Part shown: positions 1 through 42,652 of the stretch, piece after piece
Numbering within the stretch: position 1 is the stretch's first letter
Layout: every line of letters begins with the position of its first letter
Source: an uncultured Syntrophobacterales bacterium
GTDB taxonomy: Bacteria; Desulfobacterota; Syntrophia; Syntrophales; UBA5619
Direction of reading: 5' to 3'
NCBI GenBank assembly: GCA_903928915.1
Contig: CAIYSL010000116.1
Coordinates: 1 to 42,652, forward strand
DNA length: 42,652 nt
The notes under the pieces: generated by a model
What the model was told of the DNA's origin: nothing
Seen by the model: only the letters and a program-made list of their open reading frames with translations
Database searches by the model: none
Program-made: the position numbers and the translations under genes

Positions 1-1
1 C

Positions 2-1513
2 CGGCCGGACATCATGCTCCTGGACGAGCCCACCAACCACCTCGACACGGAGAGCATGGAGTGGCTCGAAAGCTGGCTCAAGGACTACCCCGGGACGATC
101 GTCACGATCGCCCACGACCGCGTGTTTCTCGACAAGATCGTCACCGTGATCGCCGAGCTGGCCAACCGCACGATCACGATCTACAAGGGCAACTACTCCT
201 ACTACCTCGCCGAGAAGGAGCGGCGCCGCGAGGCGCTGAAGAAGGAGATGGAGCTCCAGCGGGCCGAGATCAAGCGGATCAAGGAGTTCGTCGAGCGGTT
301 CCGGTACAAGGCCACCAAGGCAAGCCAGGTCCAGAGCCGCCTGAAACAGCTCGAAAAATTCGACCTCATCCAGGAGGAGGGGAGCGCCAAGGCCGTGACG
401 ATCCGCTTCCCGGAAAGCCCGCGGAGCGGCAAGGAAGTCCTCACCGTCCGGCGCCTCGCCAAATCCTACGGCGAGCTGACGGTGTTCCACGACGTGAACT
501 TCACCCTGTACCGCGGGGAGAAGGCGGCCGTGGTCGGGGTGAACGGGGCGGGGAAATCGACCCTCTCCCGGATCCTCAGCGGCGCCGAAGCGCCGACCGC
601 GGGCGAGGTGGCCGCCGGGCTGAACGTCAAGAAGGCGTTCTTTTCCCAGGAGAGCGCCCAGAACCTCGACTACCACCGGACGATCTGGGAGGAGGTCAGC
701 GCCGCCGGAACACGGAGCAGCGACCAGGAGCGGCGGAACCTCCTGGGCGCCTTCCTCTTCTCCGGCGACGACATCCACAAGGAGATCTCGATCCTCTCCG
801 GCGGGGAGAAGTCGCGCCTCGCCCTCTTGAAGATCCTGCTGACGGACACGAACCTCCTGATCCTCGACGAGCCGACCAACCACCTGGACATCAAGACCCG
901 GGAGATTTTTCAGAACGCCCTGCTCACCTACCAGGGGACGATCCTGATCGTCTCCCATGACCGCTATTTCCTCGACTGTCTCGTCGACCGCGTCTTCGAA
1001 CTGCGCGGCGGTGTCTGCCACGAGTACCGCGGCAACTACACCTACTTCATCGAAAAACGCCGTGAGGAGCAGACAGCGGCGGCAGCCCCGCCGCCTCCCC
1101 CCGCCCCGGCGGCACGCCCGGCCGGAGGAGCCGCCCCGCCGGCGGAGCGCCCGGCAGCCGGGGAGACCCTCCGCAAACCGGAAGAACGGGGCCGGAAGAC
1201 CAAGGAGGAAAAGAGGCAGGAGGCGGAGGAGCGGAACCGGCTGTCGCGGGCCACGTCGGCTCTGAAACGCGAACTGGCCGAGACCGAAGCACAAATCGCC
1301 GCACTCGAGGCCAACCGGAAGGAAAACGAAGCGACCCTCTGCGAGCCGGAGATCTACCGTGAACCGGAACGGATCAAGCAGCTCAGCCAGGAGCTCAAGG
1401 AGACCTCCGCTCGGCTGGAGGACCTGTACTACCGATGGAACGACCTGACCCTCAGGATCGAGGCGCTGGAGGAGACCCTGCGCAACGAACCGGCCGTCAA
1501 AGCGGGATCATAA
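2..1513 (+). CDS. ABC-F family ATPase, 5' end outside the window
   Basis: The reading frame is open from the window edge and begins in the Walker B region of the first ABC domain (LLLDEPTNHLD), so the first nucleotide-binding fold lies upstream. A charged linker of the ABC-F type follows (around KEFVERFRYKATKA), then a complete second ABC domain with Walker A (GVNGAGKS), signature (LSGGEKSR) and Walker B (LILDEPTNHLD). After a Pro/Ala-rich tether (AAAPPPPPAPAA) there is a Glu/Lys-rich C-terminal coiled coil of about 90 residues. There are no membrane segments. ABC-F proteins act on the ribosome (translation factors or antibiotic protection) rather than in transport. The coiled-coil tail resembles Uup/YheS-type members, but the subfamily cannot be fixed without the N-terminus. 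The gene converges on the rubrerythrin-like gene. Confidence 0.93.
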   Translation, partial: RPDIMLLDEPTNHLDTESMEWLESWLKDYPGTIVTIAHDRVFLDKIVTVIAELANRTITIYKGNYSYYLAEKERRREALKKEMELQRAEIKRIKEFVERFRYKATKASQVQSRLKQLEKFDLIQEEGSAKAVTIRFPESPRSGKEVLTVRRLAKSYGELTVFHDVNFTLYRGEKAAVVGVNGAGKSTLSRILSGAEAPTAGEVAAGLNVKKAFFSQESAQNLDYHRTIWEEVSAAGTRSSDQERRNLLGAFLFSGDDIHKEISILSGGEKSRLALLKILLTDTNLLILDEPTNHLDIKTREIFQNALLTYQGTILIVSHDRYFLDCLVDRVFELRGGVCHEYRGNYTYFIEKRREEQTAAAAPPPPPAPAARPAGGAAPPAERPAAGETLRKPEERGRKTKEEKRQEAEERNRLSRATSALKRELAETEAQIAALEANRKENEATLCEPEIYREPERIKQLSQELKETSARLEDLYYRWNDLTLRIEALEETLRNEPAVKAGS

Positions 1514-1545
1514 AAAAACGGGCCGGATGATCACCCCGGCCCGTT
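1512..1545 (-). terminator. Intrinsic terminator of the rubrerythrin-like gene
   Basis: A perfect 10-bp stem (1517-1526 with 1536-1545, arm AACGGGCCGG) encloses a 9-base loop. Read on the minus strand it is followed by seven T (1512-1518, partly overlapping the stem base), the form of a rho-independent terminator. It sits between two convergent genes, so the stem may also slow plus-strand transcription, though there is no T-run on that side. Confidence 0.85.
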
Positions 1546-1573
1546 CGAGTCAATGCAGCCTGTCCTTGCCGGC

Positions 1574-2098
1574 CTAAGCGCCGTCCAGACCGGATTTCTC
1601 GGCCTTCTGGAACCAGCCTCCCGGATTGACGAAGAACTCCTCCGTATCCTTGAGGGAGGTGAAGTGCTCGTGTTCGATATCGGCCAGGAGCCCGAAGAAG
1701 GCCTTTTCCTTGGGGTCTGCCGACAGGTCCCTGAGCCGTGCGTAGAATGCCGCACCCTTGGCCTCGAAATCGATGGCCGTGCGGATCGCCTGGAGGTCGT
1801 CCTGATTCCCGGCGGCCGCCGGCTTGCCTGCTGTCGCTTTGGCGGCATTGAAGAAAATCGACTTGACGGCCGTGTCCTTTACCCTCAGGGGAACCGTCTC
1901 GGGCCATTTTTCCTCCTTCGTCCATACCGCGGAGAGCTGCTTCAGCCGTTCGTAGTGCTCCAGCTCTTCTCCGGCGATCTGGGTGAACATCGCCCTGCCC
2001 ACGGCATTCTGCGACCGCTCGGCATTCGTCAGATAGAATTTATGCTCGTTCATCTCATTGTTCAGAGCAATCTCCAATGCGTTCAACCGTTCTTCCAT
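1574..2098 (-). CDS. Rubrerythrin-like ferritin-fold protein
   Basis: A 174-residue, mostly helical protein with the spaced Glu/His motifs of a ferritin-like di-iron four-helix bundle: an N-terminal Glu in helix 1 (LNNEMNEHKFY), EELEHYERLK in helix 2, and FEAKGAAFY followed by DIEHEHFTSL in the second half. Rubrerythrins reduce peroxide in anaerobes with electrons from rubredoxin. This protein lacks the C-terminal CxxC-type rubredoxin domain of classical rubrerythrin, so it would need a separate donor or may have another di-iron role. The start is supported by a good ribosome site (GGAAAGGAG) 6 bases upstream. A strong terminator follows the stop, so it is probably monocistronic. The family call is firm; the exact reaction is inferred. 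Confidence 0.85.
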   Translation of the reverse strand: MEERLNALEIALNNEMNEHKFYLTNAERSQNAVGRAMFTQIAGEELEHYERLKQLSAVWTKEEKWPETVPLRVKDTAVKSIFFNAAKATAGKPAAAGNQDDLQAIRTAIDFEAKGAAFYARLRDLSADPKEKAFFGLLADIEHEHFTSLKDTEEFFVNPGGWFQKAEKSGLDGA

Positions 2099-2580
2099 GC
2101 TGTCTCCTTTCCGATCCCGTTCCCACTCAGTATCCGCTTGGCAGCCGCGAGCGGCATCCCGCGGCCGAACCTTCCCGCTATCGCTACCGATTCACCTGCC
2201 GGACTTCCCGCCTGTGCGGAAAGGCGGGTTCCCCGGAAATCCCGGAAACCCTGTTTGTGATTCGTACCAGATTTTCCCGTCTCGCTCAACCCGAAAAACA
2301 TCCTCCCCGACAGGGCGCCCTTCATCCGGGGGTTCGAGCCGTATTTCCCCGTTTATCGCCGTTCTCGCTTGACTAACGTTGCGATTTTCCGTTTTATTTT
2401 ACGACAACCCCAATATTGGGTGTTGACAAGCAACGGCATTGCGGAGTATGTCACGCCCAAGCGGAGTGGTCGTTCATCTCACCTGGCTGCTCCGTGTTTC
2501 CGTACACGGTCCGCAGGGCACGTTACCAAGCTGGGGGCACCCTCCCCCTCCGGACATCGCTTTCCGAACCGGTAACCACC
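2099..2580. other. Intergenic region between divergent genes
   Basis: About 480 bases separate the starts of the rubrerythrin-like gene (minus) and the PilZ gene (plus). The half nearest the minus gene holds a 7-bp hairpin (2207-2213 with 2222-2228). The plus half holds a possible promoter at 2369-2397, a second weak one beginning with TTGACA at 2423, and a small stem-loop (2492-2497 with 2504-2509). I looked for a cyclic-di-GMP riboswitch because of the PilZ gene and did not see the conserved core. The open frame extends upstream through the region to 2416, but that part reads like non-coding sequence. Confidence 0.5.
2369..2397 (+). promoter_or_regulatory. Possible sigma-70-type promoter of the PilZ gene
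   Basis: A TTGACT box at 2369-2374 is followed 17 bases later by TTTTAT at 2392-2397, in an AT-richer patch of this GC-rich window. The -10 matches the consensus at four of six positions. It would give a leader of roughly 180 bases before the ATG at 2581. Confidence 0.35.
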
Positions 2581-4710
2581 ATGGCCAACGACAGTCACGA
2601 AGACGGTATTGCGCTGGATATGGCACGGCTCCGGCATCCGGCAGAGTGGCAGCCCCCCCTCCCCTCTCAACTGTTCCACCATCAGGACATCTTTCAAGCC
2701 GCCGCATCCGCTCCCCCGGTCTCACAGAAGGGGATGGTCAACACACTCCACTACATCCACTTCACCAACGGTACGGTCATGGTCCATGCCAGCGAACCGC
2801 GCTACGGCGAGGACTTCATCCTGAAGGCGTACATCGACGCCTGCCCGCCGGGAGAGATCGTCTGCCGCTTCGCCGAGGACTCACCGCCGTTTCCGGAAGG
2901 CGCGACGATCCCTCACGTGATCGTATCGGACGGCCTGTCGCTGATCCTGATCCCGATCCGGCTGACCACACTGAGGGCAGACGGGTTCACGGCGGCGCTC
3001 CCGGAGAAGGGGCATCTCCTGGGAAAGCGCCGTACGAAGCGGCATGCCGCCCGGGGGATCACCGTCGGACTCACCCAGAGCGGGTTTCTGGCCCACGGAG
3101 AGCTGCTCGATTTCAACCCTCACGCCTTCCGCGTCCGGCTGATCCCGGATGCCGGCGGTTCCTTCATCTGGCTGAACGCCCAGAGCCCCTGCACGATCTA
3201 TCTGCAGAACGGCCAGAAGACCCTGTTCTCCGGAATCTGCCGCTGCGTCCGGCAGACGGGGAGCCTTTTCGAGCGGGAGATGGTCCTTGAACCCGTCGAC
3301 GAGGATATCCGGCGCTTCCAGAAGAAGTCGGTCCGCACCCCCCGCCTGCAGGTGACGCCGACCCCGTCCGCCCACTTCGAACACCCCTTTTTCAAGCGGC
3401 CGATCCAGCGGGACATCTGTGACCTGACGTTTACCGGTTTTTCCGTCGAGGAGAAAGAAACCGAAGAGGTGCTGATGCCGGGGATGATCATCCCCAACCT
3501 GGAAATCCGGTATGCCGGCGTCCTGAAGATGAACTGCGAGGCGCAGGTCGTCTACCGCCGGCCGCAGGGTCGGGGGATGATCCGCTACGGCCTGGCCATC
3601 CTCGACATGGATTTTCGGTCCTATCGTCACCTGAGCCATATCATGGTCCATGCCGGCGACCCCCATGCCCGGTTTGCCAGTATGGTGGAGATGGACTCGC
3701 TCTGGGAGTTTCTGTTCGACACCGGGTTCATCTATCCCAAGAAGTACCACCTGCTCCAATCCTCCCGCAATGAGTTCAAGGAGACCTACCGCAAGCTCTA
3801 CCAGGAGGATCAGGAGATCGAGGCCCACTTCACGTACGAGAAGAACGGGCGGATTTACGGCCATGTGTCCATCTTCCGGGCGTACCAGCGGGCCTGGATG
3901 GTCCATCACCTCGCGGCACGGCCGCTGGACGGAAAGCGGACCGGCCTGTTCGTGTTGAAGAACGTCCTGCGGTTCTTCGACGGCCTCTACCGGTACCCCT
4001 CGATCCGCATGGATCACATGCTGTTCTATTTTCGTCCTGAAAACCACTTCCCCAACCTCTTTTTCGGAGGGTTCGCCCGGCACCTCGCGAACCCGCGGGC
4101 CTGCTCGCTGGACCTGTTCGCCTATCTCTGCCATCCCACCGCCGGACCGCACGCCCCCCTGCCGCCGGGGTGGGAGCTGACGAACTTCGACACCCGCTGG
4201 CTTCCCGAACTGGAACGATTCTACCGGCACGCCTCGGGCGGTCTGTACCTGGATGTCCTGCGCCTCGGTCAGTCGGGCGAGGAGAGCCAACCGCTGGAAG
4301 AGGTCTATCAACGGCACGGGTTCCTCCGGCAATGGCGCGTCTACGCGCTGGCCCACGAACAGACGCTGAAGGCCGTGTTCATCGTCAACCACTCCTCGGC
4401 CGGATTGAACCTCTCCGAGCTGCTCAACAGCATCCAGATCATCGTTACCGACCCGAACGCCATGCCCTGGCCGGTCCTCGCCACGGCACTGTCCCGCCTG
4501 ACTCCGGAATTCGACGTGGCGCACGTGCCGCTCTTGATCTATCCCTCTGCCTATCCGGCCACCCAGGGGCTGGCGGTCGATAAACAGTACCTGCTCTGGA
4601 TCCTCGACACCCAGTACGGGAAGGAATACCTCGAATACATGGATAAGAAGACCAAGCTTACGTTGCGCTTCCTGTTGAAGCACCTGTTGCGGAAGATCCT
4701 GCCGAGATGA
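2581..4710 (+). CDS. PilZ-domain protein with GNAT-like C-terminal regions
   Basis: A 709-residue cytoplasmic protein without signal peptide or membrane segments. Residues about 145-245 look like a YcgR-N/PilZ-type beta barrel. A PilZ domain follows at about 250-365, with an arginine pair (RTPR, residues 252-255) and a D-x-T-x-x-G motif (DLTFTG, 281-286), the places where PilZ proteins bind cyclic di-GMP. The canonical arginine motif is RxxxR; here the spacing is one shorter. The last 340 residues contain two stretches that look like acyltransferase (GNAT) folds (about 385-510 and 525-700), a tentative reading. The start is uncertain: ATG 2581 has only a weak ribosome site, the open frame runs upstream to 2416, and another ATG lies at 2734. 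Role: probably a c-di-GMP-controlled effector; substrate unknown. Confidence 0.75.
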   Translation: MANDSHEDGIALDMARLRHPAEWQPPLPSQLFHHQDIFQAAASAPPVSQKGMVNTLHYIHFTNGTVMVHASEPRYGEDFILKAYIDACPPGEIVCRFAEDSPPFPEGATIPHVIVSDGLSLILIPIRLTTLRADGFTAALPEKGHLLGKRRTKRHAARGITVGLTQSGFLAHGELLDFNPHAFRVRLIPDAGGSFIWLNAQSPCTIYLQNGQKTLFSGICRCVRQTGSLFEREMVLEPVDEDIRRFQKKSVRTPRLQVTPTPSAHFEHPFFKRPIQRDICDLTFTGFSVEEKETEEVLMPGMIIPNLEIRYAGVLKMNCEAQVVYRRPQGRGMIRYGLAILDMDFRSYRHLSHIMVHAGDPHARFASMVEMDSLWEFLFDTGFIYPKKYHLLQSSRNEFKETYRKLYQEDQEIEAHFTYEKNGRIYGHVSIFRAYQRAWMVHHLAARPLDGKRTGLFVLKNVLRFFDGLYRYPSIRMDHMLFYFRPENHFPNLFFGGFARHLANPRACSLDLFAYLCHPTAGPHAPLPPGWELTNFDTRWLPELERFYRHASGGLYLDVLRLGQSGEESQPLEEVYQRHGFLRQWRVYALAHEQTLKAVFIVNHSSAGLNLSELLNSIQIIVTDPNAMPWPVLATALSRLTPEFDVAHVPLLIYPSAYPATQGLAVDKQYLLWILDTQYGKEYLEYMDKKTKLTLRFLLKHLLRKILPR

Positions 4711-4727
4711 CGCCCCGTCAAATTATC

Positions 4728-4756
4728 TTGACACGCAACCATCCGCTTCATATAGA
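4728..4756 (+). promoter_or_regulatory. Strong sigma-70-type promoter
   Basis: TTGACA (4728-4733, six of six) and TATAGA (4751-4756, five of six) are separated by 17 bases. The predicted start near 4763 leaves a leader of about 110 bases before the ATG of the epimerase-hydrolase fusion. It lies just after the stop of the PilZ gene, so the fusion gene need not depend on upstream transcription. Confidence 0.75.
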
Positions 4757-4874
4757 GCACGTACCGACAGGTGTGTGCGGGCCGGCAGTGGTCCCCCCTT
4801 CGCCCGGCGGGAACGGCGCGACGGCGGTTCCGGGTTCCCTGCCGTGAGGGTTACAGAAACGGGTACGATTGTTC

Positions 4875-6962
4875 ATGGGTAAGCAGGCCATTCAGATAGA
4901 AGCGATACCGCTGCAGGTAACGCTAAAAACGACGGTACGGCATGCCGCGGCAACCAGGGACGAAGGCGAGAGCATCTGGGTCCAGGCAAGGCGGAACGGC
5001 TCCACGGGGTACGGCGAGGGCTGCCCGAGGGTCTACGTGACGGGAGACGACCTGGCGACGAGCGTGCAGTGGGTCCGCGAGAATTTTTCTACCGGCAGGG
5101 TGGCGTTCGAAACGCCGGATGACCTCATGCGGTGGGGGGAACTGAACAGCTCGCTCATCGACGAGTACCCTTCCGCGTGGTGCGCCACGGAGATGGCGCT
5201 GCTCGACCTTTTTTCCCGCGAGCAGGGCTGCACCGTTGAAACGCTGCTCGGACTGGACGGCTACAAGCTCTGCGGGCGCTATACCGCCGTTCTGGGAGAT
5301 GAAACGAGGTGGAAATTCACGACCCAGGCGGATCAATACCTGATCCGGGGACTTTCGGACTTCAAGCTCAAACTGAACGGGAATCTCGAACGGGACAGGG
5401 AAAAGCTGGAGATACTCGCTGACCTGTGCGTCCAGCACAACGTCAAGGATATACGGATTCGTTTCGACGCGAATAATCTCTGGAAGGATCGCTGCGCAGA
5501 GGCCGTCGCGTACCTGACGGCTCTGGGAGGCGCGGTATTCGCCCTGGAGGAGCCCGTGGGGGCGCGCGCTGTCGCCGACATGGGCAGGATCAGCCTGGCT
5601 ATGGGGCTGCCGATCATCCTGGATGAGAGTCTCTGTACGCTGGATGATCTGTCTCTCTACCGGAATGCGCCCGGTGAATTCATCGCCAACATCAAAATAT
5701 CCCGGGTGGGAGGGATCGTTCGGGCCCTGCGATTGATCGCGGAATTGAAACGACTGGGCTGGCCGATCATCATCGGCTGCCACGCCGGGGAAACCTCGCT
5801 GCTCACACGCGCCGCGCTCGTGGCCTCCTCCGCCGCCGGCGAAAGCCTTATCGCGCAGGAAGGGGCGTTCGGCGATTATCTGATCGAACGGGAGCCGGCG
5901 GAACCGATACTGAGGTTCGGTCGGAACGGTCTTTTGAATTTGAGCGACCCCTATTACCGCAAGACGGCGCGGGGGCTGGAGCTGATCCCGGCCGAGAACT
6001 GGAAAACCGGGTTCGGCATCCGGGGACGCATGCCCGTAGCCCCCGACGACGGCTCGCCGAATATCGGCGTGCTCGCCATGCCGGACAACTACAGGATCCA
6101 CTACCGCGCCTGGGGTGACACCGCGGGCGAAGAGGTGGTGATGATTCTGCACGGGATGATGGATCATTCCGGCTGGCAGGCGCCTCTGGCAAAGGAGCTC
6201 CGCGCGCGGGCGCCGCACGTCACCGTCGTGGCGCCGGACAGGCGGGGGTTCGGCCTCAATGAAAACCGCGGGGACCTGGGTTCGATTCAAGCCGGACTGG
6301 ATGATGTGGTGCGCCACGTCGAATTTCTGAAACGGTCCTTTAACCGGGTGCATCTCGCCGGCTGGTGTCAGGGGGCGCAATACGCCGCCATTACCGCATC
6401 CCGGCTGGGAGACTCCCTCGCCAGCCTCATCCTGCTTGCCCCGAGTTTTTTCTGGAATGAGCGGTTCGGGTCCGTCCTGACGACCGCCGAAAAGATCGTT
6501 CTCAGCATGCTCGCCGCGTTCCGGCTCAAACCCGAACGGGATCAGGCCTGCATCCCGATTCCGATGGAGCCGTCCGACTTCACCCTGGTTAACGAATGGC
6601 TCGATTTTATCGTCACCGATACCCTGAAGACAACCATGGTCACCCTGAAGTCGTTAACCGTCATGGAAGATATCCAGGAGCTTTCCTCGCTCTTCTCGCT
6701 GCTGCGGAGCACGCTGCCCGTGCTTACGATCACGGCAAAGTATGACCGGATCGTGGACAATAAGAAAGTCCTGCAGTTCATCGGCGGCCACTTCACCGAT
6801 GCGGGCCGGAACCGTCTGGTCCAGCTGAAATGCGGCCATGCGCTCCAGTTTGAAAAAACCAAAGACGTTGCAGCCGAACTTCTCGCGTTCATCCGCCAGG
6901 CAGCCGAGGCTGCCCGGGATTGCGATGCCCCGGCAGGGCATTTCCAGGCCGAGCGGATCTGA
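4875..6962 (+). CDS. Fusion of enolase-superfamily epimerase/cycloisomerase and alpha/beta hydrolase
   Basis: A 695-residue two-enzyme protein. Residues 1-375 are a muconate-cycloisomerase/dipeptide-epimerase-type enolase-superfamily fold: K-x-K (K164, K166), metal ligands D198 (FDAN), E225 (LEEP) and D250 (LDES), and the opposite base K274 (IKIS). All expected catalytic residues are present. Residues about 405-680 are an alpha/beta hydrolase with oxyanion segment LHGMMD, nucleophile elbow GWCQG (Cys498 instead of the usual Ser), a likely acid Asp in AKYDRIVDN and His in KCGHALQF. The two activities could be consecutive steps, as in muconate cycloisomerase plus lactone hydrolase or MenC plus MenH, but the substrate cannot be read from sequence. 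ATG 4875 was chosen; TTG 4869 is an in-frame alternative. It has its own promoter. The HD-GYP gene follows 54 bases downstream. Confidence 0.85.
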   Translation: MGKQAIQIEAIPLQVTLKTTVRHAAATRDEGESIWVQARRNGSTGYGEGCPRVYVTGDDLATSVQWVRENFSTGRVAFETPDDLMRWGELNSSLIDEYPSAWCATEMALLDLFSREQGCTVETLLGLDGYKLCGRYTAVLGDETRWKFTTQADQYLIRGLSDFKLKLNGNLERDREKLEILADLCVQHNVKDIRIRFDANNLWKDRCAEAVAYLTALGGAVFALEEPVGARAVADMGRISLAMGLPIILDESLCTLDDLSLYRNAPGEFIANIKISRVGGIVRALRLIAELKRLGWPIIIGCHAGETSLLTRAALVASSAAGESLIAQEGAFGDYLIEREPAEPILRFGRNGLLNLSDPYYRKTARGLELIPAENWKTGFGIRGRMPVAPDDGSPNIGVLAMPDNYRIHYRAWGDTAGEEVVMILHGMMDHSGWQAPLAKELRARAPHVTVVAPDRRGFGLNENRGDLGSIQAGLDDVVRHVEFLKRSFNRVHLAGWCQGAQYAAITASRLGDSLASLILLAPSFFWNERFGSVLTTAEKIVLSMLAAFRLKPERDQACIPIPMEPSDFTLVNEWLDFIVTDTLKTTMVTLKSLTVMEDIQELSSLFSLLRSTLPVLTITAKYDRIVDNKKVLQFIGGHFTDAGRNRLVQLKCGHALQFEKTKDVAAELLAFIRQAAEAARDCDAPAGHFQAERI

Positions 6963-7016
6963 GGGGTGGGCGGAATCGGCGGGCGCGTCCTGGGACAGTG
7001 ATAAGGTGGGTATCCG

Positions 7017-9383
7017 ATGGAAACACGAAGCGGCGACAGGAATTCTACTCCTCCGGATCAGGAACGGCCGCAGGAAGCGGCGGCGGACAATACCCCGCTG
7101 TACAATAGCCGCATCATCAAGAACTACGTCGAGTATCTGCGGGTTCACTACCCCGATATCAGCATCGCCTCTCTGCTGAAGTACGCCGACATCGAATCAT
7201 ACCAGCTGGATGACGAGGGCCACTGGCTGACGCAGCGGCAGGTGGACCGTTTCCATGAACTCCTTGCGCAGAAGGTGGATAATCCTGCCATCGCACGGGA
7301 AGTGGGGCGGTTTTCCGCAAGTTCGCAGGCTTCCGGGGCCGTGCGACAGTACCTGCTGGGGTTCTTGAGCCCCGCGATGGCATACTCGGTAATCGAGAAG
7401 ATGCATCCGAACGTCAGCCGTGCAGCGGTATTGAAGACCACCCCGCTCGGCGCTGATAAGATCGAGATGAAAGTATCATTGATGCCCAACGTGGTTGAAA
7501 AGCCCTACCAGTGCCTGAACCGGATAGGCATGCTGGAAGCCATCGCCAAGCTATTCACGAAGGAATTTGCCGTAATCGACCACCCCGTCTGTCTCCACAA
7601 GGGCGGGGATTGCTGTCTGTACACCGTTTCGTGGACCAAGACCCCGACGTTCGTCTGGAAGCGGATCCGTAACTATTCTTTCATATTCGGCATAATTGCC
7701 TGCATCCTGTCATTGAGTTACGTCCCTCCCCTGTATTGGGATGCGCTCGTCCTGTCGTTCATACTGTTGATGATGGGGATGACGCTGTACGGCGAGCATC
7801 GGGAGAAACAGGATCTGATCGTCAAGATCCGGAATCAGGGAGACGCCGCGGACCGGCTAATCGATCAGATCAACGTCGGCTACAACAACGCCCTCCTCGT
7901 CCAGGAGATCGGCCAGGCGACCTCGTCGATCCTCGACATCCAGCAGCTGCTCACTGTCATCATCGAGGCCCTGGAGAAGCGCCTCGATTTCGACCGCGGC
8001 ATGATCATGCTGGCGAATCGGGAGCGGACCCGTCTCGTCTACATGAACGGCTACGGATACAACCCGGAACAGCGGGAATACCTGGAAAACATCGAATTCC
8101 ACCTCGACAACCCCAAGTCCCGCGGGGCCTTCGTCGTCTCCTTCCGGAACCAGACCCCCTTACTGATCAACGATATCAGCGAAATCGAGAAAGACTTCTC
8201 GCCGCGCAGCGTCGAGTTTACCAAGAAGATGGGAACCCATTCCTTCATCTGCGTCCCCATCGTCTTCAAGGGAGAGTCCCTGGGGATCCTGGTCGTGGAC
8301 AACATCCGCTCCAAACGCCTGTTCAGCCAGAGCGACATGAGCCTGCTGATGGGGATTGCGCCCCAGATCGCGATCAGCATCAACAACGCCATCTCCTACC
8401 GGAAGATCGCGGAGAGTGAAAAGCGGTTCCGGTCGCTCAGCGAAAGCGCCCCCGACATCATCTACACGATCGACAGGCAGGAGGTATTCACCTACGTCAA
8501 CCCGGCATGGGAGCGGATCCTGGGCCACCGCGTCGAGGACGTGCTGGGGAGGTACTTCACCGATTTCCTCCGGCCGGACGACAGCCCGGTCAATTTCTCT
8601 TTCTTCACGGACGCCTCCGACCAGGAGCGCGCCATCCAGGATATTATCGGGACGTTCCTGCACAAGGACGGATCGGACCGGTACTTCAGCATCAGCGGCG
8701 CCCCGAACCTCGATTCGGAGGGGAGGGTGATCGGCGTGGTGGGTACGCTGAAGGACGTGACCGAGAGCGTGCTCTCCGAGGTCAGGCTCAAACAGAGCTT
8801 CGACAAGCTGCAGCATGCCCTGGGCAGCACCATCCAGGCCATCTCCAAGATCGTGGAATCGCGCGACCCCTACACATCGGGGCACCAGGAACGGGTCGCG
8901 CGGCTGGCGACGGCCATCGCAGGGGAGATGGGTCTTTCCGGGGACGTGATCGAATCGATCCGTATGGCCGCCACGCTGCACGACGTGGGCAAGATCAACG
9001 TCCCGGCGGAGATCCTGAGCAAGCCGAAGCAGCTCACCGAGATCGAGCAGTGCATGGTCCGGATGCACTCCGAGGTCGGCCACGACATCCTGGCGCCGAT
9101 CGCCTTCCCCTATCCCGTCGCCCAGATCGTCGCCCAGCACCACGAGCGGATGGATGGGACCGGATACCCCGCGGGTCTGAAGGGAACGAACATCATGCTG
9201 GAGGCTCGCATACTGGCCGTGGCGGATGTGGTCGAGGCCATGGCCTCCCATCGCCCCTACCGGCCCGCATTCGGCCTCGACCGGACGCTCGACGAGATCG
9301 AGCGCTACCGGGGGACCCGCTACGACGAGGCGGTCGTGGGCACGTGCATCAAGCTGTTCAACGAGAAGCAGTTCGTCCTCTGA
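7017..9383 (+). CDS. Membrane sensor with GAF, PAS and HD-GYP domains
   Basis: A 788-residue signalling protein. Residues 1-215 form a soluble N-terminal region that I do not firmly recognise, ending in a Cys-rich turn (LHKGGDCCLYTVSW). Two membrane helices lie at about 220-261. A GAF domain spans about 290-440, a PAS domain about 467-590, and an HD-GYP domain about 605-788 with LHDVGK (from residue 654) and HHERMDGTGYP (from 708). HD-GYP proteins hydrolyse cyclic di-GMP to GMP or pGpG; the HD, HHE and GYP motifs are intact, so activity is likely. The ATG has a fair ribosome site (AAGGTGGG, 6 bases away). It may be co-transcribed with the fusion gene 54 bases upstream. Together with the PilZ gene it points to c-di-GMP signalling here. 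Confidence 0.88.
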   Translation: METRSGDRNSTPPDQERPQEAAADNTPLYNSRIIKNYVEYLRVHYPDISIASLLKYADIESYQLDDEGHWLTQRQVDRFHELLAQKVDNPAIAREVGRFSASSQASGAVRQYLLGFLSPAMAYSVIEKMHPNVSRAAVLKTTPLGADKIEMKVSLMPNVVEKPYQCLNRIGMLEAIAKLFTKEFAVIDHPVCLHKGGDCCLYTVSWTKTPTFVWKRIRNYSFIFGIIACILSLSYVPPLYWDALVLSFILLMMGMTLYGEHREKQDLIVKIRNQGDAADRLIDQINVGYNNALLVQEIGQATSSILDIQQLLTVIIEALEKRLDFDRGMIMLANRERTRLVYMNGYGYNPEQREYLENIEFHLDNPKSRGAFVVSFRNQTPLLINDISEIEKDFSPRSVEFTKKMGTHSFICVPIVFKGESLGILVVDNIRSKRLFSQSDMSLLMGIAPQIAISINNAISYRKIAESEKRFRSLSESAPDIIYTIDRQEVFTYVNPAWERILGHRVEDVLGRYFTDFLRPDDSPVNFSFFTDASDQERAIQDIIGTFLHKDGSDRYFSISGAPNLDSEGRVIGVVGTLKDVTESVLSEVRLKQSFDKLQHALGSTIQAISKIVESRDPYTSGHQERVARLATAIAGEMGLSGDVIESIRMAATLHDVGKINVPAEILSKPKQLTEIEQCMVRMHSEVGHDILAPIAFPYPVAQIVAQHHERMDGTGYPAGLKGTNIMLEARILAVADVVEAMASHRPYRPAFGLDRTLDEIERYRGTRYDEAVVGTCIKLFNEKQFVL

Positions 9384-9414
9384 GACCGGCGCAGGGCGCG
9401 CAGGCGCCGCTTCC

Positions 9415-10473
9415 TCACTCGCCGTACTGTTCCCGGATCCATGACCGGTACTCGCCGCTGCGCACCCGCTCGCACCAGGCGCGGTTGTCGATGTACCACC
9501 GGACCGTCTTCCTGAGCCCCGAGGCAAAGGACTCCGCCGGCGACCAGCCCAGTTCCCCCCGCAGCTTCGCAAAATCGATGGCATAGCGGCGGTCATGGCC
9601 GGGCCGGTCCTTCACGAAGGTGATCAGCCCTCGCCGCGAACCCCCTCCGGGAGGCGGCACGAACTCGTCCACGAGATCGCAGATCATCTCCACGAGGGCG
9701 ATGTTCTCCATCTCGGCCTGACCGCCCACGTTGTAGGTCTCCCCGCGCCGGCCCCGCGCCATAATCTGCCGGATCGCCTCGCAGTGGTCGGTCACGTACA
9801 GCCAGTCCCGCACGTTCCTTCCGTCCCCGTACACGGGCAGGGGCTTCCCCTCCAGGGCGTTGATGCAGACCAGCGGGATCAATTTTTCCGGAAACTGGTA
9901 GGGGCCGTAGTTGTTCGAACAGTTGGAAAGGGTCGTGGGCAGGCCGTAGGTTTCGTGGTAGGCCCGGACGAGATGGTCGGAGGATGCCTTCGAAGCGGAG
10001 TAGGGGCTGTTCGGCCGGTAGGGAGTCTCCTCGGTAAAGGCCCCGGCGGGCCCCAGGCTTCCGTACACCTCGTCGGTGCTGATGTGGTGGAACAGCCGGA
10101 AGCCGCTCCCCCGCTCCCGTGCCGCCTCCAGCAGGTTGAAGGTGCCGACGATATTCGTCTGGATGAAACTGCCCGGCCGCAGGATCGAGCGGTCCACATG
10201 GGACTCGGCGGCAAAATGGCAGACGGCGTCGATCCCGTACTGAGCGAAGATCGCCCGCATCGCCGCGGTATCGCAGATGTCCGCGTTCCGGAAGATGTAG
10301 CTCCCGGGCCGCGCCCCGGCCACACCGGAGAGGTTTTCGGGATTCCCGGCATAGGTCAGGCTGTCCACATTGATGATCCGCCCCCCAAAATCCGGCCTCG
10401 ACAGCAGGTGGCGGATGAAGTTGCTCCCGATGAACCCGCACCCTCCGGTGACCAGCAAATTATCGATCTCCAT
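9415..10473 (-). CDS. rfbB: dTDP-glucose 4,6-dehydratase
   Basis: A 352-residue short-chain dehydrogenase of the extended family. It has the Rossmann motif GGCGFIGSN at the N-terminus, the dehydratase segment [11 protein letters not shown], and the catalytic Y-x-x-x-K as YSASK, with the family sequences [14 protein letters not shown] and [11 protein letters not shown]. It converts dTDP-glucose to dTDP-4-keto-6-deoxyglucose, an early step to dTDP-rhamnose and other deoxysugars of surface polysaccharides. The ATG at 10473 is supported by an AGGAGAT ribosome site; the frame stays open upstream into the next gene but the protein clearly starts here. The other rhamnose genes (rfbA, C, D) are not beside it. 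It is convergent with the HD-GYP gene, 31 bases apart. Confidence 0.93.
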
Positions 10474-10514
10474 GGATCTCCTTTCCCTCCCCGCGGGCGG
10501 ACGGCCCCGCAGCG

Positions 10515-13043
10515 TCAGTCCGTTCCGGTCAACACGAAGGCCGCCCAGACGCGGGGGGGCTGCCCCTCCCGCACCATCCGGAGCTGTGCCGCGCGCAGCG
10601 CCGCGGACAGCGGCTCCTTTCTCTCCAGCTGCCGGTAGAACACATCCCAGAGGCGGGAGGCCGCCCGGTCCTCGACGTACCAGAGCGTCGAGACGACCGC
10701 GGGACTTCCCGCCGCAAGAAAGGCCCGCTGCAGCGCGGCCAGGGACCGCCCTTCCGGGTCCCGCTCCGGGACGGTGTCGCAGCCGCTCAGGACGGCAGCC
10801 CGTCCCGGGGCGCGCAGCCGGGCGATCTCGGCAACGGTCAGCATCCCGTCCTGACCGGCGCCCGGCGTCAGCAGCAGCCCCGAACGCAGGGGGTCTTCGG
10901 GATCGCACACCCCCCGGACGGCAAAATGGTAGAAGTCGTACGCCGTCGTCAGCCCGGCCGCCGCCGCCTCCGACGCCTGCCCCTGGCGCAGGACCGTCGC
11001 GTGGCCCACGCGTTTGCGGATCAGCGCCAGCTCCTCCGCCCCGCGGTGGAGGTCCAGCGCCTCGTTCTCCAGATCGGGGTCACCCAGGGCGAGGATCCGC
11101 ATCCCCGCCGGCTCCTTCGCCGCCCTGACCTGCGCGAGCGACTCCAGCTCGGGAAGCTGGAACAGCGAAAATCCCTCGACGAGGAACTTTTCCCGGTACC
11201 GCAGGGCCGCAAAGGGGAGATAGGCGAGCGCGTCGTCGGGGATGAACCCGAGCCGCTCCCCGGAGACGAAGGGGATCACCGGTTTGAGCAGCAGATCGTA
11301 GGCCCTGCGGCTGAGCCGGTCCGTGTTTCGCCGGTCCCGGTCGCGCACGGCGCCGAGAAACGAGAAGACCAGCTCCCGCAGCCCCGCCCGGGTGAGTGCG
11401 ACCCGCTCCAGGTGCACCGCCGTACGGTTGATCGCCCACACATACAGGTCCTTCTCCGTCGCGAAGTACGCAAACAGGGTGGTGTTGTCGTCGAGCAGCC
11501 GCTGCGCGGCAACGCCGTCGATTCCGCCGGCGACGACCAGGGCCGGGAGCCGTCTGTCCTCCGCATCCGGACGGGCGATCAGCCCGCGATAGGCCGCCTC
11601 GGCCCGGGCGAGCCGGGCGAGCAGTTCGGCCGTGCGCGCCTCCCCGGAGATCCGCAGGATGCGCCGCTGGAGGGCGGTCATCTCCCCGCCGAGCTGACGC
11701 AGCCGCTCCAGCAGCTCCCGTTCCCGCGGTCCCCTGCCGATGTCCGCATCGGCCAGGAGCTCCGCCGTCGCGAGCCCCTTTGCCTTCTGGGCGGCCAGCA
11801 GGGCATCGTCGATCCGCCGTTCGGCGGCGTACAGCCCCACGAGCATCTCGTACAGCGCCCGTCGCTGCGGCCGCATGCTCCGGCCCAGCATCCCCGCCGC
11901 GGCTGCCCCGGGCCGCTGACCCGCGAGGATCGCGTCCGCTTCCCCGAGGACCGTGATGGCTTCCCCGACCCGCCCTGCGGCGCGGTAGTGGCGGGCCAGC
12001 AGAAGCCGCGCCCAGATCCGGTAGGGTGCCGCACGGTACCGGTCGGCAACCTCCTTCGCCGCTTCCGCAGCCCGGAGTCCCTCGCTGCGCTCGGGACCGC
12101 CGAGCCCGAGCTCGCCGTGAAACAGCAGACTCCAGAGCAGCCCCTCGCGGTGACCCGCCCGGTCCGCCAGCTCGGCCGCGGCACGAAGAAGGTTGAACGC
12201 TTCGGCACCGCCGTCTTGGATTCCCGCGTCCAGCCCCCAGAAGGCGTTCGCCTCGGCGTCACTCCTGAGCAGGCCGCGCCCGGCCAGGATCGGTCCGAGC
12301 GGCGACTGCCGCAGCTGCTCGTTTGCGGCCAGTGCCTCCCGGAGATGGGCGCTGCCTTCCCCCGCCTTCACCGCCGGCAGCCCTGCGCGCATGGGCGGGC
12401 CGTAAGCCGCCAGCAGCGCCGGCAGGCGCTCCGCCAGGACCGCCGCCGTCCCGGCGGCGAGCTCGGTGTCGCGCCGCAGCCGCAGCAGGCTGAGGTCGCC
12501 CCGGGGGGCCGGATTGTCCCGCAGGGCCTGCCGGAGAGGCTCTCGGGCCGCGGCGGGGTCGCCGCCGAGCAGGGCGATGCGGCCCGCCACGTACCCCGGA
12601 AAGGCGCTCAGCGGCGGCGCCTGCCAGCGTTCGGCCCCCTCCCGCAGCAGGGCGGACGCTTCCCGCTCGCGGCCCGCGCACTGCAGCAGGAGCGCCTTTT
12701 GCGCGAACGCCAGCCCCTCACCGGAGAAATCCCGCTGCCCGGAAAACAGCGCCGCGGCCCGGCCGATAAAATGGAGCGCCTTTTCCTCTTCCCCTTCCGC
12801 CGCGGCACGGTCCGCCACGGCAAGGAAGATCTGCGGTGCCATCGGGTCGGAAACCGCGGCGCCGAGCAGCCGGTCCCGGTATTCCCGCGGGATCTCCGCA
12901 TCGTGGGGGCCGGTAAGCTCGACCCTGGGCGGGACGGCCGGAGGGGGCACCACGGCCTTCTCGACCGCCTTCCCGCAGCCGGCAAGGACGAGCAGAACAG
13001 ACAAGGCAACGACGAGCCGCTTCGGAGCGGAACGCCTCCCCAT
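10515..13043 (-). CDS. CHAT-domain lipoprotein with TPR-like repeats, catalytic His missing
   Basis: An 842-residue protein with a lipoprotein signal: Arg/Lys-rich start, hydrophobic stretch and lipobox LAGC. Residues about 60-470 are Ala/Leu/Arg-rich helical repeats of the TPR type. The last 330 residues form a CHAT (caspase-HetF-associated with TPR) domain. The catalytic Cys is in place (SGCDT, Cys755), but where CHAT proteases carry a His before Gly (pattern HFA-x-HG) this protein has HFAVRG (R710), so it may be proteolytically inactive or use another residue. ATG 13043 (ribosome site GGGGA) gives a clean signal peptide; ATG 13076 would add 11 residues. Most known CHAT proteins are cytoplasmic, so an envelope-anchored one is notable. 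The next gene upstream encodes another lipoprotein. Confidence 0.85.
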
Positions 13044-13123
13044 CGATCCCCGACTGTACTGGAGACGCTGCATCATACACCCCTGCCGCTGTCCGTCGCC
13101 CCCTGCGGGGGAACCGGCGCGGC

Positions 13124-13906
13124 TCACAGGTACGACCGGGCCCCGAGAAAGGTCCGGCTGTAATACCCCTGGCCGAGGGAATCCCTCCTGATCCGTTTCC
13201 CCTTCCCCGGGGAGTGGATGAACTGGCCGTCGCCGGCATACACCCCCACATGGGAAACGGCAGTCCCGGTCTTGGCGAAGAAAATGAGATCCCCTTTTTC
13301 CAGAGACGCCCGATCAACGGGGGTTCCGGAGGCAAACTGCTCCCCCGACGTACGGGGGATGTCGAACCCGTTGAGCTGGTAGACCGTCATCGTCAGTCCG
13401 CTGCAGTCAAACCCGGTTTCGGCGGAAGCCCCTCCCCAGAGGTAGGGAACGCCGAGAAAACTCCGGGCAGTGCGGACCAGCTCCTCCCGGAGATAGGCCT
13501 CTCCCCGCTCCTCCCGCCTGGCCAGGGAGTACTGATCGGGGCTGACGATGAAGAATTCCTCGATCACCCCCGCAGCCCTGATCTCCTCTGCCTTGGCCAG
13601 GGCCGCTTCCCGGGTTGGAAAATTCCCGAACCGGACCTTGAACAGCCCCTTGCCGGCCACGAAGTAGGTCGCGGCGAGTCCCCGCGACTGCAGCGAGCGG
13701 GTCAGGCGGGCGGCGTTCTCCGCGACCGCGAACGCCCCGGCCTGGATCGTGTACCCCAGCCGGGGGGCCGCAGCCCTCTCGGGCACCTTCGCCGCCGGGG
13801 CAGGCGGGCGCACCGCCGGCCGGCCGCACCCCCCGATGAGGCAGAGCAGGACGACGGCCCCGGCTGCGTACCGACTCCGCCGCAGAACTGCCGTGTCTAT
13901 GCCCAT
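13124..13906 (-). CDS. SPOR and NlpC/P60 lipoprotein, peptidoglycan peptidase
   Basis: A 260-residue lipoprotein (lipobox IGGC, Cys27). Residues about 48-125 form a SPOR-type domain, which binds denuded peptidoglycan glycan strands. Residues about 140-260 form an NlpC/P60 cysteine peptidase with the complete triad: Cys168 in DCSG, His219 in SHVGVY and a polar third residue His231 in FIHS. Such enzymes cut the gamma-D-Glu-to-diamino-acid bond in murein stem peptides. The protein should sit in the periplasm, anchored to a membrane. The ATG has a GGAGGGGG ribosome site. The CHAT lipoprotein lies 80 bases downstream on the same strand and is probably in the same transcript. Confidence 0.9.
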   Translation of the reverse strand: MGIDTAVLRRSRYAAGAVVLLCLIGGCGRPAVRPPAPAAKVPERAAAPRLGYTIQAGAFAVAENAARLTRSLQSRGLAATYFVAGKGLFKVRFGNFPTREAALAKAEEIRAAGVIEEFFIVSPDQYSLARREERGEAYLREELVRTARSFLGVPYLWGGASAETGFDCSGLTMTVYQLNGFDIPRTSGEQFASGTPVDRASLEKGDLIFFAKTGTAVSHVGVYAGDGQFIHSPGKGKRIRRDSLGQGYYSRTFLGARSYL

Positions 13907-13973
13907 CGCATCACCCCCTCCGCTTCATCCGCCTCTGCCCCGGCGATTGCCGGCAGCCGCGGCCGGACCATCC

Positions 13974-15302
13974 TCAGGAAACCGGCCGGCAATTGCCGGC
14001 GGCAGCCCAGCGCCGGCGGACCAGCGCGCGGGCCTCCTCGGCCGTGGCGATCTCCCCGCCCAGCTGGGCATCCTCGACCGCGTCGAGGATCTCCTTGAAC
14101 AGGGGGCCGGGCGTGCAGCCCATCCCGATCAGGTCCCTGCCGGTCAGCAGCGGGGCAGGACGGAGCTCCTCGGCAGAATACTCCTTAAGCTTCCCCCGGC
14201 AGAACTCGTAATTCTCCAGCAGACCGTGGCTTCCCAGGCAGTCGAGCCGGTGGAGTTCGAGATGGAGAGCGAAATCGGGCATCCGGAGGAACCGTTTCAG
14301 CCGGTTCGGCCGCATCTCCCGGACGTTCATGAAGCGCATGTGCTCCCGGACAAGGGCCAGGACCGTAGACCTCTCCTCACCGGAAAAGCGGAGCCGCTGC
14401 AGGATCAGCGCGGCGATCCGCTCCCCCTCCTGGACATGGCCGTAGAAATGGACCCCGGCGGCGTCCTCGAACCGGGTATCGGCCTTGCCCACGTCGTGCA
14501 GCAGGGCCGCCCAGGCGAGGCGCGCGTCCGCGTCGCCCGGCAGGAGGGCGAGCATCCGGAGGGTATGCTCCCAGACGTCCCCCTCGGGGTGGAAGGCCGG
14601 GGGCTGGTCGACCCCCTTGAGGGCCGCCACTTCGGGCAGCAGCTCGGCCAAAAGCCCGCTTGCGGCAAGCAGTTCCATCCCGCGCCGCGCCCCGCCGCTC
14701 GTCAGCAACCGGGAAATCTCCTCGCGGATCCGTTCGGCGCTTATCCCCCGGATCGCGGAGGCGTGCCTTTGGATCGCCGCAAAGGTATCGGCGTCGATCG
14801 TGAAATCGAGTGCAGCGGCGAACCGGACGGCCCGGAGCATCCGCAGCCGGTCTTCGGCGAAGCGCTCGTCGGGGGCGCCGATCGTGCGGATCAGGCGCCG
14901 CTCGATGTCGCCGCGCCCCTCCACGTAGTCCACGATCCGCCCCGTCTCCGGGTCCATCAGCAGGCCGTTGACCGTAAAGTCCCGGCGCTGGACATCCTCC
15001 GCGGCGGTGGCAAAGGCCACCCGCGCGGGGTGGCGTCCGTCGTCGTAGTCCGCCTCCGTCCGGAAGGTGGCCACCTCGTAGGGACGGTCGTTTTCCACGA
15101 CGAGCACCACGCCGAAACGGGCGCCCACCGGCGCAGTCCGGGGGAAGAGGGACTGGACCTCCTGGGGCCGCGCCGAGGTGACGATGTCGAAATCCTTCGG
15201 GTCGACGCCGCGCAGGAGGTCCCGGACGGAGCCGCCCACCCAGAACGCCTCATGACCGGCCGCGCGCAGCCGGCGGACGATGGCAACGGCTTCATCCCGC
15301 AC
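13974..15302 (-). CDS. CCA tRNA nucleotidyltransferase / poly(A) polymerase family with HD domain
   Basis: A 442-residue class II nucleotidyltransferase. The head domain has GGSVRD and the metal-binding D-x-D in KDFDIVTSA, then RRDFTVNGL and the RMLRAVRFAA region typical of tRNA CCA-adding enzymes. After the neck and body an HD domain follows (ALLHDVGKADTR) with a later EHMRFM. Members add CCA to tRNA 3' ends, or only the A or CC part, or polyadenylate RNA; sequence alone does not settle which. The start is a GTG at 15302 with a G-rich ribosome site; no in-frame ATG fits. It lies 145 bases downstream of thiD on the same strand and 67 bases upstream of the NlpC/P60 gene. Confidence 0.88.
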   Translation of the reverse strand: MRDEAVAIVRRLRAAGHEAFWVGGSVRDLLRGVDPKDFDIVTSARPQEVQSLFPRTAPVGARFGVVLVVENDRPYEVATFRTEADYDDGRHPARVAFATAAEDVQRRDFTVNGLLMDPETGRIVDYVEGRGDIERRLIRTIGAPDERFAEDRLRMLRAVRFAAALDFTIDADTFAAIQRHASAIRGISAERIREEISRLLTSGGARRGMELLAASGLLAELLPEVAALKGVDQPPAFHPEGDVWEHTLRMLALLPGDADARLAWAALLHDVGKADTRFEDAAGVHFYGHVQEGERIAALILQRLRFSGEERSTVLALVREHMRFMNVREMRPNRLKRFLRMPDFALHLELHRLDCLGSHGLLENYEFCRGKLKEYSAEELRPAPLLTGRDLIGMGCTPGPLFKEILDAVEDAQLGGEIATAEEARALVRRRWAAAGNCRPVS

Positions 15303-15446
15303 GGAGAGTACCCCCCGGGGCGCTTCCCCTCACCCGCCGCCGGAGGAAGCAGCCGAAGGTGCCGCACGGCAGGATTCCCGCCGCGGTAGAGGCGGCGGGG
15401 GCGGACGTCGCGGCGGTGCGGCCGGGCGAGACGCGGCAGGCGCCGC

Positions 15447-16319
15447 TCACCGGGGTCGTATGCGCCACGGACGCCCCTCCGTATCCCGCTCCACCCAGTC
15501 CGGCCATGCGGTCGCCCCGTTTCCCCCCGCGAACAGCGGGGCCAGATGGTTCGTCGGTCCGTGTCCGCCGCCCAGCCGCCAGGAGTACCGCACCGCTTCG
15601 GTGATGTAGCCCTTGGCCCGCGTCACCGCCTCGCCGACGTTCATCCCGCCGGCGAGGCCGGCGGCGATCGCCGCCGAATAGGTACAGCCCGTGCCGTGCG
15701 TATCGGCCGTCGCGATCCGCGGCGCCGAGAACTCACGGAACACGCAGCCGTCGTACAGGAGATCCACCGCGTCCCCGGCGGCAAGGTGCCCCCCCTTGAC
15801 GAGCACATGCCGCGCCCCGAGACGGTGGATGATCCGCGCCGCCTCCCGCATCCGGTCCACCGTCTCGATCGCGATTCCGGCTAGGACCTCGGCCTCGGGG
15901 ATGTTCGGCGTCAGGACGAAGGCCAGCGGGATCAGCTCGGCAATCAGGGCCTCCTTCGCCTCCTCCCGGATCAGCCGCGCCCCCCCCTTGGCCACCATCA
16001 CCGGATCGACGACGAGTCTCTCGACGCCGTACCGGCGGATCTTCCCGGCCACGGCGCGAATGATATCCGACGAGGCCAGCATTCCCGTCTTGGCCGCATC
16101 GATCCCGATGTCCTTTGCCACGGCATCGAACTGGGCTTCCACGAACTCGACCGGCACGTCGTGAATCCCGTGCACCCCCTGGGTGTTCTGGGCCGTGAGC
16201 GCGGTGATGACGCTCATCCCGAACCCGCCGAGCGCCGTGATCGTCTTGAGGTCCGCCTGGATCCCCGCCCCTCCGCCGGAGTCGGACCCGGCGATCGTCA
16301 GTACCCTGACCGGTTTCAT
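15447..16319 (-). CDS. thiD: Hydroxymethylpyrimidine (phosphate) kinase
   Basis: A 290-residue ribokinase-fold kinase beginning with the ThiD hallmark [18 protein letters not shown]. It also has the ThiD core segments [28 protein letters not shown] and the anion-hole/catalytic motif [14 protein letters not shown]. It phosphorylates HMP to HMP-P and HMP-PP for thiamine synthesis. The ATG overlaps the stop of the thiamine pyrophosphokinase gene by 4 bases, and the ribosome site GGAGGAGAAGGA lies inside that gene's end, so the two are translationally coupled. Both are downstream of the TPP riboswitch. The C-terminus is about 20 residues longer than the usual ThiD end. Confidence 0.95.
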
Positions 16320-16993
16320 TCCTTCTCCTCCCCCGGGAACACCCCCGGCCGGAAATACCGCACCGCCAGCAGCCGTCCCCGCTCCACCTCGATCACCCCC
16401 CGGGCGGCCGCCAGGCGGTTGCTGGTCCCGCGGGGGCGCCCCACCGTCAGGGCCGCCCTGGTCAGCGGATACTCGAACCCCGTCAGGGTGATGCCGGCCG
16501 CATCCCCGGCAAAGGGGAACAGGGAAACGGTCTGGCCCGCCTCCCCCGCGACCTCCGTCCGGCCGATGACGAGGAACACCTCGCACCACTGATCGACCAG
16601 TTTGACGGCCACTCCCCGCTCCGCCCCCCGCATCAGCAGCGACACGTTCGCCAGGGTGTGGTCGATCCGGTACCCCAGCCCCCCCCAGATCCAGACCTCC
16701 GCCGGGTCCAGGGCAAAGGCCTCGTCGAGCGCCAGTTCGGTGTCCGTTTCGTCCTTCTGCCGGGGATGGCGGATGAACCGGACCCCCTGCGCCTCGTAGT
16801 GCCGGATGCTCTCCCCGTCCAGGGAGTCCATATCGCCGACGATGAGCGTGGGAACGATGCCGGCGGCGCGCAGATGGCGGGCGCCCCGGTCGGCGCAGAT
16901 CACCGCCGCGGGCTTCGCCGCTGCCGCCTGTTGCCGGAGAAACGCCGGATCGCCCAGCTCTCCCCCGGTCACGACGAATACCACCGTTTCCAT
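16316..16993 (-). CDS. Thiamine pyrophosphokinase
   Basis: A 225-residue protein with the thiamine diphosphokinase motifs: CADRGARHL, the metal-binding [17 protein letters not shown] and [15 protein letters not shown]-terminal beta-domain (GFEYPLT) holds the thiamine site. It transfers pyrophosphate from ATP to thiamine to make TPP, so its product is the ligand of the riboswitch in front of it. The frame is open upstream to 17107, but that part covers the riboswitch terminator and is not translated; ATG 16993 starts the conserved strand ([10 protein letters not shown]). The ribosome site is weak (GGCGGG, 8 bases away). It overlaps thiD by 4 bases. Often named thiN or tnr3 in other species. 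Confidence 0.92.
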
Positions 16994-17042
16994 GCGCGCA
17001 TCCCGCCTGCCCCGGAGCCCCCCGCGGGGATGCCGGTGCACG

Positions 17043-17078
17043 AAAAAAAGGGCCATACCCATATCGCCGGGCATGGCC
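17043..17078 (-). terminator. Expression-platform terminator of the TPP riboswitch
   Basis: On the minus strand a 10-bp stem (GGCCATGCCC pairing with GGGTATGGCC, one G-U pair) with an 8-base loop is followed by CTTTTTTT (17043-17050). It lies about 30 bases after the TPP aptamer and 50 bases before the thiamine pyrophosphokinase start, the position expected for ligand-induced termination. Confidence 0.88.
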
Positions 17079-17109
17079 GCTGCTGGAGACTCCCCGCGGG
17101 TGTTCACCC

Positions 17110-17187
17110 GGCCATTCCCTGCGCTGGCATCGCCCGGATCAGGTTGGAAGGGCAGCTTCTCAGCCGGAATCGGCGCCCCGCGCTCTT
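17110..17187 (-). promoter_or_regulatory. TPP riboswitch (THI element)
   Basis: The minus strand carries the conserved aptamer blocks in order: GGGGCGCC, GGCTGAGA, CCCTT, AACCTGATCCGGG, a GATGCCAGCG block and AGGGAA. The P2 block GGCTGAGA and the CTGATCCGGG-TGCCAGCG block are the pyrimidine- and pyrophosphate-binding parts of the THI element. It precedes thiamine pyrophosphokinase and thiD and ends in an intrinsic terminator, so high TPP should switch these genes off. Confidence 0.96.
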
Positions 17188-17193
17188 GGCCCG

Positions 17194-17222
17194 CTTGTAC
17201 CGCGAAAGCCCCGTGAAATCAA
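17194..17222 (-). promoter_or_regulatory. Possible promoter of the thiamine operon
   Basis: On the minus strand TTGATT (17217-17222) is followed after 17 bases by TACAAG (17194-17199), each four of six to consensus. The start point near 17187 would coincide with the first bases of the TPP aptamer, which supports the assignment. Confidence 0.5.
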
Positions 17223-17300
17223 GCCCGATTCCATCGGCCGCCGCCAAGCCGATCCCTGCCCGGCAGACCTCCCGGCCGGCCATGCCGGCCAGCGGCGCCT

Positions 17301-17350
17301 CGGGGGGCCGGGCGTCGGCGGCACCGCGCCGACGAGACCGAGGCCCCCCG
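17301..17350. repeat. Nested GC-rich inverted repeat in the thiamine/radical SAM intergenic region
   Basis: An outer perfect 9-bp pair (CGGGGGGCC at 17301-17309 with GGCCCCCCG at 17342-17350) encloses an inner perfect 8-bp pair (CGTCGGCG at 17313-17320 with CGCCGACG at 17327-17334) around a 6-base loop. It has no T-run on either strand. It lies between two divergent transcription units, outside both proposed promoters. Function unknown. Confidence 0.6.
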
Positions 17351-17448
17351 TCCGGCAACGGGGAGGCGGATCCGCATCAGAGGTATGCCGGCGCGAGCGG
17401 CCGGTCCCCGCAATGCCGGACTCGCAAACAAGGGCTTGTTCGATGGTC

Positions 17449-17454
17449 TATAAT
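17449..17454 (+). promoter_or_regulatory. Possible -10 box of the radical SAM gene
   Basis: A perfect TATAAT lies 38 bases before the ATG at 17493. No convincing TTGACA-like box is seen 16-18 bases upstream, so an activator may be needed or the match may be chance. Confidence 0.35.
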
Positions 17455-17492
17455 AGGCTATTGTCCGGTCAGTCTTTGGGGTGAGGAGGACC

Positions 17493-18848
17493 ATGAAGAT
17501 CCTGCTTGTGTATCCGACAGCCTTGGATCAGACGGGTGCGCCGGTCAAATACAGAAAAGCCTATCTGCCGCCCTTGTCTCTGGCGATAATCGACAGCCTG
17601 ACGCCGCAACGGCACGTCGTGAAGATCGTCAACGATTGCGTCGAACAGCTGGATTTCGACGCTGATTTCGACCTCATCGGGATAACCGCCCTGACCGCGC
17701 AGGCCCCACGGGCATACCAGATTGCCGACGCCTTCCGAAGCCGCGGCAAGAAGGTCGTCCTGGGAGGCATTCACCCTTCGCTCATGCCCGCCGAGGCGCA
17801 GGCGCATGCCGACGCCGTGGTCATCGGGGAGGTCGAGGAGCTCTGGGGGGAAATTCTCGCGGATTCCGAGAACAACCGCCTCAAGGGCATCTACCGGAAC
17901 GATCAGCCGCCCGACCTGCAACGGTTGATCATCCCGAAATGGGACAAGGTGAATCTCACCCTGTACCGGCGCTCACTCGGCCCCCGGCACATGCCGCGGA
18001 TGCCCATCTATACGACGCGAGGGTGTGTCCATAATTGCAAATTCTGCTCCGTGTCCAAGTTTTTCGGCCACCGGTATCGGCATAAGCCCATAGAGAACGT
18101 GCTCAAGGAACTAGATGCAGTCCGTGCGGACAGCTATTTCTTTGTGGACGACAACATCATCTGCAATCCCGATTTTTCCGCAGAGCTGTTCGAGGCGCTG
18201 GCGAACAAGAACATCCGCTGGATGTCCCAGGCGACCACGACCATACTCCAGCACCCGCATCTGATCGAACTGGCCGCCAAGGCGGGATGCAAGAGTTTGT
18301 TCTTCGGGATTGAATCGCTCAATGCCGATAACCTGAAATCCGTGAAGAAGGGATTCAACCATCCCGAGGCGTACGTCGAACTTCTCGAGCGGGTGGACAG
18401 AGCAGGGATCCGGCCCTGGCTGAGCGTGATCGTCGGTCTCGACCACGACGACCACCGGGAGTTGAAGCGGACGATCGCTTTCCTGAAGGACATCAACATC
18501 GGGAGCGTCGTTCTCTGGGTCCTCACCCCCCTGCCCGGGACCGATCTGTACGAGGAGATGAAACGCGCCGGACGCATCCTGGATACCGACTGGTCGCGCT
18601 ACGATGCCAGCAGGGTCGTCTATCAGCCGCTCCACTTTACCCCGCAGGAGCTGAGCGATGAATTCTGGGAAATGTATCTTGAGCTGTATTCCTGGCCCCG
18701 TGTCTTCAGGCACACGGTGCGCTTTTTGCGCTCCCGGAGAAAACCGCTCAGTCAGCTGCTGGTCGATCTTAAGCTGCAGTATTACACCCGGGTACAGCTG
18801 ATCGACCGCACCCATCCGATGGCAATGGGCGTGCAGAGAGTGCCCTAG
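17493..18848 (+). CDS. B12-binding-domain radical SAM protein
   Basis: A 451-residue protein in two parts. Residues 1-130 are a Rossmann-like B12-binding-type domain (KILLVYP start, LIGITALTAQAP, VVLGGIHPSL). Residues about 165-360 are a radical SAM barrel with the 4Fe-4S motif CVHNCKFC (Cys178, Cys182, Cys185), followed by FFGIES and a glycine-rich strand. The cobalamin-binding DxHxxG motif is not evident, as in many of these proteins. The family includes methylases and ring-forming enzymes acting on unactivated carbons (for example hopanoid, bacteriochlorophyll and natural-product enzymes); the substrate here is unknown. ATG 17493 follows a strong GAGGAGGA ribosome site. The transporter gene starts 7 bases after the stop, so the two form an operon. 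Confidence 0.88.
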   Translation: MKILLVYPTALDQTGAPVKYRKAYLPPLSLAIIDSLTPQRHVVKIVNDCVEQLDFDADFDLIGITALTAQAPRAYQIADAFRSRGKKVVLGGIHPSLMPAEAQAHADAVVIGEVEELWGEILADSENNRLKGIYRNDQPPDLQRLIIPKWDKVNLTLYRRSLGPRHMPRMPIYTTRGCVHNCKFCSVSKFFGHRYRHKPIENVLKELDAVRADSYFFVDDNIICNPDFSAELFEALANKNIRWMSQATTTILQHPHLIELAAKAGCKSLFFGIESLNADNLKSVKKGFNHPEAYVELLERVDRAGIRPWLSVIVGLDHDDHRELKRTIAFLKDINIGSVVLWVLTPLPGTDLYEEMKRAGRILDTDWSRYDASRVVYQPLHFTPQELSDEFWEMYLELYSWPRVFRHTVRFLRSRRKPLSQLLVDLKLQYYTRVQLIDRTHPMAMGVQRVP

Positions 18849-18855
18849 AGGAGCC

Positions 18856-20130
18856 ATGCGCGACGACAGCAGATCCATCTGGTCCTGGGCTCTGTACGAC
18901 TGGGCCAACTCCGCCTTTGCGACGACGGTGATGGCGGGGTTCTTCCCCCTCTTCTTCAAGGGCTACTGGACCAACCCCGACAACCCCACGCAGAGCACTT
19001 TCGCCCTGGGGCTGGCCAATGCCGCCGCGTCGGTCATCGTCGCCGCCCTGGCCCCCTTCCTGGGCGCCGTCGCCGACCGTGGTTCGGCGAAGAAACGGTT
19101 CCTGCTGCTGTTCACCTTCCTGGGCTGCGTCATGACCGGCGCGCTCTGGCTCGTCGAGCGGGGCGACTGGCCGCTGGCAGTCCTGTTCTACGTAGCCGCC
19201 AACGTGGGCTTCTCCGGCGGGATGACCTTCTACGACTCGCTCCTGCCCGGGGTCGCCCCGGCCGAGCGGATCGACTACGCCTCCTCGCTGGGATATGCCC
19301 TGGGCTACTTCGGCGGCGGCATCCTGTTTTCCCTGAATGTCCTGATGTACCTGAAACCCGCGCTGTTCGGGATCGCCGACGGCGCCACGGCGATCAGGAT
19401 CGCCTTTCTGTCGGTCGGCCTCTGGTGGGCCCTGTTTGCGCTTCCGCTGTTCCTGTTCGTCCGCGAACCCGCCGTCAGGGAGCCGGCGCCGCTGGGGAGG
19501 GCCTTTGGGCAGGGATGGCGGCAGCTCACCGGGACGCTCCGCGAAATCAGGCGCCTGCGGGTGGTCGGGCTGTTCCTGATCGCCTACTGGCTCTACATCG
19601 ACGGGGTGGACACGATCATCCGGATGGCCGTCGACTTCGGCATCACCCTGGGATTCCCGGCGAGCGCGCTGATCACGGCGCTCTTGATGGTCCAGTTTCT
19701 CGCCTTCCCCGCCACGCTCCTCTACCTGAGGGTCGCCGGCCGCCTCGGCGTGAAACCGGCGATCCTGATCGCCGTGGCGGGGTACTGCGGGATCACGGTG
19801 GTCGGCTATTTCATGGATACGCAGTGGCACTTCTTCGCCCTGGCCGCCGGGGTCGCCCTGTTCCAGGGGAGCGTCCAGGCCCTGAGCCGCTCGCTGTATG
19901 CGCGGATCATCCCGGCGAACCGGGCGGCGGAGTTCTACGGGTTTTACAACATGCTGGGGAAGTTCGCCGCCGTGATCGGTCCGGCCATGCTCGGATCGGT
20001 GGCCCTGCTGACGGGCAACATCCGGTACGGCATCGTCTCCATCCTGATTCTGTTCGTCGCGGGCGGCTGGCTGCTCTCCCGCGTGGACATCGCCGAGGGC
20101 GAACGGATCGCCCGGGAGGACCTGACGTAG
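18856..20130 (+). CDS. MFS transporter, UMF1/Atg22-type
   Basis: A 424-residue membrane protein with about 12 hydrophobic helices. The N-terminus SWALYDWANSAFATTV is the hallmark of the UMF1 (vacuolar Atg22-like) branch of the major facilitator superfamily, and the cytoplasmic loop GAVADRGSAKKRFL matches the MFS loop 2-3 motif. Atg22 in yeast exports amino acids from the vacuole; bacterial members are largely uncharacterised. A ribosome site (GAGGAG) lies between the two genes and the spacing from the radical SAM gene is only 7 bases. Export of that enzyme's product is an attractive but untested idea. Confidence 0.88.
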   Translation: MRDDSRSIWSWALYDWANSAFATTVMAGFFPLFFKGYWTNPDNPTQSTFALGLANAAASVIVAALAPFLGAVADRGSAKKRFLLLFTFLGCVMTGALWLVERGDWPLAVLFYVAANVGFSGGMTFYDSLLPGVAPAERIDYASSLGYALGYFGGGILFSLNVLMYLKPALFGIADGATAIRIAFLSVGLWWALFALPLFLFVREPAVREPAPLGRAFGQGWRQLTGTLREIRRLRVVGLFLIAYWLYIDGVDTIIRMAVDFGITLGFPASALITALLMVQFLAFPATLLYLRVAGRLGVKPAILIAVAGYCGITVVGYFMDTQWHFFALAAGVALFQGSVQALSRSLYARIIPANRAAEFYGFYNMLGKFAAVIGPAMLGSVALLTGNIRYGIVSILILFVAGGWLLSRVDIAEGERIAREDLT

Positions 20131-20155
20131 CAGTCCCGGCGCACACAGATACTTG

Positions 20156-20184
20156 TTGACAGGAAAAAGCGATCCTCGTATTCT
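20156..20184 (+). promoter_or_regulatory. Sigma-70-type promoter of ndk
   Basis: TTGACA (20156-20161) and TATTCT (20179-20184) are separated by 17 bases. The predicted start near 20191 gives a leader of about 130 bases before the ndk ATG; the leader contains a small GGCGC/GCGCC hairpin. Confidence 0.75.
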
Positions 20185-20320
20185 CCCTCCCCGTTGACGA
20201 GCGGCAGCAGTACCCCGCCGGAGCAATCCGCGTCAGCGCGAATCATCCCGGCGCTTGCGCCGCGGCATGTCCGCCGTTGGCCCGGCCGGACCGATAACTT
20301 CATTCGTACGGAGGCAGAAA

Positions 20321-20773
20321 ATGGAACGTTCTCTCGTTTTGGTCAAACCCGACGGTGTGCAGCGCGGCCTGGTCGGCGAGGTGATCGCCCGGCTGGAACG
20401 GCGCGGGCTTCGCCTGGCAGGGGCGAAGTTCATGCAGGTGAGCAAGGCCCTGGCCGAGGAGCACTACGCCATCCACAAGGGCAAGCCCTTCTATGACGGG
20501 CTGATCGCCTACATCATCTCCGCGCCGGTGATGGCCATGGTCTGGGAAGGGCCGTCCGCGGTGGCCCTGATCCGCCAGACCATGGGCGCCACCCGCCCCG
20601 GCGAGGCCGCCCCGGGCAGCATCCGCCACGACTTCGCCCTGGAGGTGGGCCGGAACATCACCCACGCCTCCGACAGCCCGGAGAACGGCGCCACGGAAAT
20701 CGCGCTGTGGTTCAAACCCGCGGAGCTGGTTTCCTGGAGCCGCGACGTGGATAGGTGGATCTTCGAGAAGTAG
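20321..20773 (+). CDS. ndk: Nucleoside diphosphate kinase
   Basis: A 150-residue protein with all NDK landmarks: the N-terminal ERSLVLVKPDGVQRGLVGEV segment with the ATP-phosphate Lys, the Kpn-loop region after MAMVWEG, and the phospho-accepting His in NITHASDSPENGATEI. It moves the gamma-phosphate between nucleoside triphosphates and diphosphates through phosphohistidine. It is somewhat longer at the C-terminus than the usual 137-143-residue bacterial form, ending WIFEK. ATG 20321 follows a CGGAGGC ribosome site. It has its own promoter and converges on tatD, only 11 bases from its stop. Confidence 0.97.
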   Translation: MERSLVLVKPDGVQRGLVGEVIARLERRGLRLAGAKFMQVSKALAEEHYAIHKGKPFYDGLIAYIISAPVMAMVWEGPSAVALIRQTMGATRPGEAAPGSIRHDFALEVGRNITHASDSPENGATEIALWFKPAELVSWSRDVDRWIFEK

Positions 20774-20784
20774 CAGGGCTGGGG

Positions 20785-21558
20785 TCAGCGAGGCCCCATT
20801 TTCGCGAAGAGGCGGCGGGCGTTTTCGGCGGTGATCTGCTCCATCTCCGGCGCGGGCATCCCCCGCAGCTCCGCCAGGCGCCGGGCCGTCTCGATCACAT
20901 AGGCCGGCTCGTTGCGCTTCCCCCGGCGGGACTGCGGGGCGAGGTAGGGGCAGTCGGTCTCGACGAGGAGCCGCTCGAGGGGGACCTCCCGCACCGCGCT
21001 CCGGAGCTGATCGGCCTTCGGATAGGTGACGGGGCCGGCCACGGAGATGTAATACCCCAGCGCGACACACTCCGCGGCCATCGCCGTATCCCCCGAGAAA
21101 CAGTGGAGCACCCCCTGGAGGCGCCCCCGACGTTCCCGCAGCAGCGCGAGGGTCTCCGCGTGGGCGTCCCGGTCGTGGACGATGACCGGCAGGTCGAGCT
21201 CCTCGGCCAGGTCGAGCTGCGCCGCAAAGCCCCCGAGCTGGACCTCCCGGGCGGAGTGGTTGTAGAAGAAGTCCAGGCCGATCTCCCCGAGTGCGACCAC
21301 CTTCGGTTCCGCGGCGAACCTCCGCAGCGCCTCACAGGACGCCGCGTCGATATCCTTCGCCTCGTGGGGGTGGACCCCGACCGAGGCGTACACCTGCGGG
21401 TAGCGCCGGGCCAGGGCCAGGGCCTTCTCGCAGTCGGGGATCGTTGTCCCGACGGTGATGATCACCGTCAGCCCCGCCGCCGCGGCCCGTTCGAGCACCG
21501 CCTCCCGGTCCTGGTCGAAGGCCTCCATCTCCAGGTGCGCGTGCGTGTCAATCGCCAT
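20785..21558 (-). CDS. tatD: TatD family metal-dependent hydrolase (DNase)
   Basis: A 257-residue amidohydrolase-fold protein with the TatD metal ligands in order: DTHAHLE near the start, GEIGLDF, IVHDRDAH, LHCFSGD and ETDCPYLAPQ, followed by the PAYVIETARRLAELRG tail. TatD proteins are Mg-dependent 3'-5' exonucleases or deoxyribonucleases that act in DNA repair. The ATG is preceded by AGGGCAGG and a short 6-bp hairpin (21565-21579) that could partly mask it. The gene is convergent with ndk; the promoter candidate at 21640-21668 would give a leader of about 75 bases. Confidence 0.93.
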   Translation of the reverse strand: MAIDTHAHLEMEAFDQDREAVLERAAAAGLTVIITVGTTIPDCEKALALARRYPQVYASVGVHPHEAKDIDAASCEALRRFAAEPKVVALGEIGLDFFYNHSAREVQLGGFAAQLDLAEELDLPVIVHDRDAHAETLALLRERRGRLQGVLHCFSGDTAMAAECVALGYYISVAGPVTYPKADQLRSAVREVPLERLLVETDCPYLAPQSRRGKRNEPAYVIETARRLAELRGMPAPEMEQITAENARRLFAKMGPR

Positions 21559-21639
21559 CGCCTGCCCTGCCCGGCAGGGGACACCCCGTCCTGCCTGTCT
21601 CCATGGTCCCGCTCCTCTGCCGCCTCGGTTAGAGCAGGG

Positions 21640-21668
21640 CTTTTACCCCATTTCCCGGCATAGTTCAA
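21640..21668 (-). promoter_or_regulatory. Possible promoter of tatD
   Basis: On the minus strand TTGAAC (21663-21668) and TAAAAG (21640-21645) lie 17 bases apart, each four of six to consensus. Placement before tatD is sensible, but the match is modest. Confidence 0.4.
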
Positions 21669-21957
21669 TTCGAACCTCGCGTCCGTCCCCGGCATACGTC
21701 CGGGGCGCCGTCTCCCATCCCGGGATTCGCTGCACCGCTCCCCCTCGGCACCGACCCTTCCCGACAGGAACGGGAGACGCCCCGTTGCTGCCGCGGCCCG
21801 GAGAATTCTGCCGGCCGGCCGTAAAGTTCTCCCGGCTGATGCCGATATACCCGGAAGCGACCGGTCGTACCGCTGCCCTGCCCCGCACCGGATGCCAGAA
21901 GGCGGCGGCACCGCGGATCTGTTCCCCGAAACGGCGACCGCCGGAGGAGGCACCCCC
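21669..21957. other. Intergenic region upstream of the GH26-type lipoprotein
   Basis: About 290 bases of GC-rich sequence. I see several short GC palindromes (for example around 21809-21820) and a TATACC-like box near 21845, but no convincing -35, riboswitch core or small gene. The open frame of the downstream gene extends 66 bases into it (to 21892) without a good start context. Confidence 0.4.
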
Positions 21958-23784
21958 ATGGAGCGTTCGAAACCCCTGTTCGCGGCAGCCGCCGGGGCCG
22001 CCCTCTGCCTGCTGGTGGCGGCCTGCGGAGGCGGAGGCGGGTCCACGGCCGTCCCGCCCGTCGGCCCGGTCGTACCGCCCGCACCGCCGGCAAACCTGAT
22101 CGTAAACGCGGATTTCAGCCAGGGGACCGCCGGCTGGACCCCCACGGGTTCCCCAACCCTCTTAGTGGTCAGCGACCTCCACGGCCCTGCCCTGCGGCTC
22201 GCCGGCCGGAGGGTGGCCGCGGACGGCATCCGGCAGGATCTCCAACCGACCGCCCTGACTGCCGCCGACAACGGCCGGCCCGTCGTTACCCGCCTGAAGG
22301 TGAAGCTCACCCAGCCCGCCTCTGTCCGGGCCTTTCTGGACCTGGCCGGCACGGAGGGCGCGGCCCGAGTCCTGCTGGCTGAACGGGTCGTCCGCCAGAC
22401 CGACCAGTTCATAACCGTCCAGGGGGTGAGCACCCTTGCCTGGCAGGGGACCCTGGCAACGGCGCGCTTCTCCGTGGAAGTGGGCCGGCTCCCCGAACGG
22501 CTGTACCCGGACTACGTCATCGACGATGTCCTCATGGAGCGGGACGGCGACGCGGACGGCCTGTCCGACGGCGAAGAGGCCGGCCTCGGGACCGATCCCT
22601 CCCGGCCGGACAGCGACGGCGACGCCATGCCCGACGGCTGGGAAGCAGCCAACGGTCTCGACCCGCTGAAGAACGACGCCGGCCTCGACAGGGACGGCGA
22701 CGGTTTTACGAACGTGCAGGAGTACTGGGCAGCTACCGACCCGCGGGATGCGGCCGCCTACCCCGGGAAACCTTCCAACCCGAATCTCACCGCCGACGGC
22801 CGCGCCCTGTTGCGGTACCTCGCCCTGCTGCCGGCGCAGGCGGCGAACCGCGTGATCGCCGGCCAGCACGTCTTCGACGCCGCCTCCTCCGACAACCAGG
22901 GCTACGGCTACAACGTGGCCGCCCTGGAGGAGCTGACCGGCAGGGGGCTGGGCATGGTGGAACTCCAGTACGACGGCGCCACGGGCAGCCAGTATCAGAT
23001 CGCCAGCGTCAACGCCCTCGCCGAGACGATCTGGAAGCAGGGGGCGCTGGTGGAGATCAAATGGAACCCCTGGATCCCCTGGAGCGGCAAGCCCTTCAAC
23101 GATACCAGCGGGTTCGCCGAGGTGGATATCGCCGGGATGCTGGCGCAGGACTCGCCCGCCAACGGCCGGGCCATGGCAACCTTCAACGGCTACCTCGACA
23201 CCGTGGCCGCCGGCCTCGCGGAGCTGCAACAGAAGAACATCGTCGTCCTCTGGCGGTTCATGTCCGAGATGAACGGGGCGTGGTTCTGGTGGGGCCGCCG
23301 GCCGCAGGCCGACTACGTCGCCCTCTGGCGGTACATCCACGCCTATCTGACTACGGCCAAGGGGCTGAACAACCTCATCTGGGTGTACGAGTCCGATTCC
23401 GGGATCCACGGCGCCATGCCGTCGGACTACTACTTCCCCGGGGCGGACGTGGTCGACGTGGTCGGCCATAACTTCTACAGCGACACCTGGGAGCTTCCCT
23501 ACGACCTGGAGGGTCTGTACCGGGAGTACGGCAAGGTGTACGCCTTCCCGCAGGCCGGCTCGGCGGGCAATTCGGCGGTGCGCAACAGCCGCTTCGCCTG
23601 GGACAACATGGTCATCATCAACGGCATCCGGGCCCGCTACCGGCGCGCCTCCTATTTCTGCGTCTGGAACAGCTTCACCTTTGCCGCCGGCCCGCAGTAC
23701 GTGGCCATCGTGGACCAGCGAAACGCCGCGGCGCTTCTGAACGACCCCTGGGTGGCGACGCGAGAGGACCTGGCCTGGCGGTAG
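21958..23784 (+). CDS. Lipoprotein with Ca-type repeats and GH26-like glycosidase domain
   Basis: A 608-residue lipoprotein (lipobox VAAC, Cys23) with a Gly/Pro-rich tether. Residues about 45-180 form a beta-rich, carbohydrate-binding-like domain. Residues about 185-255 hold D-x-D-x-D-G repeats (DADGLSDGEE, DSDGDAMPDGWE, DRDGDGFTNVQE) of the thrombospondin type 3/dockerin-like calcium type. Residues about 275-560 resemble glycoside hydrolase family 26 (beta-mannanase and relatives): IAGQHVF, then FMSEMNGAWFWWG with the acid/base Glu437. At the expected nucleophile site the sequence is FPQAGS (Gln532) rather than Glu, and the His usually before the acid/base Glu is Ser. ATG 21958 has a GGAGGAGG ribosome site. 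It is probably on the outer surface; activity is uncertain. Confidence 0.8.
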   Translation: MERSKPLFAAAAGAALCLLVAACGGGGGSTAVPPVGPVVPPAPPANLIVNADFSQGTAGWTPTGSPTLLVVSDLHGPALRLAGRRVAADGIRQDLQPTALTAADNGRPVVTRLKVKLTQPASVRAFLDLAGTEGAARVLLAERVVRQTDQFITVQGVSTLAWQGTLATARFSVEVGRLPERLYPDYVIDDVLMERDGDADGLSDGEEAGLGTDPSRPDSDGDAMPDGWEAANGLDPLKNDAGLDRDGDGFTNVQEYWAATDPRDAAAYPGKPSNPNLTADGRALLRYLALLPAQAANRVIAGQHVFDAASSDNQGYGYNVAALEELTGRGLGMVELQYDGATGSQYQIASVNALAETIWKQGALVEIKWNPWIPWSGKPFNDTSGFAEVDIAGMLAQDSPANGRAMATFNGYLDTVAAGLAELQQKNIVVLWRFMSEMNGAWFWWGRRPQADYVALWRYIHAYLTTAKGLNNLIWVYESDSGIHGAMPSDYYFPGADVVDVVGHNFYSDTWELPYDLEGLYREYGKVYAFPQAGSAGNSAVRNSRFAWDNMVIINGIRARYRRASYFCVWNSFTFAAGPQYVAIVDQRNAAALLNDPWVATREDLAWR

Positions 23785-23904
23785 AACCGGGCCTGTCAAC
23801 CCTGCGGGCGGCGGGAAAGACGGGGCAAGCGGCGGGGCTGCGAAGAGGGAAGGAAGCTGCAACCGCGGAGGGGATTGACTGCCCGCGGGTAAGCAGAGGT
23901 CGGC

Positions 23905-25104
23905 TCACCTCCGCGTCAGCGAGGCGACCACCTCGATGTGGGCCGTCTGGGGGAACATGTCCAGGGGCTGGAGGCTCTCCACCGCATAGCCGTGCGCGGA
24001 GAATTTCAGGATGTCGCGCGCCTGGGTAGCGGGGTTGCAGGAGACGTACACGATCCGCTCCGGCCCCAGGCCGGCCGTCTTTTCGACGACCTCGGGGCCG
24101 CAGCCGTCGCGGGGCGGGTCGAGGACGACCACGTCGGCCTTGTTCCCGGGCCGGACAAATTCCCGCTCGAGCACGGCGGCCACGTCGCCGCAGAACAGCT
24201 CCGCATCCCCGAGCCCCTCCCGCCGCAGGTTGGTCTGCCCGCAGCGCGCCGCCCGGCGGTCCCCCTCGATCCCGACCAGGCGCCCGGCCTTTTCGCCGAG
24301 GAACAGCGAAAACAACCCCACCCCGGCGTAGGCGTCGACCACGGTTTCCCCGCCCGCAAGGCCGCAGGACCGCACCACCTGCGCGACCAGTTCAGCCACC
24401 AGGAACCGATTTGCCTGGAAGAAGCCCCGGTAGGGGACCGTGAGCCGTTTTCCGCCCACGACCCTGACCAGGTCCGGGGCCTCTTCGCTTCCCGTGGCCG
24501 TCTCCGCCGGGGGCTCCCCCGGCTCGTCCGCCCAGAGGACCAGTCGCTCTCCGGCATCCCGGAGCCCGCCCCGGGCGAGGCGCTCCCGAAGCTCGGCATA
24601 CCTCCGGTTCAGCGAATCGGCGCAGATCGCGCAGCGCTCCACCGCGACGACATCGGTGCTCGCCAGGGCCATCAACCCCAGCCGCTGCCCTCCCTTCGCC
24701 CCGGCAAGGTGGAACTCCGCCTTTCTCCGGTACCCGTACGGCTCGGGCGAGGGGATCACTGCCGCCACCGGCGGCGCGGCGATCTTCGCGATCCGGCAAA
24801 ACGCCTCTTCCACCTGCCGCCCCTTGATCGCCAGCTGGTGGGGGTAGGCGATGTGCTGCAGCCGGCAGCCGCCGCAGCGCATGTAGGCGGGACAGGGGGC
24901 TGCCGTCCGGTGGCCCGAAGGGGCGAGGACCCGCAGGAGCCTCCCGCGGCAGAAGCGCTTCTTCACCTCGGTGATCCGGACCTCCGCCTCGTCACCGTCA
25001 ACGGTGAATGGGACGAACAGGACCAGATCATCGACCCTCCCGACGCCGTCGCCGCCGAAGGCCACATCCCCGATCACTGTCCGTACACAATCCCCCGGCT
25101 TCAA
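23905..25104 (-). CDS. 23S rRNA (uracil-5-)-methyltransferase, RumA/RlmD family
   Basis: Domain order is an N-terminal TRAM-like beta barrel (residues 1-55), an iron-sulfur motif (CPAYMRCGGC with a later Cys in ERCAIC), and a SAM-dependent methyltransferase domain with VVDAYAGVGLFS, VVLDPPRDGC and the catalytic-Cys segment VSCNPAT. It transfers a methyl group to C5 of a uridine in rRNA (or tRNA in related branches). The frame stays open to an ATG at 25248, but that 48-residue extension is Gly/Pro/Ala-rich and unlike the family. A TTG at 25104 lies right after a very G-rich ribosome site (GGAGAGGGGGGGGC) and begins exactly at the TRAM strand, so I chose it. The ATG remains possible. Confidence 0.88.
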   Translation of the reverse strand: MKPGDCVRTVIGDVAFGGDGVGRVDDLVLFVPFTVDGDEAEVRITEVKKRFCRGRLLRVLAPSGHRTAAPCPAYMRCGGCRLQHIAYPHQLAIKGRQVEEAFCRIAKIAAPPVAAVIPSPEPYGYRRKAEFHLAGAKGGQRLGLMALASTDVVAVERCAICADSLNRRYAELRERLARGGLRDAGERLVLWADEPGEPPAETATGSEEAPDLVRVVGGKRLTVPYRGFFQANRFLVAELVAQVVRSCGLAGGETVVDAYAGVGLFSLFLGEKAGRLVGIEGDRRAARCGQTNLRREGLGDAELFCGDVAAVLEREFVRPGNKADVVVLDPPRDGCGPEVVEKTAGLGPERIVYVSCNPATQARDILKFSAHGYAVESLQPLDMFPQTAHIEVVASLTRR

Positions 25105-25345
25105 GCCCCCCCCCTCTCCTCTCCGCGATCGCCCCCCTGCCGCAGCTGCGGGTCCTCCCGGCCCCGTTGGCGGCGTGCTGCCGGCAACGACACGGCCGGC
25201 AGAGCCGCGGTCCGGGCGCAGGATGTTCATGACAGTCCGGGCAGTCATGCCCCCTGGCCGCGGCGGGGATGCGGAACCGTTTCGCCGCCCCTCTTTAGCA
25301 TCAACCGGGGCGGGCGTAAACCATTTCCCTTTACTTCCGGGGTAA

Positions 25346-26548
25346 ATGTTGGTAATGACGTCCCCTAAACCGCGGCGAAGGGGAAACCGTTTGGAAAACG
25401 AGAATGTTCATCGCATCACCCGGGAGGGCAGGGAGATCATCCTGATCGGAACGGCCCACGTCTCCCGGGAGAGCACCGAACTGGTGGATCGCATCATCTC
25501 CGAGGAGAAGCCGGACACGGTCTGCGTCGAACTTTGCAAGCCCCGATTCGAGGCAATCCGACAGCAGGACAAGTGGCAGCAGACCGACATCGTCAAGGTA
25601 ATCCGGGAAAAGCGGACCTCCCTGCTTCTGTCGCAGCTGATCATGGCCTCGCTCCAGCGGAAGATCGCCCAGAAGCTCAACATCGTCCCGGGCGCGGAGA
25701 TGCTCCAGGCGATCACCCGGGCCGAGGAGATCGGGGCCGAGATCGTCCTGGCCGACCGGGAGATCCGGGTGACACTCCTGCGCACCTGGCGGAAGATGGG
25801 GTTCTGGAGCAAGATGAAGGTCCTCCCCGATGTGATCCTGTCGCTGTTCGCCACCGACGAGATCACCGAAGAGGAGATCGAAAAGCTCAAGAAACAGGAC
25901 GTCCTGGAGCTGGCCCTGCAGACCGTGGGGGAGAAGTTGCCGGGGCTCAAGGCCACCCTGATCGACGAGCGCGACCTGTACCTCGCCCATACCATCAGCG
26001 GCGCCCCGGGCAGCCGGATCGTGGCAGTGGTGGGCGCCGGGCACGTCCCGGGCATTCTGCGGCACTTCGACGATCAAATCGACATCGAGCTCCTCAATCG
26101 AGTGCCCGACCGGGGGCTCTGGGGGAGGTTTGCCGGCTGGTTCTTTTCTCTCGCCGTCGTGGGGCTGTTCGTCGCCGGGTTTTTCTCCTCGGGCTCCCAG
26201 GCGAGTCTGAAGATGATCACCTGGTGGGCGGCGATCACCGCCTCGTTCTCCGCCCTCGGGGCGCTGATCCTGCTGGCCCATCCGCTCACGATCGTTGCCT
26301 CGGCCGTCTCGGCGCCGATCACCACCCTCCATCCGCTGATCGCAGCCGGCTGGGTGGCAGGGCTCGTCGAGGCTTCGCTCCGCAAGCCCCAGGTCAAGGA
26401 CTTCCTGGCGCTGGCGAACGACATCCTCTCGGTCAGGGGTTTTTTCCGCAACAAGATCACTCGGCTGCTGCTTCTGGTGGCCATCGTCAACCTCACCACC
26501 TCCATCGGCACCTTCGTCGCCATCCCGGTGATCATGAGGTTCTTCTGA
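25346..26548 (+). CDS. TraB/PrgY family protein with C-terminal membrane helices
   Basis: A 400-residue protein. The N-terminal 240 residues match the TraB/PrgY/TIKI family: the first strand ILIGTAHVSRES, the paired VCVELC and VLADREIRVTLLR segments, and a final GAGHVPGI. The conserved Glu and His residues resemble those proposed for metalloprotease activity in eukaryotic TIKI. The last 150 residues contain about four membrane helices. In Enterococcus, PrgY lowers endogenous sex-pheromone activity; here there is no conjugation context, so that role should not be assumed. The start is uncertain: ATG 25346 opens the frame, but TTG 25391 has a better ribosome site (GAAGGGGA). The rhomboid gene follows 15 bases later, probably in the same operon. 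Confidence 0.85.
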   Translation: MLVMTSPKPRRRGNRLENENVHRITREGREIILIGTAHVSRESTELVDRIISEEKPDTVCVELCKPRFEAIRQQDKWQQTDIVKVIREKRTSLLLSQLIMASLQRKIAQKLNIVPGAEMLQAITRAEEIGAEIVLADREIRVTLLRTWRKMGFWSKMKVLPDVILSLFATDEITEEEIEKLKKQDVLELALQTVGEKLPGLKATLIDERDLYLAHTISGAPGSRIVAVVGAGHVPGILRHFDDQIDIELLNRVPDRGLWGRFAGWFFSLAVVGLFVAGFFSSGSQASLKMITWWAAITASFSALGALILLAHPLTIVASAVSAPITTLHPLIAAGWVAGLVEASLRKPQVKDFLALANDILSVRGFFRNKITRLLLLVAIVNLTTSIGTFVAIPVIMRFF

Positions 26549-26563
26549 GCAGGATGATGCCCC

Positions 26564-27400
26564 ATGACTGAACGGCGATCGCTCCTCTGCCCGAACTGCC
26601 GCAAGCTGATCAGCAGCGACGAGCCCGCCTGCCCCTACTGCGGCGCCTCCCGGCCGGGCTCGCTCTGGATGCGGTGGCTGGGCAGCTTTTCCGGACTTGG
26701 CCGCGACCCGGTAAAGGCGATCATCATCGTCAACGCCGTGTTCTTCCTGCTCTCGATCCTCCTGAACCCCCGAGGCCTCGGCCTGTCGGCAAACCCCATG
26801 ACGTTCCTTGCACCCTCCGACGAGGGCCTCTTCTTCCTCGGCGCGACCGGGACCCTGCCGATCGGCGTGTACGGCCGCTGGTGGACCCTGCTGTCGGCCT
26901 CGTTCCTCCACGGGAGCATCCTCCACATCTTCTTCAACATGATGGCCCTCCGGCAGCTTGCCCCGTTCGTCGTCGAAGAGTTCGGGTTCAACCGCTTTGC
27001 CTTCCTGTACGTCTGGACCGGGGTCGCGGGTTTTTTCCTCTCCTTCCTGGCCGGGGTCCCCTTCACCATCGGTGCCTCCGCTTCGGTCTGCGGCCTGATC
27101 GGCGCGATCATCTACTACGGCAAGAGCCGCGGCGGGTTCTACGGGGAGCAGATCTATCGCCAGGCCATGGGGTGGGTCCTGGGCTTGGTCCTCTTCGGTC
27201 TCTTCGTCCCGGGGATCAACAACTGGGCCCACGGGGGCGGGATCGTCTCCGGCGTCGCGCTCGCGTTCCTGGTCGGGTACCAGGACCGGGCAGGCGAGCG
27301 GCTGATCCACCGGCTCCTGGGGATGGCAAGCATCCTGATGACCGCGCTCGCCCTGCTCTGGGCACTCCTCCAGGCAGCCTCCCTCCTCCTGTTCGCCTGA
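26564..27400 (+). CDS. Rhomboid intramembrane serine protease with zinc ribbon
   Basis: A 278-residue protein. The N-terminus is a zinc ribbon (Cys9-x-x-Cys12 and Cys23-x-x-Cys26), followed by a six- or seven-helix rhomboid domain: HGSILHIFFNMMAL (the H-x-x-x-N region), the catalytic Ser172 in GASAS, and the catalytic His223 in NNWAHGGG. Rhomboids cleave membrane proteins within the bilayer. The usual GxSG is GASA here, a variant found in some rhomboids, so activity is likely but not certain. It follows the TraB-type gene by 15 bases. A zinc ribbon in front of a bacterial rhomboid suggests a regulatory or substrate-recruiting head in the cytoplasm. Confidence 0.9.
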   Translation: MTERRSLLCPNCRKLISSDEPACPYCGASRPGSLWMRWLGSFSGLGRDPVKAIIIVNAVFFLLSILLNPRGLGLSANPMTFLAPSDEGLFFLGATGTLPIGVYGRWWTLLSASFLHGSILHIFFNMMALRQLAPFVVEEFGFNRFAFLYVWTGVAGFFLSFLAGVPFTIGASASVCGLIGAIIYYGKSRGGFYGEQIYRQAMGWVLGLVLFGLFVPGINNWAHGGGIVSGVALAFLVGYQDRAGERLIHRLLGMASILMTALALLWALLQAASLLLFA

Positions 27401-27467
27401 ACCGTTTCGCTGCCCGCTCCGGACTATGGGAGAATCGTCCGTACAGCTTCCCCCCAATACCTTCCCA

Positions 27468-27497
27468 TTGACAGGGCCGCCCGCCGGCCGGTAAGAT
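27468..27497 (+). promoter_or_regulatory. Sigma-70-type promoter of the flavodiiron gene
   Basis: A perfect TTGACA (27468-27473) and TAAGAT (27492-27497) are separated by 18 bases. It would start transcription near 27504 and leave a leader of about 180 bases. Confidence 0.65.
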
Positions 27498-27573
27498 CAA
27501 AGCGTCAGCATCTCTCTTCTTTCGCGTTCCCCACGACGATGATTTCCCACGGCGGCGCCGCCGCGGGGTGAAG

Positions 27574-27612
27574 GATCGGGGCTCTCCGCAGATCCTTGCG
27601 GAGGCTTCGATC
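27574..27612 (+). other. Leader hairpin before the flavodiiron gene
   Basis: Within the leader an inner 7-bp stem (CTCCGCA at 27584-27590 with TGCGGAG at 27597-27603) sits inside an outer GATCG/CGATC pair (27574-27578 with 27608-27612). There is no T-run after it. It may affect mRNA stability or attenuation; no known riboswitch is recognised. Confidence 0.4.
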
Positions 27613-27683
27613 CGGACGATCGCGGTTCCCGGCGGCCGGGATTCGGAATGCAGGACTGCACAACGACACAGAGGAGGAAGCAG

Positions 27684-28874
27684 ATGGCACTCGCACTCAA
27701 GGGAAGCGTCTCCTGGGTCGGAAAGATCGACTGGGAGCTCAGGAAATTCCACGGCGATGAGTATTCGACCCACCGCGGCTCCACCTACAACTCCTACCTG
27801 ATCGAGGAAGAGAAGGTGGCCCTGATCGACACGGTCTGGGCCCCCTTCGCCAGGGGGTACGTGGCCGACCTGGCGAAACGGATCGACCTGGCCAAGATCG
27901 ACTACGTAATCGCCAACCACGCGGAGATCGACCACAGCGGCGCCCTCCCGGAGCTGATGGAACGTATCCCCGACAAACCGGTCTACTGCACGGCCAACGG
28001 CGTCAAGTCGCTGAAGGGCCACTACCACAAGGACTGGAACTTTCGGCCGGTCAAGACCGGCGACCGGCTGAGCCTGGGGACCAAGGAGCTGATCTTCGTC
28101 GAGGCGCCGATGCTCCACTGGCCGGACAGCATGTTCAGCTACCTCACCGGGGACAACATCCTGTTCAGCAACGACGCCTTCGGCCAGCACTACGCCTCGG
28201 AGCTGATGTTCAACGACCTCGTCGACCAGGCGGAACTGATGGCGGAGTGCATCAAATACTACGCCAACATCCTCAACCCCTTCAGCGAGCTGGTCACGAA
28301 GAAGATCCAGGAGGTCCTCGCCTTCAACCTTCCCGTCGACATGATCTGCACCAGCCACGGGGTGATCTGGCGCACGAACACCGTCCAGATCGTCCAGCAG
28401 TACCTGAAGTGGGCGGACGCCTACCAGGAGGATCAAATCACCCTCGTGTACGACACCATGTGGAACGGGACGCGGGTCATGGCCGAGAAGATCGCCGCCG
28501 GCATCCACGAGGCCGACCCGCAGGTGACCCTGAAGCTGTACAACCTGGCAAAATCGGACCGGAACGATGTGATCACCGAGATATTCCGTTCCCGGGCCGT
28601 CGTAATCGGCTCGCCGACGATCAACCGCACTGTCCTCACCTCGATCGCGGGGCTCCTGGAGGAGATGAAGGGGCTGAAGTTCCGGAAGAAGAAGGCGGCC
28701 GCCTTCGGCTCCTACGGCTGGAGCGGGGAATCGGTCAAGGTGATCGCCGGCCAGCTCGGCGCGGCGGGGTTCACGGTGGTGGACGACGGCATCCGCAGCC
28801 TCTGGAACCCCGACAGCCAGGCGGTCGATGCCTGCGTCGCCTACGGGAAAAAGCTGGCGGGGCTGTTGAAATAA
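27684..28874 (+). CDS. Flavodiiron protein (A-type flavoprotein, FprA-like)
   Basis: A 396-residue protein with a beta-lactamase-like di-iron domain followed by a flavodoxin domain. Iron ligands are visible: H79-x-E81-x-D83-H84 (NHAEIDHSG), His145 (LHWPDS), Asp164 (SNDAFGQH) and His225 (TSHGVIW). The FMN domain begins near residue 255 (VYDTMWNGTRVMAEKI) and has a GSPTINRT loop. Such enzymes reduce O2 to water or NO to N2O in anaerobes, with electrons from rubredoxin or F420-type donors. There is no rubredoxin or flavin-reductase fusion, so the donor is separate. ATG 27684 has a strong GAGGAGGAAG ribosome site. norCB, a second and unrelated NO reductase, lies 1.3 kb downstream on the same strand. 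Confidence 0.95.
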   Translation: MALALKGSVSWVGKIDWELRKFHGDEYSTHRGSTYNSYLIEEEKVALIDTVWAPFARGYVADLAKRIDLAKIDYVIANHAEIDHSGALPELMERIPDKPVYCTANGVKSLKGHYHKDWNFRPVKTGDRLSLGTKELIFVEAPMLHWPDSMFSYLTGDNILFSNDAFGQHYASELMFNDLVDQAELMAECIKYYANILNPFSELVTKKIQEVLAFNLPVDMICTSHGVIWRTNTVQIVQQYLKWADAYQEDQITLVYDTMWNGTRVMAEKIAAGIHEADPQVTLKLYNLAKSDRNDVITEIFRSRAVVIGSPTINRTVLTSIAGLLEEMKGLKFRKKKAAAFGSYGWSGESVKVIAGQLGAAGFTVVDDGIRSLWNPDSQAVDACVAYGKKLAGLLK

Positions 28875-28911
28875 GCGAGGCCGCGGCGCTCTCTCGCCGT
28901 TCGCCCTGTAC

Positions 28912-28937
28912 GGCGGGGAATGATGACGCTCCCCGCC
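28912..28937. terminator. Hairpin between convergent genes, possible terminator
   Basis: A perfect 8-bp stem (GGCGGGGA at 28912-28919 with TCCCCGCC at 28930-28937) with a 10-base loop, between the flavodiiron gene and the convergent cytidylate-kinase-like gene. No T-run follows on either strand, so any termination is weak or factor-dependent. Confidence 0.4.
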
Positions 28938-29002
28938 CCGGGGGCTCGGCCATCCGGTCTACCGGTAGCTCTGCAAGACCCGGCGGACAGTTGGACGCGC
29001 TG

Positions 29003-29662
29003 TTACGGCTTGCCCCCGGCAGTGCCGGCGTTCAGCCGCGGCAGCGCGTCCACGATGAGCGCGGCGGCTGCCTCGCTGTCGAGGTGATTCACATTGAGGA
29101 CCATGTCGTAGTTCACCGGGTCGGTGAGGTTCGCCTGGAAGTACCGCTTGATGAACTCGCGGGCGGCATCGTCGGACCGGGCGATCTCGTTCAGGGCATC
29201 CTTTTCTTTGAGATTCTGGCGCTCCCTGACGCGCTTCACCCGCACGTTGACGGGCGCCACGATCAGGGCATGGAAGGCGCCGGGGACGTCCTTCAGGATG
29301 AACTGGCTGCCCCGGCCGAGGATGACGATCGACCGGGTGGCCGCCAGCTCTTTGACGACCGATTCCAGCGCGGCCAGATAGTTCTTGTCGTCCAGCGGTA
29401 TCTCCCAGAGCGGCGCGTACAACCCCGTGTAGATGCTGTCACCCATGTAAGGGGCCTTGGCGATGGCTTCGGCGATGCGCCCCCAGAGCGTGCTGGGCGG
29501 CATCTCCTTTTCCTCGACGTTCTTGCTCGGCTGGCGGAGCCGTTCGGCCACCTCCGCGATGATCTTCCGGTCGACGTAATCGATGTTCAGCTTCTGCGCA
29601 ATCCGCTCCCCGATCTCGTCCGCCCAGCAGCCGTACAGACCTCGAATCGTGATTACCGGCAT
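29003..29662 (-). CDS. Cytidylate kinase-like P-loop-fold protein
   Basis: A 219-residue protein of the cytidylate-kinase-like family. It begins with an ITIRG strand where kinases have the P-loop, then IAQKLNIDYVDRKIIAEVAE, the VILGRGSQFIL strand, and the R-rich lid region KRVRERQNLKEKDA, as in the nucleotide-kinase-like proteins of Desulfobacterota. The usual G-x-x-G-x-G-K-[ST] loop is degenerate here (GLYGCWADEI, no Lys in place), so ATP binding is not assured. The substrate is unknown. ATG 29662 follows a GGAGGACGGGAG ribosome site; the frame is open 60 bases further. A good promoter lies just upstream at 29710-29738. Confidence 0.75.
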   Translation of the reverse strand: MPVITIRGLYGCWADEIGERIAQKLNIDYVDRKIIAEVAERLRQPSKNVEEKEMPPSTLWGRIAEAIAKAPYMGDSIYTGLYAPLWEIPLDDKNYLAALESVVKELAATRSIVILGRGSQFILKDVPGAFHALIVAPVNVRVKRVRERQNLKEKDALNEIARSDDAAREFIKRYFQANLTDPVNYDMVLNVNHLDSEAAAALIVDALPRLNAGTAGGKP

Positions 29663-29709
29663 CTCCCGTCCTCCGTGATTGATGGATCGCCTCGATCGTC
29701 CTGGCGGGA

Positions 29710-29738
29710 AGAATAATCTCACCCTGTCGAAATATCAA
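29710..29738 (-). promoter_or_regulatory. Sigma-70-type promoter of the cytidylate-kinase-like gene
   Basis: On the minus strand TTGATA (29733-29738) is followed after 17 bases by TATTCT (29710-29715). The start near 29703 would give a leader of about 40 bases before the ATG at 29662. Confidence 0.7.
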
Positions 29739-29956
29739 CAGGCTTTTTCATCCTTGTTTTCCCTAAGCACTGTTGCCCCTTCGCCCCGCCCCCAGGCGGG
29801 CGCAGTCGAGCCATTGACCGGCGTACCGGTATCATCCCCTGCGGCGGCCCACGCTTGGCTTCGGCTCGGGGAGTGCCTTTCTCATAGAAAAGAGGAGCAA
29901 TCAGATTCGCCGCAGGACCCCGGCACGAAAAACGTCCGCTAGAACATCTTGTTGTA
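29739..29956. other. Gene-free stretch between divergent promoters
   Basis: About 220 bases lie between the minus-strand promoter at 29710 and the norC regulatory site. A short GC hairpin occurs around 29786-29800 (CGCCC/GGGCG). I see no RNA gene or coding frame with a sensible start; an open frame here (29679-29942) has no ribosome site or recognisable protein sequence. Confidence 0.4.
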
Positions 29957-29998
29957 TTGACTTAAGTGAAGGCTTTTTAACGGGTTGCAGCGGATACT
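29957..29998 (+). promoter_or_regulatory. FNR/DNR-like operator and -10 box of norCB
   Basis: TTGACTTAAGTGAA (29957-29970) is a 14-base FNR/CRP-family palindrome (TTGAC-N4-GTGAA; perfect symmetry would be GTCAA). Its centre at 29963.5 lies exactly 41.5 bases before a start point predicted from GATACT (29993-29998, four of six to TATAAT), the class II activator position. FNR, DNR and HcpR-type regulators respond to oxygen or NO and often control nor genes. The site is about 200 bases upstream of the norC ATG. Confidence 0.55.
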
Positions 29999-30169
29999 CG
30001 CATCACGTCCTTCTCCCGGGGAACTGTTTCCCGGATATCCCCGGCGCAGGGTGACAGCACAGCTCCGGGAAGAGCGGCGGTGGCGCGGCGGTCTGCCGGT
30101 TCCCGGCCGGCAGGGGATCAACCGGACGTCCCAACCCTTACCGTGTTCCACAGAAAGGAGGAAAACGGC

Positions 30170-30886
30170 ATGACCGGTAAAACGGCAAAGGCCATTTTCT
30201 GGGTGGGAACGCTGTCTTCGCTCATCATTTTTCTCTGGCTTACCTACGATTTCCACCAGCAGGAACCGAAGTACGCGAAGACCGACAAGATCAGCGCCCA
30301 GGTCGTGGCCGGCAAGAAGGTATGGCACAAGTACAACTGCAACGACTGCCACACCATCCTCGGGTTCGGCGCCTACTACGCACCGGACATGACCAAGGCC
30401 TACTTCCGGCTGGGGGAAAACAACATCGTCTCCATCGTGATGAACCCGGAGAAGGTGTACAAGAACTCCTTCCGCAAGATGCCCAACCTGGGGGTGACCA
30501 AAGAGGAGGCAGCGAATCTGGTCCAGTTCCTCAAATGGGTGGGCACCATCGAGAACCGCAAGTGGCCGCCCCAGGATGAAAAATTCGTCAAGGCCTACAA
30601 GCTGCGTGAGACAAGCGCGCATACGCTCAACAAAGCGGACATCGTGATGGGGGCCTGCGGCGGCTGCCACAGCCTGGAGAACCTCGGCCGCAGCATCGCC
30701 AGTGATTTCAACGACATCGCGAAAACTACCTCCTTCGACCGCGCCACCCTCGTGAAGTTCACCCTCAACCCGCAGTCCGTCCGGCCCGATTCCGGCATGC
30801 CCAACCAGAACGTCTCCCCCGCTACGGCGGAGCTGATCGCCGATTTCATCTTGAGCCTGAAAATCGGGAAGGAGGTGCAGAAATGA
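30170..30886 (+). CDS. norC: Nitric oxide reductase subunit C, diheme form
   Basis: A 238-residue membrane-anchored cytochrome. One N-terminal helix (about 8-25) anchors it, then comes a NorC-type cytochrome c domain with haem motif CNDCH (Cys57-His61), NorC-like TILGFGAYYAPDM and a possible axial Met104 (RKMPNLG). A second c-type domain follows with CGGCH (Cys163-His167) and possible Met210 (SGMPNQ). Usual NorC is about 150 residues with a single haem c, so this subunit carries an extra C-terminal cytochrome domain. It delivers electrons to NorB for reducing 2 NO to N2O in the periplasm-facing membrane. ATG 30170 follows an AAGGAGG ribosome site, and its stop overlaps the norB start by 4 bases. 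Confidence 0.9.
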   Translation: MTGKTAKAIFWVGTLSSLIIFLWLTYDFHQQEPKYAKTDKISAQVVAGKKVWHKYNCNDCHTILGFGAYYAPDMTKAYFRLGENNIVSIVMNPEKVYKNSFRKMPNLGVTKEEAANLVQFLKWVGTIENRKWPPQDEKFVKAYKLRETSAHTLNKADIVMGACGGCHSLENLGRSIASDFNDIAKTTSFDRATLVKFTLNPQSVRPDSGMPNQNVSPATAELIADFILSLKIGKEVQK

Positions 30887-32208
30887 TCGCCTACGAAAGC
30901 CAACGAGTCGCGCGCTGGTATCTCGAACTATCCTTGATTCTCTTCTGCCTCCAGGTGACGGTGGGTCTGTGGCTGGCGGTGAACTACGCCTTCACCCTGC
31001 CGCAGGGGCTTGTCGACGTCTTGTCCTTCGCCACGAGCCGGGCAATACACACCAACACCCTGGTGGCCTGGCTGCTGCTGGGGTTCATGGGGGGCTCCTA
31101 CTTCATCCTGCCCCTGGAGTGCAAGCGGGAGCTCTACAGCGTCAAGATCGCTTACGCGCAGCTGGTAATCTTCGCCGGCACCGCAGTCACCGCGGTTGTC
31201 GGGTTCCTGTTCGGCTGGACCCAGGGCAAGCCGCTTCTGGAAATCCCGGTCCCGCTCGACATGCTGATCGTGGTCGCGGCGCTGATGTTTGTGTTCAATG
31301 TGGCCATGACCATCTTCAAGGCCAAGGAGCGGTCGCTCATCCAGTGGATGCTCCTGTCTGGGGTGACCTTCCTGTCGGTCCTGTACCTCTTCGGCATCCC
31401 CTTCTTCTCGAACCTGAACGCCGACTACTACTACTGGTGGTGGGTGATCCACCTCTGGGTGGAGGGGGCCTGGGAGCTGATCACGGCGGCCATCATCGCC
31501 TTCATCATCCTGGAGGTGACGGGGGTCGAGCGCAAGGTCGTGGAGAAGTGGCTGTACGTGGAGACGGGGCTCTTCCTGTTCACCGGGATCGTCGGAACGG
31601 GCCACCACTACTACTGGATCGGAGCACCGGACTACTGGCTCTGGTGGGGCGGGATCTTCAGCGCCCTGGAGCCGGTGCCGATCGCCTTGATGGTCCTGGA
31701 CACGTGGATGCACGTCAAGGAGCGGAAGAACCCGATCGTCAATCCGCTCCTGTGGACCTACATCATCGGGCTGGCCCTGTTCCACTTCCTCGGGGCCGGG
31801 GTGTTCGGGTTCATCCACACCCTGCCGCAGATCAACTACTACACCCACGGCAGCCAGATCACCGTCTCCCACGGGCATCTGGCCTTTTTCGGGGCCTATG
31901 CGCTTCTGAACCTGGTGGTGTTCTACTTCGCCTTCCCGAAGCTTAAGGGCATCGAGAAGTTCGACGAGAAGCTGGGCGTCTGGGGCTTCTGGACGATGGT
32001 GATCTCGATGGTGTTCATGGGGCTGATCTTCGGCGTGGCCGGGGTGCTCCAGACCTACCTGGAGCGGATCCTCGACATCGGCTACAGCACGGCCCACATG
32101 TCGATGATGTTCTGGTTCAAGGCGGTCCTGTTCTTCGGGGTGATCTTCCTGGCCGGCGTCGTCACCACGGCCTACCACCTCTTCAGCCTGAAAAAGGCAG
32201 AGGCGTGA
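30883..32208 (+). CDS. norB: Nitric oxide reductase subunit B
   Basis: A 441-residue membrane protein with about 12 helices, of the cNOR type in the haem-copper oxidase superfamily. Motifs that bind the active-site metals are visible: HLWVEGAWEL (His190 and Glu194 of the FeB site), GHHYYWIG (His241 and His242, also FeB) and SHGHLAFFGAY (His330 for haem b3, His332 for haem b), with His56 in the first-helix region as the other haem b ligand. The FeB Glu distinguishes it from oxidases. It lacks the quinol-oxidising N-terminal extension of qNOR, consistent with a NorC partner. Translation is coupled to norC by an ATGA overlap. A strong hairpin follows the stop. Confidence 0.95.
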   Translation: MIAYESQRVARWYLELSLILFCLQVTVGLWLAVNYAFTLPQGLVDVLSFATSRAIHTNTLVAWLLLGFMGGSYFILPLECKRELYSVKIAYAQLVIFAGTAVTAVVGFLFGWTQGKPLLEIPVPLDMLIVVAALMFVFNVAMTIFKAKERSLIQWMLLSGVTFLSVLYLFGIPFFSNLNADYYYWWWVIHLWVEGAWELITAAIIAFIILEVTGVERKVVEKWLYVETGLFLFTGIVGTGHHYYWIGAPDYWLWWGGIFSALEPVPIALMVLDTWMHVKERKNPIVNPLLWTYIIGLALFHFLGAGVFGFIHTLPQINYYTHGSQITVSHGHLAFFGAYALLNLVVFYFAFPKLKGIEKFDEKLGVWGFWTMVISMVFMGLIFGVAGVLQTYLERILDIGYSTAHMSMMFWFKAVLFFGVIFLAGVVTTAYHLFSLKKAEA

Positions 32209-32224
32209 TCGAGCGGTAACCGCA

Positions 32225-32262
32225 AGCGAAGCTCTCCGCAGCTGGCTGCGGAGAGCTTCGCT
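32225..32262 (+). terminator. Strong hairpin after norB
   Basis: A perfect 17-bp inverted repeat (32225-32241 with 32246-32262) around a 4-base CTGG loop, 16 bases after the norB stop. Only a few scattered T follow, so it is a poor rho-independent terminator on its own but a good 3'-end stabiliser or transcription boundary. Confidence 0.6.
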
Positions 32263-32301
32263 CCCGCCGGCGCATTTACCCCATGACCTTTCCCTTTTTC
32301 C

Positions 32302-32331
32302 TTGACAGAACCCCCTCCGCCCTTCTATCGT
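32302..32331 (+). promoter_or_regulatory. Promoter candidate of the Ctp/Prc-type protease gene
   Basis: A perfect TTGACA (32302-32307) and TATCGT (32326-32331) are 18 bases apart, about 75 bases before the ATG at 32406. The AT-richer stretch just after it (around 32341-32366) is consistent with an open promoter region. Confidence 0.55.
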
Positions 32332-32405
32332 CACAACCCATGATTTTTGTACAGATAAAAAAAGATAGACGGCCGTATCCCGGTACGGCAGGAGGAGCAG
32401 AGTGC

Positions 32406-34499
32406 ATGAGCGTATACGATAGAAGAGGCGATGGCCGCCGTGGCCGCGGGGACACCTCCGGCGGCACGGGCGGGTCCGGTTTCCGGAGACTGCTCCTGCT
32501 GCTCATCCTGATCCTGTTTCTGCCCGTTTCCTCGGCGGCCGAAACCCTTACCTGCGGCCGCCTGCCCGTGCTGATGGACAGCTTCCTCGCCAACCACTAT
32601 GCGCTACGGAGCATGACCCCGGAGATCAAGACCCAGGCCGTGGACCAGATGACCAAGAGTCTCGACCCCTCCAAATCGCTCCTGTACCAGTCCGATGTGG
32701 ACCGGCTGAAGCCCGCACTGCTCGGCCTGTTTGCCGGCATGCACGGGGGCGGCTGTGACGCGCTGCAGCAGGTTTACGACCTGCTCGTCCTTCGGGCGCG
32801 GGAGAATGAATCCATCGTCAAAGAGATCCTGGGGCCGGACTACCGCCTCGACGAGACGGCGGAGATGAACATCAACGTGAGCAAGCGTCCCCCGTTGAAG
32901 ACGGAGGCGGAAAAGCGCGAGCTCCTGAAAAAAATCGTGCAATTCCAGATCGAAAGCGCCCTACTGGCAGGCATCGACCTGGCCGAGGCCAGGAAGCAGC
33001 AGGTACACCGCTACGAGCTGCAGACGATGCGGACGGCCGAGCGAACCCCCCAGAAGCTCATCGCGAGCTTCGCCGAGGCCTTCGCCCGGGCACTGGATCC
33101 GCACACGAGCTACCTCTCCCCCGAAGACTTTGAGGACCTGCAGATTCACATGAAGCTTTCCCTGGAGGGGATCGGGGCCGTCCTCAGCAGCGACAACGGG
33201 TTTGCCGTCATCGAGGAGCTGATCCCCGGCGGGGGCGCCGAGCGCTCGGGCCTGCTGATGCCGAAGGACAAGATCATCGCCGTGGCGCAGGAAGGGGAGA
33301 AGCCCGTTGACGTCATCGACATGGACCTGCGCTCCGTGGTCAGGATGATCCGCGGCAGGAAGGACACAACGGTCACCCTGACCATCCTGCGGCAGGGGGA
33401 GCGCACGAACAGCTTCGCCGCCACGATCGTGCGGGACAAGATCGACATCAAGGAGCAGGAGGCCAAGATCGCCTACGAGACGCGGACGGCCAACGGCAGG
33501 CAGTACCGCTTCGCCGTCATCGATCTTCCCTCGTTCTACGGCGACGAGAAGGGACAGAAATCATCCTATGAAGACGTGAAGAGTCTCCTTGCGGAGGCCG
33601 GGCGGCAGGTCGACGGGATCGTGCTCGACCTTTCGCGCAACGCGGGAGGCTTGCTCAGTCAGTCGGTGCGCATCGCCGGCCTCTTTCTCGACAAGGGTGC
33701 AATCGTGGCGACCAAGGACGGCCGCGGGAAGGTGACGATCCTCGCCAACGGTTCCGCCGCAGCGGGGCTGGAAGGCGACAGGCGCACCGTGATGACGTAC
33801 CCCGCGGAGGATCACCGCGCGCTCTACACCGGCCCCCTCGTCGTGCTGACGAGCCGCCTGAGCGCATCCGCCAGCGAGATCGTGGCGGGGGCGCTCAAAG
33901 ACTACCGCCGCGCGGTGATCGTCGGGTCGGACCATACCTTCGGCAAGGGGTCCGTGCAGGAACTGTCGTACCTGCCCGGGGGGATGGGGATGATGAAGGT
34001 CACCAAAGCGCTGTACTTCCTGCCCGGCGGCACGTCTACGCAGAAGATGGGCGTAGAGGCGGATGTGCGGCTGCCGATGCGGTTCACGCTGGAAGAGATC
34101 GGTGAAACGGAGCTGGATAACCCCCTCCCGGTCCAGGCGATCGCCCCCTTTCTCGGCGCGCCGGCGGGGACCAACGCCTCGCCAGCCTGGAAACCGCTGG
34201 AGCGGCGCCTGCTCATGAACCTTGCGGAACGGTCCAAGGCCCGTGTCGCCGCCGACGTTAAGTTCGGCGAGATCCTGAAAAACAACGGGGAGGCCGCCGC
34301 CAAGAAGGGCGTCATCCGGCTCGGCGACCTGCGCAAGGAGCGGGAAAAGGAAAATGGCGTCAAGACCAAGGAGACGCCCTCCGAGCTCAGGAAGAAAGCG
34401 CGGGACCAGTATGCACCCTACGTGAACGAAAGCGTCAACGTCCTGCTCGATCTGGCGGCACTGCAGCAACCCCGGCGAGCTTCACCAAGCAAGAAGTGA
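32406..34499 (+). CDS. C-terminal processing serine protease (S41, Ctp/Prc family)
   Basis: A 697-residue secreted protease with a hydrophobic signal segment (LLLLLILILFLPVSSA) after a basic, Gly-rich head. An N-terminal helical region runs to about residue 230 and contains DPHTSYLSPEDFE. A PDZ domain follows at about 245-330 (LEGIGAVLSSDNG, LIPGGGAERSGLL), then the S41 core with the catalytic Ser in LSASASEIV and Lys in FGKGSVQEL. The C-terminal Lys/Glu-rich part resembles E. coli Prc (Tsp). Prc-type proteases cut the C-termini of periplasmic and membrane proteins. ATG 32406 has a GGAGGAG ribosome site 9 bases away; the frame is open further upstream to 32283, before the promoter. Confidence 0.93.
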   Translation: MSVYDRRGDGRRGRGDTSGGTGGSGFRRLLLLLILILFLPVSSAAETLTCGRLPVLMDSFLANHYALRSMTPEIKTQAVDQMTKSLDPSKSLLYQSDVDRLKPALLGLFAGMHGGGCDALQQVYDLLVLRARENESIVKEILGPDYRLDETAEMNINVSKRPPLKTEAEKRELLKKIVQFQIESALLAGIDLAEARKQQVHRYELQTMRTAERTPQKLIASFAEAFARALDPHTSYLSPEDFEDLQIHMKLSLEGIGAVLSSDNGFAVIEELIPGGGAERSGLLMPKDKIIAVAQEGEKPVDVIDMDLRSVVRMIRGRKDTTVTLTILRQGERTNSFAATIVRDKIDIKEQEAKIAYETRTANGRQYRFAVIDLPSFYGDEKGQKSSYEDVKSLLAEAGRQVDGIVLDLSRNAGGLLSQSVRIAGLFLDKGAIVATKDGRGKVTILANGSAAAGLEGDRRTVMTYPAEDHRALYTGPLVVLTSRLSASASEIVAGALKDYRRAVIVGSDHTFGKGSVQELSYLPGGMGMMKVTKALYFLPGGTSTQKMGVEADVRLPMRFTLEEIGETELDNPLPVQAIAPFLGAPAGTNASPAWKPLERRLLMNLAERSKARVAADVKFGEILKNNGEAAAKKGVIRLGDLRKEREKENGVKTKETPSELRKKARDQYAPYVNESVNVLLDLAALQQPRRASPSKK

Positions 34500-34613
34500 T
34501 CTGCCGGGCTGTGTACCTTTTTTCTCTGCCTGCACTGTCGGCTTTGCGCCTATCGCAGTAATCCGCTCGGCCGTTGGGGCCATCCTCTTCTGCGGCCGAC
34601 AACCCCGGCAATC

Positions 34614-35690
34614 TCATTTTCTCGTTCCCGTTGCCGTGAACGTGCCGTTGGAGGTCCCCCAGGAACCCTGGGCCCTGACGGTGCCGCTGGCGGTCAGCGA
34701 GTTTCCGTTGATGGTGAATGAACCGTTCAGGGTGATCGTTTCGGGGCCCGACGGCGTGGTGATATTCGCCACCTGGTTGGTGACGGTCCCGGTCGAGCCG
34801 CTGAAGGGGCCGCTGAGCGTGACCACGTGCACCTCGTCGGCTCCGGCGATCTTCTTGGTCGTCACCTGCGCCGAATACAGCACCCCGTTGACGGACAACA
34901 CGAGGTCCGCGGTCACCGGGAACACCCCGTCCAGGTTGACGCTGCAGGTAACATCCCACTGCGACGCCTGGGGGTCGAAACTGACCGCCGGAATCGCCGG
35001 CGTGAACAGCAGGCGGGACAGGGCAGAGTCTCCGCAGATCGCAATGCCGCAGATCGATGCCGAATCCGTGACCGCGATGATCGACTCGATCTGGCTGAGC
35101 GGCACGCTGCTGAACCAGGCCGAATGAACGCCCACGGCCTTGTCCCGGGGGGCCACGGTCACGGTCTGGCTCCCCAGGACGGAGCCGCCGCTGCCCTGGC
35201 TGCTCCCGCCGAGGGCATACAGGGTGACCTGTGCCGACGTGGTCCCCATGTTGGCGACGGCCAGCCCCTTCCACTGAACGAAGGTTGTAAAGTCGCTGAA
35301 ATACAGCCCGATCTCAGTCCCCAGGGCGTCGATGGTTTTGAACTCTGCCAGCCCCCCGCTCGCGCTCTGGTACGAGACCCGAAAGACCAGTCCCGGCTCG
35401 GTGTAGGTTATGATCCCGGTCTCGGCATTCGGATTCAGCCCCTTCAGGTCGATCAGCGAGCGGCTGAGCCCGCCGACCGAAAGGACCTGGGAGTAGACCT
35501 GGGTGCCATTGTTGTACAGGGCGAGCGTAAAGCTGGCTGCGGACGGCGCGTTGTTGTTCACCTGCAGGTAGTCGGTCCAGTTGGGCTCTCCGCCGGTGAT
35601 GTGGGGAATGTAGGTTGTCAGCGCGCTCGCGCTTCCGCATTGGGATAACCCGGCGAACACGATCAGAAAAACGACAAGTAGTTTTTTCAT
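34614..35690 (-). CDS. Secreted protein of unknown function
   Basis: A 358-residue protein with a clear type I signal peptide (KKLLVVFLIVFAGLSQ, cleavage likely after ASA). The mature protein is Ser/Thr/Gly/Asn-rich and beta-rich, with YLQVNNNAPSAASFTLAL and LYNNGTQVYSQ in the first part and a SVNLDGVFPVTADLVLSVNG segment later, so it may have two beta-sandwich domains. There are three Cys after the signal peptide and no lipobox or clear catalytic motif. I do not recognise the family. A ribosome site (AGGAGGGG) precedes the ATG. It converges on the protease gene with 114 bases between; the bases between hold no clear terminator. Confidence 0.7.
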   Translation of the reverse strand: MKKLLVVFLIVFAGLSQCGSASALTTYIPHITGGEPNWTDYLQVNNNAPSAASFTLALYNNGTQVYSQVLSVGGLSRSLIDLKGLNPNAETGIITYTEPGLVFRVSYQSASGGLAEFKTIDALGTEIGLYFSDFTTFVQWKGLAVANMGTTSAQVTLYALGGSSQGSGGSVLGSQTVTVAPRDKAVGVHSAWFSSVPLSQIESIIAVTDSASICGIAICGDSALSRLLFTPAIPAVSFDPQASQWDVTCSVNLDGVFPVTADLVLSVNGVLYSAQVTTKKIAGADEVHVVTLSGPFSGSTGTVTNQVANITTPSGPETITLNGSFTINGNSLTASGTVRAQGSWGTSNGTFTATGTRK

Positions 35691-35905
35691 GATCCCCTCC
35701 TGATTGTTCCGTTAAGTTTTTCGAACCATTCCCCCCCATCAGTACTCCGGCAACGGTATCTGGCCGATCTTCCTGAATCGTCACTGACTGCCGGTGGGTA
35801 GGGCTGCGTCTCTGGACCGCTCTGCCACAATCTCAAGGAGCCTCGGGCGGGAACGCGAACCCGGGACAGGGGGTGCGTGGCTCTGCATCCCGGGCCGGCA
35901 TGACC

Positions 35906-36601
35906 CTACGGCTCGAATCCGGCGGCCTTGCGCAGCGGACCCGCTTCTTCGCCGGTGAGGATCTCCGCGAAGCGGCGGGCCGCTTCGGGGTACTCGGCCC
36001 GGGCGCTGACGGCAAGGGTATAGGTCGTCGCGAGTTCGAATTCGCGGGGGAGCCGCCCGACGAGCGTCAGCCCTGGGGTGATCAGGATCTCCGTGACCTG
36101 CGTGACGCCGATCAGTCCTTCCCCGGCCGCCTTTGCCATTTCGCGCATTGCCGTCGCACCGTTGGGGTAGGGACGCAGCCGTGCTGCGACCATGTCCCGG
36201 ATGCCGAGCCGGTCGAGGGTCTTCATGAAGTGGATGCCCGCAGTGGCGAGCTCCGGGTCCGGGAAATAGATGCCGCGGGCGGCGAGGAGACTCCTCTTGA
36301 ATGCCGGGGCGTCGGCGACGGCCGGTAGCGGATCGCCTTCTTTCACGGCCACCCCGGTGAAAACCACCCCCAGGTCGGTGATGGTGCCGGCTGCCAGGTG
36401 TCCGGATTGAGCCAATTCGCCGATCAGCTTCGCCGAGAGGATGATCAGGTCGCAGGGAGCCCCGCTGAGGAACTTCTCCTTCATGGCGCCGACCGCGCTG
36501 AAGGTTCCGTCGATTTCGTAGCCCGTTTCGGTCTTCAGCTTCCCGGCCAGTGCCGTCACGATTCCCTGCGCCGCGCCGCCGCTCAGTATCCTCAGCTTCA
36601 T
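35906..36601 (-). CDS. ModA-like substrate-binding protein without signal peptide
   Basis: A 231-residue protein of the periplasmic molybdate-binding (ModA-like, SBP-11) family: a start strand KLRILSGGAAQGIVTALA, KTETGYEIDGTFSAVGAMKEKFLSG segments, CDLIILSAKLIGEL and the hinge strand YPNGATAMREMAKAAGEGLIG. Family members bind molybdate or tungstate for an ABC transporter. No signal peptide or lipobox is visible: the ATG starts directly at the first core strand, so it would stay in the cytoplasm unless a start further upstream is used (none is seen in frame). There are no modB or modC genes nearby. It could be a cytoplasmic ligand sensor or a binding protein with another ligand. Confidence 0.8.
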   Translation of the reverse strand: MKLRILSGGAAQGIVTALAGKLKTETGYEIDGTFSAVGAMKEKFLSGAPCDLIILSAKLIGELAQSGHLAAGTITDLGVVFTGVAVKEGDPLPAVADAPAFKRSLLAARGIYFPDPELATAGIHFMKTLDRLGIRDMVAARLRPYPNGATAMREMAKAAGEGLIGVTQVTEILITPGLTLVGRLPREFELATTYTLAVSARAEYPEAARRFAEILTGEEAGPLRKAAGFEP

Positions 36602-36727
36602 CGTTTCAGCTCCTCGGGATCGGATGTGCGGATCGATTGGTAAATACAGAGATCGCCCCTGTCTGTCAAGCCATATCCGGATCGAACCCCGGCAGTACCG
36701 GCCGCCCCGGGGGGGCCATGTTCATGG

Positions 36728-37870
36728 TCATCCCGCTTCCGGGCCGATTCCCTCCGCGCTGATGCCGTGGACAAAGTACTGCGTGTCGGTCAGGAAGTTC
36801 AGGAAGATGATGACGAACGAGACAGCCACCTCGATCATCAGGGGCTTGTTCTGGTACAGGGCCGCCAGCTGCCTGTTGCGTTCGGCGCGGCTGGGCTTGT
36901 TGAACACGGACATGAACAGCCCGTCCAAACGGCGCCCGGTCCGGGGAAGCGTCACCGCTTCGAATCCGCCCGATTCGGCATACTCCATCGTCTCCTTGAG
37001 AATTGCCCGCAATGTGGAAACAGACCGCTCGTGGTAGCCGAAGATATGCAGTGTGATCCGCTGGGCCTCGCGCATGCTGGCATCGGCCAGAATCCGGAAC
37101 AGCCCCTGGCTGATTGGGTCCGTTGCCGCGGCCTTTCGCTGGCGGATGAGCGACATCAGCACGATGTTCTTGAACAGCTGGTACAGCCGCTGGGCGCCGT
37201 TCAGGATCAGGGTGGTCTGGTGCGTCCGCTCGGGCCGGTACCCCCGGTAGATATGGGTGAACATGGTCTGAAACACGATCTCGAAGAAATCGACGCCCTT
37301 CAGGGGGTCCTGGAGGTCGATGCGCATGTCGAAGGTGTTATCCAGCCGGTCCGCCAGTTTCGTCCGCACCACTTCCGGGGTGTTCTTCGCCCGATCCAGC
37401 AGATGGCCGATGTAGTGGTTGTAGGTCTCGGCGGGTTCTTTGGTCAGCCATTCCAGACGCTCCAGCAGCCGCTTCCGCCGGATCTCCGATATCTTCGCCA
37501 TGCAGGCCTGGAACATCTGCTCCTGCTCTTTCCAACCGGAGTCTTTCAGCGGATCGAAATCCTCGAAATGGTCGTGCAGCAGGCAGGTCAAGAGGTCCAG
37601 CAGGTCCAGCTCCCTGGCTGCGTGGGAGAGCAGCGCCGTGGCCCTGAGCGGATGCAGGACGGAGAACGGCCCGAGGTCTCTTTTCTTTTTTCCGTAGATC
37701 TTCCCCAGATAATCGCACACACAAAGCAGTATGCCTTCGTCGCGGGACGCGATCGGTTTTCCCTCCAACAGGATGTACGTTATGTTATTCCAGTTCGGCT
37801 GCCGGGCACTCAACTGGTAGTTGAGCAGCGCAGAGATCTTCAGGAACCCGTCCAGGTCATAGCATTCCAT
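36728..37870 (-). CDS. HD-domain protein resembling (p)ppGpp hydrolases, with C-terminal membrane helix
   Basis: A 380-residue protein. The first 200 residues carry the motif set of the SpoT/MESH1 hydrolase domain: HPLRATALL (His73), LLHDHFEDF (His99, Asp100, Glu103, Asp104) and KLADRLDNTFDMR (Lys171 to Asn178; the usual motif is ADRLHN). There is no synthetase domain (no RelA-type nucleotide motif) and no ACT or TGS domain. Residues about 205-345 are helical and unknown; a hydrophobic stretch near the C-terminus (VAVSFVIIFLNFL) looks like a membrane anchor. It may be a membrane-bound alarmone or nucleotide hydrolase, but the substrate is unknown. The ATG has an AAGGGGAG ribosome site. recQ lies upstream on the same strand. 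Confidence 0.7.
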   Translation of the reverse strand: MECYDLDGFLKISALLNYQLSARQPNWNNITYILLEGKPIASRDEGILLCVCDYLGKIYGKKKRDLGPFSVLHPLRATALLSHAARELDLLDLLTCLLHDHFEDFDPLKDSGWKEQEQMFQACMAKISEIRRKRLLERLEWLTKEPAETYNHYIGHLLDRAKNTPEVVRTKLADRLDNTFDMRIDLQDPLKGVDFFEIVFQTMFTHIYRGYRPERTHQTTLILNGAQRLYQLFKNIVLMSLIRQRKAAATDPISQGLFRILADASMREAQRITLHIFGYHERSVSTLRAILKETMEYAESGGFEAVTLPRTGRRLDGLFMSVFNKPSRAERNRQLAALYQNKPLMIEVAVSFVIIFLNFLTDTQYFVHGISAEGIGPEAG

Positions 37871-38117
37871 GGCGCTCCCCTTCTTTCCCCGACCGGCAGC
37901 CGGCTTGCCCGTGAACAGGTCGTTTCAGTTTTCTGCCGTGCGAGAAGTAATCTGCGGTAACCCAATTGCCTACGACACTATACCCCGTTTTCCACGCGCA
38001 GTAACGCCGTGCGCCTTGAGCATTTCCCTGAACAGCGAAACCGGATGAACCGAATAGCCGATGGGGAAAACTTCCGTTATGAGGTCCCCCTCCCCTCAAT
38101 CCCCTCCCGCCGGCGGA

Positions 38118-38137
38118 GGAAGAAATTTACTTCTTCC
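38118..38137. terminator. Small palindromic hairpin after recQ
   Basis: GGAAGAA (38118-38124) pairs with TTCTTCC (38131-38137) around the 6-base loop ATTTAC, 7 bases past the recQ stop on the minus strand. There is no following T-run in that direction, so terminator activity is uncertain. The remaining roughly 250 bases up to the HD gene hold a TATAGT-like box on the minus strand (37977-37982) but no clear -35. Confidence 0.4.
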
Positions 38138-38144
38138 GAGGTCG

Positions 38145-39971
38145 TTAACCCTGGCGGGTCCGGCAATGTTCGCCGATGATCTCTAGGAAGGCGTCGCCGT
38201 ATTTCTCCAGCTTGCTCCTGCCGACCCCGTGCAGCGCCAGCAGCCCTTCCCGGTCCCGGGGGTAATCGCGGGCCATCTCCCGCAGGGTGCGGTCGTGGAA
38301 GACCGCGTAGGGGGGAAGGTTCGCCTGGTCGGCCAGGGCCTTGCGCTTCTTCCGCAGCGCTTCGAACAGCTCCCGGTCGAAGGAGTCATCCACCTCGTCC
38401 CCTTGCCCCCCTCGAACCGCAGCCTTCCGCCTGCCCTTCCCCCCGGCCGCCTCCTCCCACTTCCCGAGGAAGGGCTCGTTCCCGCGCAGGACCTCCCAGG
38501 CCTTGGGGGTCAGCTTCAGCGACCCGTGCTCGTACTGGTGCAAGAGCAGCCCCTTCTGGATCAACTGCCGGGAGAGGTGCTGCCATTGCCGGGCGGAATA
38601 GTCCTTGCCGATGCCGTAGGTGGAGAGCGCCTCGTGGCCGAATTTCAGGATCTTCTGGGAACTGGAACCCCTGAGGATATCGGCGATATGGCCCGCGCCG
38701 AAGATCTCCTCGGTCCGTTTGACGCAGGAGAGGAACATCTGCGCCGGGGTCGTGAGATCGGCAAGCTCCCGTTCCCCGTTCCCCGTGCGGCAGTTGTCGC
38801 ACCCGCCGCAGTGCTCCGGGACGCCGGTCTCGCCGAAATAGCTCAGCAGCGGGATGCGGCGGCAGAGGTCTGTTTCGGCAAACCCCAGCAGCTGGCTCAG
38901 GAGGATGTTGGCCACCCGCTGCTCCTGCTCCGCCTTCTGCCCGATGAAATACCGGATTTTCTGCAGGTCCCCGTAGCCGAACAGGAGCAGGCAATGGGCC
39001 GGAAGCCCGTCCCTGCCCGCCCGGCCGATCTCCTGGTAGTAGTTGTCGATGCTCCCGGGCAGGTCGTAGTGGATCACGAACCGCACATTGGGCTTGTTGA
39101 TCCCCATGCCGAAGGCGATCGTCGCCACGATGATCCGGCAATCGTCGCGGCTGAAGCGCTCCTGGTTCTCCGACCGCTCCGCCTCCGACAGGCCTGCATG
39201 GTAGGGCCGGACGGAATAGCCTTTTCGCTCCAGGACGGCGTCGAGCTTCTCGGTCTGGCGGCGGGTCGCGCAGTAGATGATCCCCGATTCGCCGGGGTAC
39301 TGCTCAAGCAGCGCCAGCACCTGGTCGAGGGGCTCGGTCTTCGGGGCCACCTCCAGGAAGAGGTTCGGCCGGTTGAAGGAGCCGATGAACTGGCAGCGGC
39401 CTGGTATATTCAGGGATTGGCGGATATCCTCCCGCACCCTCGGTGTGGCCGTGGCCGTCAGCGCCACGCAGGCCGCCTCCGGAAAGGCGGCGCGGACCTC
39501 CGCCAGCTGCCGGTACTCCGGCCGGAAGTCGTGGCCCCACTGGGAGATGCAGTGCGCCTCGTCGATGGCCAGGCAGTCCACCTTCAGCTCGGCGAGCAGG
39601 GCCAGGGTCCGGGTTGCCAGGAGCGCCTCCGGGGCCATATACAGGAGCTTCACGCCCCCTCCCCTGAGTCTTGTCACATTCGCCCGGTATTCCTCAAGGC
39701 TCAGCGAGCTGTTCAGGAAAAGAGCCGCCACGCCGTATTCCCTGAGCTGGTCGACCTGGTCCTTCATCAGGGAGATGAGCGGCGAAACCACGATGGTCAG
39801 GCCATCGAAGATCAATCCGGGGATCTGATAGCAGAGGGACTTGCCCCCGCCCGTCGGCATGACGACCAGGGCGTCCTTCTTCTGGAGGATATGGCTGATG
39901 ATCTTTTCCTGAAGCGGCCAGAACGTTTCAAACCCGAAGACGTCTTTCAGGATGGATTGGGCACGGATCAT
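38145..39971 (-). CDS. recQ: ATP-dependent DNA helicase RecQ
   Basis: A 608-residue RecQ with the full set of domains: Q-motif region, Walker A in MPTGGGKSLCYQ, DEAH box in AIDEAHCISQWGHDF, motif VI QEIGRAGRDG, the RQC zinc-binding segment (CRR and HCGGCDNC) and a C-terminal HRDC domain (about 525-605). It unwinds DNA 3' to 5' in recombination and repair. The length is close to that of E. coli RecQ (609). The ATG lies only 5 bases after the stop of the chimeric small gene upstream, and its ribosome site (GGAGG, 9 bases away) is inside that gene's last codons, so recQ translation depends on that junction. Confidence 0.97.
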   Translation of the reverse strand: MIRAQSILKDVFGFETFWPLQEKIISHILQKKDALVVMPTGGGKSLCYQIPGLIFDGLTIVVSPLISLMKDQVDQLREYGVAALFLNSSLSLEEYRANVTRLRGGGVKLLYMAPEALLATRTLALLAELKVDCLAIDEAHCISQWGHDFRPEYRQLAEVRAAFPEAACVALTATATPRVREDIRQSLNIPGRCQFIGSFNRPNLFLEVAPKTEPLDQVLALLEQYPGESGIIYCATRRQTEKLDAVLERKGYSVRPYHAGLSEAERSENQERFSRDDCRIIVATIAFGMGINKPNVRFVIHYDLPGSIDNYYQEIGRAGRDGLPAHCLLLFGYGDLQKIRYFIGQKAEQEQRVANILLSQLLGFAETDLCRRIPLLSYFGETGVPEHCGGCDNCRTGNGERELADLTTPAQMFLSCVKRTEEIFGAGHIADILRGSSSQKILKFGHEALSTYGIGKDYSARQWQHLSRQLIQKGLLLHQYEHGSLKLTPKAWEVLRGNEPFLGKWEEAAGGKGRRKAAVRGGQGDEVDDSFDRELFEALRKKRKALADQANLPPYAVFHDRTLREMARDYPRDREGLLALHGVGRSKLEKYGDAFLEIIGEHCRTRQG

Positions 39972-39976
39972 GGTGA

Positions 39977-40237
39977 TTAAATCCTCCGTGCAATTTCTTT
40001 GAAACTCTCAACCGCGGCGTCAAGGTTCTCGACGATGTCGCTGGCCAGTTCATCGGGATCGGGCAGGTTGTCCAAGTCGGCCAGGCTCTTGTCCTTGAGC
40101 CAGAGGAAGGCTATTTGCGCGACCTCATCATCGGAGAGGCCCGCCTGTCGTTCTGGCACATAAACGACGTCGTGACCGGACGCCCGAAGGCTGGTCACGA
40201 TGCCCGCGTCGCAGCACTCATTGGCAAGGAATCTCAC
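39977..40237 (-). pseudogene. Chimeric remnant: DUF5615 toxin-like N-terminus joined to HsdM-like C-terminus
   Basis: An 86-codon frame starting with GTG (40237; AGGTGA ribosome site). Residues 1-43 (VRFLANECCDAGIVTSLRAS, then GHDVVYVPERQAGLSDDEVA) match the start of DUF5615 PIN-like toxins, which are about 115 residues long and continue with an LLTxDKDFG-type active site. That part is missing. Residues 44-86 (FLWLKDKSLADLDNLPDPDE and DIVENLDAAVESFKEIA) instead look like the C-terminal tail of type I restriction methylases (HsdM, typically F-W-L-[KR]-D-x-S-L). The switch lies near 40105-40120. I infer an in-frame deletion that fused two genes. The toxin half should be inactive; whether the peptide is expressed is unknown. 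Confidence 0.65.
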
Positions 40238-40248
40238 GCATTCACCTG

Positions 40249-40473
40249 TTATCTGAAAGCGATCTGTCCGACGGCCAGGTAGTCGGCGGCAAAGGCCTGG
40301 GCGGCATAGATATCCTCCGGGGTCAGGTGGGAATGGTCCTTGATGATCTCCTCGACGGCCATCCCGCCTGACAGCTTCCGGAGAATCTGCTCCACGGTAA
40401 TGCCCGTGTTTCTGATGACCGGTTTCCCGAACATGACCTGGGGCTTCATTTCGATCCTTTCGTAGGTTTTCAT
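40249..40473 (-). CDS. DUF433 family antitoxin-like protein
   Basis: A 74-residue protein with the DUF433 core: MFGKPVIRNTGITVEQILRK, then LSGGMAVEEIIKD and LTPEDIYAAQAFAADYL. It is a small helical, HTH-like protein found upstream of DUF5615 PIN-like toxins in proposed type II toxin-antitoxin pairs. ATG 40473 follows an AAGGAGGGAG ribosome site; the frame is open 27 bases further. It lies 11 bases upstream of the truncated toxin, the usual antitoxin-first order. With its partner broken, it may be a surviving antitoxin. Confidence 0.85.
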   Translation of the reverse strand: MKTYERIEMKPQVMFGKPVIRNTGITVEQILRKLSGGMAVEEIIKDHSHLTPEDIYAAQAFAADYLAVGQIAFR

Positions 40474-40642
40474 AGCTCCCTCCTTGGTGCCTGGAGACAC
40501 ACTTCAACGAGTAAATGACCACCAACCTTGTCGGTGGCTTGTAGAAGACGACAACTCCTGACAATGTCATTCGCTGTCGTCATTCCATAACCTGAGCTGC
40601 TCTTCTCGTATTTGCCGGCCCAAGGCTCTGATGCTGTCGGAC

Positions 40643-40670
40643 ACTATCTACAGATCATGAATAATTTCAA
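40643..40670 (-). promoter_or_regulatory. Possible promoter of the DUF433 gene
   Basis: On the minus strand TTGAAA (40665-40670) is followed after 16 bases by GATAGT (40643-40648), giving a leader of about 160 bases before the ATG at 40473. Confidence 0.4.
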
Positions 40671-40708
40671 TAAATATGTACAAGAGGAACGTTTCGCCGA
40701 AGATTGAA

Positions 40709-40723
40709 ATCAGTGGGACTGAT
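40709..40723 (-). terminator. Weak hairpin after nuoN
   Basis: ATCAGT (40709-40714) and ACTGAT (40718-40723) form a 6-bp stem with a 3-base loop, 7 bases after the nuoN stop, followed on the minus strand by TTCAAT. It may mark the end of the nuo operon but is weak. Confidence 0.35.
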
Positions 40724-40730
40724 GCGGCGC

Positions 40731-42116
40731 CTACATCCCCCGTCTGAACAAATCGAGGAGGCCGTAGGGGGCCAAGCCCAGGAAGATGATCAGGGCGCTG
40801 AAGAGGTAGCAGAGCGCCTTCTCGTGGAAGGCAAGGGTGAGGGGCTGCTGGGTCTCCGCCTCGCGGGAGTAGCTGATCCGGACGAGGTTGAGGTAGTAGA
40901 AGATGGAGATGACGGTGTTGACGGCGGCGATGATGACGATGGTGAGGTAGCCCGCCTTGAAGGCGGTCACGAAGAGGAAGAACTTGCCGGTGAACCCGCC
41001 GGTGGGGGGTATCCCCGCGAGCGAGAAGGCGGCCACGGCCAGAGTCAGGGCCAGAAGCGGCGAGCGCCGGGCGAGGCCGCTCAGGCCGTTGATGGTGAGG
41101 TTCTCGCCCCGCTGCGAAAGGAGCATGATCACGTAGAAGGCGGCCAGGTTCATGAAGAGGTAGACGGCGATGTAGTAGATGACCGTGGCGTAGCCCGTGT
41201 CGTTGAAGGCCAAAAGACCCATCATCAGGTAGCCGGCATGGGCGATCCCCGAGTAGGCGAGGAGCCTCTTCAGGTCCTTCTGGACGAGCCCCACGAGGTT
41301 CCCGAGGGTCATCGACACGGCGGCCAGGATGATGAACACCAGGGCGAGCTGATGGGGCGCATGGACGGCGAGCGTGGCGATCCGGATGAGGAGCGCCGTG
41401 GCGGCGATCTTGGGGACCGTGGCGATGAAAGTCGTGGTCGCGTCGGAGGCCCCTTCGTAGATGTCGGGCGCCCAGAAATGGAGCGGGAAGAGCGACAGCT
41501 TGAAGAAGAAGGCCGTCATGGTGAGGACCACCGCCAGGATCCCCAGCGGCTTGGAGAGCAGCAGCGGCCAGTGCGCCATGATCTCCGCGAGGAACGTGGA
41601 GTGCATCACCCCGTAGAGGTAGCCCATGCCGTACAGCATGATCCCCGTGGAGATGGCACCGAAGAAGAGGTACTTCACCGACGCCTCGAGCTGGATCCGG
41701 GTCTGGCCGCGGCGGAGCGGGACGATCGCGTAGAGGCTGAAGGAGGAGATCTCCAGGCTGACGACGATCGAGATCAGCTCCACCGAGCTCACCAGGAGCA
41801 TCAGCCCCAGGGTGGAAAACCCGAGGAACATGAAAAACTCGGGGAGGTTTGCCACTTCATCGTCCTTCTCGAACATGAAGATGACGAGGCAGAAGCCCGC
41901 CGCCAGGAGCACCTTGAAGACCTGGGAGAAGAAATCGACCTTATAGGCCCCGGAGAAGAGCTCGCCCCGCGCCCCTGCCGCAAAGAGCGCCAGGACGAAA
42001 CCCGCCAGGGCCAGCACCCGCGCCGCGGTGAAAAGCCACGCCTTCTTCTTTCCCAAGGACAGGACGAGAAAGATGATGGAAAAGGCGAGCAGCGAAAGTT
42101 CCGGAAGCAGCATCAT
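40731..42116 (-). CDS. nuoN: NADH-quinone oxidoreductase subunit N
   Basis: A 461-residue membrane protein with about 13-14 hydrophobic helices of the complex I antiporter-like family. The start MMLLPELSLLAFS, the GTRIQLEASVKYLFFGAISTGI-type segment (here QTRIQLEASVKYLFF with its conserved Lys), and LLAYSGIAHAGYLMMG with the conserved Lys in KDLKRLLAYS identify NuoN. It is one of the proton-translocating subunits of the complex I membrane arm. It follows nuoM by 12 bases, the normal last position of the nuo operon. The ribosome site (AAGGGG) is 10 bases from the first of two adjacent ATG codons. Confidence 0.95.
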   Translation of the reverse strand: MMLLPELSLLAFSIIFLVLSLGKKKAWLFTAARVLALAGFVLALFAAGARGELFSGAYKVDFFSQVFKVLLAAGFCLVIFMFEKDDEVANLPEFFMFLGFSTLGLMLLVSSVELISIVVSLEISSFSLYAIVPLRRGQTRIQLEASVKYLFFGAISTGIMLYGMGYLYGVMHSTFLAEIMAHWPLLLSKPLGILAVVLTMTAFFFKLSLFPLHFWAPDIYEGASDATTTFIATVPKIAATALLIRIATLAVHAPHQLALVFIILAAVSMTLGNLVGLVQKDLKRLLAYSGIAHAGYLMMGLLAFNDTGYATVIYYIAVYLFMNLAAFYVIMLLSQRGENLTINGLSGLARRSPLLALTLAVAAFSLAGIPPTGGFTGKFFLFVTAFKAGYLTIVIIAAVNTVISIFYYLNLVRISYSREAETQQPLTLAFHEKALCYLFSALIIFLGLAPYGLLDLFRRGM

Positions 42117-42128
42117 AGGGCCAGCCCC

Positions 42129-42652
42129 TTAATGGGATAGTTTGTTCAGTTGCATGAACAGATGAACCAGGGTGGTTTCCATCACCCGCACGAAGGGGGC
42201 GGGGAAGAGGCCCACCCACAGGACGAACAGGGCCAGCGGCGCCAGGGTGATGTACTCGCGGAGGTTCAGGTCGGCGATGTCCCGCTTGTCCGTCCGGCCC
42301 CAGACGATCTGCTTGAGCAAGTTCAGCATGTAGGCCGCGGCCACCACGGCGCCGACTGCGGCAAAGAACCCGGCGGTCTTGCTCTTGGCGAAAGTGCTGA
42401 TCAGCACGTACAGCTCGCCGATGAAGCTGTTGGTTCCGGGAAAGGCGAAGGAGGAGCAGGCGAACAGGCCGAAGAACCCCACGTAGGCGGGCAGGAACTT
42501 GCCCAGGCCCGCGTTGTCGAAGATCTGGCGGCTGTGGGTCCGCTCGTAGATGATCCCCACCATCAGGAAGAGCCCGCCGGTGGTGATCCCGTGGTTGAGC
42601 ATCTGGAGCATCGCCCCCATGAACCCGAACACCGTGAAGGTGAAGATACCCA
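42129..42652 (-). CDS. nuoM: NADH-quinone oxidoreductase subunit M, C-terminal part
   Basis: The frame continues past the window edge, so only the last 174 residues are present. The sequence MLQMLNHGITTGGLFLMVGIIYERTHSR and FPGTNSFIGELYVL are NuoM signatures, followed by helices and the KQIVWG segment of the C-terminal part. NuoM is an antiporter-like proton-translocating subunit of complex I. It is followed at 12 bases by nuoN in the same operon. Confidence 0.95.
   Translation of the reverse strand, partial: GIFTFTVFGFMGAMLQMLNHGITTGGLFLMVGIIYERTHSRQIFDNAGLGKFLPAYVGFFGLFACSSFAFPGTNSFIGELYVLISTFAKSKTAGFFAAVGAVVAAAYMLNLLKQIVWGRTDKRDIADLNLREYITLAPLALFVLWVGLFPAPFVRVMETTLVHLFMQLNKLSH

Follow-up and report, generated by a model that had tools for sequence, protein, structure and literature searches.

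A conserved enolase-superfamily and alpha/beta-hydrolase fusion encoded in a proposed enzyme-sensor module of the Syntrophales

What is the biological function of a single bacterial protein in which an enolase-superfamily enzyme is joined to an alpha/beta-hydrolase? Such a protein is encoded in the window, the stretch of 42,652 nucleotides analyzed here, which comes from an uncultured Syntrophobacterales bacterium. The fusion consists of ordinary parts in an unusual, conserved combination. We propose, at a probability of roughly 45%, that it is a genuine two-domain enzyme that acts on a carboxylate-bearing small molecule within a dedicated enzyme-sensor module, in which the enzyme makes, trims or removes the ligand of the sensor. 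The gene and its surroundings are organized as follows.

2416..4710, plus strand: partner 1, a YcgR/PilZ-type N-terminal half followed by a C-terminal domain of about 340 residues; the start is probably nearer 2611
4728..4756, plus strand: candidate sigma-70 promoter read from the sequence, TTGACA-17-TATAGA, directly upstream of the fusion
4875..6962, plus strand: fusion gene, 695 aa, enolase-superfamily half followed by alpha/beta-hydrolase half (ORF, Pfam and 17 full-length orthologues)
4875..5909, plus strand: enolase-superfamily half of the MLE-subgroup type, residues 1-345 (PF13378; KxK lysines K164/K166, metal ligands D198/E225/D250, K274 and E329)
5910..6065, plus strand: linker, residues 346-397, conserved in the alignment as PYY..GL..IP.ENW..GFG
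6066..6959, plus strand: alpha/beta-hydrolase half (PF12146) with Cys498 (TGT, 6366-6368), Asp624 and His655
7017..9383, plus strand: partner 2, a sensor with V4R-like, GAF, PAS and HD-GYP domains in this order (Pfam GAF/PAS/HD; HD-GYP motifs by pattern)
7086..7719, plus strand: V4R-like sensor domain of partner 2 with a putative zinc site, Cys-(22)-His/Glu-(2)-Cys-(7)-Cys (V4R profile and Cys spacing)

The fusion ORF runs uninterrupted from the ATG at 4875 to the stop at 6962, and a TTG at 4869 is the other possible start. The N-terminal half matches MR_MLE_C (PF13378) over residues 149-345 (E = 7e-21; 75.3 bits against a cut-off of 29.4) and displays the three acidic metal ligands and the lysines on strands 2 and 6 that characterize the MLE subgroup. 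K164, K166, D198, E225, D250 and K274, together with the acidic residue E329, are invariant in all 17 full-length fusions, including that of the window. The C-terminal half matches Hydrolase_4 (PF12146) over residues 420-636 (E = 3e-17; 63.4 bits against a cut-off of 27), within an alpha/beta-hydrolase region that Pfam places at 420-667, and contains the nucleophile-Asp-His triad of this hydrolase type as C498, D624 and H655. Asp624 and His655 are invariant across the 17 fusions, and the nucleophile is Cys in 15 of them and Ser in the other two. An earlier note, made from the letters alone, had read the protein as an apparently functional bifunctional polypeptide with both halves complete and their catalytic residues in place, and the open frame, the two profile matches, the conserved catalytic sets and the orthologues bear this out. 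Its Cys nucleophile holds for the window and most orthologues, but not for the two with Ser. The same note credited the gene with a strong promoter of its own. A promoter at 4728-4756 is plausible, and two orthologues of family f14 (L105 and L110) carry a perfect TTGACA-17-TATAAT upstream of the fusion; the -10 element of the window is imperfect, however, and our promoter scan rule does not list it because TATAGA lacks the final T. An AlphaFold2 model of the fusion, built from an alignment of 5-6 sequences, was poor (pLDDT 55.6).

The fusion is a recurrent gene in its order, one of anaerobic-type bacteria. A search across genomes recovered 17 full-length copies of 675-731 aa, the window included, distributed over 16 genomes from this order, so that the two domains are not always separate. 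The whole proteins share up to 71% identity with that of the window, and the orthologous hydrolase halves share 56-65%. No frameshift or stop was found between the domains, and orthologues from independent assemblies have the same architecture, which rules out both a chance arrangement and an error of assembly. The fusion or its remains occur in 18 of the 155 genomes of the order, in families f1, f10, f14 and f16; one of these copies ends at a contig end and another is broken by an assembly gap. No unfused hydrolase half was detected among the 155 genomes, where every match is fused or a remnant, or among 395 genomes of the phylum, where the window genome gave the sole match to the hydrolase profile at E <= 1e-15. 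The fusion thus looks like a single invention restricted to the order.

Two f14 genomes (L065 and L066) encode a 404-405-aa orthologue, 59-62% identical, that retains the conserved linker and the gene neighbourhood of the fusions and lacks the hydrolase half, which was not found elsewhere in either genome. Their branch is nested inside the fusion clade in the tree. The hydrolase half was therefore lost there, and we rejected the alternative in which f14 preserves an ancestral, unfused form. Because these two genomes dropped the hydrolase and kept the enolase in place, the hydrolase half is not indispensable, and the substrate handover that had been suggested from the fusion of the two domains is unlikely to be obligatory.

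Which known enzymes do the two halves resemble? Among solved structures, the enolase half comes closest to the dipeptide epimerases and N-succinylamino acid racemases of the MLE subgroup (3jva, 1jpm and 2p88), which share its fold and its KxK/D-E-D/K set at 18-24% identity. This kinship could suggest a peptide or murein enzyme that combines a dipeptide epimerase with a peptide or ester hydrolase. However, the fusion falls far below the cut-off of every dipeptide-epimerase equivalog in NCBIfam (43.7 bits against 343 and 40.9 against 500, for example), and it differs from these enzymes in being hydrolase-fused and sensor-linked. Its eighth-strand segment reads QEGAFG, with no sign of the DxD motif that dipeptide epimerases have at the end of strand 8, whereas a dipeptide-epimerase-like relative (L126) has DLD in this segment, where the alignment is gapped. 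We thus consider a role in peptide or murein metabolism quite improbable. Even less credible, to the point of being nearly dismissed, is a MenC-MenH-like menaquinone enzyme. The precedent for it is PHYLLO of plants and algae, a menF-menD-menC-menH fusion in which an enolase-superfamily enzyme likewise precedes an alpha/beta-hydrolase in one polypeptide (PMC2412073), and the MenC-type family TIGR01928 is the top NCBIfam match of the fusion. That match falls short of its cut-off, though, with 62.6 bits where 200.65 are required, MenD exceeded its cut-off in none of 8 genomes, nearly complete ones among them, and no men genes were present among the neighbours read. PHYLLO is a eukaryotic, tetramodular protein of the menaquinone/phylloquinone route, whereas the fusion is bacterial, has two domains and mostly a Cys nucleophile, and occurs without MenD.

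Two further ideas of the earlier note were not supported. Cycloisomerization of muconate followed by lactone opening is contradicted by a score of 45.3 bits against a cut-off of 334.95 for muconate cycloisomerase (TIGR02534) and by the absence of intradiol dioxygenase (PF00775) from all 11 genomes searched. The Cys nucleophile had also been read as the pattern of dienelactone hydrolase, but DLH was not among the Pfam matches of the fusion, and Cys and Ser interchange among the orthologues. The hydrolase half instead matches PF12146 and PF00561, and its nearest relatives are of the monoacylglycerol lipase/ABHD6 type, with ABHD6 as the best PDB profile match. It shares the common fold and the Asp and His positions with these hydrolases and differs from them in its prevalent Cys and in being always fused to an enolase in the genomes searched.

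Examination of the gene neighbours, proposed in the earlier note, provided the most informative evidence. In every orthologous locus with enough flanking sequence, across four families of the order, the fusion forms a conserved trio with the PilZ protein and the sensor. The sensor gene begins 55 bp past the fusion on the same strand. Partner 1 resembles the c-di-GMP-bound structures of VCA0042, YcgR and MrkH in a Foldseek comparison that used a low-confidence AlphaFold2 model (pLDDT 41.8; alignment of 5-6 sequences). Its C-terminal domain of about 340 residues (3688-4707) has about 60 invariant columns among 19 sequences and is possibly an enzyme; Pfam and NCBIfam gave no convincing match to it, and PDB profiles gave none. 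A GNAT/FeeM-like acyltransferase was considered for this domain and found no support in any of the three resources. The PilZ-linked N-acyl amino acid synthases Nas343 and Nas354 (PMC4897644) likewise combine PilZ and a second domain in one protein, a resemblance that serves only as a lead since the second domain of partner 1 lacks detectable similarity to acyltransferase families and the domain order differs.

The genomic slot of the trio is also revealing. It is delimited by genes for an ABC-F ATPase and a rubrerythrin-like protein, followed by the PilZ gene, on one side and by an RmlB or lipoprotein gene on the other. In three sister genomes (L029, L030 and L031), the same slot holds the PilZ gene and the sensor along with another member of the enolase superfamily, which is unfused and has KxI or KxL in place of KxK. 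This suggests that the slot calls for this type of enzyme. This unfused KxI/KxL family lies mostly in the same slot (L029:11344-12603, L030:9430-10659, L031:8772-9935, L033, L034 and L035). In L031 and L034, its gene adjoins one that by eye looks like a PP-loop amidotransferase gene. In two fusion loci, short ORFs that lie between the PilZ gene and the fusion (L023:5210-5614, 134 aa, and L025:7664-7987, 107 aa) are remnants of a sensor N-terminus, which suggests that insertion of the fusion module at the slot displaced older genes. Two plus-strand ORFs downstream of the trio (9595-10638 and 10926-13163) were discarded as neighbours because they are shadows of the minus-strand genes for RmlB (9418-10473) and a lipoprotein-like protein (10524-12977).

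Elsewhere in the window, positions 21892-23784 encode a protein of glycosyl hydrolase family 26 that also contains a bacterial TSP3 calcium-binding repeat. An ORF at 30080-30886 encodes a membrane-anchored, cytochrome c-like protein bearing a CxxCH motif and is followed by a 441-aa ORF; by eye, the two are possibly a nitric oxide reductase pair.

What might the sensor detect? The V4R profile of Pfam matches 13 of 25 members of the sensor family, with a best E-value of 8.4e-6, and the window member itself matches weakly (0.15). The Cys3-Glu/His zinc site is more uniform: C143, H/E166, C169 and C177 are nearly invariant in the 25 members, with one Ser exception, and the ligand spacing is constant. 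The zinc ligands of the phenol sensor DmpR are Cys151, Cys177 and Cys185 (PMC7264223), and the spacing of these three Cys residues (26 and 8) is the same as in the V4R-like domain. The likeness concerns the Cys spacing of the zinc site. Furthermore, the output of DmpR and MopR is a sigma-54 activator, whereas the sensors described here carry HD-GYP or other signalling domains. Judged by motif, HD-GYP is present in 23 of 51 long sensors, and others differ, such as the histidine kinase of L069. We found no paper on a V4R/HD-GYP combination in the open-access literature.

Sensors of the DmpR/MopR type use their V4R domains to recognize catabolic substrates (PMC7264223; PMC10715001), which raises a different view of the locus. 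The fusion could serve ordinary degradation, its substrate being for instance an aromatic acid, a cyclic acid or an N-acyl amino acid, with the sensor reporting that growth substrate and no dedicated signal involved. The linkage may then reflect no more than control of an enzyme by a sensor, the role that V4R regulators have in catabolism, and enolase-sensor linkage alone does not separate a substrate from a signal. Against a catabolic operon, no degradation pathway lies beside the fusion in the loci read, no intradiol dioxygenase was found in the 11 genomes searched, and the genes that consistently accompany the fusion encode a receptor of the c-di-GMP type and a sensor of the c-di-GMP phosphodiesterase type. 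We regard this view as possible, though doubtful. An assignment that we hold to be unlikely makes the fusion a tailoring enzyme of a polyketide- or fatty-acid-like product of the aryl-polyene or ladderane kind, with the sensor and the PilZ protein as regulators of the pathway. In f14 (L065:11332-18269, L066, L110, L111 and L112), the trio indeed adjoins a fatty-acid/polyketide-like cluster of beta-ketoacyl synthase, FabG, dehydratase, LolA-like, FAD oxidoreductase, AMP ligase and B12 radical SAM genes, and in several orthologous loci a gene for a B12-binding radical SAM protein lies next to the trio or between its members. However, the related cluster of the window genome resides on another contig (contig 32, L103), and two genomes without the fusion (G001 and G019) have the FAD-oxidoreductase marker, whereas two incomplete genomes with the fusion (G004 and G018) lack it.

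The association of enzyme and sensor extends far beyond the fusion. Among enolase relatives collected from the phylum with their flanks, mostly at about 30% identity, 51 of 66 loci have the sensor domain in the flanking sequence, an approximate count that includes a few duplicates or contig ends. About a quarter of the loci have no sensor in the sampled flank, and several of these lie at contig ends. A genome-wide search of 20 genomes located one to three copies of the sensor domain in 18, most often one. Of these 18 genomes, 16 have their best copy next to the enolase gene; in a 3-Mb genome, the two would fall within about 13 kb of each other by chance with a probability of less than 1%. The linked enolases keep the metal ligands, with a conservative D-to-E replacement in some. 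Far relatives keep K166 and have Arg at position 274, and the KxI group lacks K166, so that the reaction may differ between lineages. A lipid-A-type acyltransferase gene (PF03279) adjoins the enolase in three far relatives (L067, L071 and L074) as a second recurrent neighbour. We found no description of this phylum-wide linkage in the open-access literature.

How would an enzyme-sensor module of this kind operate? We infer which reactions take place, in what order they occur and that the enzyme controls the sensor ligand, the reactions being deduced from the established mechanisms of the enolase superfamily and alpha/beta-hydrolases. The hydrolase half would form an acyl intermediate on Cys498 with the assistance of His655 and Asp624 and open an ester, thioester or lactone to uncover a carboxylate. 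Any enolase-superfamily enzyme needs a carboxylate, and its supply by the hydrolase step offers a simple reason for the fusion. The enolase half would bind this group via Mg2+ on D198, E225 and D250, and K166 or K274 would take the alpha-proton, leading to racemization or epimerization or to beta-elimination. The two steps could also occur in the reverse order. Because proteins of the fusion lineage have both Lys bases, whereas the far relatives and the KxI group each lack one, the residue pattern marks the fusion as the form best equipped for two-base racemization or epimerization, and it may also perform elimination or cycloisomerization. The resulting compound, or one a step away, would be the ligand of the adjacent V4R-like sensor, whose HD-GYP output would lower c-di-GMP, and the YcgR/PilZ partner would read the c-di-GMP level.

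We found no description of a bacterial enolase-hydrolase fusion in the open-access literature. The fusion is a bacterial counterpart of the enolase-hydrolase pairing in PHYLLO, with a Cys/Ser exchange at the nucleophile. The enzyme-sensor linkage is more interesting than the fusion itself. We offer the tentative and speculative idea that the enolase family and the V4R-like sensor constitute an undescribed synthase-receptor, or signal-degrader-receptor, pair across the phylum, of which the fusion would be the most elaborate version; the enzyme would set the level of a self-made small molecule, and the sensor would convert it into a c-di-GMP or kinase output. To our knowledge, little is known of chemical signalling into c-di-GMP in Syntrophales and other Desulfobacterota. 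Given that the sensor domain is usually single-copy, lies beside the enzyme and has an HD-GYP output in some lineages and different outputs in others, its ligand could be directly findable. If the linkage reflects ligand control, it would assign a specific enzyme and a specific receptor to a small molecule in Syntrophales and other Desulfobacterota.

Follow-up and report, generated by a model that had tools for sequence, protein, structure and literature searches.

The window analyzed here, the whole stretch of 42,652 nucleotides, carries on its reverse strand the coding sequence of an RSH-hydrolase-like HD protein of 380 amino acids with a conserved C-terminal extension (36728–37870, (-)). 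The frame opens with ATG, and a ribosome-binding-like sequence, GGGGAGC, stands immediately 5' of it (37871–37890, (-), both read from the sequence). It is a real gene, defined by the open reading frame and by a set of 47 distinct family sequences, near-copies included, two of which (L024 and L087) are partial. The 45 full-length members have a constant size of 377–408 aa, with ends set by script. The HD gene stands as an orphan within the window, flanked by recQ upstream and by a solute-binding protein gene downstream (gaps of 274 and 126 bases). Between recQ and the HD gene lies a frame which by eye resembles the start of DUF488 and is interrupted by stops (37980–38110, (-)); this suspected decayed frame gave no Pfam match.

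Members of the family were found in Desulfobacterota, the phylum covered by the family profile search, where scores above 400 bits were obtained in 6 of 395 genomes; the profile also picks Rel-sized frames in many genomes. The distribution is patchy. Nine of 100 relatives possess the gene, the window's own genome counted, and the tenth match among them (G056) is weak, HD-only and located in a 785-aa frame; in the class of G202, 31 of 241 genomes are positive. A contig scan of named genomes with the single protein as query, which picks up close relatives only, produced 14 family loci with 43–76% identity to the window protein, labeled Deltaproteobacteria, Desulfobacterales, Desulfobacteraceae, Syntrophus and Olavius-associated delta symbiont. 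A search of plasmids and phages for the family gave no match. A 32% identical member was seen on a 188-kb IMG/VR contig (L088, 3001–4095). The literature search, judged from its results, returned no publication naming such a family.

Comparison with the 76%-identical relative L002 gave dN 0.145 and dS 1.36 (ratio ~0.11, with dS close to saturation), and for the C-terminal 100 residues dN 0.155 and dS 1.21. Since the ratio is low and the C-terminal part behaves likewise, the whole protein, both the HD and C-terminal portions, is under purifying selection.

The earlier note on this DNA described a (p)ppGpp-hydrolase-like protein without a synthetase domain, in which HPLRA, HDHFED and ADRLDN follow each other as in SpoT and MESH1. 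The three motifs are indeed present in this order (residues 73–77, 99–104 and 173–178), and because key residues in them are invariant across relatives the pattern is not due to chance. The missing synthetase domain was confirmed, only HD-type Pfam families being matched at a credible level. The window protein alone matches only HD in Pfam (E 0.0017, under the curated cut-off) and TIGR00691 spoT_relA at 6.4e-4, far under the whole-protein cut-off. At the level of the family, Pfam HD matches 19 of 20 members and HD_4 10 of 20, and TIGR00691 matches all 20 (E up to 1, best 4.6e-7). Searched against the PDB, the family profile reaches the SpoT N-terminal domain (9.3e-6), human MESH1 (7.9e-4) and Rel (0.0016), so the comparison with RSH and MESH1 models proposed in the note came out in its favor.

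The predicted full-length structure (pLDDT 86.6, pTM 0.90) leads to the same enzymes. Alignment of 981 chains with VIA-align 2 placed SAHs or MESH1 in the top nine rows (Z 13.2 to 11.1), where Z below ~13 may reflect a common helical arrangement. The best of them, the T. denticola SAH, superposes over 170 residues with Z 13.2, and the part of the model superposing on small alarmone hydrolases spans residues 38–276 (37043–37759, (-)). Foldseek found no match at E ≤ 0.001, the best being SpoT at 8.5e-3 with probability 1.00, and none among viral structures at the same threshold. Because of the caution on Z and the weak Foldseek result, the fold is taken as support and not as proof. Profile, predicted fold and residues together make the family-level link to RSH hydrolases firm.

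The active-site residues were identified by mapping the numbering of A. baumannii SpoT onto the family by alignment. According to the excerpt of PMC9974481, the base is stacked in SpoT by R45, without which hydrolysis is lost, substitutions of Y51, E82, D83 and N147 are inactive, and the H54A/H78A variant is unable to bind Mn. In RelSeq, Mn is bound by H53, H77 and D144, and R44 and N148 lie at the base, according to the excerpt of PMC13299517. The metal ligands (SpoT H54, H78, D79 and D143) correspond to H73, H99 and D100, found in 45/45 readable family rows, and to D174, found in 47/47. The segment HDHFED (residues 99–104; 37559–37576, (-)) comprises the metal HD pair and the ED pair (SpoT E82, D83), represented by E103 and D104 in all 45 readable rows. 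P74 and R76 are invariant in the same 45 rows and D177 in all 47. The base-stacking arginine (SpoT R45, RelSeq R44) is R64, present in 45/45 and situated nine residues ahead of H73, as in SpoT. In the segment KLADRLDNTFD (residues 171–181; 37328–37360, (-)), which includes the metal ligand D174, the holders of the 3'-pyrophosphate are retained: K171 (SpoT K140) in 47/47, R175 (R144) in 46/47 and N178 (N147) in 47/47. The position of SpoT T150 is occupied by D181 in all 47 members, and by eye no counterpart of the basic K158 and R161 was recognized in the family.

The main oddity of the family, missed by the earlier note, is the absence of the loop tyrosine. The base loop R-x-L-G-P-x-(A/S)-V-L-H occupies residues 64–73 (37652–37681, (-)), R64 corresponding to SpoT R45 and H73 to SpoT H54. 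In the window protein, the place of the RSH loop tyrosine (SpoT Y51) is by alignment that of S70 (37661–37663, (-)). Three residues before the first histidine, the 45 readable family rows have alanine (36) or serine (9). Among the 58 Rel rows that could be read (some genomes counted twice), the same position has tyrosine in 56, alanine in one and leucine in one; the 59th row was unparsed and has tyrosine by eye. Four kinds of stand-alone hydrolase have tyrosine throughout (12/12, 2/2, 2/2 and 2/2, that is 18/18), as do the solved SAHs and Mesh1s with a readable loop. The spacing from arginine to histidine is ungapped relative to Rel, to the (p)ppApp-hydrolase-like rows and to viral SAHs. In the model, residues 61–70 are the least confident part (pLDDT 52). 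The likeness to (p)ppGpp hydrolases suggested in the note is upheld by profile homology and by the fold ranking; (p)ppGpp hydrolysis itself is uncertain, because a tyrosine whose substitution inactivates SpoT, according to the excerpt of PMC9974481, is absent family-wide.

The aspartate in ADRLDN, in place of the histidine of ADRLHN, was regarded in the note as a change that might alter the substrate. This suggestion is weak, and the motif was rejected as a special mark: Drosophila Mesh1 has aspartate at the same place (KLADKLDN), and hydrolyzes (p)ppGpp and (p)ppApp according to the excerpt of PMC7644958. The residue before the asparagine is histidine in 55 of 58 Rel rows (some genomes again counted twice), and by eye D, H, S or C in short hydrolases. 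Two viral SAHs (L090, L091) also have ADRLDN, and since they were found via the pattern KLADRLDN they were not counted. The aspartate of Drosophila Mesh1 and the variability among short hydrolases indicate that ADRLDN marks an SAH-like protein and not a new substrate.

The C-terminal extension beyond the SAH-like part covers residues 281–380 (36731–37030, (-)) and lacks a PDB match and any convincing Pfam match. For a profile built from residues ~205–380, no PDB entry came up even with E as high as 10, and no Pfam family reached a convincing level. In 297 genomes this profile had five matches only, each fused to the HD domain in a family-sized frame; as far as the sample shows, the C-terminal region is an integral part of the family and not a mobile domain. 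Residues 284–380 modeled alone without an alignment gave a poor result (pLDDT 64, pTM 0.44). The pLDDT of the last two blocks dropped from 95 and 85 in the full model to 37 and 34 in this run, which is a hint only, as the alignment depths differ.

The membrane helix proposed in the note corresponds to a hydrophobic helix at residues 342–361 (36788–36847, (-)), recognized by hydropathy, column composition and the model. The helix exists, but a role as a membrane segment or anchor lacks support on balance. The 19-residue Kyte–Doolittle maximum is at least 1.6, the limit applied, in 36 of 47 members and lower in 11. At the same time, E or Q occupies position 347 in 41/47 and a polar residue or glycine position 358 in 47/47, while K342, F356 and F359 are invariant; judged from sequence, such a pattern would be unusual for a plain anchor. 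The tail that follows (residues 365–375; 36746–36778, (-)) contains G369 and G374, both conserved in 47/47, and forms bridges in the model. According to DSSP, the only bridge-forming residues are 305, 368, 370–371 and 374–375. Residue 305 can bridge only with 368–375, and the tail therefore sits, in the model, against the globular part, next to the loop of residue 305. Helix 342–361 is thus more likely to be buried in the globule than to serve as a membrane anchor, as conservation and the predicted topology suggest.

In a tree of 45 HD sequences, which contained no reference sequences of the seven SAH subgroups described by Atkinson et al., the family forms one clade (support 100/99) on a stem of 1.86 changes per site. 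Rel and the short (p)ppApp-hydrolase-like set form clades of their own, as do three other short types. With a stem of this length the substrate is not readable from homology. Profile–profile scores were highest for the (p)ppApp-hydrolase-like set (94.3), followed by Rel (81.5), viral SAHs (77.2) and Mesh1-like proteins (60.0), the depth of the compared profiles being unequal and some genomes standing twice in the Rel rows. The short (~140 aa) (p)ppApp-hydrolase-like SAHs were detected in 14 of 297 Desulfobacterota genomes at E ≤ 1e-14 (L153–L164 among them). Twelve of the 14 were used in the profile, tree and tyrosine comparisons, L165 (partial) and L166 (a Rel-sized frame) being left out. One member of this set matches PDB 7smg, a (p)ppApp hydrolase, at 2.1e-36.

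The (p)ppApp hydrolases of the Aph1/PDB 7smg kind have HPLR, LT..E.Y..YI and KLAD..DN in common with the family and provide the closest profile of those compared. However, enzymes of this kind are ~140 aa long and possess their own base loop, D-K-x-G-x-x-Y (12/12 rows), whereas the family, with its 380-aa window protein, has R-x-x-G-P-x-A/S with R64 in 45/45. HPLR and LT..E.Y..YI are common with the (p)ppApp set, but the arginine loop of (p)ppGpp hydrolases is kept, and the base preference is therefore not readable from sequence. The SAHs (MESH1, C. glutamicum RelH, T. denticola SAH, P. aeruginosa SAH) have the same HD fold over residues 38–276, the metal ligands, the ED pair and no synthetase domain, and Drosophila Mesh1 shares the aspartate at the ADRLxN position. 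The family differs from them by the lost loop tyrosine, its length (380 aa against 149–232 aa in the solved chains), the C-terminal extension and its own clade. As both the tyrosine and the single-domain features fail, the protein is not an ordinary SAH, although it is most like an RSH hydrolase. The hydrolase domain of long RSH enzymes (Rel, SpoT) has equivalents of R45, H54, HD, ED, K140, R144 and N147 which are kept in the family; the family differs in lacking the synthetase domain and the loop tyrosine, in H to D at the ADRLHN place and in T150 to D181. The HD domain of RelA is an inactive pseudo-HD domain with a changed active site. It resembles the family as an RSH HD domain with an altered active site, but in the family the metal and ED residues remain strictly conserved.

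The earlier note called for a check of a separate Rel, and one was found: the genome has a single HD_4 match and a single RelA_SpoT match, which fall together in one 741-aa frame, a Rel. The genome contains no other synthetase. A toxin–antitoxin or defense role was rejected on this ground together with the absence of a PADLOC match.

Neighborhoods were compared at 33 of 35 loci, L187 and L189 being dropped because the ORF picker missed the gene there. No gene is common to most of the 33 loci, and the neighbors name no substrate. The neighbors include a Lon-like AAA protein at 8 of the loci, and an HDOD protein and an uncharacterized 399-aa protein at 6 each; in these counts some genomes stand twice, under two names. 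In L011 (the same as L172 and G202), the HD gene stands between a LuxR-type response regulator before it and a PAS histidine kinase after it (gaps of 71 and 12 bases), and in L185 (G554) the HD gene is likewise followed by a kinase of that cluster. In several Desulfobacterales (L006, 1771–4065; L009, 2512–4791; and relatives) the Lon-like AAA protein (Lon_C, LonB LID) is located beside a 390–400-aa protein without a Pfam match and an HDOD protein. Both kinds of neighborhood fit a regulatory role.

The preferred reading, with a probability a little short of even, is that the protein is a nucleotide 3'-pyrophosphohydrolase which derives from RSH enzymes, depends on Mn and has had its active-site loop rebuilt, as its residues suggest. 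Such an enzyme would be a cytosolic HD hydrolase from the lineage of RSH hydrolases, acting on a purine nucleotide by removing pyrophosphate (or phosphate) from its 3' side. The most likely substrate would be a (p)ppGpp- or (p)ppApp-type alarmone, and the enzyme could act as an extra hydrolase alongside the bifunctional Rel of the genome. The loop tyrosine, which in SpoT helps to order the water network, would be replaced in this function by a family-specific residue, perhaps supplied by the added N- or C-terminal helices. Residues 281–380 might form a fixed cap or a regulatory element packed against the HD domain, and helix 342–361 would be buried rather than cross a membrane. The rebuilt hydrolase is favored by the conserved metal site, ED pair, R64 and K171/R175/N178, by profile homology to RSH proteins (reciprocal, as the family profile also picks Rel-sized frames, and closest to the (p)ppApp-hydrolase-like short SAHs, then Rel), by the ranking of SAH and MESH1 folds with a confident model, and by purifying selection on both parts of the protein next to a separate Rel and no other synthetase. 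It is weakened by the effect of the tyrosine substitution in A. baumannii SpoT (excerpt of PMC9974481), given alanine or serine here in 45/45, and by the long stem (1.86), the exchange of T150 for D181, the K158 and R161 counterparts not recognized by eye and neighbors that give no substrate.

The loss of the tyrosine could also mark a change of substrate. It is possible but rather unlikely that the protein is an HD hydrolase which arose in the RSH lineage and then turned to a different nucleotide, such as another nucleotide or cofactor phosphorylated at the 2' or 3' position; the loss of tyrosine and the new loop R-x-LGP-M/L-A-VLHPxRA would then be the signs of the move. The loop was rebuilt in 45/45 while the metal site stayed invariant, the clade is separate with its long stem, and SAHs are able to take NADPH besides alarmones, as the excerpt of PMC9765508 describes for XccSAH. 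However, the base-stacking arginine and the whole K/R/N set at the 3'-pyrophosphate have been retained, and this would be surprising were the 3'-pyrophosphate no longer the target. Retention of every ligand-holding residue beside the loss of a tyrosine needed for SpoT hydrolysis would also suit an alarmone-binding sensor, non-hydrolyzing or very slow, whose HD pocket binds Mn and (p)ppGpp and passes a signal to the C-terminal part or to a partner. The conserved fused C-terminal region and the position of the L011 gene between a LuxR-type regulator and a PAS kinase agree with such a sensor, but it seems improbable: the ED pair and the metal ligands, which matter more to catalysis than to binding, do not vary at all, and no universal partner gene accompanies the 33 loci. 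The membrane-anchored version of the note, read as a (p)ppGpp hydrolase that a C-terminal transmembrane helix would fix to the inner membrane, is very improbable. The helix is hydrophobic enough in 36/47 members, but 11/47 fail the limit, polar residues and glycine recur at positions 347 and 358, K342, F356, F359, G369 and G374 are invariant, and the modeled tail lies on the same globule, 305 bridging 368–375.

The family may tentatively be seen as a separate RSH-like HD branch, observed so far only in Desulfobacterota, which lost the tyrosine, gained a C-terminal region and is no longer an ordinary alarmone hydrolase; it would be an alarmone receptor or cleave a nucleotide handled by no known RSH enzyme, a proposal to which we give somewhat less than an even chance. 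If the family hydrolyzes alarmones without the tyrosine, there would be a second way to build the active site of an RSH hydrolase; otherwise the family would be a hydrolase turned into a dedicated receptor for alarmones or into an enzyme acting on an unrecognized nucleotide. In both cases, sulfate reducers and syntrophs have one more conserved gene in their alarmone biology.

Two other regions of the window could be mentioned. A small DUF433 protein (40249–40500) and a DUF5615 match lie in overlapping frames at 39977–40570 (-) and look like a toxin–antitoxin pair. At 30080–32208 (+), a cytochrome c protein is followed by a COX1-type subunit (Pfam), for which the name NorC/NorB nitric oxide reductase is proposed. 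A flavoprotein of the ODP/flavodoxin type (27648–28874) is encoded near this NorC/NorB-like pair, and the region could serve nitric oxide handling in a Syntrophales-like anaerobe.
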